A stretch of DNA of 64,000 nt from Nisaea sp. Its GTDB lineage: Bacteria; Pseudomonadota; Alphaproteobacteria; Thalassobaculales; Thalassobaculaceae. Below are positions 1-64,000 of this stretch, in pieces. The position numbers and the translations under genes were made by a program. The stretch lies in assembly GCF_017640745.1 (NCBI RefSeq), contig NZ_JAEPQA010000003.1, forward strand, positions 62,001 through 126,000, in the 5' to 3' direction. The notes below the pieces were generated by a model. That model was not told where the DNA came from. It made no database searches and saw only the letters and a program-made list of their open reading frames with translations. Each line of letters opens with the position of its first letter. The first letter of the stretch is position 1.

Positions 1-275
1 TCCCGGTCTGCGATGGTCTGTGCGACGAGCAGGCCGATGCGGTCGTCGCGCCGGTTGGCGACGGCCTCCCCGAGCAAAAGCGACTGCCGGGCCAGCAGGG
101 TATCGAGCTTGGCGGCGAGGTCGGCCTTCGACTCACGATAGGTAATGGTTCCGTAAATCGCGATGAGGACCGCGAAAACGACCACGATGATCGGCACAAA
201 CCGCGTCAGGTATCGCGTGCTGATCGATTTGAGGACAGGTTGATGCCCCGGACGGGAGGCGGGCGGATTAGTCAT
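1..275 (-). CDS. Membrane-anchored sensor protein, N-terminal fragment
   Basis: The gene runs off the left edge of the window, and only about 91 codons are visible. It begins MTNPPASRPGHQPVLKSIST. A hydrophobic segment around residues 26-45 (FVPIIVVVFAVLIAIYGTIT) is followed by a polar, probably periplasmic stretch rich in Leu, Ala and Arg. A single N-terminal anchor followed by a helical sensor region is typical of histidine kinases and diguanylate cyclases, but no output domain is visible, so the class is open. The ATG overlaps the 3' end of the YHS gene by 8 bases, which suggests translational coupling. Confidence 0.6.
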   Translation of the reverse strand, partial: MTNPPASRPGHQPVLKSISTRYLTRFVPIIVVVFAVLIAIYGTITYRESKADLAAKLDTLLARQSLLLGEAVANRRDDRIGLLVAQTIADR

Positions 276-774
276 TCAGAACCGCCGCCGGGATCTTCGC
301 GATCACGGGCCATGTCCGGTCGGCGATCGCGATGTTTTTGTCGAGATCCGCTTTCCAGAGCGCCTGTGTTGCGCGATCGAGCTGCAGGTACAGCTTGCCT
401 TCGACCAGCAGGAACACTTCGGGGTCGCCGTCGAACTTCTGACCAACGGCAACGCCATAGGCACAGAAGCCTCCGTAGCTCGGCACATAGAGGCGCGGCT
501 CGAGGAGAAAGGCCTCGCGGCGCGCCGCCGAGGCGAAGTGGTAGGTTGCGCCTTCGTAGGTCGCGGCGAAGGCGGCGTCGCCGCGCTCGGCGCGGCCGAC
601 GACGAAATAGGCGACCGGATCGTAGCCGCGGAGCGCCAGTCCGTTCTCGCTCAGATTGCGGGACGGAGTCGCGCCGAAAGCCTGGGCGCACCAGAAAAGC
701 GCCGCGATGAGCGCGGCGAGCGCCAGCGGTCTCAGGTCAATTGGTTGAAGGGCTTTGCTCTTGTTGCACTTCAT
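268..774 (-). CDS. Exported YHS domain-containing protein
   Basis: The protein has about 168 residues if started at MKCNKSKALQ. I chose this ATG because it directly precedes a membrane or signal segment (ALAALIAALFWCAQAFGA); an in-frame upstream ATG would put 32 polar residues in front of it. The body matches the YHS family of small metal-associated domains: NGLALRGYDPVAYF, then YEGATYHFASAARREAF, then YGGFCAYGVA and GKLYLQ. Stand-alone YHS proteins of this kind are mostly uncharacterised, and some are linked to copper or other metals. It precedes and overlaps the membrane sensor gene, so the two may act together. The function is inferred only from the domain. Confidence 0.75.
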   Translation of the reverse strand: MKCNKSKALQPIDLRPLALAALIAALFWCAQAFGATPSRNLSENGLALRGYDPVAYFVVGRAERGDAAFAATYEGATYHFASAARREAFLLEPRLYVPSYGGFCAYGVAVGQKFDGDPEVFLLVEGKLYLQLDRATQALWKADLDKNIAIADRTWPVIAKIPAAVLND

Positions 775-966
775 GCGAAGTCCCGCGAATCGTTTGCAAA
801 AACAATATCCGCGCATTTCGTTACCAATTCCTAAACCCGGCCGTTTCTCATCCGCCGCTCGGAACGGCAATTGTTCCCGCGCGGCGGCTGGATCGGGCGG
901 CGAAATCCGTTAGGATGCCGCCCGAAACCGGGAACCGGTGCGACACAGGCGACAGGAGTCAAGGAA

Positions 967-1905
967 ATGGCAAGGCCGACCAGGGTGGAAATTACGGAAG
1001 TCGGGCCGCGCGACGGCCTTCAGGCGGAGCCGAAATTCGTCCCGACGGAGCTCAAGATCAAATTGATCAACGAGCTGATCGACGCGGGCGTGAAGCGCAT
1101 GGAGTTCTCCTCCTTCGTATCGCCGCGCGCGGTGCCGCAGCTGGCAGATGTGCTCGATGTCCTCGCCGGCATAGACCGCACCAAGGGCGCCGTGCTGGCG
1201 GCTCTCGTCCCGAACGTGAAGGGCGCGATCCGCGCCGCCGAGGCCGGCGTGGACGAGATGATCGTCTTTGTCTCCGCCTCCGAGAGCCACAATCAAAAGA
1301 ACGTGAACCGCTCCACGGACGAGTCGCTCGCCGGCTTCGCCCAGGTGGCGAAGATCGCCGAGGAGGCGAAGATCCCCGTCTCGGCGGCGATCGCGACTGC
1401 CTTTGGCTGCCCGTTCGAAGGCAATGTGCCGGCCGAGAGGCTCGGCTATATCGCCAAGCATTTCGTCGATTTCGGCTTCCAGAGCGTGGCGCTCGGCGAC
1501 ACCACCGGCATGGCGACGCCGCCGCTGGTCTCCCGCAACGTGCGCTACCTCAAGGAACATGTGCCGAGCCTGCCGATCCATCTGCACTTCCACAACACGC
1601 GCGGCATCGGTCTGGTGAATGTCGTGGCTGGCCTCGACGAGGGCGTGACCCACTACGACAGCTCCTTCGGGGGTGCCGGCGGCTGTCCCTTCGCGCCGAA
1701 GGCGACGGGCAACATCTGCACCGAGGATCTGGTCTATCTCATGCACGAGATGGGGATCGAGACCGGTATCGACCTGGAGAAGCTGATGCATATCGCGAGC
1801 GAGGTCGAGGAGGCGCTGGATCATCCGCTGCCGGGCCAGGTGATGAAGGCAGGCCCGCGCCTGCAGCTTCATGGCATGGGGGATGTGCAGACGGCGGTGG
1901 GCTGA
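967..1905 (+). CDS. Hydroxymethylglutaryl-CoA lyase family protein
   Basis: The protein has 312 residues. It contains the DRE-TIM aldolase signature EVGPRDGLQ near the N-terminus and the HMG-CoA lyase active-site loop GGAGGCPFAPKATGN with its catalytic Cys, followed by TEDLVYLM. HMG-CoA lyase cleaves 3-hydroxy-3-methylglutaryl-CoA to acetyl-CoA and acetoacetate in leucine breakdown. The ATG at 967 is preceded by AGGAGTCAAGGAA; a longer reading to 871 adds a low-complexity Arg/Gly stretch and is rejected. Five bases downstream starts a class III CoA-transferase rather than other leucine-pathway genes. The true substrate could therefore be a related branched 3-hydroxyacyl-CoA such as citramalyl-CoA. 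Confidence 0.85.
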   Translation: MARPTRVEITEVGPRDGLQAEPKFVPTELKIKLINELIDAGVKRMEFSSFVSPRAVPQLADVLDVLAGIDRTKGAVLAALVPNVKGAIRAAEAGVDEMIVFVSASESHNQKNVNRSTDESLAGFAQVAKIAEEAKIPVSAAIATAFGCPFEGNVPAERLGYIAKHFVDFGFQSVALGDTTGMATPPLVSRNVRYLKEHVPSLPIHLHFHNTRGIGLVNVVAGLDEGVTHYDSSFGGAGGCPFAPKATGNICTEDLVYLMHEMGIETGIDLEKLMHIASEVEEALDHPLPGQVMKAGPRLQLHGMGDVQTAVG

Positions 1906-1910
1906 TCCCG

Positions 1911-3071
1911 ATGCCGCTTTCCGATATCCGGGTCGTCGATCTGACCCGCATTCTGGCAGGACCGTTCTGTACCCAGCTGCTCGCAGATATGGGCGCCGAA
2001 GTGATCAAGGTCGAGACGCCGTCCGGCGACCCGGTCCGTGATCAGGGCGTCATCAAGCATGGCGTGAGCTGGTACTTCGCCCAGTTCAACCGCAACAAGC
2101 GCTCCGTCGTGCTCGATCTCTACACGGAGGAGGGCAAGGAGACGCTTGGGCGGCTGATCGAGACAGCAGACGTCCTGGTGGAGAATTATCGCCCGGGCGT
2201 GCTCGCCAAGATGGGCTTTACCCAGGCGAGGCTCGACGAACTGAACCCGAACCTGGTCGTCACCAGCATCAACGGCTACGGCTCGACCGGACCATATGTC
2301 GATCGGCCGTCCTTCGATTTCATCGCCCAGGCCATGAGCGGCTTCATGAGCGTGAACGGGGCGGACGGCGAAGACCCGATGCGGGCGGCGCCGCCGATGA
2401 GCGATCTGATCGCGGGGCTCTATGCTGCCTTCGGAACGCTCGCGGCGCTGCATGCACGCGGTCGCATCGGCAAGGGACAGCGCGTCGAATCCTCGCTGAC
2501 CGGCGGGCTGATCAGCATGATGGGGTATCTGTCGGCGGAATATTTCGCGACGGGCAAGGTCCCGAAGCGCACCGGCAACGATCACCCGATCGTTGCGCCG
2601 TACGGCCTGTTCCGGGCCTCGGACGGGATGGTCGCCGTGGCTCCGTCGAACGATGCCTTCGTGGTCCGTTTCCTCAACTGCATCGGGCTCGGCCATTTGC
2701 TGGAGCAGCCGGATTACGCGACGAACGAGCGCCGGATGCGGAACCGGCCGGCGCTCAACGCGGCGATCAACGAGACGATGGAAAAGCAGACCGTCGATCA
2801 CTGGATCGCGGCGATCAACAAGGCGGGCTGTCCCTGCGGCCGGGTGATGAATCTCGAGGAGGTCTTCAGCGACCCGCAGGTGCTGTCGCAGGATCTTGTC
2901 TTGGATGTCGAACAGCCGGATGGTAGCACCATTCGCATGACCGGCTTCCCGGTCAAGCTATCCGACACACCGGCGAGGCTCCGCCGACCTGTTCCGGCCC
3001 TCGGAGCGGATACGGAGGCCGTCCTGGCATCTCTCCGCCCGGTGCCCGAAGACAGAGGAGATTCCGCATGA
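1911..3071 (+). CDS. CaiB/BaiF family (class III) CoA-transferase
   Basis: The protein has 386 residues. It starts MPLSDIRVVDLTRILAGPF, the characteristic opening of formyl-CoA/succinyl-CoA transferase family III. It continues with LLADMGAEVIKVE, NRNKRSVVLDL, LVENYRPGVL and a family-typical Asp in the SFDFIAQAMSG region. Such enzymes move CoA between organic acids. The gene follows the lyase with almost no gap and overlaps the next gene by 4 bases (ATGA), so the three form one operon. A plausible role is activating the acid whose CoA ester the lyase then cleaves. The exact acid cannot be read from sequence. Confidence 0.85.
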   Translation: MPLSDIRVVDLTRILAGPFCTQLLADMGAEVIKVETPSGDPVRDQGVIKHGVSWYFAQFNRNKRSVVLDLYTEEGKETLGRLIETADVLVENYRPGVLAKMGFTQARLDELNPNLVVTSINGYGSTGPYVDRPSFDFIAQAMSGFMSVNGADGEDPMRAAPPMSDLIAGLYAAFGTLAALHARGRIGKGQRVESSLTGGLISMMGYLSAEYFATGKVPKRTGNDHPIVAPYGLFRASDGMVAVAPSNDAFVVRFLNCIGLGHLLEQPDYATNERRMRNRPALNAAINETMEKQTVDHWIAAINKAGCPCGRVMNLEEVFSDPQVLSQDLVLDVEQPDGSTIRMTGFPVKLSDTPARLRRPVPALGADTEAVLASLRPVPEDRGDSA

Positions 3072-4030
3072 GCGACCGGAAGGGTCTGTTCAACACCTCC
3101 GCCTATGGCGGCCCCGGCTGGTCCGGCCGCGAGCGCACTCACCGCGAGGAGATCGGCGATCTCTGGGCGCCCTCGGGCATCGATACGGAATGGGCGCCGC
3201 TGAAGAGCGTGCTGATGCATCGCCCGGGCGCGGAGCTCGATATCTCGCACAACGATCCGGACGCGGTGCAGATGCTGGCGCCGGTGGATCTCGGGCTCGC
3301 CCGGGCGCAGCACGACGCGATCGCCGAGGCCTACCGGGCGAACGGCGTCGAGGTGCATTATGTCGACCCGCCGGCGACGCCCTCGCCGAACCAGATGTTC
3401 TGCGCCGATCTCTTCGTCATGACGCCCGAGGGCGCGATCCTGGCCCGTCCGGCCTCGACTGTGCGCGCGGGCGAGGAGCGGCTGGTCGCCCGGCGGCTCG
3501 CGGATATCGGCGTGCCGATCCTCCGGACCCTGCGCGGCGACGCGCTGTTCGAGGGCGCGGACCTGATGTGGCTCGATCCGGAGACCGTGATGATCGGTCT
3601 CGGCCAGCGCACCAACGCCGAGGCGGCGATGCAGATCGACGACCTGATGGCCGACATGGAGATCGAGACCATTCCGGTCGACATGCCGTTCGGCTGCATG
3701 CATTTCATGGGCCTGCTCCGGATCATCGACAAGGACCTGGCGGTCTGCTGGTGGCGCCGCACGCCGCATGCGACGGTGCGGACGCTGGAGGAGCGTGGCT
3801 ACAAGGTGATCTGGCTGCCGGAGGGCCCGGATCTGGAGCTGAACCGGGCGATGAACATCGTCACGCTTGGCCCGCGCAAGATCCTGATGTGCGCCGGGTA
3901 CGACGCGGTGCAGAAGGTCTACGAGGATGCGGGCGTGGAATGCATCACGGTCGATTGCTCGGAGCTGGTGAAGGCGGCGGGTGCGATGGGCTGCCTGACC
4001 GGCGTCATCCACCGCGAGGCGGTTGGCTGA
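3068..4030 (+). CDS. Guanidine-modifying (amidinotransferase/arginine deiminase superfamily) enzyme
   Basis: The protein has 320 residues. It contains the superfamily pattern PSPNQMFCADLFVMTPEGAI in the first half, then GADLMWL, then a His at about residue 212 in GCMHFMG. The probable catalytic Cys is at about residue 309 in AMGCLTGVIHRE, close to the C-terminus as in arginine deiminase, DDAH and glycine amidinotransferase. The usual acidic NxxFxRD step reads NQMFCAD here, so the substrate may differ from arginine. It is the last gene of the lyase/CoA-transferase operon. Members hydrolyse or transfer amidino groups; I cannot choose between the two. Confidence 0.75.
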   Translation: MSDRKGLFNTSAYGGPGWSGRERTHREEIGDLWAPSGIDTEWAPLKSVLMHRPGAELDISHNDPDAVQMLAPVDLGLARAQHDAIAEAYRANGVEVHYVDPPATPSPNQMFCADLFVMTPEGAILARPASTVRAGEERLVARRLADIGVPILRTLRGDALFEGADLMWLDPETVMIGLGQRTNAEAAMQIDDLMADMEIETIPVDMPFGCMHFMGLLRIIDKDLAVCWWRRTPHATVRTLEERGYKVIWLPEGPDLELNRAMNIVTLGPRKILMCAGYDAVQKVYEDAGVECITVDCSELVKAAGAMGCLTGVIHREAVG

Positions 4031-4065
4031 TCTGCCAAAGGATCTGAAACAAGCGGCCGCGCGGC

Positions 4066-4278
4066 TCAGAAGTCCGTCGTGCGGCCCTTGTGCTCCCAAT
4101 CGCCGAAACGTGTCGGCTCCGGCCCGTCATAGCCGCCGATCTCTTCCGCGTTCGGCGCGCCTTTCGTCTCCGGCTTCAGCTGGGCCGGAACGACGAATTC
4201 CGAGGCGTCGAGCACCTTGCGAGTCGTGCCGGCACCCTTGACCGTGACTTCGGTAAAGCTTCGATTCTTCTCGCTCAT
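4066..4278 (-). CDS. DUF1674 protein, succinate dehydrogenase assembly factor 4 family
   Basis: The protein has 70 residues and ends in GGYDGPEPTRFGDWEHKGRTTDF-like residues, with the invariant FGDWE..GR..DF tail of DUF1674/SDHAF4. In mitochondria this family protects and flavinylates the succinate dehydrogenase flavoprotein during assembly; the bacterial role is inferred. The N-terminal half is variable and probably disordered. It is divergent from htpX across a 120-base intergenic region. Confidence 0.85.
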   Translation of the reverse strand: MSEKNRSFTEVTVKGAGTTRKVLDASEFVVPAQLKPETKGAPNAEEIGGYDGPEPTRFGDWEHKGRTTDF

Positions 4279-4398
4279 GCACCTTTATATGCGCTCTCGT
4301 TTGCGCCTCGCCAAGTCTTGATCGGGCGATAGCCGTTCCCACCTATCAATCGGTCCAGAGGGCTCTCCGGATCATTTGGCAAGGAATCAGAGGAAGAA

Positions 4399-5262
4399 AT
4401 GGGTTACGCGCGCACTGCTTTGCTTCTGGCCGGGATGACGGCGCTGTTTCTCGGCGTCGGCTATCTGCTCGGCGGCGAGGCGGGCATGCTGATGGCGCTG
4501 GTCTTCGCGGCCGGCATGAATCTCTTCACCTACTGGAATGCCGACAAGATGGTGCTCGGCATGTACGGCGCGCGGGAAATCCAGCGCGGCGACCTGCCGT
4601 GGTTCCACGATATGGTCAGGGACCTCGCGGCGCGCGCCGAGCTGCCGATGCCGAAGGTCTATCTCATCGACCAGGCGCAGCCGAACGCCTTCGCGACCGG
4701 GCGCAATCCGGAGAATGCCGCCGTCGCGGCGACCCGGGGCCTGCTCGAGCTGATGAGCCGCGAGGAGGTGGCGGGCGTCATGGCGCATGAGCTCGCCCAC
4801 GTGAAGAACCGCGACACCCTGATCATGACCATCACCGCGACCATTGCCGGCGCGATCTCCATGCTGGCCAATTTCGCGCTGTTCTTCGGCAACGACCGGA
4901 ACAATCCGATGGGGCTGATCGGCACGCTGGCCATGATGTTCCTCGCGCCCATCGCCGCCATGCTGGTGCAGATGGCGATCAGCCGCTCGCGGGAATACGA
5001 AGCGGACAGGATCGGTGCCGAGATCTGCGGGCGGCCGCTCTGGCTCGCCTCGGCGCTGGCCAAGCTGGAGAAGGGGGCGCAGGCGATCGACAATCACGCC
5101 GCCGAGCGGAACCCGGCGACGGCGCACATGTTCATCATCAATCCGCTACATGCCCATGCGGTGGACAACCTGTTCTCCACCCATCCGAACACCCGGAACC
5201 GCATCGCGGCGCTCGAGCGGATGGCCGGGACGCGCGGTGCGGTGCAGGGGCCTTGGGGCTGA
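4399..5262 (+). CDS. htpX: Protease HtpX, M48 family
   Basis: The protein has 287 residues, the normal HtpX length. Two N-terminal membrane helices (about residues 5-45) are followed by the zinc protease motif HELAH at about residues 130-134, two further hydrophobic segments ([11 protein letters not shown] and [20 protein letters not shown]) and the distal zinc ligand region [13 protein letters not shown]. HtpX degrades misfolded inner-membrane proteins together with FtsH. The ATG follows an AGAGGAAGAA ribosome site. It stands alone on the plus strand between DUF1674 and a chemoreceptor. Confidence 0.95.
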
Positions 5263-5265
5263 AGC

Positions 5266-5293
5266 GCCGATGTCTTAAGGCCGATGTCTTAAG
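5266..5293. repeat. Tandem 14-bp direct repeat at the htpX/chemoreceptor junction
   Basis: GCCGATGTCTTAAG occurs twice back to back (5266-5279 and 5280-5293). The unit lies just after the htpX stop, and the second copy contains the stop codon of the convergent chemoreceptor gene. It looks like a recent slippage duplication. Confidence 0.8.
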
Positions 5294-6623
5294 ACTGCTT
5301 GGGCGTCAGGTCGTTCAGCAGGCGCATGACATCGTCGGAAGCCATTCCGGCCTCGTGAACGAGTTGGATGGCCTTGTCGAGATTGCCTGAATTGAAGGCC
5401 TCGGCGGCGGCAATGCCCGCGCGGTGAACTTCCTTATGCGGCCCGACGAGGGCTTTCCAGGCCGGATGGCCGGTGAGTTTCGGGTCCTGCTGGGAATCGT
5501 ACCATTTGCCGAGGCGGCAGCTGTGGTGGTCGGCAAGTTCCTTCGGGTTCAGCTGGGTTCTGCCCACGATCATCTGGGCAAGGCGGCGCATCCAGATCAT
5601 GTGATCGGACTTTGCCGCATGAATGGTCGCGTTCGGGGTCCCGAGCTTCACGAATTCATCGATGCTCTTGGCGACGATCGGCGCAGTCTTCTCGAGCGTG
5701 CTGATCGCACCGTCGATGAGCTCGACGTTCTCTGCGCTCATCTTTGCGATGACCGAAACGCCACTCGCGATCTCGCTCGTGGCGGCTTCCTGCTCGATCA
5801 GGATTCCGGCGACCTGCTCCATGCGGTCGGTGACCGATGATATTCCAACCGCAAGGCGCTCCATCTCGGAGCCGGCGGTGTCGATGGAGGTGCGTCCGCC
5901 CTCGACCTTCTCCGCGCCGTCGCGCATGACCTCGACGATCACGTTCATTTCCGACCGCAGCTCGCCGATGCGGGAGCGGATGTCTTCGGTTGCGCCTGCG
6001 GTCTGGTTCGCGAGGTTCTTCACCTCGCCCGCGACGACCGCAAACCCCTTGCCGGCTTCGCCTGCCCGGGCCGCTTCGATTGTGGCGTTCAGGGCAAGGA
6101 GGTTCGTCTGTTTCGCGATCGCTTCGATAGTGGAGACAATCTCTCCGATCTTGTTGGAGGCTTCGGCCAGCGCCTCGACTTTCTCGACCGCCGACTGCAC
6201 GACCTCGAACACAGCGCCCATCGCCGACACCGCCTCGGTCGTCGCCCGTTTCCCGGCTTCCGAAACCTGCACGGCTTCCTTGGCCTCGTCGGCCGCCGAC
6301 TCGGACGTGGCGCTGATGCTCTGCACCGTCGCGGAAAGCTCTTCCACGGCCGCGGCGATCGATTGTGTACGGTCGTCGACCTCACGCACCGAGCGGGTCA
6401 TTTCGGCGACCTGCCGGACGCTCTGGTTGGCTGTGACCGACATCTCGACCCATTTTTCGAGCTGGGATTCGGCGTTGAAAGAACCGCCAAGCGCGGTGAT
6501 GACTTCAGCCGTGCGGTCCCCGAGATAAGGCTCAAGCAGGTCGGCCTTCCGCGTCAGCAGAGCGTCAATGAACTCATCCGGGATCAGGGTGGCGTCGTCG
6601 AGCGTGACGGTATCGGCAGCCAT
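5289..6623 (-). CDS. Cytoplasmic methyl-accepting chemotaxis protein with C-terminal CZB domain
   Basis: The protein has 444 residues from the ATG at 6623, which has a GGCGAG ribosome site; an upstream in-frame extension has no coding character. No membrane segment or HAMP domain is present. The middle holds the chemoreceptor signalling hairpin with the conserved tip [20 protein letters not shown]. The last 120 residues carry the CZB zinc-binding pattern ([12 protein letters not shown], then [17 protein letters not shown]), a domain tied to sensing of zinc or hypochlorous acid. A soluble receptor probably joins a cytoplasmic array. No che genes are nearby. Confidence 0.9.
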
Positions 6624-6802
6624 TTTTTTCTCGCCTTCGATTTTAATTCGTTCTGCATACTTTACGGGGAACGTTAAATTTGTGCGAACGAACTGAAGAT
6701 GATCAGATTTATCCGCAAGCGGAACTGGTCCCGCGAACGCGCATAGCGGGTTTGCCGCGAAATGTCTGGCCTGCCGGGCGCAATCTGCATTATCCGACAC
6801 TG

Positions 6803-8101
6803 ATGGAAACCGAACGCAAACAGGATGTCTCCGCTGCGAGAAGTGTCGCCTTCGATCTGCTCCGCGCGGTTCTGACCAAGAACACGCCGCTGGACGATGC
6901 GATCGCGGTGCATGACGGGCTGAACAAGCTGCCCCGGCGTGACCGCGGCTTTGCCCGGAGCATCGTCGGCGTGGCGCTGCGCCGCCTCGGCCAGATTGAC
7001 GCGCTGATCGACAGTTTCATCGAGAAGCCGTTACCCCGTAAGACCAGCACCGTGCGCGACATTCTCCACCTCGCGGTCGGGGAACTGATGTTCCTCGATG
7101 TCGCGCCCCATGCTGCTGTCGACAGCGCGGTGACGCTGGTGGAGAGCCGGGGACACCCGAAATTCAAGGGCCTGGTCAACGCGGTGCTCCGCCGGACGGC
7201 AAAGGAGGGCCGCGAACGGCTCGCCGACCTGCCGGTGGAGCTCAACTACCAGCCCTGGATGATCGAGAGTTGGCAGACATCTTATGGTGTCGATATTGCG
7301 CATGCGATTGCGGAGTCGTCCCTGACGGCGCCGACGCTCGACATATCGGTGAAAGCCGATCCGGACCTCTGGGCCGAGAAACTCGAAGCGGTCCTGCTGC
7401 CGACCGGGTCTCTGCGTCGTGAGTTCGACGGCGCCATAACCGGTCTGCCGGGGTTCGAGGAGGGCGCCTGGTGGGTGCAGGACGCCGCCGCCGCCCTGCC
7501 GGCGAAGCTGCTTGGCGACATCGAGGGCAAGCGGGTCTTCGACCTCTGCGCCGCGCCCGGCGGCAAGACGCTGCAGCTCGCCGCCATGGGCGCGAACGTG
7601 CTCGCCGTCGACCGCTCTCCGAAGCGTCTCAAGCGTCTGGAGCGCAATCTCGACCGCCTCGGCCTTCGCGCCGGCATCGCGGCGGCCGACGTCACCGAAT
7701 GGAAGCCGCCCTATCAGCCGGATGCGATCCTGCTCGACCCGCCCTGCACGGCGACCGGCACGATCCGGCGCCATCCGGACATTCTCCATGCCAAGGGGAT
7801 CGGCGATCTCGCCAAGCTGACGAATCTGCAGTTCCGCCTGCTTGCCAAGGCGGCGGAGATGCTGCAGCCCGGCGGCAGGCTGGTCTATTGCACCTGCTCG
7901 ATGCAGGCGGAAGAAGGCGAGGTCCAGGTCGCCCGCGCTCTGAAGGAATTGCCGCTGGAGCGCGACCCAGTGACGGCGGCGGAACTCGGCGGGCTCGGGG
8001 ATCTGATCACGCCGGACGGAGACGTCCGCACCGGTCCCCATCTCTGCAAGGAACTCGGCGGTTTCGACGGGTTCTTCATCGCACGGTTCCGGAAGAGATA
8101 G
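6803..8101 (+). CDS. rsmB: 16S rRNA (cytosine-967 C5) methyltransferase RsmB-like
   Basis: The protein has 432 residues. The N-terminal 130 or so form a NusB-like RNA-binding region ([32 protein letters not shown]). The C-terminal part is a SAM methyltransferase with [19 protein letters not shown] for SAM binding, and the two catalytic cysteines in [17 protein letters not shown] and [14 protein letters not shown] chose the ATG giving METERKQD; an upstream reading adds 41 residues that fall in the divergent promoter. The order rsmB-rpe-heparinase is common in alphaproteobacteria. Confidence 0.92.
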
Positions 8102-8142
8102 CCGCCCTTGTCCGCCGCCGGGCAACCTGATAGGTGAAAGCC

Positions 8143-8808
8143 ATGCAGCAGAAAACGCGAATTGCTCCCTCGATCCTGGCGGCGGATTTCGCCCGGCTCG
8201 GGGCGGAAATCGAGGCGATCGACAAGGCCGGCGCCGACTATATCCATGTCGACGTGATGGACGGTCATTTCGTGCCGAACATCTCCTTCGGTCCGGCGGT
8301 CACCAAGGCGGTGCGCGGGGTGACGAAGAAGACCTTCGACGTGCATCTGATGATCTCTCCGGTCGATCCCTATATCGAGGCTTTCGTCGATGCGGGCGCC
8401 GACATCATCACCGTGCATCCGGAGGCGGGCGCGCATACCCACCGCACGCTGCAGCTGATCAAGTCCTTTGGCAAGAAGGCGGGGATTTCGCTCAATCCGG
8501 GAACCCCGGTCGAGGTCGTGGACAACCTGATCGACCTTTGCGACCTGATCCTCGTCATGTCGGTGAACCCCGGCTTCGGCGGACAGAAATTCATCGACAG
8601 CCAGCTCGCCAAGATCGAGGCGATTCGCAAGCGCATCGACGCGACCGGCCGCACCATCGACCTCGAGGTCGATGGCGGCGTGACGGCGGAAACCGCACCG
8701 CGCTGCATCGCCGCGGGGGCCGACCTGCTCGTCGCCGGGACCGCCGTTTTCAAGGGCGGACCGGAGGCCTATGCTGCGAACATCGCGGCGATCCGGGGGG
8801 CGGGCTGA
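8143..8808 (+). CDS. rpe: Ribulose-phosphate 3-epimerase
   Basis: The protein has 221 residues, starting [20 protein letters not shown]. It interconverts ribulose-5-phosphate and xylulose-5-phosphate in the pentose phosphate pathway. TIM-barrel motifs are complete: [17 protein letters not shown] with metal-binding His and Asp, [19 protein letters not shown] with the catalytic loop, and [17 protein letters not shown] nine bases upstream (8134) is a possible alternative start, but the ATG is better placed behind AGGTGAAAG. It lies 41 bases after rsmB. Confidence 0.95.
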
Positions 8809-8836
8809 CGATCGGCCGGGCCTTTTGGGGGCTGTG

Positions 8837-10459
8837 ATGCGCACACTGAAGGAACTCTACTTCGCCTCGCCGATCTACCGCTGGCGTCTCGGGGCGAAAC
8901 CTCTCATCGGCTTCAGGGATCGGCTCTCCGACGATCTTCCCGGCGACGCCGACGGCGGCCGCGCGATCCTCGAAGGGCGTATGCCCTATACCCAGGGCAC
9001 GATCGCGCTCGGCGAGGATGCCTGGGCGCGGGAGCCGGGCGAGCCGGGAGCGCTCGAACATCTGCACGGATTTTCCTGGCTGCGCGACCTCCGCGATCTC
9101 GGTGGCGAGGCGGCGCGGCTCCGGGCGCGCGAGCTCGTCGACGGCTGGCTCGAACGCCATGACGAGTGGGACGCGCTGATCTGGCGTCCGGACATCCTCG
9201 GCGCGCGGCTGGCGGCCTGGATCGGCAATTACGACTTCTTCGGCGCGTCCGGCGACGATGCCTTCCGGGCGGATTTCTTCGACTCGGTCGGGCGCCAGTA
9301 CCGTCACCTCTCCGGCGATATCGAGGCCTCCGCGCCCGGCGCACGCCGCCTGCTCGCGGCCAAGGGGCTGTTCGCGGCGATGGCGGTGGTCGGCGAGGGC
9401 GAAGGGAAATTTGCGCAGGCGCTGCACTGGCTGCACCGGGAACTGGGGAGGCAGGTCCGTGCAGACGGTGGTCACATCTCTCGCTCGCCCGCTTTGCAGG
9501 TCTCCGTACTGGCCGATCTGGTCGAGATCCGGCGGGCGCTCCGCCTCGCCGGGCTGGAAGACGAGATGCTGGACGAGCGGATTTCTTCGATGACCGCGAT
9601 GCTCCGGATGCTGCGCCATGGCGACGGCGGGCTCGCGGTCTTCAACCATGCGACCGAAGGGCCGGTCGGGTTCATCGACAGCCTCATTGCGCAGGCCGAA
9701 AACAAGCGCAAGTCGCAGCTCTCCGCACCGGAGAGCGGGTTCGAGCGGCTGATCGCCGGGCGCACCTGCCTGATCATGGATACCGGCAAGCCGTCCTCCG
9801 CCGACCATGCCGCCCATGCGGGACTGCTCTCCTTCGAGCTCAGCGTCGGCAAGCAGCGCATGATCGTCAATTGCGGCGCCAGCCCCGCCGATCCGAAATG
9901 GGACAACGTGCTGCGCGCCACGGCGGCGCATTCGACACTGGTCGTGGACGACCGCAACGCGGCGGAGATCGAGAGCGACGGGACCGTCGGCAAGCGCCCG
10001 GGCAAGGTTGCGGCGCGGCGCATGGACCAGGACGGCGACATGCTGGTCGAGGCCGAGCATGACGGTTACCTGCCGACCCACGGGTTGAAGCATTTCCGCC
10101 GGGTCTATCTCGCGCGTAGCGGCGACGATATCCGGGTCGAGGACAAGCTGCTCTATACCGGCGATCCAGGCGACATTCCCGCCGAGGCCTGCATCCGCCT
10201 GCATCTGCATCCGAAAGTCCGCGCCTCGATTATCCAGAGCGGGACGGCGGCGCTGATCCGGCTCTCCAGCGGCTCCGGCTGGCGCCTGCGCTGCGACCGC
10301 GGGCTGGCGCTGAACGAGAGCGTCTATTTCGGCCAGGACGGCAAGTTCCAGCGCTGCGAGCAACTCGTCATCCGCGAGCCGCTGGCCGATATCCGTGCGA
10401 GCGGGGAGGTGACCATGCGCTGGGCCCTGCAGCGGGAAGACGGCAAGGCGGCCGGTTGA
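8837..10459 (+). CDS. Heparinase II/III family protein
   Basis: The protein has 540 residues. An N-terminal alpha-helical toroid-like region (HGFSWLRDL, GARLAAWIGNYDFF, LAAKGLFAAMAVVGEGEGKF) leads to a C-terminal beta-rich heparinase II/III region starting around PSSADHAAHAGLLSFELS. No signal peptide is apparent, unlike secreted polysaccharide lyases. This family member sits after rsmB and rpe in many alphaproteobacteria; its true substrate is unknown. It is followed 43 bases on by surface-polysaccharide genes, which supports a role in envelope glycan metabolism. Confidence 0.8.
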   Translation: MRTLKELYFASPIYRWRLGAKPLIGFRDRLSDDLPGDADGGRAILEGRMPYTQGTIALGEDAWAREPGEPGALEHLHGFSWLRDLRDLGGEAARLRARELVDGWLERHDEWDALIWRPDILGARLAAWIGNYDFFGASGDDAFRADFFDSVGRQYRHLSGDIEASAPGARRLLAAKGLFAAMAVVGEGEGKFAQALHWLHRELGRQVRADGGHISRSPALQVSVLADLVEIRRALRLAGLEDEMLDERISSMTAMLRMLRHGDGGLAVFNHATEGPVGFIDSLIAQAENKRKSQLSAPESGFERLIAGRTCLIMDTGKPSSADHAAHAGLLSFELSVGKQRMIVNCGASPADPKWDNVLRATAAHSTLVVDDRNAAEIESDGTVGKRPGKVAARRMDQDGDMLVEAEHDGYLPTHGLKHFRRVYLARSGDDIRVEDKLLYTGDPGDIPAEACIRLHLHPKVRASIIQSGTAALIRLSSGSGWRLRCDRGLALNESVYFGQDGKFQRCEQLVIREPLADIRASGEVTMRWALQREDGKAAG

Positions 10460-10502
10460 TGCGGCTGGCCCCCATCACCGGCGGGAAGGTATAAGGGCGC
10501 CC

Positions 10503-11528
10503 ATGCAACCGCTTTCCGCCATTGTCTTTTTCGCGATCCTTTTTCTCGCCGCCCTGATCGGAACGCGGATCCTGATCTCCCTGCTGACGCGGCGGCGGGT
10601 CATCGACGTGCCGAACGAGCGGAGCAGCCACGACGTGCCGAAGCCGCGCGGCGGCGGTATCGCCGTGGTCTCGGTGATGCTGGCGGGCTGGATCGGCTGG
10701 GCCGGTATCTCCGGAAGCCTGGACGCGACCGCGCTCGTTGTCGCGGGCCTGACGCTGGCGCTCGCGGCACTCTCCTTCGTCGACGATCTGAAGAACCTGC
10801 CGGCACGCCTCCGTCTCGTCATTCAGGCGCTCTGCGTTGCCGGAGGTCTCTGGGTGACGGTGCCGGAGGGCGGCTTCACCGGGGGCCTTCTGCCGGTCTG
10901 GCTCGAGCTGCCGGTCGCCGGTTTCGCCTGGCTCTGGTTCGTCAACCTGTTCAACTTCATGGACGGGATCGACGGGATCACCGGAGTCGAGACGATCAGC
11001 ATCGGTGGCGGCATTCTCGGCCTTGTCCTGCTCGGCGGGACTGCCGCGGCGCTGCAGGTTCCGGCCCTCGCCATGGTGGCCGCGATCGCCGGTTTCCTGG
11101 TGTGGAACTGGCAGCCCTCGAAGATCTTCATCGGCGACGTCGCTTCGATCCCGCTCGGTTTTCTGATCGGCTGGATGCTGCTGGAGACGGCCGGAGCCTC
11201 GGACGGGCTTGCAGGCTGGGCGGCGGCGCTGCTGCTACCGGCCTATTACCTCTTCGACGCGACCTTCACGCTCGGCAAGCGGCTGCTGCGGCGGGAGAAC
11301 GTCTTCGAAGCGCACCGTCAGCATTTCTATCAGCAGGCGACGCAGAAGGGTTTCAGCCATGCAGGGGCATGTCTTGCCATCGCCGTCCTGAACACGGTTC
11401 TGGTGCTGCTCGCCCTGTTCGCCGCGCCGGATTCTCCGCTGCCTGCGCTTCTTGGAGGATATGCCGCCGTCGTCGCGCTATGCCTGCTGTTTCGCCGCGG
11501 ACTTGCGAAACCGGAAACCGCCGAGTGA
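10503..11528 (+). CDS. Polyprenyl-phosphate glycosyl-1-phosphate transferase (GT4/WecA/MraY family)
   Basis: The protein has 341 residues and about ten membrane helices. It carries the MraY/WecA signature residues: RVIDVPNERSSHDVPKPRGGG in the first cytoplasmic loop, the Asp-Asp pair SFVDDLKNLP, NLFNFMDGIDGITGVE, and WNWQPSKIFIGDVASIPLG. The His-rich cytoplasmic loop near residue 270 (ENVFEAHRQHFYQQA) is also typical. It transfers a sugar-1-phosphate from a UDP-sugar to undecaprenyl phosphate, the first step of O-antigen or exopolysaccharide unit assembly. The next gene modifies nucleotide sugars. Confidence 0.88.
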   Translation: MQPLSAIVFFAILFLAALIGTRILISLLTRRRVIDVPNERSSHDVPKPRGGGIAVVSVMLAGWIGWAGISGSLDATALVVAGLTLALAALSFVDDLKNLPARLRLVIQALCVAGGLWVTVPEGGFTGGLLPVWLELPVAGFAWLWFVNLFNFMDGIDGITGVETISIGGGILGLVLLGGTAAALQVPALAMVAAIAGFLVWNWQPSKIFIGDVASIPLGFLIGWMLLETAGASDGLAGWAAALLLPAYYLFDATFTLGKRLLRRENVFEAHRQHFYQQATQKGFSHAGACLAIAVLNTVLVLLALFAAPDSPLPALLGGYAAVVALCLLFRRGLAKPETAE

Positions 11529-11629
11529 CCCGGAGATGGTCAACCGGGGCAAGACGGGGCGGCCCATCTGGTTTAGGTTTGCGGATGATTGCGCCCGGTG
11601 CCGGGCGCGAGATTGGATGAGCGGGTACG

Positions 11630-13570
11630 ATGTTCGGGTCTAAACGCGGTCTTCTGACTTACCTGCACGATGTCGGGATGGCGGCGCTCTCCTTCCTGAT
11701 CTCGCTGACGCTCCGTCTCGGCCAGGACATCCTGGTCTGGCCGCGCGAGGTCGTCGTCTTCGGCCTTGCCGCTTTCACCGGCGTGTCCGCGCTTGTCTTC
11801 CTCTCCATGCGTCTCGACCGCACGGTCTGGCGCTATTCGTCGATGAGCGATCTCAGCCGGATCGTCCGGGCCGTCGTGCTCTGCATCACGCTGTTTCTCG
11901 CGGTGCAGTTCCTTGCGACCCGGCTCGACGATTTCCCGCGCTCCTTCCTCGTCATCGAATTCTTCGTTCTGACCCTGCTGCTCGCCGGGCCGCGCTTCGC
12001 CTACCGGTTGGTCAAGGATGGCGCGTTCTCCAGCCTCTTTGAGCGCAACGCGGCGAACCGGGTCCCGGTGCTGCTGGTCGGAGCGGGCGACGGGTCCGAC
12101 GCCTTCATTCGTGAGATGGGCCGCGAGCGGGACGCGCCGTACCGCGCGGTCGGGATCGTCGACGATCGCGGCGGGCGGGTCGGACGAGCGATCCGCGGGG
12201 TGCCGGTGCTCGGGACGCTGAAGGAACTCGAAGAGGTTGTTGCGGGCCTGCGCAAAAGGGACACCGCGCCGCAGCGCCTGGTGATCACCCGGCAGTCTAT
12301 CGACGGGGCGGTGGTGCGCGAGCTGCTCGACAAGGCGAACGAGCTCGGACTAGCGGTCGGACGGATGCCCAAGCTCGGCACGCTCGAGGGAGCCGACGGC
12401 GAGGCGGAGACGGTGCGCTCGGTCAGCGTCGAGGATCTGCTCGGCCGTCCCCAGAAGGTGCTCGACCGCAAGGGCGTTTCCGACCTGATCCGGGGCCGGC
12501 GGGTTCTGGTGACCGGGGCGGGGGGAACCATCGGCGGGGAGTTGTCGCGCCAGATCGCCGCGCTCGGACCGTCGGAACTGGCCCTGATGGATATGGGCGA
12601 GTTTCCGCTCTACCAGATCGATCTCGAGATCTCCGAGAGCTTCCCGGACCTGCCGCGCCGGGCGCTGCTGACCGACGTCCGCGATGTCGAGGCGCTGAAT
12701 GCCTGTTTCGCGGATTTTGCTCCCGATATCGTCTTCCACGCGGCGGCGCTGAAGCATGTGCCGCTGGTCGAGGCGAACCCGGTCGACGGTGTCATGACCA
12801 ACGTGATCGGGACCCGCAACGTCGCCGACGCGGTGGCGTGGCACGGCGTCAAGGCAATGGTGCTGATCTCGACCGACAAGGCGGTCAATCCGACGAATGT
12901 CATGGGCGCGACCAAGCGCTCCGCCGAAGCCTATTGCCAGGCGAAGGATCGCGAGCAGGCGGAGAAGGGCGGTCCGCGCTACGTCACCGTCCGTTTCGGC
13001 AATGTGCTCGGCTCCACCGGTTCGGTGATCCCGCTGTTCCGCCGGCAGATCGCACGTGGCGGCCCGGTGACGGTGACCCATCCGGACATGACCCGCTATT
13101 TCATGACCGTTCGCGAGGCCGTCGAGCTGGTGCTGCAGGCGGCCGCGATCGATGCTGGCCTCGACGGAAATGCGCGGGAAAGCGGCGCGATCTGCGTGCT
13201 CGACATGGGCGAGCCGGTGAAGATCGTCGATCTCGCCCGCCAGATGATCCGGCTTTCGGGCTTCACACCGGACAAGGACATCGCGATCGCCTTCACCGGG
13301 CCGCGTCCGGGCGAGAAGCTCTACGAGGAGCTGTTCCACGACGCGGAGTCGCTGCGGCCGACGGCGATAGAGGGCATCCGCACGGCGTCTCCGCGCACCG
13401 CCGATCTGGCCGTGCTGTCCCGTGCGCTGGACGAGATCGAAAGCGCGGGCAGCCAGCGGAATGGCGAGCAGGTGCTGACGCTGCTGGCACGGCTGGTGCC
13501 GGAATTCTCCGGCAAGGCCGAGGGTTCTTCTGGCGGACCCGCGGTCGAAGGCGCCGCGCGCCCCGCCTAG
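11630..13570 (+). CDS. CapD/FlaA1-like nucleoside-diphosphate-sugar dehydratase, membrane-bound
   Basis: The protein has 646 residues. Four N-terminal membrane segments (about 1-110) precede a CoA-binding-like Rossmann region (VPVLLVGAGDGSDAFIREMGRE), then the NAD(P)-dependent SDR domain beginning RVLVTGAGGTIGGELSRQIAALG, with FHAAALKHVPLVE and ISTDKAVNPTNVMGATKR. The catalytic Tyr of classical SDRs is Met in this subfamily, as seen here. Enzymes of this type (WbpM, CapD, PglF) make 4-keto-6-deoxy UDP-sugars. It probably feeds the glycosyl-phosphate transferase just upstream. It ends overlapping the convergent AraC gene by 4 bases. Confidence 0.88.
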   Translation: MFGSKRGLLTYLHDVGMAALSFLISLTLRLGQDILVWPREVVVFGLAAFTGVSALVFLSMRLDRTVWRYSSMSDLSRIVRAVVLCITLFLAVQFLATRLDDFPRSFLVIEFFVLTLLLAGPRFAYRLVKDGAFSSLFERNAANRVPVLLVGAGDGSDAFIREMGRERDAPYRAVGIVDDRGGRVGRAIRGVPVLGTLKELEEVVAGLRKRDTAPQRLVITRQSIDGAVVRELLDKANELGLAVGRMPKLGTLEGADGEAETVRSVSVEDLLGRPQKVLDRKGVSDLIRGRRVLVTGAGGTIGGELSRQIAALGPSELALMDMGEFPLYQIDLEISESFPDLPRRALLTDVRDVEALNACFADFAPDIVFHAAALKHVPLVEANPVDGVMTNVIGTRNVADAVAWHGVKAMVLISTDKAVNPTNVMGATKRSAEAYCQAKDREQAEKGGPRYVTVRFGNVLGSTGSVIPLFRRQIARGGPVTVTHPDMTRYFMTVREAVELVLQAAAIDAGLDGNARESGAICVLDMGEPVKIVDLARQMIRLSGFTPDKDIAIAFTGPRPGEKLYEELFHDAESLRPTAIEGIRTASPRTADLAVLSRALDEIESAGSQRNGEQVLTLLARLVPEFSGKAEGSSGGPAVEGAARPA

Positions 13571-14472
13571 TCGGTGACCGTGCCGGTCCAGCCGCTCTTG
13601 TGCGTGGCGCGGAACCGGCTCGGGCTCTGCCCGGTCGCGCCGGCGAAAAAACGCGAGAAATAGGCCTGGTCCTCGAAGCCGAGGCCGTAGGCGATCTCGG
13701 AAACCGACATCGCGGAATAGAGCAGGTCGCGCTGCGCCTCCAGCAGGATCCGCTGGCGCAGGATATCGAGCGGGGACTGACCCGAGCGTGCCTTCACCGT
13801 GCGCCGTAGGGTGCGCTCCGAGGTCGCGAGGGCGGCGGCATAGTCCTTGATCGAGAGCTGATCGCGAAACCGCTCCTCCACCAGCAGGCGGAACCTGTCG
13901 AACAGGATGGCATCTGCGCCTCGCTCGGTGGATGCGCTGCCCCGGCCTTCTGGACCGAGTTCGGCCAGCAATCCGAAAATCAGCATCAGATCTCCGCCGC
14001 TCCGCGCCTGGCTTCCCGTGCGCAGGCTCTGGCTCTCGGCGGCAATGCGCTCGCAGGCGGCCCGGATGTTCTCCGCAACATCCCCCCAATCGGCAAGCGG
14101 AATGATCGACGACGATGCAGCCGCGTCAGTCGCCTCCTGATCGCCCGTCGCTCGGAGCAGGTCCCGCAAATAAGCGTCCGAAACACTGAGCACGAACCCT
14201 TCGGCGTCGGTCTGGAAGGCGTAGCCATGCACGGCGTTCGGAACGATTGCGGTCAGCGTCGGCGCGTCGAGGCGGGCTGTATTGCTTTCCAGCCGCATCT
14301 CCGCGCCGCCCCGTGTCAGAAGCAGGATTTGGAAGAGTTCCGGATGCCGGTGTGGCCGGATTATCCAATCGTTGACCCGGCTGCGCACCGAAATGGTCTC
14401 GATATGGATGAACCGAGGTGGAACGTTCGACCTGCTGTCGGCGTAGAGTGTGAAAGACGGAACGAGGTTCAT
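13567..14472 (-). CDS. pobR: AraC-family regulator, probable 4-hydroxybenzoate-responsive activator (PobR-like)
   Basis: The protein has 301 residues. The N-terminal half has a cupin-type pattern (IIRPHRHPELFQILLLTRGG and VPNAVHGYAFQ). The C-terminal 100 residues hold the two AraC helix-turn-helices (IKDYAAALATSERTLRRTVKARSGQSP, then VSEIAYGLGFEDQAYFSRFFAGATGQSPSRFR). It is divergent from pobA with 154 bases between them, the standard arrangement for an AraC-type PobR. The assignment to 4-hydroxybenzoate rests on that context. Confidence 0.8.
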   Translation of the reverse strand: MNLVPSFTLYADSRSNVPPRFIHIETISVRSRVNDWIIRPHRHPELFQILLLTRGGAEMRLESNTARLDAPTLTAIVPNAVHGYAFQTDAEGFVLSVSDAYLRDLLRATGDQEATDAAASSSIIPLADWGDVAENIRAACERIAAESQSLRTGSQARSGGDLMLIFGLLAELGPEGRGSASTERGADAILFDRFRLLVEERFRDQLSIKDYAAALATSERTLRRTVKARSGQSPLDILRQRILLEAQRDLLYSAMSVSEIAYGLGFEDQAYFSRFFAGATGQSPSRFRATHKSGWTGTVTD

Positions 14473-14595
14473 GCGCAGTGCCTGTCAGTGCCGCCGCCAA
14501 GGGATGAGCGTTTCGATAAAGTCGTCTTTGGCCGAAAAATGCAAGAATTTGTCCCGTCCTGCTCTTCTGGCGTTCCCGATGCCCCTCTAGATTAC

Positions 14596-14607
14596 TGACA
14601 AACGTCA
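14596..14607. promoter_or_regulatory. Short inverted repeat upstream of pobA
   Basis: TGAC-AAAC-GTCA lies 19 bases before the pobA ATG in the pobR-pobA divergent region. It could be part of a regulator or promoter element. Short palindromes occur by chance, so this is weak. Confidence 0.25.
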
Positions 14608-14626
14608 AAATGCAGGGGAAACGACC

Positions 14627-15817
14627 ATGAAGACACAAGTCGGGATCATCGGCGCCGGCCCCGCCGGTCTCATGCTGGCCCAGGTTCTCCGCCAGCACGG
14701 AATCGACTCCGTCATCCTCGAGCAGCGTTCGGAAGACTACGTGCTGAGCCGGATCCGTGCGGGCGTGCTCGAACATCCCGCCGTTGAATTCCTGCACGCG
14801 ATGGGCGCCGGCGAGCGCCTCGCGAAGGAAGGCATGCCGCATGAAGGCATCGACATGCTGTTCCGAGGCGAGAAACGGCGCATCGATTTCCCGAGCCTCA
14901 CTGGCGGCAAGAAGGTCACGGTCTACGGCCAGCAGGAGGTCGTGAAGGATCTGATCAGGCTGAAGAAGGAGTTCGACGGCCAGATCCTGTTCGAAGCCGA
15001 AAATGTGGCGATCCACGGCGCCGAGAGCGACAGCCCGTCGCTCAGCTTCATCTACGGTGGCGAGCAGAAGACGCTCGCCTGCGACTTCATCGCCGGATGC
15101 GACGGCTTCCACGGCGTCGCCCGCCAGTCTATTCCGGAAGCGAAGCTGAAGCTGTTCGAGAAGGTGTATCCCTTCGCCTGGCTGGGCATCCTCGCGGACG
15201 CGGCACCGGCGCAGGATGAGCTGATCTATTCAAGGCACGACAACGGCTTCGCGCTGTTCAGCATGCGCTCGCCCGAGGTCACCCGCCTCTACCTGCAGTG
15301 CGATCCGGAAGAGAATCTGGACGAATGGCCGGACAGCCGGGTCTGGGACGAACTGCACCGGCGCCTCGAGGCGAAGGACGGTTTCCGCGTCAACGAGGGC
15401 CGGATCACCCGCAAGGACGTCACCCCGATGCGGAGCTTCGTGTGCGAGACCATGCGCCACGGCCGCCTTTTCCTGGCAGGAGACGCCGCGCATATCGTGC
15501 CGCCGACCGGGGCCAAGGGGCTCAATCTCGCGGCCGGCGACGTGAAGCTCTTGAGCGATGCCCTTGCGGTTTATTTCAAGTCCGGGGACACCACGCAGCT
15601 CGACGGATACGAGGCGCTCGCTCTGAAGCGGATCTGGGCGGCGCAGCGTTTTTCCTGGTTCATGACCCGTCTGCTGCACAAAGACCCGGGCGCCAACGCG
15701 TTCGACGAGGAAGTGCAGTTCGCCGATCTGGATTACTTCACCGGCACCGAGGCCGGGCGCAGAACCATCGCGGAGAACTATGTCGGGCTTCCCTTCGGTT
15801 GGACCGGGGCTGCCTGA
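14627..15817 (+). CDS. pobA: 4-hydroxybenzoate 3-monooxygenase
   Basis: The protein has 396 residues, matching the ~394 usual for PobA. It is an FAD-dependent hydroxylase converting 4-hydroxybenzoate to protocatechuate with NADPH and oxygen. Motifs seen are GIIGAGPAGLMLAQVL (FAD), SRIRAGVLEHPAVE, DFIAGCDGFHGVARQ (the DG motif) and GRLFLAGDAAHIVPPTGAKG with LNLA after it (second FAD motif). It starts behind AGGGGAAACG. Protocatechuate ring-cleavage genes are not in the window. Confidence 0.94.
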   Translation: MKTQVGIIGAGPAGLMLAQVLRQHGIDSVILEQRSEDYVLSRIRAGVLEHPAVEFLHAMGAGERLAKEGMPHEGIDMLFRGEKRRIDFPSLTGGKKVTVYGQQEVVKDLIRLKKEFDGQILFEAENVAIHGAESDSPSLSFIYGGEQKTLACDFIAGCDGFHGVARQSIPEAKLKLFEKVYPFAWLGILADAAPAQDELIYSRHDNGFALFSMRSPEVTRLYLQCDPEENLDEWPDSRVWDELHRRLEAKDGFRVNEGRITRKDVTPMRSFVCETMRHGRLFLAGDAAHIVPPTGAKGLNLAAGDVKLLSDALAVYFKSGDTTQLDGYEALALKRIWAAQRFSWFMTRLLHKDPGANAFDEEVQFADLDYFTGTEAGRRTIAENYVGLPFGWTGAA

Positions 15818-15871
15818 AGCTGCGCTCTTTCGCCAGTTGGCGTTGCGCTGTATCCGCGCTAATAACCGAAT

Positions 15872-17527
15872 ATGAGCGAGGATCTTAATGCGCTGATGAA
15901 AATGGTCGAGGCGGGTCAGACGGACGCCGCCGAGCCCGGTCTCGTGGCTTTTGTCGAGGCGAACCCGCGCCAGCCCGCGGCGCAGTTCTATCTCGGGATT
16001 ATCCGGCTGAAGCAGGGGCGCAACGCGGAGGCCGCGGAAGCCTACAGGGCCGCCGCCCGCGGCTTGCCGGGTGTTGCGGCGGTGCATTCGAACCTCGCGC
16101 TCGCCGCACACCGCGCCGGGGAACCGGAGGCGGCGCGAACCGCCGCGCGGCGGGCGGCGCTTCTCGCTCCGGACGGTAGCGGCCCCTATGTCGTCACATC
16201 CGAGGCTGCCGCAGCAAGCGAAGATCCCGCCGCTGCGTTGCGCGCGGCCAAACTGGCCTTTTGCCTCGAGCCGAAAAGCCAGTGCGGTCTGATGCTCGAA
16301 GCGGCCCGCAAGGCGGGCGACACGCCGTGCGTGGAGGCGGCTGTTGCCCGGCTCATGGCGACCGATCCGACCGATCGCGCCGCCTCGATCAACGGCGCCC
16401 ACCATCTGCTGAAAAACGGCTACGGCGCCGAGGCGGAGAGGCTCTACCGCAATATCCTTGAGCACCATCCGAACGATCCGGACCTCTGGTTCAATCTCGG
16501 GGTGACGCTGATCGAGTCCGACCGGTTTGAGGACGCGGCAGAGCCGTACGCACGGCGCGCGCGTCTTGTTCACGGACGGCCGCTGAATGATGCGCCGGCC
16601 TATGCCGACATGCCCGCCGAGCCGGTGGTGCCGGTCGACCGGACCTGCGCCCGCCATCGCCTGAAGCACGATGCCGAGCAGTACCGCTACCTGACGGAGC
16701 GGGGCGTTCTGCCGCCCGAATACCGGGACGAATGGAAGACCTATCAGGAACTTCTCGACACTCTCGGCCCGGAAGACCGCGACGCGATCTCCTTCAAGCT
16801 GGACGATGCGCGTTATGGCAGGATCGCGCGTTCCTATAACCGCTTCGTCCATATTGCCGCGACCGGCTGGGAAGACGCGGATCCGATGAACCCGGATCTC
16901 GACTGGTCCGCGATCGAGGAAAGCTATCTGGATGCCGCGCCGCAGGCGGTGGCGATCGACGCACTGCTGAACGAGGAGGCGCTCGCCGCCATCCGGCGTT
17001 TCTGCTTCGAGTCCACGATCTGGCATCAGCTGAAGGGCGCGGGCTATCTCGGCGCCTACTATCGCTCCGGCTTCAACGACCCGCTGCTCTTCGCCATCGG
17101 CCGCGGTCTGCGCGAGCGCATGCCGCGCGTTCTGGGGCCGCACGGACTCAAGCTGATGTGGGCCTACAAGTACGACCAGCACATGTCGGGTATCAATCCG
17201 CATGCCGATTTCGCGGCCGTGAACGTGAATTTCTGGATCAATCACGCCGAGTCCAACCTGGACCCTGAATCCGGCGGGCTGCTGGTCTTCCGCAAGCCGG
17301 CGCCGAAGGACTGGACTTTCCAGCGCTACAACACGGCTCCGGCGGAGGAGATCTACGCGGCGCTCGGCGAGGACCGGAACAACCCTATCCGGGTTCCGAA
17401 CCGCGAGAACCGGGCGCTTCTGTTCGACTCCCGCCTGTTCCACGAGACCGACCGCTTCACCTTCAAGGACGGCTATATCCATCGGCGGATCAACATCACC
17501 ATGCTGTTCGGGCATGGCGGTACCTGA
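15872..17527 (+). CDS. TPR protein with C-terminal 2-oxoglutarate-Fe(II) oxygenase-like domain
   Basis: The protein has 551 residues. The first ~240 form TPR helices (AAQFYLGIIRLKQGRNAEAAE, VHSNLALAAHRAGEPEAART, LWFNLGVTLIESDRFEDAAE). The C-terminal half shows the double-stranded beta-helix dioxygenase layout, with the iron motif HxD at about residues 444-446 (INPHADFAAVNVNFW), a distal His near residue 524 (SRLFHETDRF) and a following Arg pair (HRRINIT) that may bind 2-oxoglutarate. It probably hydroxylates a protein or peptide held by the TPRs, but the target is unknown. It overlaps the next TPR gene by 14 bases. Confidence 0.78.
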   Translation: MSEDLNALMKMVEAGQTDAAEPGLVAFVEANPRQPAAQFYLGIIRLKQGRNAEAAEAYRAAARGLPGVAAVHSNLALAAHRAGEPEAARTAARRAALLAPDGSGPYVVTSEAAAASEDPAAALRAAKLAFCLEPKSQCGLMLEAARKAGDTPCVEAAVARLMATDPTDRAASINGAHHLLKNGYGAEAERLYRNILEHHPNDPDLWFNLGVTLIESDRFEDAAEPYARRARLVHGRPLNDAPAYADMPAEPVVPVDRTCARHRLKHDAEQYRYLTERGVLPPEYRDEWKTYQELLDTLGPEDRDAISFKLDDARYGRIARSYNRFVHIAATGWEDADPMNPDLDWSAIEESYLDAAPQAVAIDALLNEEALAAIRRFCFESTIWHQLKGAGYLGAYYRSGFNDPLLFAIGRGLRERMPRVLGPHGLKLMWAYKYDQHMSGINPHADFAAVNVNFWINHAESNLDPESGGLLVFRKPAPKDWTFQRYNTAPAEEIYAALGEDRNNPIRVPNRENRALLFDSRLFHETDRFTFKDGYIHRRINITMLFGHGGT

Positions 17528-19076
17528 GACCCCGCCGACCGATGAATGGCGCCGGGCTGCCTCGGAGCATGCGGTTGCGGGGGACTGGAACGCCTGCCGA
17601 GGACTTGCTCGTAAGCTTCTCCTCGTCATCCCGCGCGACCCGATAGGCTGCTACTTCTTCAGCCTTTCGGCCGGACGTCTCGGCAATGCCGCATTGTCGG
17701 GCCGCTCCGCAAGCTGGGCGCGCACAGCTATCCCGCGTCCTGTTGTCGTTCCGCTGCTCAAGGAACTCTTCACGCTCCAGGGCCTTGCGGGGGGCGATCG
17801 CGATGCGCTCCGGCGGGCGGTGCTGGTCTCGCCCAGTGAGGGGGCAGGGCAGTTCAATCTGGCCAACCTGGAGGTCCGCAGGGAGAAGTACCGGGCCGCG
17901 CTGACCCTGCTCCGGCGGGCGAGTGCCGCAAGACCGCTCGATCCTGGAACGCTGGGCGAGATTGCCCGGATCCAGGGTCTGCTGACGGATGGCGCGCATC
18001 CCGGCGCAGCGTTCTCGCGCGCGCTCGTGGTCAGTCCTTCCGATTTCGGCACACTCCGGAACATGGGGCTCTGGCAACGCAAGCAGGACCGGTCGGCGGA
18101 GGGGGCGCGCTGGTTCCGCCGGGCCGTCACGGTCAACCCGACGAGCCGGGAGGCGCAGGGGGAACTGGGCCGGGCGCTGCTCAGCGACGGCCATCTGGCC
18201 GAAGGCTGGCCCCGGCTGGAGCGCTTTCGCCTGCCTGAGTGGGAGCCGCCGATCGACGGTCTCCCGCGCTGGGACGGCAGTCTGGTACCGGATGGTGCGT
18301 TGCTGCTCTGGAGTGTCGACAAGGTCGGTGATGAGCTGCTGTTCTCAGTCTTTCTGGAGCGTGCGCGGCAGGCGGCGGGGCGGGTGATCGCGGTCGTGGA
18401 CCGACGCAACGTCGCCTTGCTCTCCCGCCTGCATCCCGAAATTCGTGTACGCGCCACTCTGCCGGAAGAGGATCCGGCCGACCCGGATTGGAAACCCGTG
18501 ACCGCCTATCCGCTGGAATTCGCCGGCCGTTTTTTTTCCGTAAAGCCGGCGGACCTTGCCTGCCCGGGCGGACACCGGTCGCTCCCTCGAAAAGCCGGAA
18601 GCGGCGGCGGTCCTCTCAAGATCGGCATCTCCTGGAAGTCCGACGCCTCGCTGGTCGGCGCGCTCAAATCCACGCAGCTTGCCGACTGGGCCCCGCTACT
18701 CAGACAGCCGGGCTGCCGGTTTTTCTCGCTTCAATACGGTGAAGAGCAAACGGAACTCGAGAGATTTCCGGAGGTGGAGCGCATACCCGGCTTCGAGCCC
18801 TTTGGGCCGACATTGGCATTCGCGGAAACCATCGTGGATCTGGATCTGGTCATCACGGTCGCCAATACGACGGCGCATATAGCCGGATGCACCGAGACCC
18901 CGCTCTGGGTCCTCTTGCCGACCGGTTTCGGCTGCAGCTGGTTCTGGTTCCGGGAGCGATCGGACAGCCCGCTCTATTCCCGTGCCAGGCTTTTCCGCCA
19001 GCCGGTTCCGGGCGATTGGCGACCCGTATTCGAGGACCTCGGGGTCGCACTCGCGGAGCTGTCTGCGGGCCGGTGA
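17514..19076 (+). CDS. TPR protein with C-terminal glycosyltransferase-like (GT-B) domain
   Basis: The protein has 520 residues. Residues ~1-240 are degenerate TPRs (AGQFNLANLEVRREKYRAALT, FGTLRNMGLWQRKQDRSAEGARW). From about residue 260 the sequence resembles the C-terminal domain found in many bacterial TPR/ADP-heptose-type transferases: LKIGISWKSDASLVGALKST, CRFFSLQYGEEQTEL, then VDLDLVITVANTTAHIAGCTETPLWVLLP. The last segment corresponds to the nucleotide-sugar site of GT9/GT41-like proteins. Together with the overlapping oxygenase gene it may form a protein-modification pair. Confidence 0.7.
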   Translation: MAVPETPPTDEWRRAASEHAVAGDWNACRGLARKLLLVIPRDPIGCYFFSLSAGRLGNAALSGRSASWARTAIPRPVVVPLLKELFTLQGLAGGDRDALRRAVLVSPSEGAGQFNLANLEVRREKYRAALTLLRRASAARPLDPGTLGEIARIQGLLTDGAHPGAAFSRALVVSPSDFGTLRNMGLWQRKQDRSAEGARWFRRAVTVNPTSREAQGELGRALLSDGHLAEGWPRLERFRLPEWEPPIDGLPRWDGSLVPDGALLLWSVDKVGDELLFSVFLERARQAAGRVIAVVDRRNVALLSRLHPEIRVRATLPEEDPADPDWKPVTAYPLEFAGRFFSVKPADLACPGGHRSLPRKAGSGGGPLKIGISWKSDASLVGALKSTQLADWAPLLRQPGCRFFSLQYGEEQTELERFPEVERIPGFEPFGPTLAFAETIVDLDLVITVANTTAHIAGCTETPLWVLLPTGFGCSWFWFRERSDSPLYSRARLFRQPVPGDWRPVFEDLGVALAELSAGR

Positions 19077-19232
19077 TTGCAGGAATGCCGAAATCGGAGG
19101 GTGACGCCGCATTTCCGCCATTCTGACCATGGCAGTTTTCATCGAGCACCTTGAAACAGCCGGCACTCAAACGGGATGATATGGTCCGGGCTTCCGGACA
19201 GGAGCCGACAATGACAGCCAGGAGGCAATCAC

Positions 19233-20861
19233 GTGATCTCGTCCCGCACGAACTGGATGCATGACGTCTTCGCCGGGCTGATAGAGCAGTTGCGCTGGTC
19301 CTATCTGCCGCCTCTGATGGTCTATCTCGCCTACGGGATCTCGGGGCTGACCTCGATCGTCGGCACCTTCTTCGTGAAGGAATATCTCGATCTCTCGGCG
19401 GCCTTTCTGGCCGGGCTCGGCTTCTGGGCAGGTATTCCCTGGGCGCTCAAGATGCCGGTCGGCCATCTGGTCGACATCATCTGGAAATGGAAGGGCGCGC
19501 TGGTTTATCTCGGCGCCGGACTGATCGCTGCCAGCCTGCTGATCATGTACGGGCTGATCGCGCATACCGCCGAAATGACCGCGATCATGCCTGCGACAGC
19601 CTGGTTCGTGCTGAGCGTCCTGCTGTCGCCGCTCGGCTATGTTCTGCAGGACGCGGTCGCCGATGCCATGACCGTCGAGGCGGTCCCGGTCTTGGACGAG
19701 AACGGCGAGGCTTTTTCCGAAGAAGCGATCAAGACCATGCATACAACGATGCAGATGCTCGGCCGCTTCGCCCTGATCGGCGGACTGGCGCTGGTTGCGA
19801 TCGTCAATATCACCATGTTCGACGGCGTCGGCTCGATGAGCCAGGCGGAGAAGGCGGTCATCTATGCCGACATCCACCTGATCGCGCTCATCGTGCCGGC
19901 GATCTCGGTCGCCGGGGTGATTCTCGGCGGCATGATGCTGCGTCGCCGCGCGAAGGACCTGATCTCCGCCGGCGTCGACCGGGCCGAGGTCGACAAGATG
20001 CTGTTCCGTCCGGACGGGGAGGCAACGCCGAACTGGTGGATCTTCGGCGGCAGCCTCGCTTTCGGTGCCTTCACCATCACCGTCGGCCTCAGCGATCTCG
20101 CTTTCTCTCAGGAGATCGTCTTTACAGGCTCGATGGCGATCGTCTGCTTCCTGATCGCGCGGCTCTTGCCCGAGCTTGCGCCGCCGCAGCGCCTCGCCCT
20201 GATCGGAACCTCGACCATAGTCTTCTTCTTTCGCGCGGTCCCGGGGCCGGGCCCCGGTTCGACCTGGTTCGAGATCGACCAGCTCGGCTTCGATCAGCAG
20301 TTCATCTCCGTCCTGACCCTTATCAGCGCCCTGCTTGCGCTGGTCGGCATGGTCGTGCTCCGGCCGCTGATGGCATCACGGTCGATCGCCTATATCGTCG
20401 CGCTGCTGACGGTCTTCGCGGGGATCCTGTCGCTGCCGAATATCGGGCTCTATTACGGTATCCAGGATTGGACGGCGCCGCTGACAGGCGGAATCGTCGA
20501 TGCCCGGTTCATCGCCATTCTCGACACGGCGATCGAGTCGCCGCTCGCCCAGGTCTCCATGATCCCGATGCTGGCCTGGATCGCCCGCAACGCACCGCCA
20601 CATCTGAAAGCGACCTTCTTTGCGGTGATGGCCTCCTTCGTGAACCTCGCGCTCTCGGCCAGGGCGATGGGGACGAAATACATGAACGAGATTTTTCTGG
20701 TGACCCGGGAAGTGAAGGACCGGACGACCGGGGAGGTGCAGGTGCCGGCGGATTACAGCGAACTCGGTTATCTGCTGATCGCCGTCGCCGTCCTGACGGT
20801 GGTCATTCCGTTGACCGCGATCGCCGTGGTGCAGGCGAGCCGGTTCCGCACGCGAGATTGA
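19233..20861 (+). CDS. MFS-type membrane transporter, BT1 (folate-biopterin)-like
   Basis: The protein has 542 residues and about 12 or more hydrophobic segments. It starts at a GTG, chosen because a strong AGGAGG sits 8 bases upstream; the nearby ATG at 19211 is out of frame. The motif WAGIPWALKMPVGHLVDIIWKW in the early loop and GYVLQDAVADAMTVEAVPV resemble the BT1/folate-biopterin branch of the major facilitator superfamily. The substrate cannot be told. It is convergent with bluB, with only 7 bases between the two stop codons. Confidence 0.65.
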   Translation: MISSRTNWMHDVFAGLIEQLRWSYLPPLMVYLAYGISGLTSIVGTFFVKEYLDLSAAFLAGLGFWAGIPWALKMPVGHLVDIIWKWKGALVYLGAGLIAASLLIMYGLIAHTAEMTAIMPATAWFVLSVLLSPLGYVLQDAVADAMTVEAVPVLDENGEAFSEEAIKTMHTTMQMLGRFALIGGLALVAIVNITMFDGVGSMSQAEKAVIYADIHLIALIVPAISVAGVILGGMMLRRRAKDLISAGVDRAEVDKMLFRPDGEATPNWWIFGGSLAFGAFTITVGLSDLAFSQEIVFTGSMAIVCFLIARLLPELAPPQRLALIGTSTIVFFFRAVPGPGPGSTWFEIDQLGFDQQFISVLTLISALLALVGMVVLRPLMASRSIAYIVALLTVFAGILSLPNIGLYYGIQDWTAPLTGGIVDARFIAILDTAIESPLAQVSMIPMLAWIARNAPPHLKATFFAVMASFVNLALSARAMGTKYMNEIFLVTREVKDRTTGEVQVPADYSELGYLLIAVAVLTVVIPLTAIAVVQASRFRTRD

Positions 20862-20868
20862 ACCGGGT

Positions 20869-21519
20869 TCAGCGTTTCAAGAGCCGGCGGCTTTCCGGTG
20901 CCTCTTCCTCCCAGCCGAGCTGCTCCAGCTTCGGCCGGTCGTCCTCCTGTGCGGGATATCCGACACAGAGATAGGCGGTGAGGGACCAGTCCACTGGCAC
21001 CTCGAGTTCATCCCGGATCTCTTCCGGGTCGAGGATCGAAAGCCAGCCGACTCCGATGCCCTCGGCCCGGGCGGCGAGCCAGAAGGTGTGGATCGCGGTG
21101 ACGGTGGAATAATCGAGCATCTCGGGCATGGTCTGGCGCCCGAGGCCGTGGCCGCGCTCCGATCCGTGATCGGTGAAGACCGCAAGCTGGACCGGGGCCT
21201 TGTCGAGTCCTGCGAGCTTGAGGGTGGCATAGAGCTTTTTGCGCTCGCCCTCATAACCGGAGAGCGCTTTCCTGTTCGCTTCTTCGAAAGAGCTCCGGAC
21301 CGCCGACCGCCTGGCAGGATGGACGACGGAGACGAAGCGCCAGGGTTGGCTGTAGCCGACCGAGGGCGCGAGGGAGGCGAGGTCGACGAGCCTTTCCAGC
21401 ATGCCCTCTGGCAGAGCGTCCGTGCGGAACTCCCGCACGTCCCGGCGCCAGCGCAGCAGGTCTTCGAGTCTTTCCCGGAACGCGGCGTCGAATTCGGGCG
21501 ATGAGGTGCCGCCCGTCAT
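20869..21519 (-). CDS. bluB: 5,6-dimethylbenzimidazole synthase BluB
   Basis: The protein has 216 residues of the flavin nitroreductase fold with BluB-specific sequence: RWRRDVREFRTDALPEG, LASLAPSVGYSQPWRFVSV, LYATLKLAGLDKAPVQLAVF, GRQTMPEMLDYSTVTAIHT and VGWLSILDPEEIRDELEVP. BluB breaks down reduced FMN with oxygen to make the lower ligand of vitamin B12. Its ATG overlaps the manC stop by 4 bases (ATGA), so the two are translationally coupled, an unexpected partner. No cobalamin riboswitch is visible upstream. Confidence 0.9.
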   Translation of the reverse strand: MTGGTSSPEFDAAFRERLEDLLRWRRDVREFRTDALPEGMLERLVDLASLAPSVGYSQPWRFVSVVHPARRSAVRSSFEEANRKALSGYEGERKKLYATLKLAGLDKAPVQLAVFTDHGSERGHGLGRQTMPEMLDYSTVTAIHTFWLAARAEGIGVGWLSILDPEEIRDELEVPVDWSLTAYLCVGYPAQEDDRPKLEQLGWEEEAPESRRLLKR

Positions 21520-22943
21520 CGTCCGTACTGGTCATCGAAGCGTTCGATATCGTCCTCGCCGAGATAGGAGCCGGATTGCACCTCGACGATAATGAGCGGC
21601 TCTGTACCGGGATTTTCCAGCCGGTGGATCCAGCCGAGCGGAATGTCGACCGACTGGTCGGCATCGAGATGCATGACGTCGAGCCGCTCCATCGACGGGC
21701 CGCGGGTGATCCGGGCCTTGCCGGAGATCACCGTCCAGTGCTCCGCGCGATGCTTGTGGCTCTGCAGCGAAAGCCGGCCGCCGGGGGAAACGGTGATGCG
21801 TTTGACCTGATATCCGTCGCCGCTGTCGATATTTCGGTAACTGCCCCAGGGGCGGTGCGTGGTGGCGTGGCTGATCGCCTCCGGGCGCCCGGCCTCCTTC
21901 AGTGCCTCGACGGCGAGCTTCACGTCCTGGTCGGCGCCCATGGCCGCGACGAGCACGGCATCAGGGGATTCGATGACGACAAGATCCTCGGCGCCGATCA
22001 CGGTGACGAGCCGGGATTCCGCGCGCACCAGGTTGTTCCGGCTCTTGTGCAGCCAGACGTCGCCCTGGACGGCGTTGCCCTCTGCATCCTTCTCCTGCAC
22101 GGCCCAGAGCGCGCTCCAGGAACCGACGTCCGACCAGCCGGCATCGAGCGGCACCATGGCGCCGAGGGCCGTCTTCTCCATCACCGCATAGTCGATCGAG
22201 ATCGAGGGCGCCTTGCCGAAGGCGTCCGCGTCGAGGCGGCGGAAGTCGAGATCGGAGACACCCTTGTCGAGAGCCGCCCTTGCTGCGTCGAGGATCTCCG
22301 GTGCCAGCCGCCCGAGCTCGGCGAGGAAGTCGCGGGCCCGGAAGAGGAAGGTGCCGCTGTTCCAGAAATAGTCTCCGGCGGCGAGATACTTCTCCGCGGT
22401 CGCAAGATCAGGTTTCTCGACGAAACGCTCGATCCCGTAGCAGCCGTCCATGCCGTCGAGCGGGCCGTTCCGGTGAATGTAGCCGTAACCCGTCTCAGGC
22501 CGGTCCGGTGTGATCCCGAAGGTGACGAGACGCCCGGCCCGCGCGGCGACGGCGCCGGTCTCGACGGCAGCGCGGAAGGCGTCGGGCCGTTCGATACGGT
22601 GGTCGGAGGCGAGCAGCAGGACGAGGCCTTCCGGATCGACGCTTGCGACATGCAGCGCGGCCACGGCGGCGGCCGGGGCGGAATTCCGTCCGGCCGGCTC
22701 CAGCAGGATGGCGGACGGCTTGGCACCGATGCCCTGCATCTGTTCGGCGACGGCAAAGCGGTGCTCGGCATTGCAGATCACCGAGGGCGGGCCGTAACCG
22801 GCACCTTCCGGAAATCGCAGCGCGGTTTCCTGCAGCATGGTCCGCTCGCTCAGCATCGGCAGCAGCTGCTTCGGATAGAGCGCGCGGGAGACCGGCCAGA
22901 GCCGGGTGCCGGAGCCGCCGGAGAGGATGACGGGATAAATCAT
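21516..22943 (-). CDS. manC: Mannose-1-phosphate guanylyltransferase / mannose-6-phosphate isomerase
   Basis: The protein has 475 residues, the size of the bifunctional AlgA/ManC/XanB type. The N-terminal nucleotidyltransferase begins MIYPVILSGGSGTRLWPVSR and has the site FVEKPDLATAEKYLAAGDYFWNSG. The C-terminal cupin isomerase domain has THRPWGSYRNIDSG, LSLQSHKHRAEHWTVISGKA and IPLGWIHRLENPG. It makes GDP-mannose for surface polysaccharides, fitting the envelope genes at 8.8-13.6 kb. An in-frame upstream ATG would overrun the divergent promoter, so the MIYPV start is used. Confidence 0.93.
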   Translation of the reverse strand: MIYPVILSGGSGTRLWPVSRALYPKQLLPMLSERTMLQETALRFPEGAGYGPPSVICNAEHRFAVAEQMQGIGAKPSAILLEPAGRNSAPAAAVAALHVASVDPEGLVLLLASDHRIERPDAFRAAVETGAVAARAGRLVTFGITPDRPETGYGYIHRNGPLDGMDGCYGIERFVEKPDLATAEKYLAAGDYFWNSGTFLFRARDFLAELGRLAPEILDAARAALDKGVSDLDFRRLDADAFGKAPSISIDYAVMEKTALGAMVPLDAGWSDVGSWSALWAVQEKDAEGNAVQGDVWLHKSRNNLVRAESRLVTVIGAEDLVVIESPDAVLVAAMGADQDVKLAVEALKEAGRPEAISHATTHRPWGSYRNIDSGDGYQVKRITVSPGGRLSLQSHKHRAEHWTVISGKARITRGPSMERLDVMHLDADQSVDIPLGWIHRLENPGTEPLIIVEVQSGSYLGEDDIERFDDQYGR

Positions 22944-23010
22944 GTGCAGACCGCGCCAATTCTGTATCAAGAATGGCTTAGTAACACAGAGCGCCAGACG
23001 AAAGCAGACC

Positions 23011-23925
23011 ATGATCGTCGTCTTCGGATCGATAAACGCCGACCTGTTCTTTTCCTTCGCCAAATTGCCCCGCCGGGGCGAGACGGTACTGACCGACGCA
23101 TACACCTTCTGCCCCGGCGGAAAGGGTGCGAATCAGGCCACCGCCGCTGCACGGGACGGCGCCGATGTCCGGTTTGTCGGGGCTGTCGGCCGCGACCCCA
23201 ATGCGGCGCCCTGCCTCGACGCGCTGACGGCGGCCGGAGTCGACGTATCGCACGTTCATGTGGTCGATGGGGTGACCGGCACGGCGGTGATCTCTGTCGA
23301 GGCGAGCGGCGAGAACCAGATTCTCGTCGCCAGCGGCGCCAACATGAAAGCGTCCGCCGACTGGCTCGCGGAAGAGCTGCTCGGGCCGCACACCACTTTG
23401 CTGATGCAGATGGAATTGCCGCAGGCGGATACCGAGGCGGCTATCCAGCGGGCGCGAGCGCGCGGTTGCCGGGTCATCCTGAACGACGCCCCGCTCGGCC
23501 CGCTCTCCCGCGCGGCGTTGGCGGATGTCGATATCCTGATCGCCAATGAAGAGGAGGCGCTGGGCCTGCTCGGCAACAGCGCCGGTCTGGAAAACGCCGA
23601 TCTCGCGCGCGGCCTCGCGGCGCTATGCCGGGGCACCGGGATCGTGACGATCGGAGCGGCCGGCGTGGTCGTGGCGCATGAAGGCGGCACATTCCAGGTG
23701 CCGGCCCTGCCGATCGTGCCGGTAGATACGGTCGGCGCCGGCGATGCCTTCTGCGGCACGCTGGCCGCCGCTCTGGACCGGGGGGAGACCCTCATCGAGG
23801 CGGTTCGCCGGGCCACGACCGCCAGCGGGATCATTTGCACCTTGCCAGGCGCCCAGTCTCCAGAGTTGACTGAGGCGCGGATCAACGCGGCTCTGGCCGA
23901 CCTGCCTTCCGTGGTTCATATTTAA
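23011..23925 (+). CDS. PfkB-family sugar kinase, ribokinase-like
   Basis: The protein has 304 residues, starting MIVVFGSINADLFFSFAKLP. It contains the PfkB signatures GGKGANQATAAARDGADV and VDTVGAGDAFCGTLAAAL with the catalytic Asp. Ribokinase phosphorylates D-ribose at O5; no ribose transporter is next to it, so another pentose or nucleoside is possible. It is divergent from manC with 67 bases between starts. An imperfect inverted repeat ATTCT-N6-AGAAT (22959-22974) lies there and could serve as an operator. Confidence 0.85.
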   Translation: MIVVFGSINADLFFSFAKLPRRGETVLTDAYTFCPGGKGANQATAAARDGADVRFVGAVGRDPNAAPCLDALTAAGVDVSHVHVVDGVTGTAVISVEASGENQILVASGANMKASADWLAEELLGPHTTLLMQMELPQADTEAAIQRARARGCRVILNDAPLGPLSRAALADVDILIANEEEALGLLGNSAGLENADLARGLAALCRGTGIVTIGAAGVVVAHEGGTFQVPALPIVPVDTVGAGDAFCGTLAAALDRGETLIEAVRRATTASGIICTLPGAQSPELTEARINAALADLPSVVHI

Positions 23926-23972
23926 ATACGACGCAGCAACGCGGGCTCAGAACGGCCCGGTAAGGGATATCG

Positions 23973-25244
23973 ATGGTCAAGGAAACGCTCTACGAAGGCG
24001 GAACCGTGCTCGACGGAACCGGAGCCCGGCTCGAAAAGCATGGGGTCATGGTAAGGGACGGGAGAATCGCGGAACTGGCGCCGCTCGACCGCTTCCAGGG
24101 ATTTGCCGGCTTCCGGGTCGATTTCACCGGAGGAACCTTGCTGCCGGGGCTGGTCGACTGCCATGTCCATCTGACCATGGGCGGCGAGGGCAACCCAGTT
24201 GCGGCGCAGTCGGCGATGACGCCGGGGCAGATCACCATGGCGGCCTTCAAGCACGCCCAGCAGGCCCTGATGAGCGGCATCACGGCAGTGCGCGACTGCG
24301 GCGGCAAGGACTACCTCGAGCTAGCGGTGCGCGATGCCTGCAACAGCGGCGCCCAGATCGGCCCGAGCATTCTCTGCTCCGGCCGGGTGATCTGCATGAC
24401 CGGCGGACACGGCAACCGCAACGGCCGCATCGCAGACGGTACCGACGAGGTGATCAAGGCGGTGCGCGAGCAGATCCATGCCGGCGCGGACCTGATCAAG
24501 CTGATGGCCACCGGCGGGGTGATGACCCCGGGCGTCAGCCCGGAGGACGCGCATTTCTCCGCCGAGGAGATGGCGGCCGGCGTCGCTGAGGGCAAACGAT
24601 TCCACAAAAGGTCTGCGAGCCACGCCCAGGGCAGCCTTGGCATCCTGAATGCGGTCCGCGCGGGTGTCGCTTCGATCGAGCATGGCATCTTCATGACGGA
24701 CGAGTGTCTGAGGGAGATGCTGGAGGCCGGGACCTATCTCGTCCCGACACTCGCGGCGGTGCGCAATATTGTCGCCAACAAGGAAAACGGGATTCCTCCG
24801 CATGTGGTGGAAAAGGCCATGCGGGTCCAGGAGCGGCACATCCAGTCGATCAAGATGTTCTACGATGCCGGCGGCAAGATCGCGATGGGCACCGACGCCG
24901 GTACGCCCTTCAACCGGCACGGCGAGAACGCGCTGGAGCTGCGCTACATGGTCGAGATCGGCATCGCGCCGATGGACGCGATCGTCTTCTCCACCCGCAA
25001 CGGCATCGACCTGATGGGGCTGGAGAACCGCGGCACGGTGGCGGAGGGCATGCATGCCGACCTGCTGATCGTAGACGGCGATCCGCTCGCCGACATCGAG
25101 CGGGTTGCGGATCGGGCGAACCACCGTATGGTGATCAAGAACGGTGTCCCGGCCCGCATCAAGACCGACGATGCGGTGCACGAGACCCGCAGCCCGGCGG
25201 ACAATGTTCTCCGCTTTACCTCGGCCGCCAACGCGGCCTTCTGA
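23973..25244 (+). CDS. Metal-dependent amidohydrolase family protein (imidazolonepropionase/prolidase-like)
   Basis: The protein has 423 residues. Metal-binding elements of the amidohydrolase superfamily are visible: HVH at about 64-66 in GLVDCHVHLTMGG, a carboxylated-lysine candidate in ADLIKLMATGGVMTPG, SHAQGS, VASIEHG and MGTDAGTPFNRHG. Relatives act on Xaa-Pro dipeptides, organophosphates or cyclic amides. It is followed 26 bases on by an M20 hydrolase, suggesting successive hydrolysis of an amide or N-acyl compound taken up from outside. The substrate is not determinable. Confidence 0.82.
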   Translation: MVKETLYEGGTVLDGTGARLEKHGVMVRDGRIAELAPLDRFQGFAGFRVDFTGGTLLPGLVDCHVHLTMGGEGNPVAAQSAMTPGQITMAAFKHAQQALMSGITAVRDCGGKDYLELAVRDACNSGAQIGPSILCSGRVICMTGGHGNRNGRIADGTDEVIKAVREQIHAGADLIKLMATGGVMTPGVSPEDAHFSAEEMAAGVAEGKRFHKRSASHAQGSLGILNAVRAGVASIEHGIFMTDECLREMLEAGTYLVPTLAAVRNIVANKENGIPPHVVEKAMRVQERHIQSIKMFYDAGGKIAMGTDAGTPFNRHGENALELRYMVEIGIAPMDAIVFSTRNGIDLMGLENRGTVAEGMHADLLIVDGDPLADIERVADRANHRMVIKNGVPARIKTDDAVHETRSPADNVLRFTSAANAAF

Positions 25245-25270
25245 TCAGGTCCCGAGCAGGAAGTCTTCTG

Positions 25271-26443
25271 ATGCCCATCAACAACCGCATTGCCGAGTTC
25301 CACGAGGAAATGACCGCCTGGCGGCGTGAGCTGCACCGCCATCCGGAAACCGCCTACGAGGAACACTGGACCAGCGCCTTCATCGCCGAGAAGCTCGAGA
25401 GTTTCGGGATCGAGGTGCATCGCGGTCTGGCCGGCACCGGCGTGGTCGGCACGCTGAAGGGCAACGGGGAGGGCGGCGCTATCGGCCTCCGCGCCGATAT
25501 CGACGCGCTCGATATTACGGAACAGACCGGCCTCGACTACGCCTCCGAGAATCCTGGAAAGATGCATGCCTGCGGCCATGACGGGCACACAACCATGCTG
25601 CTCGGCGCGGCGAAGTACCTCGCCGAGACCCGGAACTTCTCGGGCACCGTGCAGTTCATCTTCCAGCCGGCGGAGGAGAACGAGGGCGGCGGCAAGCGGA
25701 TGGTCGAGGAAGGGCTTTTCGAGAAGTTTCCGGTCGACTCTGTCTGGGGCATGCATAACTGGCCGGGCATGCCGGTCGGCACAGTCGCGGTCTGCGCTGG
25801 CGCAATGATGGCCGCCTATGACATGTTCGAGCTCGACATCAAGGGGGTCGGCGGTCACGGCGCGATGCCGCATCTCGGGATCGACCCGATCCTGGTCTCG
25901 GCCCAGGTCGTCACCGCGCTGCAGAGCATCGCCAGCCGCAATGTCGATCCGATGGATGCGGTGGTGGTCTCGGTCACCAAGATCCATGGCGGCGATGCCT
26001 ACAACGTCATCCCGGGCATGGTGCAACTCGCCGGCACGACCCGTTCCTTCCGTCCGGAAGTGCGCGACATGATCGAGCCGCGGATGAAGCAGATTATCGA
26101 TGGCGTCTGTGCCGGCTTCGGTGCGACGGCCGAGCTGCGCTACGAGAAGCGCTATCCGCCGACCGTCAATTCCGAAGCCGAGAGCGAGATGGCGGCAAAT
26201 GTCGCCGAGCGTCTGGTCGGCGGTGAGAAGGTCGTCCGCGATCCGACCCCGAGCATGGGCGGCGAGGATTTCGCCTTCATGCTGGAAAAGAAGCCGGGCT
26301 GCTACATCTGGATGGGCAACGGCGGCGGCGGCGAAGGCAAGATGCTGCACAATGCCGGTTACGACTTCAATGACGAGGCCCTGCCCTGGGGCGCCAGCTA
26401 CTGGAGCCAGCTCGTCGAGGACAGGCTGCTGCGGGCGGGTTGA
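25271..26443 (+). CDS. M20 family amidohydrolase (hippurate hydrolase/aminoacylase-like)
   Basis: The protein has 390 residues, full length for the family. The N-terminus RRELHRHPETAYEEHWTS and the metal motif MHACGHDGHTTMLLGAAKYL (ligands at about 101-106) match the peptidase M20D group, as do FIFQPAEENEGGGKRMVEEG, GVGGHGAMPHLGIDPI and the late ligand in PSMGGEDFAFMLEKKPG. It hydrolyses N-acyl amino acids or similar amides. It follows the amidohydrolase and is probably co-transcribed. Related M20D proteins include the thiamine-salvage enzyme YlmB, but nothing here shows that role. Confidence 0.88.
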   Translation: MPINNRIAEFHEEMTAWRRELHRHPETAYEEHWTSAFIAEKLESFGIEVHRGLAGTGVVGTLKGNGEGGAIGLRADIDALDITEQTGLDYASENPGKMHACGHDGHTTMLLGAAKYLAETRNFSGTVQFIFQPAEENEGGGKRMVEEGLFEKFPVDSVWGMHNWPGMPVGTVAVCAGAMMAAYDMFELDIKGVGGHGAMPHLGIDPILVSAQVVTALQSIASRNVDPMDAVVVSVTKIHGGDAYNVIPGMVQLAGTTRSFRPEVRDMIEPRMKQIIDGVCAGFGATAELRYEKRYPPTVNSEAESEMAANVAERLVGGEKVVRDPTPSMGGEDFAFMLEKKPGCYIWMGNGGGGEGKMLHNAGYDFNDEALPWGASYWSQLVEDRLLRAG

Positions 26444-26452
26444 TCGGGCCCG

Positions 26453-27553
26453 TCAGGTCTGGCGGCGGAGTGCGAATTCTCTCAGCTTCGAGCGGTACTC
26501 CGCGATGTCGTGATAGCGGTCGATCCGTCTCTGGGTCGATGCCTCGCCTCTCAGGAGGCGCTGGGCGTAGCGATAGATCCGTTCCAGGGAACTGATGCCG
26601 AACTCGTTCTTGAGGTCTGGATAGGTGCCGTCCGCCGCCGGATCGCAGATGCTCAGATAGCGCTGGTAGCCGTAATGGCGGAAGCGCTGGCTGCGTACCA
26701 CGAGATTGGCCAACCGGTTCGCCGGAGAAAAGAACATGCCGATCCCCCTGAGCAGGGCCTTGGCGATATCGATGCTGATGCTGGACGGCGGGACGAAAGG
26801 AACCGGATCGGCTCCATTTACAATGCGGTAGATCGGTGTCCGGAATTCGCTGACCAGGCCGTCATCCCCGCAGCGCGGCGCCCCGAAACTGTAGCAGGCC
26901 GCGAGCTTGTCGCCGCTCGTATACCAGGTGGCAAGTGTCGCGAGCGCGCCGCCGAGGGAGTGTCCGGTGATATAGAGGGGCAGGTCGGCGACCTGTTCGA
27001 CATAGCTCCTGATCTGCTCCTCGACCGATTTAAAGGCCGCGTCAAAGCCTTTGTGGACATTGCCGACCTTCACTTCGCGACCATTCTTCAGATGCATCAC
27101 GCCCGTGGCGGACGCGCTGAGATTGGTCATCCAGTCCTTGGTCTGTTGGGTGCCGCGGAAGGCGATCACCGCCATTCCGACATCGTTCTCGGGCCGTCGT
27201 GCTGCGACGAAGCCCTGGGTGTCGGTCTCACGGTTGAAGATGATCCCGACAAGTTCGAACCCGCCGACTGCCAACACCGATCGCAGGATCTCGTTCTTGG
27301 TGTCCCGCTGCGGACTGAAGGACAAGGCAAGACCGCGCAATCTTTCCGCGATGCTGTTCTGATCGGTCAGCTTGGCCAGTTCGACAGCGAGGCTCATGAT
27401 CGCGTCCTCGTCCTCCTCATCGAAGCGGAGATAGGCGAGTTCCGAAAGCACGGCCATCAGCCAGGCGGTGCGATCGCTATAGGCGGCGCGCCGAACGGGC
27501 GGTTTCATATCGGAGAATCTGAGAAGGTCGCTCTTGAGCGTTTCGTGAGCCAT
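26453..27553 (-). CDS. Class 3 lipase family protein, cytosolic
   Basis: The protein has 366 residues from the ATG at 27553, which has AGGAG 7 bases before it; a longer reading begins inside the leader. The alpha/beta hydrolase nucleophile elbow GHSLGG is at about residues 197-202 (Ser 199). AFRGTQQTKDWMTNL before it is the lipase-3 oxyanion strand, and YRIVNGADPVPFVPP the region of the catalytic Asp. No signal peptide is seen, unlike secreted lipases. The substrate is unknown. It reads divergently from fetA. Confidence 0.82.
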   Translation of the reverse strand: MAHETLKSDLLRFSDMKPPVRRAAYSDRTAWLMAVLSELAYLRFDEEDEDAIMSLAVELAKLTDQNSIAERLRGLALSFSPQRDTKNEILRSVLAVGGFELVGIIFNRETDTQGFVAARRPENDVGMAVIAFRGTQQTKDWMTNLSASATGVMHLKNGREVKVGNVHKGFDAAFKSVEEQIRSYVEQVADLPLYITGHSLGGALATLATWYTSGDKLAACYSFGAPRCGDDGLVSEFRTPIYRIVNGADPVPFVPPSSISIDIAKALLRGIGMFFSPANRLANLVVRSQRFRHYGYQRYLSICDPAADGTYPDLKNEFGISSLERIYRYAQRLLRGEASTQRRIDRYHDIAEYRSKLREFALRRQT

Positions 27554-27818
27554 AAAATCGCTCCTCGTATGAAATGACGTGAATAAAATCAAAAGTAATA
27601 ATGTGCCCTATAATATTCCCCGGATGGAGGATTGCAAATTTTCCCGGGAGAGACTTTTTCCAAGAGGAGAGAAGCGCTTTTCTTCCGTCGCTCACCGCAG
27701 CAGGGCACGGACTTTGACCTGTTCAGGCAAGGAGAGAAGGTTGGCGTTGGCCTGAAGGTTCCGGATTGTGCCAATGTGACCCGAACGCGGGTCGGAAAAC
27801 CGGAGGGAGGCCTGTGCG

Positions 27819-28418
27819 CTGCTTACTCTGCGGGGATTGAAGAGCCTGCATGTCGGGCCGGTCGATCTGGATGTGCCGTCCGGTGTAACAGTCGTTTTGC
27901 GCGGCCGGTCGGGCTCCGGGAAATCCCTGCTGCTGCGCGCCATTGCCGACCTCGATCCCGCCGAAGGAACGGTCTCCCTCGACGGGCGCGATCGCGAGAG
28001 TATGCCGGCGCCGGATTGGCGCCGCGAGGTCGGCTATTTGCCGGCCGAACCTGGCTGGTGGGCGGACCGGGTCGCCGCGCATTTCGCGGACTGGGACGCC
28101 TGCCGGCATCTTGCGGAGCGTCTCGGCATCGATCCCGCTGCCGGCGACTGGTCCGTCTCTCGGCTCTCGACCGGTGAAAGACAGCGGCTCGGCCTGATGC
28201 GCCTGCTCGAGAACAAACCTCTGTGCCTTCTGCTGGACGAGCCGACGTCAGCGCTTGACGAGGCCGCGACGGCCGCAGTCGAAGCGCTGGTCGCGGAACA
28301 TTGCGCGGCCGGAGGCTGCTGTCTCTTCGTAACCCATGACAAGGCGCAGTTCTCGCGCGTCGGATCTCGGGGCTACAGGCTTGAGGACGGCCGCCTCGTC
28401 GAGGAGCGGGTGGTATGA
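27819..28418 (+). CDS. fetA: ABC transporter ATPase FetA-like (YbbL)
   Basis: The protein is ~199 residues and small, as FetA is. Walker A is GRSGSGKSLLLRA, the signature is LSTGERQRLGLMRLL and Walker B is LCLLLDEPTSALDE. FetA pairs with FetB in an exporter linked to iron homeostasis and oxidative-stress tolerance in E. coli. The start is unclear: the frame has no ATG or GTG before the conserved region. A CTG at 27819 (giving LLTLRGLKSLHVGP) lies 8 bases after a strong GGGAGG; a TTG at 27837 is the fallback. It overlaps fetB by 4 bases. Confidence 0.82.
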   Translation: MLTLRGLKSLHVGPVDLDVPSGVTVVLRGRSGSGKSLLLRAIADLDPAEGTVSLDGRDRESMPAPDWRREVGYLPAEPGWWADRVAAHFADWDACRHLAERLGIDPAAGDWSVSRLSTGERQRLGLMRLLENKPLCLLLDEPTSALDEAATAAVEALVAEHCAAGGCCLFVTHDKAQFSRVGSRGYRLEDGRLVEERVV

Positions 28419-29209
28419 ACTACGAGGTGCTGTCCTACACCGATCTCGCCTTTGCGGCCTTGCTCCTTCTGATCAACGGTGCGGTCTCCGTCGCTTTCGA
28501 GCTCGGGATGGCGCGCAGTCTGCTGATCGCGTCGGTCCGTATGGTGGTGCAGCTTCTGCTCATCGGCGTGATCCTGGACTTCCTCCTGAGTACGGTGTCG
28601 CCGTTCTGGACCGGCCTTGCGGTGCTCACCATGCTCGGCTTTGCCGGCTACGAGGCAATGGCGCGCCAGGACTGCCGGCTGAAGGGCTTCTGGGGCTATG
28701 GTCTCGGCGCCGGCGCCATGTGCTTCGCGGTTCTCCTGATGATGGGCTTTGCTCTGACGACACAGGTGGCGGCCGATCCCTGGTACCATCCGCGCTATCT
28801 CCTGCCGTTGCTTGGAATGGTGCTCGGCAATTGCATGACCGGGGTCGCGCTCGCGATCCGGGCGATCACCGCCGCACTTGGCGACGGCCGCGCCGCCGTC
28901 GAGGCGCAGCTCGTTCTCGGGCGCAGCTTCCGCCGGGCGGTCCTTCCGATGACCCGCGCGGCGCTGCGGACCGCGCTGACGCCGACGATCAACGCAATGG
29001 CGGCAACCGGCCTCGTCTCTCTTCCGGGGATGATGACCGGGCAGATTCTCGCCGGCATCGACCCGGTCGAGGCGGTGAAATATCAATTACTGGTAATGTT
29101 TCTGATTTCCGGCGCGACAGGGATTGGCGTAACCATCGCGGTTTTCTCCGTGCTTCGGCGCCTCACAGATACGCGCCATCGGCTGCGTCTCGACCGGCTT
29201 TCCGAGTAA
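28415..29209 (+). CDS. fetB: Membrane permease FetB-like (UPF0014/YbbM)
   Basis: The protein has 264 residues and about seven membrane helices. Family sequence is evident: LGMARSLLIASVRMVVQLLLIG, MLGFAGYEAMARQ, YLLPLLGMVLGNCMTGVALA, and the coupling region VEAQLVLGRSFRRAVLPMTRAALRTALTPTINAMAATGLVSLPGMMTGQIL-like residues. It overlaps fetA (ATGA) and forms the complete exporter with it. After its stop, 269 AT-rich bases to the next gene hold nothing I can name. Confidence 0.9.
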   Translation: MNYEVLSYTDLAFAALLLLINGAVSVAFELGMARSLLIASVRMVVQLLLIGVILDFLLSTVSPFWTGLAVLTMLGFAGYEAMARQDCRLKGFWGYGLGAGAMCFAVLLMMGFALTTQVAADPWYHPRYLLPLLGMVLGNCMTGVALAIRAITAALGDGRAAVEAQLVLGRSFRRAVLPMTRAALRTALTPTINAMAATGLVSLPGMMTGQILAGIDPVEAVKYQLLVMFLISGATGIGVTIAVFSVLRRLTDTRHRLRLDRLSE

Positions 29210-29478
29210 GCCTTTCCTCAGAATGTGATTCTGCCGATCAGTTGTGAAGATAGGTCCTGAAGTGCATGTCTTAAAACAAAAATCTCTCTAATTTTAGGCA
29301 ACGGAAATCAATTAAAATACAGCAGAAGTGCAAGATATTATTCGCTTTTCAAATAGCATTTTACGCCGGTAGTATGAATTTCAATATAAATCTGGCTGAA
29401 TGGCGAAAGCGCCAAAACAGGCAGAATGGCACCTGGGAGTGAACTCCGTGTGCATGAGCTGGCTAGGGATCTTGAGAC

Positions 29479-29922
29479 ATGGAAGCAACCAGTAATATAT
29501 CCGGCAAGGACGGCCGAGCGCAGGGCCGGTTTCATCGCGACAAGGAACGCAAGGAGCTGACGCCTGTCGCCGTGCGGACGATCGCGAGCCTGTTCGATCT
29601 TTGGAAAGTTCCCCCGCGCGCCGCCGCGAAGCTGATGAATGTCGACGAGGGCACCTGGGCCGCGATGAGCGACGGCAACTGGCAGGGCATACTCTCCGTC
29701 GATCAGCTCGAGCGGACGTCGAATCTGGTCGCGCTTTATCGCGACCTGAAGGAAAAGATGGACGAGCAGGCCGCCGAGACCTGGCCGACCACCGGCAACA
29801 GCAACGCGCCGTTCCGCGGCAAGACCCCGGTCGACATCATGGTTCTCGGCGGTCTTCCGGTGATTCAGGCCATGCGCCGCCATGTGAAGGCTATGCAGCG
29901 GCAGCCCGAATTGGTGTCCTGA
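29479..29922 (+). CDS. MbcA/ParS/Xre-type antitoxin-domain protein, no adjacent toxin
   Basis: The protein has 147 residues. A helix-rich DNA-binding-like region (TIASLFDLWKVPPRAAAKLMNVDEGTWAAM, then LSVDQLERTSNLVALYRDLKE) leads to the C-terminal toxin-binding segment APFRGKTPVDIMVLGGLPVIQAMRRHV, similar to the MbcA/ParS/Xre C-terminal domain where GRTPLE.L precedes a long helix. Such proteins normally neutralise RES/ParT NAD-degrading toxins encoded next to them. Neighbours are FetB and a lipoprotein, so either it is solitary or the domain serves as a plain regulator. Confidence 0.6.
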   Translation: MEATSNISGKDGRAQGRFHRDKERKELTPVAVRTIASLFDLWKVPPRAAAKLMNVDEGTWAAMSDGNWQGILSVDQLERTSNLVALYRDLKEKMDEQAAETWPTTGNSNAPFRGKTPVDIMVLGGLPVIQAMRRHVKAMQRQPELVS

Positions 29923-29935
29923 CCGCCCGACTGGT

Positions 29936-30349
29936 TCACACGCAGGGCGCGTTATAGAGCCAGCCGCCGTCCGGATGCGGGCGGGCATAGATGTCGACCG
30001 ACTGGTCGAAGCGGACATAGCAGGAAAACAGCGGCATGGTCATGAAGTTGGTGACCACCAGAGAGACCGTGTCCCCGCCATAGAGTGTTCCCACAAGACA
30101 GATCTGGGTGCGCCCGCTGCGCGACAGCCGGAAGCTGGTGCGCTCGCGGGTCTTCAGCTGCACCCGCCCGGTGATGGTGAAGGGTGTGCGGTTGCGAACG
30201 AGCACGCAGACCTCGCCGGTCTGCCCGTCGCCCGGCGGCGGTTTCGCGTCACGCCGGTTGACCACGGTCGGCGGCGCCTCTTCGCAGGCCGCGAGGCCGA
30301 GCGTTGCAACGAAGAGCAGCATCAGAGTGAGGGCGCGCGAGCGGTTCAT
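29936..30349 (-). CDS. Small lipoprotein of unknown function
   Basis: The protein has 137 residues. A signal peptide with lipobox LGLAAC cleaves before Cys at about residue 22, followed by EEAPPTVV. The mature part is mostly predicted beta strand (EVCVLVRNRTPFTITGRVQLKTRERTSFRLSRSG) with several Cys residues that may pair. I recognise no family. It lies 48 bases downstream of the peptide ABC operon on the same strand and may be transcribed with it. Confidence 0.75.
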   Translation of the reverse strand: MNRSRALTLMLLFVATLGLAACEEAPPTVVNRRDAKPPPGDGQTGEVCVLVRNRTPFTITGRVQLKTRERTSFRLSRSGRTQICLVGTLYGGDTVSLVVTNFMTMPLFSCYVRFDQSVDIYARPHPDGGWLYNAPCV

Positions 30350-30397
30350 GGATCCAAGCTAGAGAGGGGGAGGAGGGGCGTCAATGCGATGCGGGCC

Positions 30398-31318
30398 CTA
30401 CCGGTGCCGTCGTTGGATGGCACGCGGATCCAGCGCCTCCTGCAGCCCGTCGCCGAGGAAATTGAAGGCGATCACGGCGGCGAAGATCAGCAGGCCGGGC
30501 CAGACCGCGAGCATGGGCGCGGTCGCGATCAGTTCCTGCGCCCCGGTCAGCATGTTGCCCCAGCTCGGAATCGGCGGCTGCACGCCGAGGCCGAGGAAAC
30601 TCAGCACGCTCTCGAACAGGATCACATTGCCGATGGTGAGTGTCGCGGCGACCAGAATCGGCGAGGCGGCATTGGGCAGGAGGTGGTGGAACAGGATACG
30701 CAACGGCGGCAGGCCCTGGGCGCGGGCGGCCTCGATGAACTCGCGCTCGCGCAGGCTGAGGACGGAGCCGCGCACGAGGCGCGCCGTCGTCGTCCAGCCG
30801 ACCAGCGCGATGATGATCACGATCCGGTAGAGGCTGAAGCTCTCGGATTGTACGAGTGCGGCAGGCAGGCCGGCTTTTTCAGGATCGATCGCGGCGAGGA
30901 CGATGAGCAGGGGCAGGAGCGGGAGCGAGATCACGCCGTCCGCGAGCCGCATCAGTACCGCGTCCAGTACCCCGCCGCGCCAGCCGGCGAGCAGGCCGAG
31001 CAGGGTGCCGATGGCGCTGGCGCTGAGCGCGGCGGCGAGCCCGACGGTAAGCGAGACCCGTCCGCCTTCGAGCAGGCGCATCATCAGGTCCCGCCCGATC
31101 TCGTCGGTGCCGAGCGGGTGGGCGGCGGAGGGCGGTGCGGCAATGTTGAAGAGGTCCGGCGTGGTGGCGTCGAGCCCGAGCATTGCGCCCAAAAGAGGCG
31201 CGGCGAAACAGGCGAGCATCATGACCGCCAGGACTGCAAGGCTCAGTGCCGCAGCGCTGTTTGCGAGAAGTCGGCCGAACGGACCGCGACGTCCGTGCAT
31301 CGCATATCCCGCCGTCAT
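30398..31318 (-). CDS. Peptide/nickel-type ABC transporter permease (DppC-like)
   Basis: The protein has 306 residues and about six membrane helices. The permease EAA loop is seen as SLREREFIEAARAQGLPPLRILFHHLLPNA, with the DppC-type N-terminal GTDEIGRDLMMRLLEGGRVSL. It overlaps the partner permease by 4 bases (ATGA). With the partner and the binding protein it makes an importer for peptides, nickel or opine-like compounds. No ATPase genes accompany it. Confidence 0.9.
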   Translation of the reverse strand: MTAGYAMHGRRGPFGRLLANSAAALSLAVLAVMMLACFAAPLLGAMLGLDATTPDLFNIAAPPSAAHPLGTDEIGRDLMMRLLEGGRVSLTVGLAAALSASAIGTLLGLLAGWRGGVLDAVLMRLADGVISLPLLPLLIVLAAIDPEKAGLPAALVQSESFSLYRIVIIIALVGWTTTARLVRGSVLSLREREFIEAARAQGLPPLRILFHHLLPNAASPILVAATLTIGNVILFESVLSFLGLGVQPPIPSWGNMLTGAQELIATAPMLAVWPGLLIFAAVIAFNFLGDGLQEALDPRAIQRRHR

Positions 31319-32283
31319 GACCCGGCCCTCGCGGTGAGGCGGATGCGCGGGTCGATCAGGCCATAGGCGATGTCGGCAGCGATGTTCGCCGCCAGTGTGA
31401 CGGCGGTCGCCAGCAGCAGGCCGACGAGGGCGAGGTTAAAATCGTTGCCCATCACCGCGTCGTAGATCGTCTTGCCCATGCCGAGATAGGCGAACATGGT
31501 CTCGGTGATGAGCGCGCCGGAGAAGAGGGCGCCGAAATCGAGCGCCATGATGGTGACCAGCGGGATCAGCGCGTTTCGGAACCCGTGGCGCCACAGGACT
31601 GCGCCTTCCCTGGCACCCTTGGCCCGTGCGGTGCGGATGTAGTCCTCGCGCAGCACCTCGACCATCGCGGCCCTTCCGTGGCGGGTATATTGCGCGATGC
31701 TGGCCGCTGCCAGGGTCAGCACCGGCAGCACGAGATGCGCCGCCCGGTCGGCGATACCGCCGTCGCCGATGGTCGCCATGCCGCTCGCCGGAAACAGTCC
31801 GAGCGTCACGGCGAAGAGGAGTATCAGCAGCAGGGCAAGCCAGAAGGGCGGCACGGAGATGCCGGCGAAGCAGAAGAGATTGATCGCCCGGTCGGCGAGG
31901 CTGCCGGGGTTTCGCGCCGCGAGCACGCTTGCCGGCAGGGCGATCGCGACGGCCAGGGCGAAGGCCAGCCCCATCAGCAGCAGGGAGTTCAGAAGCCGCG
32001 GCGCCAGCACGTCCGTGACCGGTGCGGCGAAGAGGCGGGAATAGCCGAAATCACCTTGCAGGGCAGCGGAGAGCCAGGCGCCGTAGCGCTCCAGGAAGGG
32101 CCGGTCGAGGCCGTAGAGCGCCTTCAACCGCACGACGTCGGCGGCAGTCATGTTCGGGTCGCCGGCCATCATGAGGTCGACGGGGTCGCCCGGCATCAGC
32201 ACCAGCAGCCCGTAGGTCACGAAGGACATCAGCCAGAGCACGAGCAGCGCCTGGCCGAGGCGGCGGACCAGGAACGCTGTCAT
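31315..32283 (-). CDS. Peptide/nickel-type ABC transporter permease (DppB-like)
   Basis: The protein has 322 residues. It begins with the standard DppB start MTAFLVRRLGQALLVLWLMS. Family motifs are DLMMAGDPNMTAADVVRLKALYGLDRP, YGAWLSAALQGDFGYS and the EAA loop EVLREDYIRTARAKGAREGAVLWRHGFRNAL. It lies 7 bases after the binding-protein gene and overlaps the DppC-like gene. Confidence 0.9.
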   Translation of the reverse strand: MTAFLVRRLGQALLVLWLMSFVTYGLLVLMPGDPVDLMMAGDPNMTAADVVRLKALYGLDRPFLERYGAWLSAALQGDFGYSRLFAAPVTDVLAPRLLNSLLLMGLAFALAVAIALPASVLAARNPGSLADRAINLFCFAGISVPPFWLALLLILLFAVTLGLFPASGMATIGDGGIADRAAHLVLPVLTLAAASIAQYTRHGRAAMVEVLREDYIRTARAKGAREGAVLWRHGFRNALIPLVTIMALDFGALFSGALITETMFAYLGMGKTIYDAVMGNDFNLALVGLLLATAVTLAANIAADIAYGLIDPRIRLTARAGS

Positions 32284-32290
32284 GCGCGGG

Positions 32291-33988
32291 TCAGTTCGCG
32301 TCCGTACTGTCGCGCCATTGCTCGATCCAGTAGGTGGAGCTGTATTTGTGCCCGGTCGGGCGCAGCCCCTTCAGCCATTTCGGCAGGATATAGGCGTCCG
32401 ACCGGAAATAGAGCGGCAGCACCGGCAGATCCGTCGCGTAGAGGGTTTGCTGCTCGGCCCAGAGCGCGCGGCGCTTTTCCCGGTCGAGCTCGACCTCGAT
32501 GGCGTCGATCAGCCGGTCCATCTCCGGATTGGCATAGCCGGTCGCATTCTGGCCGGACCAGTTGTTCGCCTCGGTCGGGATCGAGGTCGAATAGAGCGTG
32601 GTCTTGGGCAGCGCCTCCGGAGCCGAAAGCCAGGCGAACATCGCCATCGCCGGGAACTTGCGCTTGCGCACGGTCTCGCCGAAGAAGACGCGGGCCGGCT
32701 CGTTGCGGATCGTCACCTCGATGCCGACCTGTTTCCAGTAGTTCTGCAGCACCTGCTCGACCAGCTCGCGGATCCGGTTTCCCGCGGTGGTCATGATCTC
32801 AAGGCTGAGCTTGGTGCCGTCGGGCCTGTGGCGGACGCCGCCCTTCATCTCCGTCCAGCCGGCCTCCGCGAGCAGAGCCTTGGCGCGTTCCGGGTCGAAG
32901 GCATATTTCGGCAGGTCTTTATGATAGGCCCAGTCCAGCGGGTTCACGGCGCCGTGGGCGACCGGCTGGTTGCCGGCGAAGAGCCTGTCGGAGAGTGCCT
33001 GCCGGTCGATCGCATGCAGCAACGCGCGGCGGACGCGAATGTCGGCGAGAATCGGATTGTCGAGATTGAGCTCGATATGCTCGTAGATCAGGCCGGGCTT
33101 GTAGATCACGTCGAAGGCGTCGCCGTGCCTTTTTGCGAAGCCGAGCGCCTGGTCGAGGGTGAGGCCGGCCTCGCCGGCGATATAGTCGATCGCGCCTGAG
33201 AGCAGGTTTGCCTCGAGCGCCGCGGTCTTCTCGATGGTCTTCACCACGATACGCTGGAAGGCCGGTTTCTTGCCCTGCCAGTGCTCGTTGCGCTCCAGCA
33301 CGATATAAGCGCCCTCGCTGACTTCCGAGACCCGGTAAGGGCCGTTATAGAGCCCCGGATTGGACGGGTCGGTCTTGTAGAGCGTCCGGTTCTTGTAGTC
33401 CCGCGGCACGGCGAAGGCGTCGCGTTCGAGATGGGCCGGCAGCAGGTCGAAATCGCCGGGCGTATTGTAGCGGTAGTCGATCTTGTTGCGCACGAAGGTG
33501 AAGGTGCGCTCGTCCTCGACCTCGATCTCGGCGATGTCCTGGTAGGTGCTGATGTCGGAGACGCCGGTCTCCGGATGCTTGCCGACCTCCCAGCTGAAGA
33601 GCACGTCCGCCGTGGTAATCGGCGTGCCGTCGCCCCAGAAGGCACCGGGCTTGATCGTGTAGGTCGTGCGCACGCCCTCGCGCCCTGTCGGGTTGCCCGC
33701 CGCGTCGAGTACCGGAAACCGCTTCGCCCGCTTGTTCTCGAAGGTCGGCAGTTCGGTGCACCAGAGGCAGGCCGGTTCCCAGTCATGGCCGAAGATGGCG
33801 ATCTGCCGCTGCGCCATGCCGAGCACGTAGCTCTTCACCAGCATGGCGTCGATCATCGGGTTCAGCGTCGTCGGGAACTGGGTCATCCCGATGACCAGCT
33901 GTTCGCGGGCATCGGCGGGACGGGGCAGGTGAAGGGATGCAGCGAGGGCAATCAGGCAGAGCACGAACAGTCTGATCGGACGCCGCAT
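32291..33988 (-). CDS. Solute-binding protein family 5 (peptide-type ABC importer)
   Basis: The protein has 565 residues. Signal peptide MRRPIRLFVLCLIALAASLH...ADA is followed by a typical SBP5 body: REQLVIGMTQFPTTLNPMID, PGAFWGDGTPITTADVLFSW, IRVRRALLHAIDRQALSDRL and YDKDLPKYAFDPERAKALLAEAG-like sequence. It captures oligopeptides or similar ligands in the periplasm. It is first in a three-gene minus-strand operon that lacks ATPases; the fused ATPase at 55.9 kb or others elsewhere might energise it. Confidence 0.88.
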   Translation of the reverse strand: MRRPIRLFVLCLIALAASLHLPRPADAREQLVIGMTQFPTTLNPMIDAMLVKSYVLGMAQRQIAIFGHDWEPACLWCTELPTFENKRAKRFPVLDAAGNPTGREGVRTTYTIKPGAFWGDGTPITTADVLFSWEVGKHPETGVSDISTYQDIAEIEVEDERTFTFVRNKIDYRYNTPGDFDLLPAHLERDAFAVPRDYKNRTLYKTDPSNPGLYNGPYRVSEVSEGAYIVLERNEHWQGKKPAFQRIVVKTIEKTAALEANLLSGAIDYIAGEAGLTLDQALGFAKRHGDAFDVIYKPGLIYEHIELNLDNPILADIRVRRALLHAIDRQALSDRLFAGNQPVAHGAVNPLDWAYHKDLPKYAFDPERAKALLAEAGWTEMKGGVRHRPDGTKLSLEIMTTAGNRIRELVEQVLQNYWKQVGIEVTIRNEPARVFFGETVRKRKFPAMAMFAWLSAPEALPKTTLYSTSIPTEANNWSGQNATGYANPEMDRLIDAIEVELDREKRRALWAEQQTLYATDLPVLPLYFRSDAYILPKWLKGLRPTGHKYSSTYWIEQWRDSTDAN

Positions 33989-34072
33989 CGGGCTGCCTCC
34001 ATCTCTCGGTCAGGGTTCCATTGAGGATAGGAAGCGGCGCCGATGATTTCCAGCGCCGCAGCCGCTGCCGCT

Positions 34073-34696
34073 TCAGGTCAGCGGTATGTCGAGCACATGC
34101 TCCTTGAAGGCCGGCCGTGCGGCAATGCGGGCGTACCAGGCTTCCAGCGCCGGCATCGGCGGGCGGTCCTCGACCAGGGTCAGCCAGCGGTAGATATTCA
34201 TGCCGAGCGGGATGTCGGCCATCGTCAGCCGGTCGCCCATCATGTAGTCACGGCCGGTCAGGCGCTTTTCCAGGATCCAGAGAATGTCGATCATGCCCTT
34301 GCGCGCCGTATCGATCGCCGCGTAGTCGCGCTCGGCCTCCGGGGTCCTGACGAGGCCCCAGAAGATCGGCGTGATGAGGGGCAGGAGCGTAGTGTGCTTC
34401 CAGTCCATCCAGCGGTCCGCATCGGCATAGTCGCGCGGGTCGGCGGGCGCCATCTCGCCTTTCGAATATTTGTTGCAGAGATAGCGGACGATGGCGTTCG
34501 ACTCCCAGAGCACGAAATCGTCCTCGATGATCGTGGGCACGCGGGAGTTCGGGTTGAGCGAGAGGTAGTAGTCGTCCTTCGTGTTGGCGAAGGCACCGCC
34601 GTAATCCTCGCGCTCGTTTGGGATTCCAAGCTCGCCGCAGAGCCAGGTCACTTTCTGCACGTTGCTCGAATTGTTGCGTCCCAGAATCTTCAGCAT
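34073..34696 (-). CDS. Glutathione S-transferase family protein
   Basis: The protein has 207 residues from MLKILGRNNSSNVQKVTWLC, the thioredoxin-fold N-terminus of bacterial GSTs with Asn/Ser near the usual catalytic position. The cis-Pro motif is NPNSRVPTIIEDDFVLWESNAIVRYLCNKY, and a C-terminal helical domain has DRLTMADIPLGMNIYRWL. It probably conjugates or reduces small electrophiles with glutathione. It follows pyrE by 37 bases on the same strand. Confidence 0.88.
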   Translation of the reverse strand: MLKILGRNNSSNVQKVTWLCGELGIPNEREDYGGAFANTKDDYYLSLNPNSRVPTIIEDDFVLWESNAIVRYLCNKYSKGEMAPADPRDYADADRWMDWKHTTLLPLITPIFWGLVRTPEAERDYAAIDTARKGMIDILWILEKRLTGRDYMMGDRLTMADIPLGMNIYRWLTLVEDRPPMPALEAWYARIAARPAFKEHVLDIPLT

Positions 34697-34733
34697 CTCG
34701 GCCCTCCCGGCGCCTCGCTTGTTCTTGTCTTGC

Positions 34734-35420
34734 TCAGGTTTCGATTGTCTCGCGGGATGCGGCCCAGCCGTCGGGATCGCGCAGGAACTGGCGCACCTCG
34801 GCGAGCTGTGCCGCCGTGAAGCCGCGCTTCTCGGCCGCGGCGAGCACATCCCACCAGGTGCAGAGCCCGTGCAAATCGACGCCCCTTTCCTTCATCGAGG
34901 CGGTGCTCTCGGGGAAGTTGCCGTAGTGGAAGACGACGAAGCAGTGAGCGACCTCGCCGCCGGCTTCGCGGATCGCGTCGATGAAGGAGAGCTTGGAGCC
35001 GCCGTCGGTCGCGAGATCCTCGACCAGGAGGATGCGTGCGCCCTCGGGGAAGGTGCCCTCGATCCGCGCGTTGCGGCCGAAGCCCTTCGGCTTCTTGCGG
35101 ATATAGAGCATCGGCAGGCCGAGCAGGTCGGCGATCCAGGCGGCGAACGGAATGCCCGCCGTCTCGCCGCCGGCGACCGCGTCGAACTGTTCGAACCCGG
35201 CCTTCTGGGCCAGCAGCTCGACGCCCATCTCCATCAGCTTCTTCCGCGCGCGGGGGAAGGAGATGATCTTGCGGCAATCGACATAGACCGGGCTGAGGCG
35301 TCCCGAGGTGAAGGTGAAGGGCTCTTCCGGGCGAATATGCACGGCCTCGATCTCGAGCAGAATATTGGCTGCGGTCTCGGCGATGCTCTGGCGGAAATCG
35401 GGGGTCTGGCTCTCGTCCAT
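34734..35420 (-). CDS. pyrE: Orotate phosphoribosyltransferase
   Basis: The protein has 228 residues from MDESQTPDFRQ. It joins orotate and PRPP to make orotidine-5'-phosphate in pyrimidine synthesis. It has the FTSGRLSPVYVDCRKIIS region, the flexible-loop part MLYIRKKPKGFGRNARIEG and the PRPP motif ILLVEDLATDGGSK. It lies 55 bases after the last gene of the TPP-riboswitch ABC operon, so it may receive read-through from it; a promoter of its own is not ruled out. Confidence 0.92.
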   Translation of the reverse strand: MDESQTPDFRQSIAETAANILLEIEAVHIRPEEPFTFTSGRLSPVYVDCRKIISFPRARKKLMEMGVELLAQKAGFEQFDAVAGGETAGIPFAAWIADLLGLPMLYIRKKPKGFGRNARIEGTFPEGARILLVEDLATDGGSKLSFIDAIREAGGEVAHCFVVFHYGNFPESTASMKERGVDLHGLCTWWDVLAAAEKRGFTAAQLAEVRQFLRDPDGWAASRETIET

Positions 35421-35475
35421 CGACGGGGGGCTCCCAAGGCAGGCGATTTGAAACGCCCGGAGCATAGACGAAGCC

Positions 35476-36195
35476 TCAGCCGTGTTCACCCTCGGAAAGC
35501 AGGAGATGTTTCAAGCGGTCGTGAGAGACCCCGCCGACCGGCGCGTCGAGCACCAGCCGGCCCCTGTGCAGCACGGCAACGCGGTCGGCGATCGACAGTG
35601 CGTGGGTCAGGCTCTGTTCCGCCAGCAGGACGCCAGCGCCGTGGTCGGCGAGACGCCGAATCGCAGGAAACAGCTCCTGGCAAATCACCGGCGCAAGGCC
35701 GAGGGAGGGCTCGTCGAGCAGCAGGATCTCCGGGGCGGACATCAGCGCGCGGGCGATGGCGACCACCTGCTGCTGGCCGCCGCTGAGACGCCAGCAGTCC
35801 TGCTTCAGGATGCAATCGAGCAGCGGGAACAGGCGTGTGATCTCCGCGATCCGCTCCGCTCTTTCTCGGGCCGGGGCACGGCACGCGGCATGCAGTGTGT
35901 CCGAGACAGTCATGCCCGGGAACAGACGGCGACCTTCAGGGCAGTAACCGATACCGAGCCGGGCCCGGTCGGCTGTAGCAAGCATTCCGAGATCGCGGCC
36001 CCGGAACCGCCCTGCACCGGACTCGGATTGTTCCAGGCCCATGATGGCGCGCAGCAGGCTTGATTTTCCGGCGCCGTTTAGGCCGAGCAATGCGACGATC
36101 TCTCCGCCGGAGACGGAGAGATCGAGCTTGTCGACCGCGATGCCGCCTCCTCTGAGGACAGAGACGTTGCGAAGCTCAAGCAGCGCGGCACTCAT
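35476..36195 (-). CDS. HAAT-type ABC transporter ATPase (LivF-like)
   Basis: The protein has 239 residues. Walker A is at about 38-46 (GLNGAGKSS), the signature is LSGGQQQVVAIARAL and Walker B is EILLLDEPSLGLAP, all typical of LivF. It overlaps the upstream fused permease-ATPase by 4 bases and is the last transporter gene of the riboswitch-led operon. Substrate is discussed at the binding protein. Confidence 0.9.
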   Translation of the reverse strand: MSAALLELRNVSVLRGGGIAVDKLDLSVSGGEIVALLGLNGAGKSSLLRAIMGLEQSESGAGRFRGRDLGMLATADRARLGIGYCPEGRRLFPGMTVSDTLHAACRAPARERAERIAEITRLFPLLDCILKQDCWRLSGGQQQVVAIARALMSAPEILLLDEPSLGLAPVICQELFPAIRRLADHGAGVLLAEQSLTHALSIADRVAVLHRGRLVLDAPVGGVSHDRLKHLLLSEGEHG

Positions 36196-37847
36196 AACGG
36201 GCTCTCCCCGAAATAGGCCCGGATGGCGCGCGGATCCTGCACGATCTCCTTCGGCGTCCCTTCCGCGACGATGCGGCCGGCGCTGAGGCAGACCACTCGG
36301 TCGGCGAGCGGCAGCAGGAAGTCCATGGCGTGATCGACCAGCAGGATCGCATGTCCTTCGGCGGCGAGAGCCTTGAGAAGCTGGGCGAGGTCAGCGCGTT
36401 CGATATCGTTCATCCCTGCCGCCGGCTCGTCGAGCGCGAGCAGCGAGGCACCGGTGGCGAGCGCTCGCGCGATCTCGAGACGCTTTTGTGCCGCGGGCGG
36501 CAGGCTTCCGGCGAGATCGCCGGCGCGCTCGCCGAGCCCGACCCGTGCGAGCAGCGCTTCCGTATCACAAGGCCCGACCGCTTCAAGGCTGTCGCCCAAG
36601 GTGAGGCCGGGGGCGATCTGCGGGTGCTGGAAGGTCCGGACGATCCCGGTGCGGGCGATCCTTTCCGGGGACCGGCCTGTCAGATCCTCGTTGCCGAAAT
36701 GGATACGGCCGGAGCCGGGTTTCTCGATCCCGCTGATGAGGTTGACCAGCGTCGTCTTGCCGGATCCGTTCGGTCCAATCAGCCCGACAATCTCGCCGGG
36801 AGCGACGGAAATGGATACGTCGTCCAGCGCCGCCACACCGCCGAAATGCTTTGTAACATGTTCCACAGAGAGCGCCGCGTCGCGACGGGGGTGCGGGGCC
36901 GGTAGCTTCGCTTCGCTCCTGGGCGTCCGTCTCTCCGGCAGCAATCCGGCGAGACCGTTTGGCAGGAAAATGATGGCTCCGAGCAAGGCCGCGCCGTACG
37001 CAACGAGATAGTAATCAGCAAAGTCCCGGAACCATTCCGGCAGATGCACGAGCAGCAGCGCGCCGAGCACCGCGCCCAATGGGGAATCCCGGCCGCCGAT
37101 CACCGTCATCGCCAGCAGAAGGACCAGGATGTGGAAGGACAGCACGTCGGGCGAGACGACGCCGACCGCGTGGGCCTGCAATGCGCCTGCGAAACCTCCG
37201 AAACCGGCGCTGGCGAGGAAGAAGCGGAAGCGTATCGCGGCACCGTCGATACCCAGGGCGGCCGCGGCACTGGGTGCTGCACGCAAGGTCTCGACCGCGA
37301 GACTGCGCCTCCCCGCGGTGAGGCGGTGCGAGATCCAGAGCGAAACGGCAACGCAGGTCCAGACAAAGGCCGTCAGCGGCAGGCCGAAGCCGATCTGAAG
37401 ACCGGCAATCGAGATTTGAGGGATGCCGAAGAGGCCGTTGGCGCCGCCGGTCACCTCGGTCCAGTTGATTGCCGCGAGGAGCGTCAGTTGCGCGATGCCG
37501 AGGGTGGCGAGGGCGAAATAATGCGAGGCGAGGCGCAGCACCGGGATCGCGATCAGCGCGGCCAGCAGGACCGGCAGGGCCGTTCCGGCAATCACGGTAA
37601 ACGGGAAGCCGAAGCCAAGATCGAGCGCGGTCAGGGCGGCCGCATAGGCGCCGAGTCCGAAGAAGCATCCCTGTGCGAGGGAAAGCGCGCCGAGACGGCC
37701 GAAGACGAGCTGGTAGCCGATCGCCGCGATGGCGTAGATCCCGGCCCGCGTGAGAACGTCATGACCGTAGCTGCCGGCGAAAGCCACAGCATAGACCGTG
37801 AGCGCGGCACCGCCGACGAGGAGCAGCAGGGAGCGGCGGTCAGACAC
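36192..37847 (-). CDS. Fused HAAT-type permease and ATPase (LivM-LivG-like)
   Basis: The protein has 551 residues. Residues ~1-300 are a LivM-type permease with about nine hydrophobic segments (IAAIGYQLVFGRLGALSLAQG, HYFALATLGIAQLTLL). After a Pro/Arg-rich linker (about 305-323) comes a LivG-type ATPase: SVEHVTKHFGGVAALDDVS, Walker A GPNGSGKTT at about 358-366, and Walker B SLLALDEPAAGMN. The signature reads LPPAAQKRLEIARAL, where LivG usually has LPYGxQRRLEIARAL, so the Gly is lost. The fusion fixes permease:ATPase stoichiometry. Confidence 0.9.
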   Translation of the reverse strand: MSDRRSLLLLVGGAALTVYAVAFAGSYGHDVLTRAGIYAIAAIGYQLVFGRLGALSLAQGCFFGLGAYAAALTALDLGFGFPFTVIAGTALPVLLAALIAIPVLRLASHYFALATLGIAQLTLLAAINWTEVTGGANGLFGIPQISIAGLQIGFGLPLTAFVWTCVAVSLWISHRLTAGRRSLAVETLRAAPSAAAALGIDGAAIRFRFFLASAGFGGFAGALQAHAVGVVSPDVLSFHILVLLLAMTVIGGRDSPLGAVLGALLLVHLPEWFRDFADYYLVAYGAALLGAIIFLPNGLAGLLPERRTPRSEAKLPAPHPRRDAALSVEHVTKHFGGVAALDDVSISVAPGEIVGLIGPNGSGKTTLVNLISGIEKPGSGRIHFGNEDLTGRSPERIARTGIVRTFQHPQIAPGLTLGDSLEAVGPCDTEALLARVGLGERAGDLAGSLPPAAQKRLEIARALATGASLLALDEPAAGMNDIERADLAQLLKALAAEGHAILLVDHAMDFLLPLADRVVCLSAGRIVAEGTPKEIVQDPRAIRAYFGESPL

Positions 37848-38733
37848 GGGTGCGGGCCCGTTCCGGCAGCAAACCGCTTGGGCGGAAGGCGAGCATGGCG
37901 AGAAGAACGCCGTAAAGCAGGGCTTCCGCGACGAGATAGGAGGTGAAGGCGGCGACCAGGGTCTCGAAAAGGCCGATCAGCAGGGCACCCAGCACGGCGC
38001 CGTCGAGCCGTCCCCATCCGCCGATGGTCACCGCGATATAGGCCTTCAGCATGAAGAGGCCGCCGTCGTTCGGGCTCACGAAGAACTGGTTCGAGAGCAG
38101 CAGGCCGGCCGCACCGGCGAGCGCGACGGCCAGTGCGAAGGAGAGGGTAATCATGCGTGCCGGGCGGATGCCGATGGCGGCGGCCATCTCCGGATCCTGT
38201 GCCACCGCCCGCATCCGCCGCCCGGTCTGCGTCCTGCCGAGGAAGAGGCCGGTGGCGGAGACCAGCAGCGCGGCGCTTCCCAGAACGCCAAGCTGTTGCA
38301 GTGAAAGGGTGAGCCCCCCGACGACCGGACCGTCGCCCGCGATCAGCGGCGGGCCGACGCGCGGCGCGGCGCCGAAGACGGCGTTTGCCAGATGCTGCAG
38401 GACGAGGCCGATTGCGATGGTGCTGACAAAGACGGCGACCCGCGGTCTCTTGCGAAGCGGGAAGTAGGCGAGATGGGCGAATCCGACGCCGAGCCCGCCC
38501 ATCAGCAGCATCACGAGAGGCAGGAGTAAAAGACCGGGGAGCCCCGCGGCATCGCCGACCAGGGGCGCAATCGCGATGGCGGCGAAGCCGCCTGCCATCA
38601 CGAGCTCGCCCTGGGCGAAATTGACCGCGCCGACGGCGTTGATGACGATGACGAAGCCGAGCGCGATCAGGGCGTAGGCCGCGCCGAGGGCGAGGCCGTT
38701 CAGCAGGATCTGCGCGAGGGCGAGAGACGTCAT
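37840..38733 (-). CDS. HAAT-type ABC transporter permease (LivH-like)
   Basis: The protein has 297 residues with eight or so membrane segments. LivH features are LILNGLALGAAYALIALGFVIVINAVGAVNFAQGELV-like N-terminal residues, and later GRRMRAVAQDPEMAAAIGIRPARMI, the cytoplasmic loop contacting the ATPase. It overlaps the fused permease-ATPase by 8 bases and begins 18 bases after the binding-protein gene. Confidence 0.9.
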   Translation of the reverse strand: MTSLALAQILLNGLALGAAYALIALGFVIVINAVGAVNFAQGELVMAGGFAAIAIAPLVGDAAGLPGLLLLPLVMLLMGGLGVGFAHLAYFPLRKRPRVAVFVSTIAIGLVLQHLANAVFGAAPRVGPPLIAGDGPVVGGLTLSLQQLGVLGSAALLVSATGLFLGRTQTGRRMRAVAQDPEMAAAIGIRPARMITLSFALAVALAGAAGLLLSNQFFVSPNDGGLFMLKAYIAVTIGGWGRLDGAVLGALLIGLFETLVAAFTSYLVAEALLYGVLLAMLAFRPSGLLPERARTRV

Positions 38734-38751
38734 GCGGGAAGTCTCGGCTCT

Positions 38752-39867
38752 TTAATTGGAGCCGTCGACATTCTCGTACCGGCTTGCGATCGCCGGCACG
38801 CGGCTCTTGCCGTCATAGCAGACCACGACCGCGTCATGCGCCATGTTGCCCGTGCCGTCGGACTTGTAGGTCATGGCAAGCCCGTCGAAGCTGTTGGCGG
38901 CGAGCCAGTCGCGCACCTCTGCGGCACTTTTTGCTCCGGCGGCTTTGGCGGCGACCAGCATGGCGGCACCGTCATATTGTGCCAATGCGAACGCGTCGGG
39001 CTCGATGCCGAAACGCTCGCGGTATTCGGCAGTGAAGTCGGCAACCGGGCCGGCCGCTTCGGAAATCGGCGAGGAGGCGCTTTCGGCGCAGACGCCCTTG
39101 AGCTGGGACGCCTCCAGCAGCGCGGCCGTGGTCGGCTGGTGCATCGCGGAGCCGGCGACCACCGGGAGCATGTTGCCGCTTTCCCGCGCCTGGCGGATGA
39201 CGAGAGCGGTGGAGCCCGAATGAAGATGCAACAGCAGAATGTCAGGGTCAGCCGCCTGCATCCGCGTCAGGACCGGCAGCATGTCCTTGACTGAGATATC
39301 GACGGCTTCCTCGAACACCAGCGGCGCGCCGAGACCGGAGAGGATCTTCTTCAGGTGCGCCGCGCCGCTCTGGCCGTAGGCGGTCGTCTGATAGAGCAGG
39401 GCGGGTCGCTTGGCGCCCAGTTTCTCGACCGCATATCGCGCCTGCGCGACTTTCACCACGCTGTCACCGGGAAAGAAGCGGAAGACGTTCGCGCTGCCGA
39501 GTTCCGTGATCTTCGCCGTACCGGAGACGGTGAGCAGCGGCACGCCCGCCCGGTCGGCGATCGGGATCATCGCCAGCATCTGCGTACCGAGCATGGAGGA
39601 AATTGCCGCGCTCGGCTCTCCTGCGAGCGCGCGGCGGAGGGCGGTGACCGCGCCTTCCGGCGTGGTTCCGGTATCGGTCACCTCGGTTTCGAGACCTTCC
39701 GCGGCGCCCAGTTTATCGATGGCCATGACCGCGCCGTTGCGCTGCGATGTCCCCTCAAGCGAAAGAAACCCTGTGATCGGGACGAGCACAGGCACGGTCT
39801 CGGCGCGGGCCGCGCCGGCGGCCGCGAGGATGGCGGCGAGGGCGATGGCAGTCTTCTTCAGGAACAT
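38752..39867 (-). CDS. Periplasmic type 1 binding protein of a TPP-regulated HAAT-family importer
   Basis: The protein has 371 residues. Signal peptide MFLKKTAIALAAILAAAGAARA is followed by a LivK-type fold: VPVLVPITGFLSLEGTSQRNGAVMAIDKL, SSMLGTQMLAMIPIADRAGVPLLTVSG, LLYQTTAYGQSGAAHLKKIL and DAFALAQYDGAAMLVAA. The ATG at 39867 was chosen for the signal peptide and the GGAG 8 bases upstream. Family members bind amino acids, urea or amides, but the TPP riboswitch in the leader implies a thiamine-related ligand. That ligand assignment is inference. Confidence 0.88.
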   Translation of the reverse strand: MFLKKTAIALAAILAAAGAARAETVPVLVPITGFLSLEGTSQRNGAVMAIDKLGAAEGLETEVTDTGTTPEGAVTALRRALAGEPSAAISSMLGTQMLAMIPIADRAGVPLLTVSGTAKITELGSANVFRFFPGDSVVKVAQARYAVEKLGAKRPALLYQTTAYGQSGAAHLKKILSGLGAPLVFEEAVDISVKDMLPVLTRMQAADPDILLLHLHSGSTALVIRQARESGNMLPVVAGSAMHQPTTAALLEASQLKGVCAESASSPISEAAGPVADFTAEYRERFGIEPDAFALAQYDGAAMLVAAKAAGAKSAAEVRDWLAANSFDGLAMTYKSDGTGNMAHDAVVVCYDGKSRVPAIASRYENVDGSN

Positions 39868-39886
39868 TCCCGGCACTCCAATCGGT

Positions 39887-39902
39887 CCGTTCTCGCGAAC
39901 GG
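39887..39902 (-). promoter_or_regulatory. Leader hairpin just before the ribosome site of the TPP-controlled importer
   Basis: CCGTTC-GCGA-GAACGG forms a perfect 6-bp stem with a GCGA tetraloop, ending 7 bases upstream of the GGAG ribosome site of the binding-protein gene. A CU-rich stretch (TTTCCTCTCTCCCC) lies between it and the riboswitch and could pair with that site. There is no U-tract, so it looks like part of a translational switch rather than a terminator. Confidence 0.4.
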
Positions 39903-39960
39903 CTTGCATCACGACCGGGGAGAGAGGAAATGCGACGGGTGGACCCGGTCTACGGATCCG

Positions 39961-40050
39961 GTGACGTCTCCCTGCGCCGGCATGACCCGGATCAGGTTCG
40001 ATGGGTATCCTCTCAGTTCCGGATCGGTCTCCGGAACACCCCAGCATCAC
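39961..40050 (-). promoter_or_regulatory. TPP riboswitch (THI element)
   Basis: Read on the minus strand, all conserved THI blocks occur in order. P1 5' arm is GTGATG (40050-40045), then GGGGTG (40042-40037). A perfect hairpin TTCCGG/CCGGAA comes next, followed by CTGAGA (40016-40011) and ACCC (40006-40003). Then come GAACCTGATCCGGGTCATGC (39999-39980), GGCG, CAGGGAG (39974-39968) and the P1 3' arm CGTCAC (39966-39961). It ends 93 bases before the importer binding-protein ATG. It senses thiamine pyrophosphate and normally shuts off thiamine synthesis or uptake genes. Confidence 0.95.
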
Positions 40051-40276
40051 TTTGGCCCAACCTGCGGACGGCCCCGGGATTTGTCAAGGAGCACCCTGCG
40101 GGATACCGGCGGCCCGAAATTTTTTGAGGCTTTATCGCATTGATTTGCAAAGAAAGTGAGCGGATTTTCCGAAAGTTGAAAGAGAAAGTTCTTTCGAGTT
40201 CGCCATGATTTGTTAACCTTATATGCGCGGAAAAATTGAGGAGAGTGTTAAAGGGGCTCACGAAAGGTGAGTGCAT

Positions 40277-41767
40277 ATGTCTTTGTGTGTCACCAGATCG
40301 CTGTTCGTTGAATTGCTGCAGGACTATCCTCCCCGTTTTCCGGCGAAGTGCCCGCGCTGGCTCGACAGGAGACTGATCCGGCTCTCCCTGATTTTGGCTT
40401 TTGGCCTCTATGGTTTGCATACCGGCTTTTTCGGACTTGGGCCGGTCGCCTCCCGCCTCACCTACCAGCTTGTGAACCAGCTGAGCTCTCCGTTTCACGA
40501 CACGTCCGAGCGTGAGAGCGTGCCTTTGGTGCTTGTCGATGACGAAGATCTCGACCGGCACGGTTGGCTCTGGCCGATCGCCTACGGCAATCATGCGCGC
40601 ATTCTGGGTGAAATACTGAATTACGGTCCGCGAGCCGTCTTCGTCGATTTTTTCTTCATCGACCGGCGCGGGGATCCCTCTCTGAAGGACCTCGTTGCGG
40701 TTCTCCGGCGCTATGCGGCCGAGAAGGTGCCGGTCTATGTACCTGTTCTGAAATGGAAGAAGCAGCGGGAGGAGCTGCGCAATCTCACGATCGGGGTTTC
40801 GACGCGGCTTGATCCGTCGCCCTTGGGGGAACTCGCCTACGACCTCCGCGACGGGCACCTGTTGTCGCCTGCTTTCAGTCTCTACAGGGATGCCTGTCTC
40901 GCCGGCGATTGCGGAGCGAACGCGGACGCATTTCTTGCGCTCGATGATGGTTTCCGGGAACCGATGCAGATCGAATGGGGGTTGGTCCCTTCGCAAAAGA
41001 ACGAATTTCTGAAAGGTTGCACATACTCGGCGGCGAAGCAGAGCCAGTGGGATGTCCTGAAAGCCGCCGTGGGCAAGCTGATCATGTTCGGGGAGCGGCC
41101 CGACGAAACATGTCCCTACATGCCGCTGATATCCACGACGAACCTGCTTCGCGACGGTTTTTCTGCGGATATGAGGGACGCATTCGCCGTCGAGCTGGAG
41201 GACCGCATCGCCGGGAGGGACGTGATCTACAGCCAGGCTCTTTTCGGGGTTTCGGCTTTTGTCGATCCGCCGGTCAATCCGCCGGTTTCCTCGGGATATC
41301 GCCACGCGATGGCTCTGGAGAACTTGCGTCTCCATGGTAGCGACTATCTGAGGACCCGGCTCGATCTCACCGTGCCTTACCTGCCGGAGTCTTTCCGGTC
41401 CCTGACGATCGATACCGGCTTTGTCCAGCATGTGGTGTTCGTCCTGCTGGCGACCATTCATGCATTTGCGTCGTTTGCGGAGGGACGGTTTCTCGGTCGC
41501 AAGGACCGGCCCCTGCGCCGCCGCTTCGTGATTTTTTGCACCGCCAACGCTTTCTACCTGACCGTGTTCATCCTGATTGCGATCGCGCAGGTTTTCTGGC
41601 TGCGCCTTACCCCGGCCAATCTGTTCGGGCTTTACGGCCTGATCGCGGCCGCCCGTGGTCTTACGGGATCTTATTACCTGAAACGACTGGAAGATTTTCT
41701 GTTCCGGGCGACGGCGCTTTCCGTCGTGCGTCCGGCCGGTCGCCAATTATCCGGAGAAACATTATGA
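40277..41767 (+). CDS. CHASE2 domain membrane protein without output domain
   Basis: The protein has 496 residues. The ATG at 40277 sits behind AAAGGTGA; a GTG at 40271 is possible. One N-terminal helix (~residues 30-50) precedes a long extracytoplasmic CHASE2 sensor domain: VPLVLVDDEDLDRHGWLWPIAYGNHARILGEIL and RAVFVDFFFIDRRGDPSL. Three C-terminal helices (HVVFVLLATIHAFASFA, FYLTVFILIAIAQVFWL, LFGLYGLIAAARGL) close it. CHASE2 proteins normally continue into a kinase or cyclase; here only ~25 residues follow the last helix. It overlaps the next gene by 4 bases, so its partner is probably the downstream exported proteins. Confidence 0.85.
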   Translation: MSLCVTRSLFVELLQDYPPRFPAKCPRWLDRRLIRLSLILAFGLYGLHTGFFGLGPVASRLTYQLVNQLSSPFHDTSERESVPLVLVDDEDLDRHGWLWPIAYGNHARILGEILNYGPRAVFVDFFFIDRRGDPSLKDLVAVLRRYAAEKVPVYVPVLKWKKQREELRNLTIGVSTRLDPSPLGELAYDLRDGHLLSPAFSLYRDACLAGDCGANADAFLALDDGFREPMQIEWGLVPSQKNEFLKGCTYSAAKQSQWDVLKAAVGKLIMFGERPDETCPYMPLISTTNLLRDGFSADMRDAFAVELEDRIAGRDVIYSQALFGVSAFVDPPVNPPVSSGYRHAMALENLRLHGSDYLRTRLDLTVPYLPESFRSLTIDTGFVQHVVFVLLATIHAFASFAEGRFLGRKDRPLRRRFVIFCTANAFYLTVFILIAIAQVFWLRLTPANLFGLYGLIAAARGLTGSYYLKRLEDFLFRATALSVVRPAGRQLSGETL

Positions 41768-42156
41768 AGCACTTCATATTCACCCGCATGGCCGCGGGGA
41801 TCGTGGCCGCCACATTCCTTGCCACCGGCGCGGTTGCCGCGGGCAAGCTGACGCATGTTTCGAAAGTCATTCCCAAGGAACTCAATCTCTTTGATCCCGA
41901 GACGCAGGAACCGGTCAAATCCGTCCTTCGCGTCAAACTCCAGGGCAAGCATATCGCCATCGAGGACTCGGTCGGCGACGGCGCCGGCTATGTGATCCAG
42001 ATCCCCGGCGAAGGGAAATTCCTGATCTATGCGGAGGATGTCGAGACCAATCTCGATGAGGAGTTCCAGAAGAATTGCCGCACCAAGGTTACCTCCGCTT
42101 CGGCGGCGGCGAGCGGCACCGGGCGCGGCTTCGGCGCGGGATGTTCGAAGCAATGA
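41764..42156 (+). CDS. Small exported protein of the CHASE2-protease operon
   Basis: The protein has 130 residues. A signal peptide (MKHFIFTRMAAGIVAATFLATGAVAA) is followed by a short predicted beta domain (VLRVKLQGKHIAIEDSVGDGAGYVIQIPGEGKFLIYAEDVE) and a Ser/Gly/Ala tail containing Cys residues. I recognise no family. It overlaps both neighbours by 4 bases, so the three genes are translationally coupled. It could be a ligand, inhibitor or chaperone for the CHASE2 sensor or the protease. Confidence 0.75.
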   Translation: MKHFIFTRMAAGIVAATFLATGAVAAGKLTHVSKVIPKELNLFDPETQEPVKSVLRVKLQGKHIAIEDSVGDGAGYVIQIPGEGKFLIYAEDVETNLDEEFQKNCRTKVTSASAAASGTGRGFGAGCSKQ

Positions 42157-43388
42157 GGGGCGCGATTCTGGCATGCGCCATCCTGATCGGCTCGGCCGTT
42201 TCGGCCCCGTCGGCGGAAAAGGAAATCTGGACCGACGAAAATACCGGCGACCGGTGGGTCAAGGTCGAGAAAAACGGCAAGGAAAGCTGGGAGCTTCTCG
42301 ATCAAGAGCTGCCGGAAGACCGGCTGATCCGGGTCTATGGCGAGATGTTCAGCCATGTGAATCTTGATCCCGCGGCGCTGAAGAAAATGCGCGCAGCGGA
42401 CGAGATCGACGCGCTGAAGAGCGGGAACGTGATCATCCCGGCACCTGCAGCCGAGCGATTTCTGGGCAAGCTGCTCGGCGCCTGCCTCGACCGGCTGGAG
42501 ACGGACCTGCCGCGCGTCGCTGTCGATTTCAAGATCGCCCACAGGCCGAAGGACGAGAGCGGAGCGCTTGTGCTCGAGGCACGCAAGAGCGGGCTGATCC
42601 TGGTGGATCCGCGGCTCTTCGCGCGGGTCAAGGACCCCGAGCACATCCTGTTCTTCATCGCGCACGAATATGCGCATGTGGTGATGCAGCACAACGAAGA
42701 TCCGATAAAGGATGTCGAGCAGCGGATCGCCAAGGTTCAGAACGGCGGATTTCTGAGTTCCGTCGGGAGCAATCTGTTCTCCGGGCTGAAGAACGCGAGT
42801 GCGGTGCTCAGCATCGGCATGGAAGGCGACCGCATGAAGAACGCGGCGCTTCGCTTCCAGGAGGACCAGGCGGACATGCTCGGCGCGGATATCCTGCGGA
42901 GCTGCGGCTATGGCGCGAAGGATGTGACCGGCGCGCTCGATACCGTCTCGGCATGGGAGACCAAGGGCATGTCCTTCATGGCGGTGCGCCGTTCGATGGA
43001 AAATGCGGATCAGCGGATCGCTGCTTCGCAGACGGCGGAAGAACAGAATGCCGAGACCGGCAAGGAAGGCGGAGCGTCCTTTGCCAGTTTCTTCTCCGGC
43101 TTCGGCGGCTCCGACAGCAAGCAGGAGGGCGATCAGGACTCTTACGGCTTCGGCGGCGCGATGAAGGACAGTGTGCTCGCCGTCAAGGAGGAGACGGAGC
43201 ATACACACCGCTCGGGCCAGGCGCGCGGACAGTTCATGGCGAATTACTTCGCCGTGCACTACAAGCGGGGCGCCGCAAAGTTCGGGGTCAAGAAGAGCAA
43301 GGGGCCGAAGGCGGATGCCGAGCTCTACCGGAAATTCATGGCAAGCGTCGAGGCCAAGACACTGCTCAAGACCTACGCGAAAAAATAG
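42153..43388 (+). CDS. Exported M48-family metalloprotease
   Basis: The protein has 411 residues from the ATG overlapping the previous stop; an in-frame ATG at 42141 is an alternative. An N-terminal signal (MRGAILACAILIGSAVSAPSA) is followed by the zinc motif HEYAH at about 171-175 (FFIAHEYAHVVMQHNEDP) and a downstream acidic ligand candidate in RFQEDQADMLGADILRSCGY. No multiple membrane helices, unlike HtpX; it resembles periplasmic BepA/YfgC-like proteases without TPRs. Gly/Ser-rich stretch (ASFASFFSGFGGSDSKQEG) near residue 315. Likely acts in envelope protein control, possibly under the CHASE2 sensor. Confidence 0.82.
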   Translation: MRGAILACAILIGSAVSAPSAEKEIWTDENTGDRWVKVEKNGKESWELLDQELPEDRLIRVYGEMFSHVNLDPAALKKMRAADEIDALKSGNVIIPAPAAERFLGKLLGACLDRLETDLPRVAVDFKIAHRPKDESGALVLEARKSGLILVDPRLFARVKDPEHILFFIAHEYAHVVMQHNEDPIKDVEQRIAKVQNGGFLSSVGSNLFSGLKNASAVLSIGMEGDRMKNAALRFQEDQADMLGADILRSCGYGAKDVTGALDTVSAWETKGMSFMAVRRSMENADQRIAASQTAEEQNAETGKEGGASFASFFSGFGGSDSKQEGDQDSYGFGGAMKDSVLAVKEETEHTHRSGQARGQFMANYFAVHYKRGAAKFGVKKSKGPKADAELYRKFMASVEAKTLLKTYAKK

Positions 43389-43525
43389 GTGCGCGGCGGT
43401 GCCGGCACTCCGGCGGCGCTGTTCCGCTCCGGAAAGACAGCCCGCGTCACCGAGACGCTTTCGGGATCATGTATCCTCCGCCTATCATGCCGGCCAAACA
43501 AACGGATGAGGCGGAGGAGGCCCAA

Positions 43526-44584
43526 ATGTCGAAACTGAAACTCGCTGTCATTCCCGGAGACGGGATCGGCTGGGAAGTGATCCCCGAAGGCATCAAGGTC
43601 CTGGAGGCGGCGGGTGCCAAGTTCGGCATCGAGTACGAATTCACCGAGTTCGACTGGAGCTGCGAGCGCTATCACAAGACCGGCAAGATGATGCCGGACG
43701 ACGGGATCGAGCAGTTGAAGGCATTCGATTCGATCTTCCTCGGCGCCGTCGGCTTTCCGGGCGTGCCGGACCATGTCTCGCTCTGGGGGCTGCTGATCCC
43801 GATCCGCCGCGAGATGGAGCAGTACGTCAATCTCCGCCCGATCCGCATGCTGAAGGGCATGACCTGCCCGCTCGCGAACCGGACGCCGGAGGATATCGAT
43901 TTCTACGTCGTGCGCGAGAATAACGAGGGCGAGTATTCCGCCATCGGCGGCCGGCTCTTCGAGGGCACGGACCGGGAAATGGCGATGCAGGAAAGCGTCT
44001 TCACCCGGCTCGGCACCGACCGGGTGATGCGCTACGCCTTCGAGCTCTGCCGCCGGACGGGCAAGCAGAAGGTAACCTCAGCGACCAAGTCGAACGGCAT
44101 CATCCACACCATGCCCTACTGGGACGAGCGCTTCGCGGCGATCTCGAAGGAATACCCGGAATTGAAGACCGATCAGTATCATATCGACATTCTGACGGCG
44201 AATTTCGTCCTGCATCCGGACTGGTTCGACGTCGTGGTCGGTTCCAATCTCTTCGGCGACATCCTCTCCGACCTCGGCCCGGCGGTGGCCGGCTCGATCG
44301 CCATCGCGCCGTCCGCCAACATCAATCCGGAGAAGAAATATCCCTCCATGTTCGAGCCGGTGCACGGCTCGGCCCCGGACATCGCCGGCAAGGGCATCGC
44401 CAACCCGATCGGGCAGATCTGGTCCGGCGCCATGCTGCTGGAGCATCACGGCCACCAGGAAGCGGCCGACGCCATCGTCGCGGCCTGCGAGGCGGTGATC
44501 TCGGGCGGCGGGCCGAAGACGCCGGATCTCGGCGGCCAGGCTTCGACCAAGGATCTCGGCGACGCCATCGCCGCGGCGATCTGA
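43526..44584 (+). CDS. Tartrate dehydrogenase / D-malate dehydrogenase (decarboxylating)
   Basis: The protein has 352 residues of the isocitrate/isopropylmalate dehydrogenase family: KLAVIPGDGIGWEVIPEGIKVLE, FLGAVGFPGVPDHVSLWGLLIPIRREMEQYVNLRPIR-type substrate region, SNLFGDILSDLGPAVAGSI and EPVHGSAPDIAGKGIANP. The SLWGLLIPIRR segment distinguishes the tartrate/D-malate group from isopropylmalate dehydrogenase. It oxidises tartrate, D-malate or related 2-hydroxy acids with NAD. A strong GCGGAGGAGG lies just before the ATG. A MaoC gene follows by 10 bases. Confidence 0.9.
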   Translation: MSKLKLAVIPGDGIGWEVIPEGIKVLEAAGAKFGIEYEFTEFDWSCERYHKTGKMMPDDGIEQLKAFDSIFLGAVGFPGVPDHVSLWGLLIPIRREMEQYVNLRPIRMLKGMTCPLANRTPEDIDFYVVRENNEGEYSAIGGRLFEGTDREMAMQESVFTRLGTDRVMRYAFELCRRTGKQKVTSATKSNGIIHTMPYWDERFAAISKEYPELKTDQYHIDILTANFVLHPDWFDVVVGSNLFGDILSDLGPAVAGSIAIAPSANINPEKKYPSMFEPVHGSAPDIAGKGIANPIGQIWSGAMLLEHHGHQEAADAIVAACEAVISGGGPKTPDLGGQASTKDLGDAIAAAI

Positions 44585-44594
44585 GGCCCGGGCG

Positions 44595-45050
44595 ATGCAG
44601 AACCCCGTCTATTTCGAGGACCTGGAAATCGGCCAGGTCCTCGGCTCCCAGCGCAAGACGATGACGGAAGCGGAGATCATCGAGTTCGCCTGGCAGTACG
44701 ACCCGCAGCCGTTCCATATCAGCGTCCCGGACGCCGAGGAGAGCCATTTCGGCGGGGTCATCTCCAGTGGTTTCCAGACGCTGGCGGTCAGCTTCCGCCT
44801 CGCCTGGCAGGCCAACGGGCTTCAGGCGACCAATCTCGGCGCCGGCACCATCGACCATCTGCACTGGCTGAAGCCGGTGCGCCCGGGCGACACGCTGCGC
44901 GTCGAGATGGAAGTGCTGGAGAAGCGGGAGTCGCGTTCCAAGCCGGACCGCGGTTTCGTGCGCTTCAAATACACGACCTACAACCAGCACGACGAAGCGG
45001 TCATGACGATGGAGTGCCCGCAGATCGTCGGGCGCAAGGGGGCCGCCTGA
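44595..45050 (+). CDS. MaoC-like (R)-specific enoyl-CoA hydratase
   Basis: The protein has 151 residues of the hotdog fold. It has NPVYFEDLEIGQVLGSQRKTMTEAEIIEFAWQYDPQPFH with the conserved Asp and His of the hydratase site, then FGGVISSGFQTLAVSFRL and LHWLKPVRPGDTLRVEMEVLEKRES. It adds water to a double bond of a CoA-thioester. It is in an operon with the dehydrogenase, although the latter acts on free acids. Confidence 0.88.
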   Translation: MQNPVYFEDLEIGQVLGSQRKTMTEAEIIEFAWQYDPQPFHISVPDAEESHFGGVISSGFQTLAVSFRLAWQANGLQATNLGAGTIDHLHWLKPVRPGDTLRVEMEVLEKRESRSKPDRGFVRFKYTTYNQHDEAVMTMECPQIVGRKGAA

Positions 45051-45064
45051 GCCGACGCGGCGGA

Positions 45065-45802
45065 TTAGCCCTCCGCAGCCGCGACTTGGGCCTCCAGATG
45101 CGCGATGAGGTCGGCCGGAAGCGCGAGGCGTGCGGCCAGCGCTTCGAGATAGGCGCGCTCCATCGGATGGTCCGGGTCGATCGAGAGCCGTGAGGCGAGA
45201 TAGATCTCCGCGCTCTGCTCGGGACCGTTGGCCAACGTCGAGATGTCCTGCAGGCTCGGCGGTTTGCTCAACGCGTCGAAGATGAATCCCTTATCCTCGG
45301 CATCAAGTTCGGCGGCACTCACACGCTCGAAGATCCGCTTCTGCTCCTCCGCATCGATATGCCCGTCGGCATTCGCCGCCGCGATCATGGCGAGCACCAG
45401 GGCAAGTTCAAACGGGCGGCCGTCGCTCGCCGGAGCGTTCGCGGGAAGGAAAGCCGAGTCCGGCGGAAGAGATGCAGTGACCGGCGCGGGCTGGGCGGTT
45501 TGCGCCGCCGGAGACGGCGCCGCCTGCTGTCCGGTTTGCCAGTTCTGATAAGCGCGGTAGGCAAGGGCGCCGAGCGCGGCCGCACCGCCGTAGCCCACCA
45601 CGCCGCCGGCGACCTTCCCGACTTTTTTCCGCATCTTCTTGTTGCCGATCAGGACGCCGAGCAGGCCGCCGGCGGCGAGTCCTCCCGCGACGCCGGTCAT
45701 TCCGCTGCCGGCGAGCTTGTCTCGCGCACCGGACACTGCATTTCCTGCAGATTGCGCTGCATTGGAGCCAAGAAACTGTTCAAGAAGAGTCTGCGGATTC
45801 AT
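45065..45802 (-). CDS. DUF533/TerB-like inner-membrane-associated protein
   Basis: The protein has 245 residues. The N-terminal Gly/Ala-rich part (GMTGVAGGLAAGGLLGVLIGNKKMRKKVGKVAGGVVGYGGAAALGALAYRAYQNW-like) resembles a glycine-zipper membrane segment. It is linked by a Pro/Ala/Gln stretch to a C-terminal helical TerB-like domain (LALVLAMIAAANADGHIDAEEQKRIFERV, LEAQVAAAEG end). Acidic D-x-D-G-H residues in TerB domains may bind metal. The cellular role is unknown. It is divergent from the phn operon. Confidence 0.82.
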   Translation of the reverse strand: MNPQTLLEQFLGSNAAQSAGNAVSGARDKLAGSGMTGVAGGLAAGGLLGVLIGNKKMRKKVGKVAGGVVGYGGAAALGALAYRAYQNWQTGQQAAPSPAAQTAQPAPVTASLPPDSAFLPANAPASDGRPFELALVLAMIAAANADGHIDAEEQKRIFERVSAAELDAEDKGFIFDALSKPPSLQDISTLANGPEQSAEIYLASRLSIDPDHPMERAYLEALAARLALPADLIAHLEAQVAAAEG

Positions 45803-45907
45803 GCCTCACCTCTGATGTCGATACCGGTGTTCAGATAGGGAGAGGAGGATTTGGTCTCAATGGGGTGGGCGCCGATCGTGACCGCATGGCGACTCTTCGG
45901 TTTCAAA

Positions 45908-45969
45908 TTGTGGATTTACTGTCATTTGCGAGTCCCGAAACGGTCATGTTCCTGCGGCGTGCCGGTCAA
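45908..45969 (+). promoter_or_regulatory. Pho-box-like array upstream of phnC
   Basis: PhoB-site-like heptamers recur in an 11-bp register: TTGTGGA at 45908, CTGTCAT at 45919, GAGTCCC at 45930, CGGTCAT at 45941 and CGGTCAA at 45963. The unit at 45919 matches the PhoB consensus exactly and two others keep GGTCA. The position 40-100 bases before the phnC ATG and the phosphonate-type operon downstream fit phosphate-starvation control. The intermediate units are poor matches, so this is probable rather than certain. Confidence 0.55.
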
Positions 45970-46008
45970 ATCATCTGAGTAATGTCGCGGTCCTCGGGAA
46001 GGGGCCGC

Positions 46009-46869
46009 ATGACAGACATTCAGAACCATCCAGCCATTCAGGTCCGGAACGTCTCCAAGACCTTCGGGAACGGCCGTCGCGCGCTTGTCGACGTCTCGGT
46101 GGAGATCGGTGCCGGCGAGATGGTAGCGCTGATCGGCGCCTCCGGCTCCGGTAAATCCACCCTGATCCGTCATATTGCGGGCCTCGTCGTCGCCAACAGG
46201 GGCGAGGAGGGTGGCGAGATCGCTGTGCTGGGCGAGCAGGTGCAGGCGGGCGGCAAGCTCTCGCGCGATGTCGCGCGGATACGGCGGCGCCTCGGCGTCA
46301 TCTTCCAGCAGTTCAATCTGGTCCCGCGGCTGACCGTTCTGACCAACGTGCTCGCGGGCCGGCTCGGCCGTATGCCGAAATGGCGCGGGACGCTGATGCA
46401 GTTCTCCCATCCGGAGAAGCAGCGCGCGATGCAGGCGCTCTCCCGTGTCGGGATCGAGATCACCGCGCGCCAGCGCGCCGCAACGCTTTCCGGCGGCCAG
46501 CAGCAGCGTGCGGCCATCGCCCGCTGTCTGGTTCAGGAATCTGAAGCGATCCTCGCCGACGAGCCGATCGCCTCGCTCGATCCGGCTTCCGCCCGTCGGG
46601 TGATGGAGATTCTCTCCGACATCAACCGCAGCGAGGGGACGGCGGTGCTCGTCTCCCTACACCAGGTTGAATACGCCCGGCGCTACTGCAGGCGCACCAT
46701 CGCGATGCGCGACGGCCGCGTGGTCTTCGACGGCCCGTCGCACGACCTGACCACAGACTTTCTTCGCGAAATCTATGGCGAGGCGAGCGAGGAACTCATC
46801 CTCCCCGATGCTGAGGATTTCGCGGCCGCCCATGAGCAGGCGGAACAGCGTCTCGTTGCTTCCGCCTGA
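46009..46869 (+). CDS. phnC: Phosphonate-type ABC transporter ATPase PhnC
   Basis: The protein has 286 residues from [19 protein letters not shown]. Walker A is at about 43-51 (GASGSGKST), the signature is [15 protein letters not shown] and Walker B is [13 protein letters not shown]. The family segment [33 protein letters not shown] is close to PhnC. It powers uptake of phosphonates or related phosphorus esters. First gene of phnCDE. No C-P lyase or phosphonatase gene follows in the window. Confidence 0.92.
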
Positions 46870-46903
46870 GACATGCCCCCAGCAGCCAAGAGGAGCTGAT
46901 CCG

Positions 46904-47920
46904 ATGACCATCATGACCCGCCTGACCGCCGCCGCGGTGCTGGCCGCCGGCCTCGCCACGAGCGCCGTCCCGGCCTTCGCCGACCGGGAGAACCCGAAAG
47001 AGATCAATTTCGGGATCATCGCCACCGAGAACAGTTCCGCCCAGCGCGAGAAGTGGGGGCCGTTCCTGAAGGCGCTCGAAAGCTCGCTCGGCATGCCGGT
47101 GAAGCCGTTCTTCGCAGCCGATTATGCCGGCGTGATCGAGGCGATGCGTTTCGACAAGGTCGATATCGCCTGGTACGGCAACAAGTCGGGCATGGTCGCC
47201 GTCGACCGCGCCGGCGCCGAGATCTTCGCACAGACCACCGAGTCCAACGGCGACCAGGGTTACTGGTCGGTGATGGTCACGCACAAGGACTCCGGCCTGA
47301 CCTACGAAGACGTCATGAAATGCGACAAGACCCTGAATTTCGGTCTCGGCGACCCGAACTCGACCTCCGGCTTCCTGGTGCCCTCGACGTTTGTCTTCGC
47401 CAAGGAAGGCGTGAACCCGAAGGATTGCTTCAAGACGGTGCGCAACGCGAACCATGAGACCAACCTGATCTCCGTCGCGACCAAGCAGGTCGATGCGGCG
47501 GTCGCTTCTTCCGGCGGCCTCTACAAGCGCCTGAAGAAGGCCCGCCCGGAGCTCTTCGCCGAGGTTAAGGAGATCTGGCGCTCCCCGCTGATCGCCTCCG
47601 ATCCGATGGCCTGGCGCCCGGAACTCAACAAGGATCTGAAGGCCAGGATCATGTCCTTCTTCATGACCTACGGCCGCCTCGGCACCGATGCTGAAGTCGC
47701 AAATGCGCGCGAGACGCTGGCGATGATCGACATGGGTCCGTTCGTGCCGTCCTCAAATGCCCAGCTCTGGCCGTTCTACGAGATGGACCAGATCCGTCAG
47801 CGTATGTCCATCGAGGGCGACGAGACCATGTCGAAGGGCGAAAAGAAGGAAAAGATCGCCGCGATCGACAAGAAACTCGAGGCGATCCGTGCCGCGGCGG
47901 CTGCTCGCCCGCGTATGTAA
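46904..47920 (+). CDS. phnD: Phosphonate-binding periplasmic protein PhnD
   Basis: The protein has 338 residues. A signal peptide ([26 protein letters not shown]) leads to [51 protein letters not shown]-type sequence, with the ligand residues [11 protein letters not shown] and [18 protein letters not shown] typical of PhnD. It starts behind AGGAG. It binds 2-aminoethylphosphonate or another phosphonate in the periplasm. A 10-bp hairpin follows the gene. Confidence 0.93.
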
Positions 47921-47954
47921 TCCCGTCGGCCCGGATATCTCCAGGCCGTTCACC

Positions 47955-47977
47955 AGCGGGGGCCGGCGGCCCCCGCT
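47955..47977 (+). promoter_or_regulatory. Perfect 10-bp hairpin between phnD and phnE
   Basis: AGCGGGGGCC-GGC-GGCCCCCGCT forms a GC-only-rich perfect stem 35 bases after phnD and 20 before phnE. No U-run follows. Such hairpins after binding-protein genes usually stabilise the upstream mRNA or partly end transcription, raising binding-protein levels over permease levels. Confidence 0.65.
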
Positions 47978-47997
47978 CTCATTTCAGGAGCCAGCTC

Positions 47998-48918
47998 ATG
48001 ACAGACCTTGCCGCAGGTGTCGCCGCCGCACCCCGTCTCGCGGAGATCGACGTTCCGGGCCGGACCCGTCAGGAACAGGTCTTCGACTGGCTCCTGCGCG
48101 GTGCCTTCCTCGTCATGCTGGTCTGGAGCTTCGTGCCGTCGGACATGCACCGGATCGGCGAGGTTCTCACCGGCGGCGGCAATATGGCGATGCTGCTCGG
48201 CGACTTCTTCGAGCCGAATTTCCGCTACTGGCGGACCTATCTGGATCTCATGCTGGAGACCGTTCAGATGGCGGTCTGGGGCTCGTTCCTCTCGGTCCTG
48301 CTCGCGGTGCCGTTCGGCCTGATGTCCTCGGCCAATCTGGTGCCGGCCTGGCTGCATTTTCCGGTGCGCCGGCTGATGGACGCTTTCCGCGCGATCAACG
48401 AACTGGTCTTCGCACTGATCTTCGTCGCGGCCGTCGGGCTCGGCCCGCTCGCGGGCGTGCTGGCCCTGACGATCCACACCACGGGCACGCTGGCGAAGCT
48501 TTTCTCGGAGGCGGTGGAGGCGATCGATCCGCGGCCGGTCGAAGGCATCCGCGCAACCGGCTCGTCCCGTCTGCAGGAAATTATCTACGGTGTGATCCCG
48601 CAGGTGCTGCCGCTCTGGATCTCGTTCTCGCTCTACCGCTTCGAGGCCAACGTGCGTTCGGCGACGGTGCTCGGGATTGTCGGAGCGGGCGGAATCGGGA
48701 TGTCGCTTTCTGAAGCGCTGAGGGGCTTCGACTATGCGGCCGGTGCGGCGATCCTGCTGATCATCCTGCTGACGGTATCTCTGTTCGATATTTTCGGCGC
48801 GCGGCTGCGCAAGGTGGTGATCGACGGCGAGGAACATATCCGGTTCGCCGGTTATCTCGCCTTTCTGGCCGCGATCGTTATCGGGATTGAAATCGTACTG
48901 AGAACAGGGCCTGTTTGA
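47998..48918 (+). CDS. phnE: Phosphonate ABC transporter permease PhnE
   Basis: The protein has 306 residues and about six membrane helices. The coupling motif is [31 protein letters not shown]. Further family sequence is [34 protein letters not shown] and [33 protein letters not shown] lies 7 bases before the ATG. Only one PhnE copy is present, whereas many alphaproteobacteria have two. Confidence 0.92.
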
Positions 48919-48981
48919 CCAAAGGCCGGTGCGAGTAATCTGCTACTTTTACGAGTCCGGGCGCGCAGAGCGAAGCGAGGC

Positions 48982-49071
48982 TCAGTTCTCCCGGATCCCC
49001 CGGCCGAGAAGAATTCCGCCTATCACGGCGACGGCGCACCACGTCAGAAGTACAATCGAAACGGTAGTCAT
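48982..49071 (-). CDS. 29-residue single-span membrane peptide
   Basis: The peptide is MTTVSIVLLTWCAVAVIGG followed by ILLGRGIREN. A strong ribosome site, GGAGG, lies 6 bases before the ATG. It is a single hydrophobic helix with a basic C-terminal end, and runs against phnE in the 288-base gap between phnE and the CMD gene. Good ribosome site plus membrane-helix composition argue for translation, but conservation is untested. The rest of that gap shows nothing else. Confidence 0.5.
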   Translation of the reverse strand: MTTVSIVLLTWCAVAVIGGILLGRGIREN

Positions 49072-49206
49072 TGTCCGCCTCCTATCCAATGGTGACAGGA
49101 TAGCGGGTGGGTCAGGTTAACGCAATGTTAACCAATTCTGATTTCGAAAAATAATTTAATACGGTTTTGCCCTGAATCTCGAAAGTTGTGCCGTAGGCCG
49201 CGGAAC

Positions 49207-49755
49207 TCAGTCGAGTTCCGCTACCTGGTCGCCTTCAAGCGGGACGTCGAAGGCGTTGATCGTCATCGAGATCAGCGTGTAGTAGCCGAGCACGCCGACG
49301 AGATCGATCAGCCGCTTCTGTCCGAGAACCTTGAGCGCCTCCGCATAAAGCGCATCGCCGATCCTGTGGGTTTCGTGCAGGGCCCGCGAGACGTCATAGA
49401 CAACGCGCTCGTCCTCCTTCTCGAAGGGCGGGGTGCGGCGGTCCCGGATCGCATCCAGGACCGCTTCCGAAATTCCCGCCTTCAGCGCGAAGGGCTTGTG
49501 CACCGACCATTCGAACTGCGCGCCCCAGAAGCGCCCCGTCACCATGATCGCAAGTTCGGAGAGCCGCGGTTCGAGCGAGCTGTCGAAGCGGGCGAACTGC
49601 CCGAGTTGTTGTGCCTTGTCGGCCAGTGCCGGGCTGTGCAGCCAGATCTTCAGCGGGCCTTCCACCCTGCCGCGCGGACCGTTGAGGATGGCGTCATGGA
49701 TGGCGCGCTGGGCGTCATCCATGTCTTCGGGCTTGAGGGCGGGAACGCGGGTCAT
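49207..49755 (-). CDS. Carboxymuconolactone decarboxylase (AhpD-like) family protein
   Basis: The protein has 182 residues, all helical. The family core LEPRLSELAIMVTGRFWGAQFEWSVHKPFALKAGISEAVLDAIRDR is present, but the Cys-x-x-Cys redox pair of AhpD is absent; the positions read F-E-W-S, with His next. That points to a decarboxylase or structural role rather than peroxide reduction. It follows the GST gene by 10 bases and ends the XRE-led minus-strand operon. Confidence 0.8.
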   Translation of the reverse strand: MTRVPALKPEDMDDAQRAIHDAILNGPRGRVEGPLKIWLHSPALADKAQQLGQFARFDSSLEPRLSELAIMVTGRFWGAQFEWSVHKPFALKAGISEAVLDAIRDRRTPPFEKEDERVVYDVSRALHETHRIGDALYAEALKVLGQKRLIDLVGVLGYYTLISMTINAFDVPLEGDQVAELD

Positions 49756-49765
49756 CTCTCACTCC

Positions 49766-50470
49766 TCAGGCAGCGTCGGCGCAGGGTTTTTCCTTGCGGG
49801 CGGCGCCGTCATGGGCGTCGAGCAGCCGTTCGCGCCAGGCCCAGAGCGGGTCGCTCTCAGGGAGAAGCTCGAAAGAGCTGGAGATCCGGGCCCACATCAG
49901 GCTGCCAAAGAGCGCATAGTCGGCATAGCTCGGACCGGTGCCGCCGATATAGGGCTGCTTCTCGATCACTGCGCGGGCGGGCGCCAGGGCCTTGTGGAGG
50001 TCCGGCAGACGGTCCTCGCGGCCCTTCTGGACCTCTTCCAGAGATTTGCCGAAGCGCGCTTCCCGGGATTCCTTGAAATACGGCTTATCGCGCTCGTCGC
50101 AGGCGAGATAGACGTCATGGACGATGAGGCCGGCGATCAGCGGGTTGATCGCCCGGTTTGCCCACTCGTTGACGAACATCGCCGCACCGCGGCCGGCCTC
50201 GCCACCGAAGAGGCTCGGAGCGTCCGGGTATTTGTCTTCGAGATAGCAGGCGATGTCCCAGCTGTCGCAGACCACTGTGTCCGCGTCCTGCAGGACAGGG
50301 ACCAGCTTCTGGCCGCTGAACTCGAGCTTTTCCTTCTCCCCGAAGCGCACATGTTCCACCGTCGCGCCGGCCTCCAGGCCCTTGTGCGCGAGCGCCATGC
50401 GGGCGCGCCAGCCGAAGGGGCTGAAGCGGGCACCGTTCTTGGCGGACAGATCGTAGAATGTGATGGCCAT
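49766..50470 (-). CDS. Glutathione S-transferase, beta-etherase-like
   Basis: The protein has 234 residues from MAITFYDLSAKNGARFSPFGWRARMALAHKGL. The cis-Pro region is QKLVPVLQDADTVVCDSWDIACYLEDKYPDAP, followed by a helical domain with GGTGPSYADYALFGSLMWAR. The opening YDL...RFSPFGWR..MAL and VCDSW.IA.YLEDKYPD resemble LigE-type lignin beta-etherases, which use glutathione to cleave aryl ethers. The similarity is by eye only. It is co-oriented with the CMD gene. Confidence 0.82.
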   Translation of the reverse strand: MAITFYDLSAKNGARFSPFGWRARMALAHKGLEAGATVEHVRFGEKEKLEFSGQKLVPVLQDADTVVCDSWDIACYLEDKYPDAPSLFGGEAGRGAAMFVNEWANRAINPLIAGLIVHDVYLACDERDKPYFKESREARFGKSLEEVQKGREDRLPDLHKALAPARAVIEKQPYIGGTGPSYADYALFGSLMWARISSSFELLPESDPLWAWRERLLDAHDGAARKEKPCADAA

Positions 50471-50545
50471 GGCGAGGCTCCCTCCCTCTGGGCGTTGTCT
50501 TCTTGTCGCGGCGGATCTTGCCCCGCCTTGCATGAGGCAACAAGG

Positions 50546-51349
50546 TCAGAAGAGGGAAGGCAGCCCTCGTGCGGCGGCACGGGTCTCGATTTCGTCGATT
50601 TCCACGTAATCGTGATCGGAAAGGAGCGCGACGTCGTCGATCAGCAGGGCTGCGCGTGCGTCCGCGGCGGCCGGATCGGCGACTGCGCGGGCGAGGCCCC
50701 GGCGGATCTTTGCAAGAACCCCGGGAGACGTTCCGACCGGAACGGCATAGGGCAGGCCGGGGGCGTCCGGCGTCCGCGCCAGCACTTCGACTTCCGTGCA
50801 TTCCTCTGGCGCATGTTTCAGCAGCAGAGCCCAGGTAACGCAGTCGATCGAAGCGGTATCGGCTTCTCCGGACGAGACCAGTGCGACACTCATTCGATGC
50901 CCGCCGCTCCGGATCGCATCGCCGAAAAACCCAGGGCCGGCGCCATTTTCGGCAAGCAGTGCGCGGACGGCGCTGACCCCCGACTGCGAATGCGCATTGT
51001 TATAGGCGAGACGTTGTCCCCTCAGTGCGCCGAGCGATCTGATCCCGGCGCCGCGCTGGACGATTACAACGCTGCTGTAGCGCGCACCGGTGCAGCCCTC
51101 GGCTGCGTAGCAGGGCGTGCCGACGACCGTGAGGGCCCGGCTGTGAAACTTGCGCAGCGGATAGCCGCAGATCTGGGTGAAGAAGAGATCGGGACGCGTC
51201 CAGGCGTCGCTCTCTTCGGCAAACCGGGTCCGCTTCTGCGGTATGCCGGCTATCCCCTCGGCCTCGAATCCGCGGGCGAGGGCGGCCCACCATGCGTCGG
51301 TCGCCTCCCGGATCTCGGGGAGGTCGTACATGTCGAGAGAGGCGATCAT
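50546..51349 (-). CDS. PhnD-like (type 2 periplasmic-binding fold) protein without signal peptide
   Basis: The protein has 267 residues. The body matches phosphate/phosphonate-binding-protein folds: LFFTQICGYPLRKF, ALTVVGTPCYAAEGCTGARYSSVVIVQRGAGIRSLGALRGQRLAYNNAHSQSG and EADTASIDCVTWALLLKHAPE. The N-terminus MIASLDMYDLPEIREATDAWW has no signal sequence, so it is probably cytosolic and may act as a ligand sensor or enzyme rather than a transporter part. It overlaps the XRE regulator gene by 4 bases. Confidence 0.78.
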   Translation of the reverse strand: MIASLDMYDLPEIREATDAWWAALARGFEAEGIAGIPQKRTRFAEESDAWTRPDLFFTQICGYPLRKFHSRALTVVGTPCYAAEGCTGARYSSVVIVQRGAGIRSLGALRGQRLAYNNAHSQSGVSAVRALLAENGAGPGFFGDAIRSGGHRMSVALVSSGEADTASIDCVTWALLLKHAPEECTEVEVLARTPDAPGLPYAVPVGTSPGVLAKIRRGLARAVADPAAADARAALLIDDVALLSDHDYVEIDEIETRAAARGLPSLF

Positions 51350-52209
51350 TCAGCTGTGCCTTCGGGAAACGTACGGATCAGTCCGCGGATATAGTCCGGC
51401 AGGGCGTGACTTTGCACGACGGCGTCGCGGATCAGCTGGTCGAAATGGCGGGTCAGGGTCCGGATATGCTCCGTCGTGTTGAAGACGAAGAAGCTCTGCC
51501 CGAGATAGAGCGAGGCGCGCAGCGGTCCGAAGATCGTCAGCGGTGCGGAATAGACCACGCGCCCGTCGAAGAGATAGATCCGCATGCTCGGATAGAGTTC
51601 CTCGTGCAGGCTCAGGATATGTTCGAGTTGAGCCAGCCGGTGGCCCGGCGCGAGTTCGGACCAGATACCTGCGCCGCGGGCGAAATCGTCGAGCGCCTGC
51701 CTCGGCATGCAGATCTCGATGTCGGTCTCAGGCCGGCGGGTATAGGCGAGCCGCTCCTCCGTCCGTTCGATCGCACTGTCGCGCTCGAAGGCCTCGACGG
51801 CTCCGTGTTCGTAGGCCAGTACCTCCGGCGTCTTCACCTGATCGGGAAGGTTCGCTGGCACATAGCGGATCTTGTAGCCGACGGCTTCGGCATGCCATTC
51901 CGCGATATTGCGGTCCGCCGCCGCGCGCGAGGCCTCCGTGATGTGGAGCGAACGCTGCAGGATCTCGGCGCCGAGCTGTTCCTGCTGTGTCAAGCCGAGC
52001 AGCCAGTCGAGGCTGACCTGCAGGGCGGCGGCGATGGCGGCCACGGTGTCGGCGCGGGGCAGCCGGTCGTTCTCCGCCGAGAGCAGCTGCGACAGCGTCG
52101 AGCGGTCGACGCCGATGCGCTTCGCCAGCCCGGACCGGTTCACTCCGGCGCGCTCCATACTCTCGGCAAGCCGGGTGCGGAAAATCTCTACGGTGTCTCG
52201 ACGGTCCAA
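51346..52209 (-). CDS. XRE-family transcriptional regulator with C-terminal ligand-type region
   Basis: The protein has 287 residues. N-terminal helix-turn-helix (about 10-65): RSGLAKRIGVDRSTLSQLLSAENDRLPRADTVAAIAAAL. The C-terminal 200 residues (ICMPRQALDDFARGAGIWSELAPGHRLAQLEHILSLHEELYPSMRIYLFDG onwards) form a larger domain I cannot name, possibly effector-binding. First gene of a run with the PhnD-like protein, GST and CMD protein; it probably controls its own operon and perhaps the divergent desaturase. Confidence 0.82.
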   Translation of the reverse strand: MDRRDTVEIFRTRLAESMERAGVNRSGLAKRIGVDRSTLSQLLSAENDRLPRADTVAAIAAALQVSLDWLLGLTQQEQLGAEILQRSLHITEASRAAADRNIAEWHAEAVGYKIRYVPANLPDQVKTPEVLAYEHGAVEAFERDSAIERTEERLAYTRRPETDIEICMPRQALDDFARGAGIWSELAPGHRLAQLEHILSLHEELYPSMRIYLFDGRVVYSAPLTIFGPLRASLYLGQSFFVFNTTEHIRTLTRHFDQLIRDAVVQSHALPDYIRGLIRTFPEGTAE

Positions 52210-52338
52210 GGGCGTCTCAGGGCAAGAATTCAGCGGTGTTGAAAATTATCACCATAAGAAGCGATTAGTCAACAAATGGGGCAAAAATAGCGCAAACGCC
52301 TGTTGTTGCAGTGCGGCGTACGGGCCTAGCGTGGCCGC

Positions 52339-53292
52339 ATGCTTGAAAGATCCTTGAACAGATTGCCTCTCGAAGGGAACGTCACGGCCCGGTGTCTTGG
52401 GGGCGAGAGGCGCCCCATACCTCCTGTCGAGTGGCCGACTGTCCTGCTCTGGTTTCTCATTCACGGTCTCTTCGCGGCCGTGACCTATTGGCATGCCGAT
52501 ATGCCGGGATGGCTTCTCCCTTTGGCGGGAGCGTTCCTCGTTGCCTGGCATGCGAGTTACCAGCATGAAGCGATCCACGGTCATCCGACCCGGATCGGCC
52601 GGCTCAACGCCTTGCTTGCAGGCCTGCCTCTGATGCTCTGGGTGCCTTACGGGATTTACCGGGACAGTCATCTGAAGCATCACGCGAACGAGTTTCTCAC
52701 CGACCCGATCGAGGATCCCGAGTCCTTCTATGTGACGCGCGGCCAATGGGCGCTTTATTCGACGCCGCGGCGTCTCCTGCATCGCGCGGTGAACACGCTC
52801 GCGGGGCGGCTGGTGATCGGGCCTCTGTTCGTCTCCGCGCTCTTCCTCGGCCGCGAGGCGGCGGCCTTTCTACGCGGCGGAGGCCGCTGGACGGCATGGG
52901 GGCTGCATCTCTGCTGCGTCGCGGTGCTGCTGGCCTGGCTCCTGTTGGTCTGCAAGATGCCGCTATTTACCTACATCCTCTGCTTTGCCTATCCGGGGAC
53001 GGGATTGCTGTTGTTGCGCTCCTTTGCCGAGCACCACGCGGCGCACGAGCCGGACGGCCGGACCGCAATCGTGGAGGCGGAGGCGCCTTTCGCGCTGCTG
53101 TTCCTGAACAACAATCTGCATGTCGCCCATCACACGAGGCCCGGACTTCCCTGGTATCGGTTGCCGGAGTACGAGGCGGTCCGGCGCCTCGGCGCTACGT
53201 CTGGCGGAGGGTGTGTCTATCAGGGATATCGCGAGATTGCCCGGCGCTGGCTCTTCCGCATGAAGGAAAGCCCGGTGCATCCGTTTCGCTGA
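52339..53292 (+). CDS. Membrane fatty acid desaturase family protein
   Basis: The protein has 317 residues with four or more membrane segments. All three His boxes are present: HEAIH at about 76-80, HLKHH at 111-115 and HVAHH at 261-265, binding the diiron centre. EHHAAHEPDGRTAIVEAEAPF before the third box is typical of this branch. It introduces a double bond or hydroxyl into an acyl chain. The upstream intergenic region shared with the XRE gene (130 bases) suggests common control. Weak ribosome site. Confidence 0.85.
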   Translation: MLERSLNRLPLEGNVTARCLGGERRPIPPVEWPTVLLWFLIHGLFAAVTYWHADMPGWLLPLAGAFLVAWHASYQHEAIHGHPTRIGRLNALLAGLPLMLWVPYGIYRDSHLKHHANEFLTDPIEDPESFYVTRGQWALYSTPRRLLHRAVNTLAGRLVIGPLFVSALFLGREAAAFLRGGGRWTAWGLHLCCVAVLLAWLLLVCKMPLFTYILCFAYPGTGLLLLRSFAEHHAAHEPDGRTAIVEAEAPFALLFLNNNLHVAHHTRPGLPWYRLPEYEAVRRLGATSGGGCVYQGYREIARRWLFRMKESPVHPFR

Positions 53293-53305
53293 ATGGATGC
53301 ACCTG

Positions 53306-54856
53306 TTATTCGATGCCGGGATTTTCGCGCCGCTTGGCGATAAAGGCTTTCAGTTCCTCGTCGACCGCCGGGTCTATTTTGGGGGCCTCGTAGGCCTCAA
53401 GCATGGCGTGGTAGAGCCGGTTCGCCCGTGTCGTCGCGTCCGGGCTGCCGGCTTCCTCCCAGCTCTCGAAATTGCGCCAGTCGGAAAGCAGCGGTTCGTA
53501 GAAAGCCGTTTCGTAGCGTTCCAGCGTATGCGCCGTGCCGAAGAAATGGCCGCCCGGACCCACGTCCCGGATGGCGTCGAGGGCGAGCGCCGCATCCGAG
53601 ACCTCAAGCGGATCGAGGAAGGCGGCCATGCCTTGCAGAAGCTCGAGATCGATGACGAATTTCTCGAAGGACGCGGTGAGCCCGCCTTCGAGCCAGCCCG
53701 CCGCATGCATCACCATGTTGGTGTGCCCGAGCATGACCGGCCAGAGCGACATCATCGATTCCCATGCCGCCTGTGCGTCGGGCGCGTTCGAGGCATTGGC
53801 GTTGGTCGAGCGGTAGGGCAGGCCGTACCTGCGCGCGAGTTGGCCGCCGACGAAGGCCGCCTTGGCATATTCGGGTGTTCCGAAGGCCGGCGCACCGCTG
53901 CGCATGTCCACGTTGGAGGTGAAGCCGCCATAGATCACCGGGGCACCGGGGCGGACCATCTGGGTGAAGGCGATGACGGCGAGGGCTTCGGCATTCTGCT
54001 GCGCGAGGGCACCGGCGACGGTGACCGGGCTCATGGCGCCGGCCAGCGTGAAAGGCGTGACGCAGACCGCCTGACCGTAGGTGCTCATTTCCGTCAATCC
54101 CTGCAGCATGGGCGTGTCGACGCGGAGCGGCGAGGAGGTGTTGATGATGGTATGCATGCCGGGCCGCGCGGCAATGCTGTCCCGGGTTTCGCCGCGCGCG
54201 ATGCAGAGCATGTCGATGGCGTCCGAGGGTCTCTGGCGGCCGAGGGAATAGGCGTGATGCACCTTGTCCGAGAGTGTCAGGAAGGAATAATGGCAGTCGA
54301 GATGCCGCGTCGCCGGCGGCAGGTCGATCGGCTCGACCGGATAGCCGCCGAACATGTGGACGATGTTCGCGCTCTGGGTGAGCCGGCAGAAATTGTTGAA
54401 GTCGGCGTAATTGCCGTCGCGCCGTCCGCCTTCGAGATCGCTGCAGAAGGGCGCGCTGGCGATGCAGCAGAAATTGATGTTGTTCGCGCCGAAGATGATG
54501 TCTCGCTCCGGCCGTCCGCCGTAAAGGGTGAATTCGGAAGGCGTCTTGGCGATGTATTCGAGGACCATGTCCGGGTCGAAGCGGACGCGTTCCGATCCTT
54601 CGGTCACCTCCGCCCCATGCTGCTTCAGACGCGTTCGGGCAGCCGGATCCAGAAAGTCGATCCCGATCTCGCTCAAGATGCGGAGCGAGGCGGTGTGAAT
54701 GGCGTCGAGCTGGTCTTCGGAGATCAGTGGCAGCGGTGGGTAAGGCGAGCGGAGATGCCGCCACGGGGCCTGACGGATTCGATTGTCCGCGCTCTCGCCG
54801 CCCGGGCGGTTCCGCGTGCGTTCGCGCCGTCTCGTCCGGCCGCGGGCTTCTGCCAT
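53306..54856 (-). CDS. Trimethylamine methyltransferase (MttB) family protein, non-pyrrolysine
   Basis: The protein has 516 residues and a TIM-barrel, with Arg-rich N-terminus. Family sequence is LRILSEIGIDFLDPAARTRLKQHGAEV, FTLYGGRPERDIIFGANNINF, CVTPFTLAGAMSPVTVAGALAQQNAEALAV and GLPYRSTNANASNAPDAQAAWES. The reading frame has no internal TAG, so pyrrolysine is absent. Such homologues (MtgB, MtpB, MtcB types) demethylate betaines to a corrinoid protein. No corrinoid protein or activase gene lies beside it. Confidence 0.85.
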   Translation of the reverse strand: MAEARGRTRRRERTRNRPGGESADNRIRQAPWRHLRSPYPPLPLISEDQLDAIHTASLRILSEIGIDFLDPAARTRLKQHGAEVTEGSERVRFDPDMVLEYIAKTPSEFTLYGGRPERDIIFGANNINFCCIASAPFCSDLEGGRRDGNYADFNNFCRLTQSANIVHMFGGYPVEPIDLPPATRHLDCHYSFLTLSDKVHHAYSLGRQRPSDAIDMLCIARGETRDSIAARPGMHTIINTSSPLRVDTPMLQGLTEMSTYGQAVCVTPFTLAGAMSPVTVAGALAQQNAEALAVIAFTQMVRPGAPVIYGGFTSNVDMRSGAPAFGTPEYAKAAFVGGQLARRYGLPYRSTNANASNAPDAQAAWESMMSLWPVMLGHTNMVMHAAGWLEGGLTASFEKFVIDLELLQGMAAFLDPLEVSDAALALDAIRDVGPGGHFFGTAHTLERYETAFYEPLLSDWRNFESWEEAGSPDATTRANRLYHAMLEAYEAPKIDPAVDEELKAFIAKRRENPGIE

Positions 54857-55149
54857 TGTGTGCCCTCCTCGTCCTCAAATGATCCCCTTGTTGCCGTAAT
54901 GGTGCCTCTTTTGGGGCGCCTCTTGTCTAGCGGTGCGGCGACAGAACGTCCGTACTGATCGTCGCTTTTGGGACGAGGGGGTGCACAGGTTCAATGCCGG
55001 CGTCGCGGATCGCTCCCCTGGGTGCTCTTTCGTTTTTGTTTATACTTGCGGCGGTTTCGGGCTATACCGGCCCATTCATTGCGGAACCGTGACAAATCAA
55101 GAATAAATTAAACGTAATTCTACAAACTTTTGAGCTACTCTGTATTTTG

Positions 55150-55217
55150 TTAATCGTGGTTAAGAAAATTAGTTAATTGAAATTAATCTTGACTTCGATG
55201 TCACCAAATAATATTCT
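55150..55217 (+). promoter_or_regulatory. Promoter with upstream TTAA box array for the XRE regulator
   Basis: The 482-base AT-rich gap before the XRE gene contains TTGACT (55189-55194), 17 bases, then TATTCT (55212-55217), a good sigma-70 promoter. Just upstream, four TTAA boxes start at 55150, 55160, 55173 and 55183, as two TTAA-N6-TTAA pairs. This resembles the CtrA box TTAA-N7-TTAA with one base less. The transcript would have a leader of about 115 bases. I see nothing else in the gap. Confidence 0.5.
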
Positions 55218-55338
55218 ACGAATCCTTTAGTTTTTGTTGGAAAAATCGCCGGGGCGTTGTAGAAACCCGCCACGCTCGGTCTTATGTTTGATTCTTTCGA
55301 CCGGGCATCAACTTCACTGAAACTGCTAGAGACTGATA

Positions 55339-55815
55339 ATGGCCGCAGCAAAGCAAGCAATGAATGGCAATGACGACCCGAACTTTCGCGTGACCAACAA
55401 TAACGCGATCGACGTCCATGTCGGGCGCCGGGTCCGGTTGCGCCGCACTCTTCTTGGCATGAGCCAGGAACAGCTGGGTGAGGCGCTGAACATTACCTTT
55501 CAGCAGGTCCAGAAGTACGAACGCGGCTCCAACCGGATCAGCGCGTCCCGCCTTTGGGACATCGCGCAGATCCTCGATGTGCCCGTCAGCTTTTTCTTCG
55601 ACGACATGACGGACGACACCGCCGCCAATTCTCCGCGCAAGGTGCGTGGGGGGTCGGTGACCGCGGAATACGAGGAAAAGCCGAACGATCCGATGGCGCG
55701 GCGCGAGACCCTCGAGCTCGTGCGTGCGTACTACAACATCACCAATGTCGGCGTGCGCAAGCGCATCACCGAGATGGTGAAGTCCGTTTCCCAGGCTCTG
55801 CCGGGCAACGTCTGA
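55339..55815 (+). CDS. XRE-family transcriptional regulator
   Basis: The protein has 158 residues. Helix-turn-helix at about 28-82: VGRRVRLRRTLLGMSQEQLGEALNITFQQVQKYERGSNRISASRLWDIAQILDVPVSFFFDD. This short form with an acidic linker and helical tail (RRETLELVRAYYNITNVGVRKRITEMVKSV) is widespread in alphaproteobacteria, often several per genome. Target genes cannot be told. It stands alone and ends in a strong terminator. Confidence 0.9.
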   Translation: MAAAKQAMNGNDDPNFRVTNNNAIDVHVGRRVRLRRTLLGMSQEQLGEALNITFQQVQKYERGSNRISASRLWDIAQILDVPVSFFFDDMTDDTAANSPRKVRGGSVTAEYEEKPNDPMARRETLELVRAYYNITNVGVRKRITEMVKSVSQALPGNV

Positions 55816-55861
55816 CGGTTGTTCCATGGGGCCTTTCGGGGGCCATGGAAGAGTTGATTTG

Positions 55862-55890
55862 GGGCGGTCCTCGGGACCGCCCTTTTTCTT
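55862..55890 (+). terminator. Rho-independent terminator after the XRE regulator
   Basis: GGGCGGTCC-TCG-GGACCGCCC is a perfect 9-bp stem followed by TTTTTCTT. A second palindrome, CCATGG...CCATGG, lies just before it at 55825-55849. Confidence 0.9.
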
Positions 55891-55908
55891 TGCCGGAGAA
55901 TGCCGTGC

Positions 55909-57972
55909 TCAGCCGAGTGCGACCACCGGCTCCATGTTTTTCAGGATCTCGTCCGCGAGGTGGCACTTGATGCGGTGCCCGCCGTCTATCGCACGGCTCT
56001 CCGGCAGCTCGGTCTCGCAGCGATTGCCGGGGACTTCGTGCTTGTGCGGGCAACGGGTCTGGAACGGACAGCCGCTCGGCGGGTTCATCGCGGAGGGGAT
56101 ATCTCCGTCGAGCACGATATGTTTCTTTTTCACCTTGGTGTCGGCGATCGGAATCGCAGAAAGCAGGGCTTCCGTATAGGGGTGATAGGGCGGCGCGAAG
56201 ACTTCCTCGGTCGTGCCCTGTTCGACGATATGGCCGAGATACATGACGATCACCCGGTCCGCGATATAGCGCACCACGGAGAGGTCGTGGCTGATGAACA
56301 GCATCGTCGTCCGGGACGAGCGCTGGATATCCATCAGCAGTTCGGTGACCGCCGCCTGCACCGACACGTCGAGCGCCGAGACCGGTTCGTCCGCGACCAC
56401 CACTTTCGGGGCGCCGGCGAAGGCCCGGGCGACGCCGATCCGCTGTTTCTGTCCCCCGGAGAGCTGACGCGGCATCCGCTTGGCGAATTCGCGCGGAAGC
56501 TTCACCAGGTCGAGCAGTTCCAGCATCCGGTTCTCGCGCTCTTTCGGCGTCTTGCCTATGCCGAAGCGCTCCAGCGTGCGGACGATCTGCGAGCCGACCG
56601 AGTGGCTTGGGTTCAGCGTGTCGAAGGGGTTCTGGAACACCATCTGGATCGAGCTGATGGTGGTGGTGTCGCGGTCTCCGATATCGGTGCTGCCGATCTC
56701 CGTGCTGCCGAGAGAGACCGTGCCCTCCGTTGCCGTCTCAAGGCCAAGCAGGATCTTGGCGAGGGTGGATTTGCCGCAGCCGGACTCGCCGACGATGGCG
56801 ACGGTCTCCGCTTCGCGCGCATCGAAGGTGATTTCCTCGTTCGCCTTGACCACGCGGGTCTCGCCGCCGCCAAACATCTGGTTTGCCGCGACCTCGTAAT
56901 ATTTTTTCAGGCCGTCGATGCGGAGGATCGTCTCACCCGGTTCCGTTGCCTCGACAGTGTTCTCCTGCTTCAGCGGCGCGTTCCAGTCGATCTCCGAAAC
57001 CCGGACGCATCTGGAGAAATGTGCGTCGGCCATCCCGGTGTCGATCATTCTGATATCGCCCGCATCGCACTTGCCGGCTTGGAAATACGAACAGCGCGGG
57101 CCGAAATTGCAGCCGTCCGGACGTTCGTGCGGCAGCGGCAACTGGCCGGGAATGGCGACCAGCGGTTGCGCGTACTTGTCGGCGCCAGGCAGCGGGATCG
57201 AGCGGAACAGGCCCTGGGTATAGGGATGCCGCATCCGGTCGAAAACGTCCTTCACGCTCCCTGTTTCCACGGCCTCTCCCGAATACATGACCGTGATCCG
57301 GTCGCAGGTCTCGAGGATCAGGCCGAGATTGTGCGAGATGAACAGCATCGAGGTGCCGAAGCGCTGGCCGAGTTCCTTCACCAGTTCGACGATCCCGGCC
57401 TCGACGGTGACGTCGAGCGCGGTGGTCGGCTCGTCCATCAGCAGCAGGGCCGGTTTCGAGAGTAGCGCCATGGCGATGACGATCCGCTGCTGCTGCCCGC
57501 CCGAGAGCTGGTGCGGATAGGAATCCATCATCCGCTCCGGGTCCGGCAGGCGGACCGCCTGCAGCATCTCCAGCGCCTGGTCGTAGGCTTCGTCGACCGA
57601 GGCGTTCGCATGCAGCATCGGCACTTCCATGAGCTGCCGGCCGACCCGCATCGCGGGGTTCAGGCTCGCCATCGGCTCCTGATACACCATGGCGATCTCG
57701 GAGCCGCGGATCTTGCGCAGCTCCTTCTCGCTCATCGTGGTCAGCTCGCGTCCCTTGAACTTGATCGAGCCGGCGGTGATTTTTCCGCGGTTCGAGAGGT
57801 CGCGCATGATGCCGAGGGCGACGGTGGACTTGCCGCAGCCGGACTCGCCGACTAGCCCCATCGCCTCGCCGGGCATCACCTTGCAGGAGAAATCCATCAC
57901 CGCCGGGATCTCTCCGGCACGGACGAAGAAGGAGATCGAGAGGTTCGAGATCTCGAGGATCGGTTCGGTCAT
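55909..57972 (-). CDS. Fused dual ATPase of a peptide-type ABC importer (DppD-DppF/GsiA-like)
   Basis: The protein has 687 residues with two complete ATPase halves. First: Walker A GESGCGKST at about 42-50, signature [16 protein letters not shown], Walker B LLLMDEPTTALD, and a DppD-type Cys-rich tail (CNFGPRCSYFQAGKCDAG). Second: GESGCGKSTLAKILLGL, LSGGQKQRIGVARAFAG, VVADEPVSALD, with tail CPFQTRCPHKH. It energises the permeases encoded just upstream. It is last of a four-gene minus-strand operon. Confidence 0.93.
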   Translation of the reverse strand: MTEPILEISNLSISFFVRAGEIPAVMDFSCKVMPGEAMGLVGESGCGKSTVALGIMRDLSNRGKITAGSIKFKGRELTTMSEKELRKIRGSEIAMVYQEPMASLNPAMRVGRQLMEVPMLHANASVDEAYDQALEMLQAVRLPDPERMMDSYPHQLSGGQQQRIVIAMALLSKPALLLMDEPTTALDVTVEAGIVELVKELGQRFGTSMLFISHNLGLILETCDRITVMYSGEAVETGSVKDVFDRMRHPYTQGLFRSIPLPGADKYAQPLVAIPGQLPLPHERPDGCNFGPRCSYFQAGKCDAGDIRMIDTGMADAHFSRCVRVSEIDWNAPLKQENTVEATEPGETILRIDGLKKYYEVAANQMFGGGETRVVKANEEITFDAREAETVAIVGESGCGKSTLAKILLGLETATEGTVSLGSTEIGSTDIGDRDTTTISSIQMVFQNPFDTLNPSHSVGSQIVRTLERFGIGKTPKERENRMLELLDLVKLPREFAKRMPRQLSGGQKQRIGVARAFAGAPKVVVADEPVSALDVSVQAAVTELLMDIQRSSRTTMLFISHDLSVVRYIADRVIVMYLGHIVEQGTTEEVFAPPYHPYTEALLSAIPIADTKVKKKHIVLDGDIPSAMNPPSGCPFQTRCPHKHEVPGNRCETELPESRAIDGGHRIKCHLADEILKNMEPVVALG

Positions 57973-57985
57973 CTCCGTTTCCTCC

Positions 57986-59140
57986 TCAATCTTTCAGCGA
58001 CTGCTCGCGCAGTCCGTCGGCCAGGAGATTGAGGCCGAGGACGAACATGGCGAGCGCCAGGGTCGGGGGCAGGGCGATGGTCGGCACGATCCGGATGAAA
58101 GCGCGGGTCTGGTTGATCATCGATCCCCAGTCCGGGCTCTCGGGCGCCAGGCCGAGGCCGAAGAAGCCGAGGGTGCCGAGCAGGATCGTCGTGTATCCGA
58201 TCCGCAGGCAGGCATCGACGATCAGCGGCCCGCGGGCATTCGGCAGAATCTCCCAGAGCATGATGTACCAAGCGTTCTCGCCGCGTGTTTGGGCCGCCGC
58301 CACATAATCCCGCGTCTTGATGTCCATGGTGATGCCGCGGACGATGCGGAACACCGTCGGCGAATTCACAAAGACGACGGAAGCGAAAATGTTCAGCTCG
58401 TTCGGCGCCAGCGTGATGATGCCGAGCGGATCGGCATTGAAGACCAGTCCGGAATAGAGCCAGCCGCCGACCAGAAATGTCCCGGCCAACTGTACGGCAA
58501 GAAGGCCCGGCCGTGTCGCGTAGCGGCTGTAGAACAGGACGCCGAAGAAGATGATCGGGAAGATGAAGAAGAACCCCGCCATGGCGATCGGGATCGGGGT
58601 CTCGCGGATGCCCGGGGTCACCAGCAGGTAGAACAGCAGGATCACCGGGAAGGCGAGCACCAGGTTCGCGAGGAACGACATGAACGCATCGATCTTGCCG
58701 CCGTAATAGCCGGCCGGAAGACCGATGGTGATGCCGACGATGAAGGCGAAGAGCGTCGCCGCCGGCGCGATCACCAGGACGAAGCGGGAGCCGTGGACCA
58801 TCCGGCTGAACAGGTCGCGGCCGAGATTGTCGGCCCCGAACAGCAGTGCCTGGCCGGTTTCGGCATCGATCACGCCCGGCGCCTTGCGCTTCAGCATGGC
58901 GAACTGCTGCAGCGGATCGAACACCGCGACGATATCCGCGAAGATCGCCGTCAGGATCCAGAACAGCACGATGACGAGCCCGACCATGCCGATCCGGCTA
59001 TCGAATAGGCGGCCGTAGAGGCTGAGGCTTCGGCGGAAGTGATAGCTGGCGCCGAGGATCACGGCGAGGGAGAGCCAGACCGGCCAGAAGCGGGCGATGA
59101 CAGTCGCCCAGATATCGAAGAAACCGATATATTCCAACAT
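57986..59140 (-). CDS. Peptide-type ABC permease (DppC-like) with long internal insertion
   Basis: The protein has 384 residues, against about 300 for the family. The usual elements are FGADNLGRDLFSRMVHGSRFVL and the EAA loop TRDYVAAAQTRGENAWYIMLWEILPNARGPL. Between helix 3 and that loop lie ~70 extra residues (PIAMAGFFFIFPIIFFGVLFYSRYATRPG, LAVQLAGTFLVGGWLYSGLVF) that add hydrophobic segments, and the N-terminus has an extra helix (PVWLSLAVILGASY). Overall it is clearly the second permease of the operon. Confidence 0.88.
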   Translation of the reverse strand: MLEYIGFFDIWATVIARFWPVWLSLAVILGASYHFRRSLSLYGRLFDSRIGMVGLVIVLFWILTAIFADIVAVFDPLQQFAMLKRKAPGVIDAETGQALLFGADNLGRDLFSRMVHGSRFVLVIAPAATLFAFIVGITIGLPAGYYGGKIDAFMSFLANLVLAFPVILLFYLLVTPGIRETPIPIAMAGFFFIFPIIFFGVLFYSRYATRPGLLAVQLAGTFLVGGWLYSGLVFNADPLGIITLAPNELNIFASVVFVNSPTVFRIVRGITMDIKTRDYVAAAQTRGENAWYIMLWEILPNARGPLIVDACLRIGYTTILLGTLGFFGLGLAPESPDWGSMINQTRAFIRIVPTIALPPTLALAMFVLGLNLLADGLREQSLKD

Positions 59141-59154
59141 GTTGTCTCTCCCGC

Positions 59155-60090
59155 TCAGCTTACGCGGATGCGCGGGTTGAGATAGGCGTACCCGATATCG
59201 GAAATGAGCTGTGTCAGCAGCACGACGACGACGGAGACCAGCGAGCAGCTGAGCAGCAGGTCAATGTCGTTGTTGTCGGCGGCTTCCACCAGGGTCCATC
59301 CGAAGCCCTTGTAGTTGAAGAGCTTCTCGACGATGACGACGCCGGTGAGCAGCCAGGGGAACTGCAGCATGATCACGGTGAAAGGAGCGATCAGCGCGTT
59401 CCTGAGCGCGTGGCGTAGGACCTGGGCGCGGAAGGAGAGGCCTTTGAGCCGCGCGGTGCGGATATACTGCGCGGTCATCACCTCGGCCATGGAAGCCCGG
59501 GTCATGCGCGCGATATAGCCCATGCCGTAGATCGCCATTGTCATGACGGGCAGGGCGAAATTGTTGAAATCGATGCCGCCGGCCTTGGAGACGCCCTTCA
59601 GGACGCCAAGCCAGGAGGCGAACAGAACGGTAAACAGGATGCCGGAGACATATTCCGGCGTTGCCGTCGAGGCGATGGAGACGACGGAAAGACTTCGGTC
59701 CGTCTTCGAGCCCTCGCGCATGCCTGCGAGCACGCCGATGAGCAGAGCCGTCGGGACCATGGTGATCATGACCCAGAACATCAGCGTGCCGGTATAGCCG
59801 ATACGCGGCCCCAGAACTTCGTCGACCGGCTTGCGGAAGCGCGTTGACTGGCCGAAATCGCCGGTCGCCGCATTGCCGATCCATTCCGCATAACGTTCCA
59901 GCAGGGGGCGTCTGTAGCCTTCTTTTTCCAGCCAGCTCTCGACCGCTTCTTCGGTCATGCGGTTGTTGTTCTGTTCGAGCGCGAGTTTCTTAAGGTTCGG
60001 CTCGAGATTGACCAGATAGAACACCACGAGCGTCAAGCAGATCATCGTCACGATCATGACCGCCAGACGTCTCAGAATGAATTGCAGCAT
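59155..60090 (-). CDS. Peptide-type ABC permease (DppB-like)
   Basis: The protein has 311 residues. It starts MLQFILRRLAVMIVTMICL, the usual DppB N-terminus, followed by WLEKEGYRRPLLERYAEWIGNAATGDFGQSTRF. The coupling loop is EVMTAQYIRTARLKGLSFRAQVLRHALRNALIAPFTV. It lies 108 bases after the binding-protein gene and 14 before the DppC-like gene. Confidence 0.92.
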   Translation of the reverse strand: MLQFILRRLAVMIVTMICLTLVVFYLVNLEPNLKKLALEQNNNRMTEEAVESWLEKEGYRRPLLERYAEWIGNAATGDFGQSTRFRKPVDEVLGPRIGYTGTLMFWVMITMVPTALLIGVLAGMREGSKTDRSLSVVSIASTATPEYVSGILFTVLFASWLGVLKGVSKAGGIDFNNFALPVMTMAIYGMGYIARMTRASMAEVMTAQYIRTARLKGLSFRAQVLRHALRNALIAPFTVIMLQFPWLLTGVVIVEKLFNYKGFGWTLVEAADNNDIDLLLSCSLVSVVVVLLTQLISDIGYAYLNPRIRVS

Positions 60091-60198
60091 ATCGCCCCCA
60101 ACTGCGTCGTGCGGGCGGGCTCTTGCGGGCCCTTAGAGTCTTCCTTGCGGGAAGTTGAAAGGCCGCCCCGCGTTGCAAAGGACGGCCCTTGCCGTGGA

Positions 60199-61851
60199 TC
60201 AGGCGTCCAGCCAGACCTCGTTGAAATGCATCTCGAAGGTCGGATGCATGGTGTCGCCCTGGACCTCTTCGGTCATGTGCTTGTAGAGCGAGCGCCAGTA
60301 CGGCTGGATGATGATGCCGGAGTCCTGGAGGATCTTCTCCAGTTCCGCCATGACCTCGCGGCGCTTATCGGCGTCGGCGATGGCCAGAGCCTGGTCGAGC
60401 TTCTTGTCGAATTCCTCGTTCGACCAGCCGGCCTCGTTCCAGGCCTCGCCTGAGCGGTAGGCCAGCGCCAGGACCTGCACGCCGAGCGGGCGCATGTTCC
60501 AGTTCGTGGTCGAGAACGGATATTTCGTCCAGTTGTTCCAGAACGAGCTCGACGGGATGATCGTTCGCTTGATCATGATTCCCGCGTCGCGGATCTGGGC
60601 GGCGATGGCGTCGGTGGTGTTCTTGCGCCAGTCGTCGTCGATCGAGATCAGCTCGTGCTCGAAATCGGCTGCACCGGCATCCGCGAGAAGCTTCTTCGCC
60701 GCATCCGGATCGCGCTTGATCGGCGGAAGTTTGGCATATTCCGGATGCATCGGACCGACATGGTGGTTCTCGGCCGGGGTGCCTGCATTACCGTAGCCGA
60801 TCTGCAGCACCACCGAATTGTCGACGGCGAGCTGCAGGGCCTGACGGACGCGCTGGTCGTCATAGGGCTTGTTGGCCACGTTCATGCGGGCAACGATGGT
60901 GGCCGCCGTGACCGCCTCGGATTTCTTCAGGTCGAGGCTGTCGAGAATCTCGACGAAATCGGCCGTGGTCTGATAGTTGGTGTGAACGTCGCCAGCCTCG
61001 AACGCGGCAACTTCCGCCGCCGGATCGGTGCCGTAGTCGGTCCACTCGATGGCGTCGAGATAGGCCTCGCCGCCCCACCATTTGCCGTCCTTGCGGCGCA
61101 CGCATCGGGCGGTCACGCCGACTTCGAGATTGTCGAGTTCGAACGCGCCGGTACCGATCGGGTTCTTGGAAAGATCGGCGCCGTTCTTGTCGAAGTCACG
61201 GTGCACGATCAGCGCCGGGTAATCGGCCATGCCCGGAATGATGCTGATGTCCGGTTTCGGCAGGGTGAGCTTGACCGTATGACTGTCGACCTTGGTGATC
61301 GCACCCGCGAGCGCCTTGTTGGTGTTCGCGTCGATCAGGGTCGCCATGCGGCCGGCCATCGAGTTGCCTTCGACTTCCTTCTCGCACCAGCGATTGATGT
61401 TGTAGACGACGTCGTCCGCGTTGAACTCGTCGCCGTTGTTCCAGGTGACGCCCTTACGGACCTTCAGGATATATTCGGTCGCGTCCGCATTGACCTCCCA
61501 GCCCTCGAGCAGTGCCGGTTCGAAGGTGTAGCTCGAGGTGTAGGAGACGAGGTTCTCGCAGAACTGGCGTGCGACGTTGCCCATTTCGGACCAGTCAAAG
61601 ATCCGCGGATCAACCACTCGGCGAACACTCATAGAAACCTTGAGCGTTCCGCCCTTCTTGGGGGTGCCCTGCGCTTTCGCCGGAGCGCTCAGGCCGAGCA
61701 TGCCGTAGGCCGTCGCCGTGGTGGCGCCGAACGCACTTGCAAGCGCGAGGAATTCGCGCCGGTCCATCTTCCCGGCCTTGGTCTCGGCGGCCCAGGCGCT
61801 GACTGCGCTGTTCAGCGGCCGCCCAGCGCGATCTTTCAAATCCCTGTTCAT
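60199..61851 (-). CDS. Solute-binding protein family 5 with Tat-type signal
   Basis: The protein has 550 residues from [10 protein letters not shown], chosen for its GGGAGA ribosome site. A twin-arginine signal ([23 protein letters not shown]...APAKAQG) starts about 30 residues in, so the protein is probably exported folded. SBP5 sequence follows: [49 protein letters not shown] and [24 protein letters not shown]. Binds a peptide or other ligand for the DppB/DppC/fused-ATPase importer downstream. Confidence 0.9.
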
Positions 61852-61978
61852 TCCAAGTCTCCCTGTTTTTCTGGCGCGTGTTCCAATCTGGCTCGCCCGG
61901 ATCATAATGCCCTGATTGCGACAGCTAAAGTGTCGTTTTCAGAACATTCTGGCGAAAGATGAAACATGACGTCGCCAC

Positions 61979-62004
61979 GAATGTTCAGAAAATCGTGAAC
62001 ATTC
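61979..62004. promoter_or_regulatory. Perfect inverted repeat in the peptide-importer/GNAT intergenic region
   Basis: GAATGTTCA-N8-TGAACATTC is a perfect 9-bp inverted repeat. A third half-site GAACATTC lies at 61942-61949 within AGAACATTCT. All are within 155 bases of the binding-protein ATG (61851, minus strand). This is the form of a dimeric-repressor operator, and no regulator gene is adjacent. The rest of the 461-base gap up to the GNAT gene shows no convincing gene. Confidence 0.55.
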
Positions 62005-62312
62005 AGACTGGCATTTCGCCTCCGAAGCAGTTCCCTGATAATCGAACGCAAGATGCGGGCTTTGTTGGTTACGTATTATCCCCGCCCGTTCGATTTGATA
62101 CGCAGAAATTCTTCTTTCCGAACAGCGACTGTATTCACTTGAACATGCCGCCCGGACGCTGCGTTTCATTCAATGTCACTCATCATGGGCAACCGGCAAA
62201 GCGGATGTCAAAGATTTTATCGGACAGCGATTTTTCGGGATGCGGACGGTCTTCGGGGCTGATATCGAAAGAGGAATCCTGTTCCAGGGAACTGTTCAAA
62301 AAAGGACATTCG

Positions 62313-62825
62313 ATGCGCGTTGAAGACGCTCAGAGGGAAGACATGGCCGTTCTTCGGTTGCTGAACGAGGCGGAGGTGCCGCACGTCAACAGCGTCGATC
62401 TCGACGGCTTCGCCGGGTTCCTGAAGGCGGCGGATTACTTCCGGGTGGCTCGGGACGGCGATGCAGTCATGGGATTCCTGATCGGATATCTGCCCGGGCG
62501 CCCCTATGACAGCCTCAACTATCGCTGGTTTGACGCCCGGTACACGTCCTTCCTTTATGTCGACCGGATCGTGGTGTCGCCCGACGCGCGCGGCCGCGGC
62601 GTCGGGCGCCGGCTCTACGACGATTTCACCGGTTTCGCCGCCGGTCGGGCCGACCGTTTGACCTGCGAGGTGAATGTCCGGCCGCCAAACGACGCCTCAA
62701 TGCGGTTTCACCGCAATTACGGTTTCGAGGAGGTCGGGCGCCAGGAAACGGAAGGCGGCACGAAGGAGGTGTCGCTAATGGTAAAGCTACTGGGACAGTG
62801 GGCCGACGATCAGAACCACGCGTAG
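62313..62825 (+). CDS. GNAT family N-acetyltransferase
   Basis: The protein has 170 residues from MRVEDAQREDMAVLRLLN, behind AAAGGAC. The acetyl-CoA motif is VDRIVVSPDARGRGVGRRLYDDFTGFA, and the C-terminal part FHRNYGFEEVGRQETEGGTKEVSLMVK is also typical. It transfers an acetyl group to an amine of unknown identity. A longer in-frame reading from 61959 crosses the operator region and lacks coding character. It overlaps the convergent membrane protein gene by 16 bases. Confidence 0.88.
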   Translation: MRVEDAQREDMAVLRLLNEAEVPHVNSVDLDGFAGFLKAADYFRVARDGDAVMGFLIGYLPGRPYDSLNYRWFDARYTSFLYVDRIVVSPDARGRGVGRRLYDDFTGFAAGRADRLTCEVNVRPPNDASMRFHRNYGFEEVGRQETEGGTKEVSLMVKLLGQWADDQNHA

Positions 62826-63223
62826 GGGTCCTTGATGTCCTGATCGTTGGAGTGACGGATCCAGCCCTTGATCACACGGTAGACGAACCAGAGCCAGCCA
62901 AGACCGCCGACGAGCCAGGCGAGGGGAATGAGGACGAAGGTCGCGGTAAAGGCCGCGGCCAGCACGATGGCAATCAGCTGGATCCAGAAAGTCCGGATCT
63001 GCCACGTGATGTGCCCCGTGAGCGGCGTGCCTTCGAGATCCGACCGTTTCAGATAGGCGAGGATCACGCCGAGCACCGAGGGAACGCCGAAGACGATCGC
63101 GGCGCCATAGAGGCCGTAGACGATGTGAACAGCGAGCCGGTCGTTCTCCGAGAGCCCGAGCGAGAAGGGGAGAACTCTCGGCCGGGTCACCTCCCGCCCG
63201 CTGTTCGAATTCGTATCGGCCAT
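62810..63223 (-). CDS. DUF4870/Tic20-like small membrane protein
   Basis: The protein has 137 residues from MADTNSNSGREVTRPRVLPF. It has three or four membrane helices (VHIVYGLYGAAIVFGVPSVLGVILAYL, FWIQLIAIVLAAAFTATFVLIPLAWLV, GWLWFVYRVIKGW), with GTPLTGHITWQIRTFW between them, resembling DUF4870. The function is unknown. Confidence 0.8.
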   Translation of the reverse strand: MADTNSNSGREVTRPRVLPFSLGLSENDRLAVHIVYGLYGAAIVFGVPSVLGVILAYLKRSDLEGTPLTGHITWQIRTFWIQLIAIVLAAAFTATFVLIPLAWLVGGLGWLWFVYRVIKGWIRHSNDQDIKDPYAWF

Positions 63224-63326
63224 GTGCAATCCTGTTCCTTTGCGGCGTCGCTTGCCGCCTTCTAGTTTGGCATGTCACCGTAACCATTCAATAGGCGTGC
63301 TCGCCGTCTTCCCGGGGGAACAGCAA

Positions 63327-64000
63327 ATGACAGCAAACGAAATCGTGGCGCCGGCCGTCGATCTCTACAGCGATACGGTTTCGCGTCCGACCGCCGCGAT
63401 GCGCCGGGCGATGGCCGAAGCGGAGGTCGGCAACGAGCAAGCGATGGAGGACCCGACGGTCAACCGGCTCTGTGCGCGGGTGGCGGAATTGCTCGGCAAG
63501 GAAGCGGCCGTATTTCTGCCTTCGGGCACGATGTGCAACGAGATCGCCTACCGGGTCTGGGTCGACCGGGGCGAGGAGATCGTCCTCGACGAGAGCGCCC
63601 ATGCGCTGCATTTCGAGGCCGGCGGTCCGGCGGCACTCGCCGGGGCCATGGTGCGGACCGTCAGGGGCAGGCGCGGCATCTTCACCGCCGCCGATCTCGA
63701 GACGGTGATCCGTGTTCCGCGCGGCCATCACGGCCAGCGCCAGCGTCTGGTCAATATCGAGAACACCGCCAATCTCGGTGGTGGTGCGGTCTGGCCGCTG
63801 GAGACGGTGAAGGAGGTCGCCGATTGCGCCCGCAGCCACGGCCTGAAGGTCCATATGGACGGTGCGCGCCTGCTCAATGCGGTGGTGGCGTCCGGAACCC
63901 CGGCCTCCTCATACGGTGCGCTCTGCGACTCCCTCTGGATCGATCTTTCCAAGGGGCTCGGCTGCCCGGTCGGCGGCGTGCTCGCTGGCAGTGCGGAGTT
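63327..64000 (+). CDS. Low-specificity threonine aldolase, N-terminal part
   Basis: The gene continues past the right edge; about 224 codons are visible. It starts MTANEIVAPAVDLYSDTVSR. PLP-dependent beta-eliminating lyase motifs are FLPSGTMCNEIAYRVW, LDESAHALHFEAGGPAAL, VHMDGARLLNAVVASG and the lysine site WIDLSKGLGCPVGGVLAGS. It cleaves threonine or allo-threonine to glycine and acetaldehyde. Members differ in L- or D-type and substrate, which cannot be fixed here. Confidence 0.9.
   Translation, partial: MTANEIVAPAVDLYSDTVSRPTAAMRRAMAEAEVGNEQAMEDPTVNRLCARVAELLGKEAAVFLPSGTMCNEIAYRVWVDRGEEIVLDESAHALHFEAGGPAALAGAMVRTVRGRRGIFTAADLETVIRVPRGHHGQRQRLVNIENTANLGGGAVWPLETVKEVADCARSHGLKVHMDGARLLNAVVASGTPASSYGALCDSLWIDLSKGLGCPVGGVLAGSAE

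Follow-up and report, generated by a model that had tools for sequence, protein, structure and literature searches.

TPR-guided glycosyltransferases (FlmG) and TPR-guided hydroxylases (AspH) are already known separately, and a bacterial operon joining both would be a compact system in which to ask whether oxygen- and 2-oxoglutarate-dependent hydroxylation feeds cytoplasmic protein glycosylation. Here, this question is raised by two overlapping genes in a 64,000-nucleotide stretch of DNA from Nisaea sp. (hereafter, the window), which lies on contig C33 of a 4.5-Mb alphaproteobacterial genome (G000). In a preliminary description, these genes had been read as encoding two TPR proteins, one ending in a 2OG-Fe(II) oxygenase and the other in a GT-B-like sugar-transfer domain, which could hydroxylate and then glycosylate the same TPR-bound protein. 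The features of the locus are the following:

15872–17527, + strand: ORF1, predicted TPR-2OG/Fe(II) oxygenase, 551 aa
15872–16570, + strand: N-terminal TPR arm of ORF1, aa 1–233 (Pfam TPR; helix pairs in the AF2 model)
16640–17524, + strand: predicted C-terminal oxygenase region of ORF1, aa 257–551 (56-member alignment; PF13640 in relatives; beta strands in the model)
17201–17209, + strand: HxD iron-ligand motif of ORF1, H444 and D446 (invariant in 16 and 56 sequences)
17441–17443, + strand: distal iron-ligand His of ORF1, H524 (invariant in 16 and 56 sequences)
17486–17488, + strand: putative 2-oxoglutarate-binding Arg of ORF1, R539 (invariant; role assigned from the 2OG-oxygenase layout)
17514–17527, + strand: 14-nt overlap of the ORF1 stop region and the ORF2 start (equal in length in the window, L061, L062 and L063)
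17514–19076, + strand: ORF2, TPR-glycosyltransferase-like protein, 520 aa
17538–18230, + strand: N-terminal TPR arm of ORF2, aa 9–239 (Pfam TPR; model helices)
18231–19073, + strand: predicted C-terminal GT-B-like domain of ORF2, aa 240–520 (alpha/beta domain in the model; Foldseek matches to SPINDLY/OGT; conserved residues)

Both genes were recovered as originally described, on the same strand, with exact coordinates and lengths, with Pfam TPRs in both products and with exactly 14 shared nucleotides (ATGGCGGTACCTGA, 17514–17527). ORF1 and ORF2 are under purifying selection, and their dN/dS values of 0.06–0.31 exclude chance open reading frames for both. All four domains are subject to purifying selection, and constraint is strongest on the oxygenase domain (dN/dS 0.06–0.10). 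Selection is weakest on the glycosyltransferase protein, with dN/dS of 0.14–0.28 in its glycosyltransferase domain and an identity between the window and L063 of 49–54%, as compared to 66–81% for the oxygenase. Such faster evolution of ORF2 would fit a fast-changing client.

The TPRs of ORF1 were strongly detected by Pfam (PF13432, 5e-17, aa 1–233), and its AlphaFold model (pLDDT 90) displayed TPR-like helix pairs over aa 2–234. In the C-terminal region, H444, D446, H524 and R539 were invariant in 16 and then in 56 homologues spread over Alphaproteobacteria, and their order, HxD...H...R, is as predicted for 2OG/Fe(II) oxygenases. The 56 sequences thus carry both the HxD/E...H triad and the putative 2OG-binding Arg/Lys that characterise this superfamily, and the oxygenase assignment of the preliminary description withstood the comparison of its catalytic residues, with a Pfam match that stays sub-threshold (PF13640, 14.6 bits against a curated cut-off of 27 bits, E = 0.065). 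PF13640 was found at E <= 0.01 in 5 of the 56 relatives, the best reaching 3.9e-5. An NCBIfam search returned TPR families only and no catalytic-domain family, and the catalytic-domain profile of ORF1 returned only chance matches from the PDB, such as glutaminase and 14-3-3. The HAD motif of ORF1 aligned with the HQD of an annotated 2OG-Fe(II) oxygenase in a weak profile comparison (P 0.011). Pfam hardly recognises the ORF1 family, a conserved group of oxygenases whose members are annotated as 'tetratricopeptide repeat protein' or 'hypothetical protein'. In the model, the C-terminal half of ORF1 is mixed and strand-rich, with about ten strands. Foldseek searches with this model identified TPR proteins and human AspH, in a ranking that was dominated by the TPR part and had low TM-scores; the alignment with AspH spans both domains (E 2e-8) but has a TM-score of 0.24. 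The relative domain arrangement therefore differs, and the match to a double-stranded beta-helix barrel is suggestive rather than proven.

The TPRs of ORF2 were likewise identified by Pfam (PF13428, 2.6e-8) and in the AlphaFold model (pLDDT 88), where TPR-like helix pairs extend over aa 9–239. This model could be aligned over nearly its full length with TPR plus GT-B enzymes, including SPINDLY (E about 1e-11) and OGT (6e-10), and the modelled TPR plus GT-B-like architecture is hence well supported. The C-terminal domain had no match in Pfam and none by sequence profile in the PDB, where the sequence matches of ORF2 were confined to the TPR part. Across 27 homologues, W253, G371, D444 and W502 are conserved. 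Relatives of ORF2 bear the annotation 'tetratricopeptide repeat-containing glycosyltransferase family protein', and about a dozen paralogues are encoded in the window's own genome. The Asp of the VDT motif seen in some of these paralogues is replaced by A/G/P/S in the ORF2 subfamily, and glycosyltransferase activity, as judged from the sequence, is therefore likely but not certain. The sugar-transfer domain of the preliminary description was supported as to its fold, though not as to any catalytic residue, by the structural match to SPINDLY and OGT. The same replacement, together with the lack of a Pfam or PDB sequence match for the C-terminal domain, might also be taken to mean that ORF2 has lost its glycosyltransferase activity and now serves as a TPR adaptor whose GT-B domain has degenerated. 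We consider such a loss quite improbable, as the position of the VDT Asp is variable (e.g. Cys) in many other members of the glycosyltransferase family, and the domain is under purifying selection (0.14–0.28) with W253, G371, D444 and W502 invariant.

Elsewhere in the same genome, a cluster at L153 and L154 (G000:C18:1-40000) comprises five TPR-glycosyltransferases, a 538-aa RTX protein with 15 HemolysinCabind stretches, a type I secretion ABC protein, HlyD and sugar-nucleotide genes, and has the appearance of a locus for a glycosylated secreted protein. A second candidate oxygenase, located in another glycosylation cluster of this genome (L157:5470-6258), matched no Pfam family, showed no similarity at the profile level and was dropped. 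The window also contains two Rfam matches, a TPP riboswitch (65.6 bits, 39951–40053, minus strand) and a Ruegeria cis52 sRNA (72.8 bits, 59400–59572, plus strand).

Inspection of the neighbouring genes, which in this high-GC DNA were called by amino-acid composition, placed the pair in the window between a FAD monooxygenase (pobA-like) gene and a BT1-like transporter gene, with no evident client protein adjoining it. Polysaccharide genes lie 2–7 kb upstream of the pair; heparinase II/III-like, WecA-type sugar-phosphate transferase and NDP-sugar dehydratase (WbpM/FlaA1-like) genes stand there in a row (window 8771–13570) as part of a conserved block. In four species of the genus this block consists of heparinase-like, WecA-like, NDP-sugar dehydratase, AraC, pobA-like, ORF1, ORF2, BT1-like transporter, nitroreductase and ManC genes, and the 14-nt overlap is kept in all four pair-bearing species. 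In Nisaea denitrificans DSM 18348, the ORF1 orthologue is 75% identical and the gene order equals that of the window. A fifth species (G018) has the same neighbours and lacks both genes, and a PAS_5 gene (168 aa, minus strand; L149, G018:C42) occupies the site of the pair between the pobA-like and BT1-like genes. The oxygenase and the glycosyltransferase were thus gained or lost jointly.

In a second genus (G009), the genes stand in the same order and the end of the oxygenase overlaps the start of the glycosyltransferase by 4 nt (GTGA); this oxygenase is known from a 42-aa end at a contig edge (74% identical), and the contig also carries cytidylyltransferase genes. A third genus (G011) has the oxygenase and glycosyltransferase genes side by side in convergent orientation. 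In a fourth (G008; L071:1224-7300, minus strand), one strand carries, in this order, genes for a more distantly related TPR-glycosyltransferase, an RTX protein of 531 aa with calcium-binding repeats and the TPR-oxygenase, which places a candidate client beside both enzymes. Recurrence of an RTX protein near the oxygenase was sought, and this locus was the only one found. The pair-linked glycosyltransferases (genera 1, 5 and 7) form one clade (support 100/99) with one member each from G008 and G021, and in members of the family without this clade the oxygenase stands alone.

At the level of the family, a TPR-glycosyltransferase was located within 5 kb of the oxygenase in four lineages among 14 loci, as compared to 0.32 expected, with a Poisson P of 3e-4 that is indicative only, given the post hoc limit, the clustering of glycosyltransferase genes and some short contigs. 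Outside the family, such proximity was observed at 1 of 42 loci (0.40 expected); the 5-kb limit was set after seeing the data, and the P values are post hoc. The oxygenase was present in seven of the eight genomes with the linked glycosyltransferase clade and in 7 of the 28 without it (Fisher P = 0.003, uncorrected for phylogeny). In the class sample it was present in 33 of 386 genomes, the window's own included, or about 8% of the sampled Alphaproteobacteria, and 9 of the other 32 oxygenase-bearing genomes had no glycosyltransferase of the ORF2 family (E <= 0.001). Among the loci examined there was no natural fusion of the two enzymes, and the fetched loci revealed no shared family beyond close relatives as a recurrent third partner of the oxygenase, the neighbours being mixed housekeeping and catabolic genes. 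Since proximity exceeds chance within the family but not outside it, and 9 of 32 oxygenase-bearing genomes are without the glycosyltransferase, the association is real but local. The co-occurrence implied by the preliminary description thus held, with overlapping genes, in the genus itself and a second one, with a convergent arrangement in a third and joint absence in one species, and gave way elsewhere to mostly unlinked genes.

Distant relatives of ORF1, which are only about 30–36% identical and belong to other branches of the tree, stand in varied settings. On plasmids of Aminobacter and Thioclava they lie inside hydantoinase/oxoprolinase and ABC-transporter operons (L159:5554-6897 and L160:5356-6582), in Cupriavidus a relative is clustered with an FkbM methyltransferase and another 2OG oxygenase, and others adjoin molybdenum dehydrogenase and dihydroorotate-dehydrogenase-like genes. 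Tandem duplicated TPR-oxygenase genes were also observed in two other genomes (L129:7311-10516 and L134:6727-10380), directly abutting in L129. The catabolic contexts fit small-molecule chemistry in those oxygenase branches, and the substrate class may differ between branches of the ORF1 family. In light of these varied settings, ORF1 itself could oxidise a small molecule (e.g. a nucleotide sugar, a lipid or an amino-acid derivative), with its TPR arm serving oligomerisation and the glycosyltransferase using or preceding its product. The polysaccharide genes upstream in the window would agree with such a role, but the relatives found in catabolic contexts are distant ones, and a fusion of TPRs to a 2OG oxygenase is the arrangement that acts on protein substrates in AspH (PMC6817910); a small-molecule substrate is, in our assessment, unlikely.

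Considered as a whole, the locus is best explained by two translationally coupled cytoplasmic enzymes that act on TPR-recruited protein clients, one oxidising and the other glycosylating, a reading to which we assign roughly an even chance. Translational coupling of ORF1 and ORF2 would yield two cytoplasmic protein-modifying enzymes. ORF1 would bind a protein client through its TPR arm and oxidise it, most likely by side-chain hydroxylation, at a 2-oxoglutarate/Fe(II) centre composed of H444, D446 and H524, with R539 for 2-oxoglutarate. ORF2 would bind a protein client via its own TPR arm, and its GT-B-like domain would glycosylate this client from a nucleotide-sugar donor, as FlmG does with flagellins. 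In the genus and two related ones, both enzymes probably belong to a common programme of surface modification and may have a client in common, and beyond these genera the oxygenase works without the glycosyltransferase. The conserved overlap, the joint absence and the family-level proximity make translational coupling and a shared pathway likely, locally. A client shared by ORF1 and ORF2 within the pair-bearing clade is a tentative proposal, to which we give less than even weight. Alternatively, the coupled enzymes could act on different protein clients or residues, the operon only setting a matched dosage. Two separate TPR arms, the much faster divergence of the glycosyltransferase, as though it followed a client that changes, and the use of the oxygenase alone elsewhere would accord with separate clients, whereas the joint presence or absence of both genes in the genus and their repeated proximity in four lineages would not, and we regard this arrangement as possible but rather unlikely.

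No description of such an oxygenase-glycosyltransferase pair was found in the open-access literature. The closest idea, that of an oxygenase followed by a glycosyltransferase on one protein, is provided by the eukaryotic Skp1 system of Toxoplasma and Dictyostelium, in which prolyl hydroxylation is followed by the addition of a glycan on hydroxyproline (PMC11570480). By analogy, ORF1 would hydroxylate a residue of the client and ORF2 would place a sugar on that very hydroxyl. The overlapping genes and their joint absence are consistent with such a sequence, as is the eukaryotic precedent, but the oxygenase occurs without the glycosyltransferase in many genomes, and FlmG is discussed as modifying Ser/Thr, for which prior hydroxylation is unneeded (PMC7591256). 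We therefore consider a Skp1-like sequence very unlikely, and of the shared TPR-bound client put forward in the preliminary description, a common protein substrate is plausible while the order of hydroxylation and glycosylation on one residue is unsupported. The order of glycosyltransferase, RTX protein and oxygenase on one strand in one relative suggests a more specific version, namely an oxygen-dependent two-step modification in which an ORF1-type enzyme would hydroxylate a protein that is secreted or located at the surface, perhaps a calcium-binding one of the RTX type, and the coupled glycosyltransferase would add a sugar to the new hydroxyl; this we hold to be highly improbable.

The preferred reading of two TPR-guided enzymes acting on proteins draws on closer comparisons for each of them. 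In AspH, as in ORF1, a TPR arm precedes the 2OG-oxygenase domain, and hydroxylation of AspH substrates depends on the TPR domain of that enzyme (PMC6817910). In contrast to ORF1, AspH binds iron by two His only (His679/His725, PMC6817910), and the invariant HxD...H of ORF1 and its lack of a match to Pfam Asp_Arg_Hydrox (PF05118) rule it out as a member of the AspH family. The HxD...H...R order of ORF1 is instead that of PF13640 (2OG-FeII_Oxy_3) oxygenases, including prolyl 4-hydroxylase-like enzymes, from which the ORF1 family differs by distinct conserved blocks, e.g. GYLGA, HADFAAVNVNFWI and RRINITMLFG. OGT and SPINDLY (GT41), the top structural matches of ORF2, share its TPR plus GT-B architecture, but ORF2 is 11–12% identical to them, with sequence matches that do not extend beyond the TPR part and no match to the GT41 catalytic domain in Pfam. 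FlmG, the TPR-bearing flagellin O-glycosyltransferase of Caulobacter crescentus, resembles ORF2 by its architecture of N-terminal TPR and C-terminal GT-B-like domains and by size (596 vs 520 aa), and both are from Alphaproteobacteria. The TPR domain of FlmG is necessary and sufficient for flagellin binding, and its GT-B domain modifies flagellins (PMC7591256). ORF2 differs in being paired with an oxygenase and in lying away from flagellar and pseudaminic-acid genes. Elsewhere in the genome of the window, three TPR-glycosyltransferases adjoin genes for NeuB and a CMP-sugar synthetase (L155:7485-15782, G000:C22); they fit FlmG better than ORF2 does and likely represent the FlmG-type locus of this genome.
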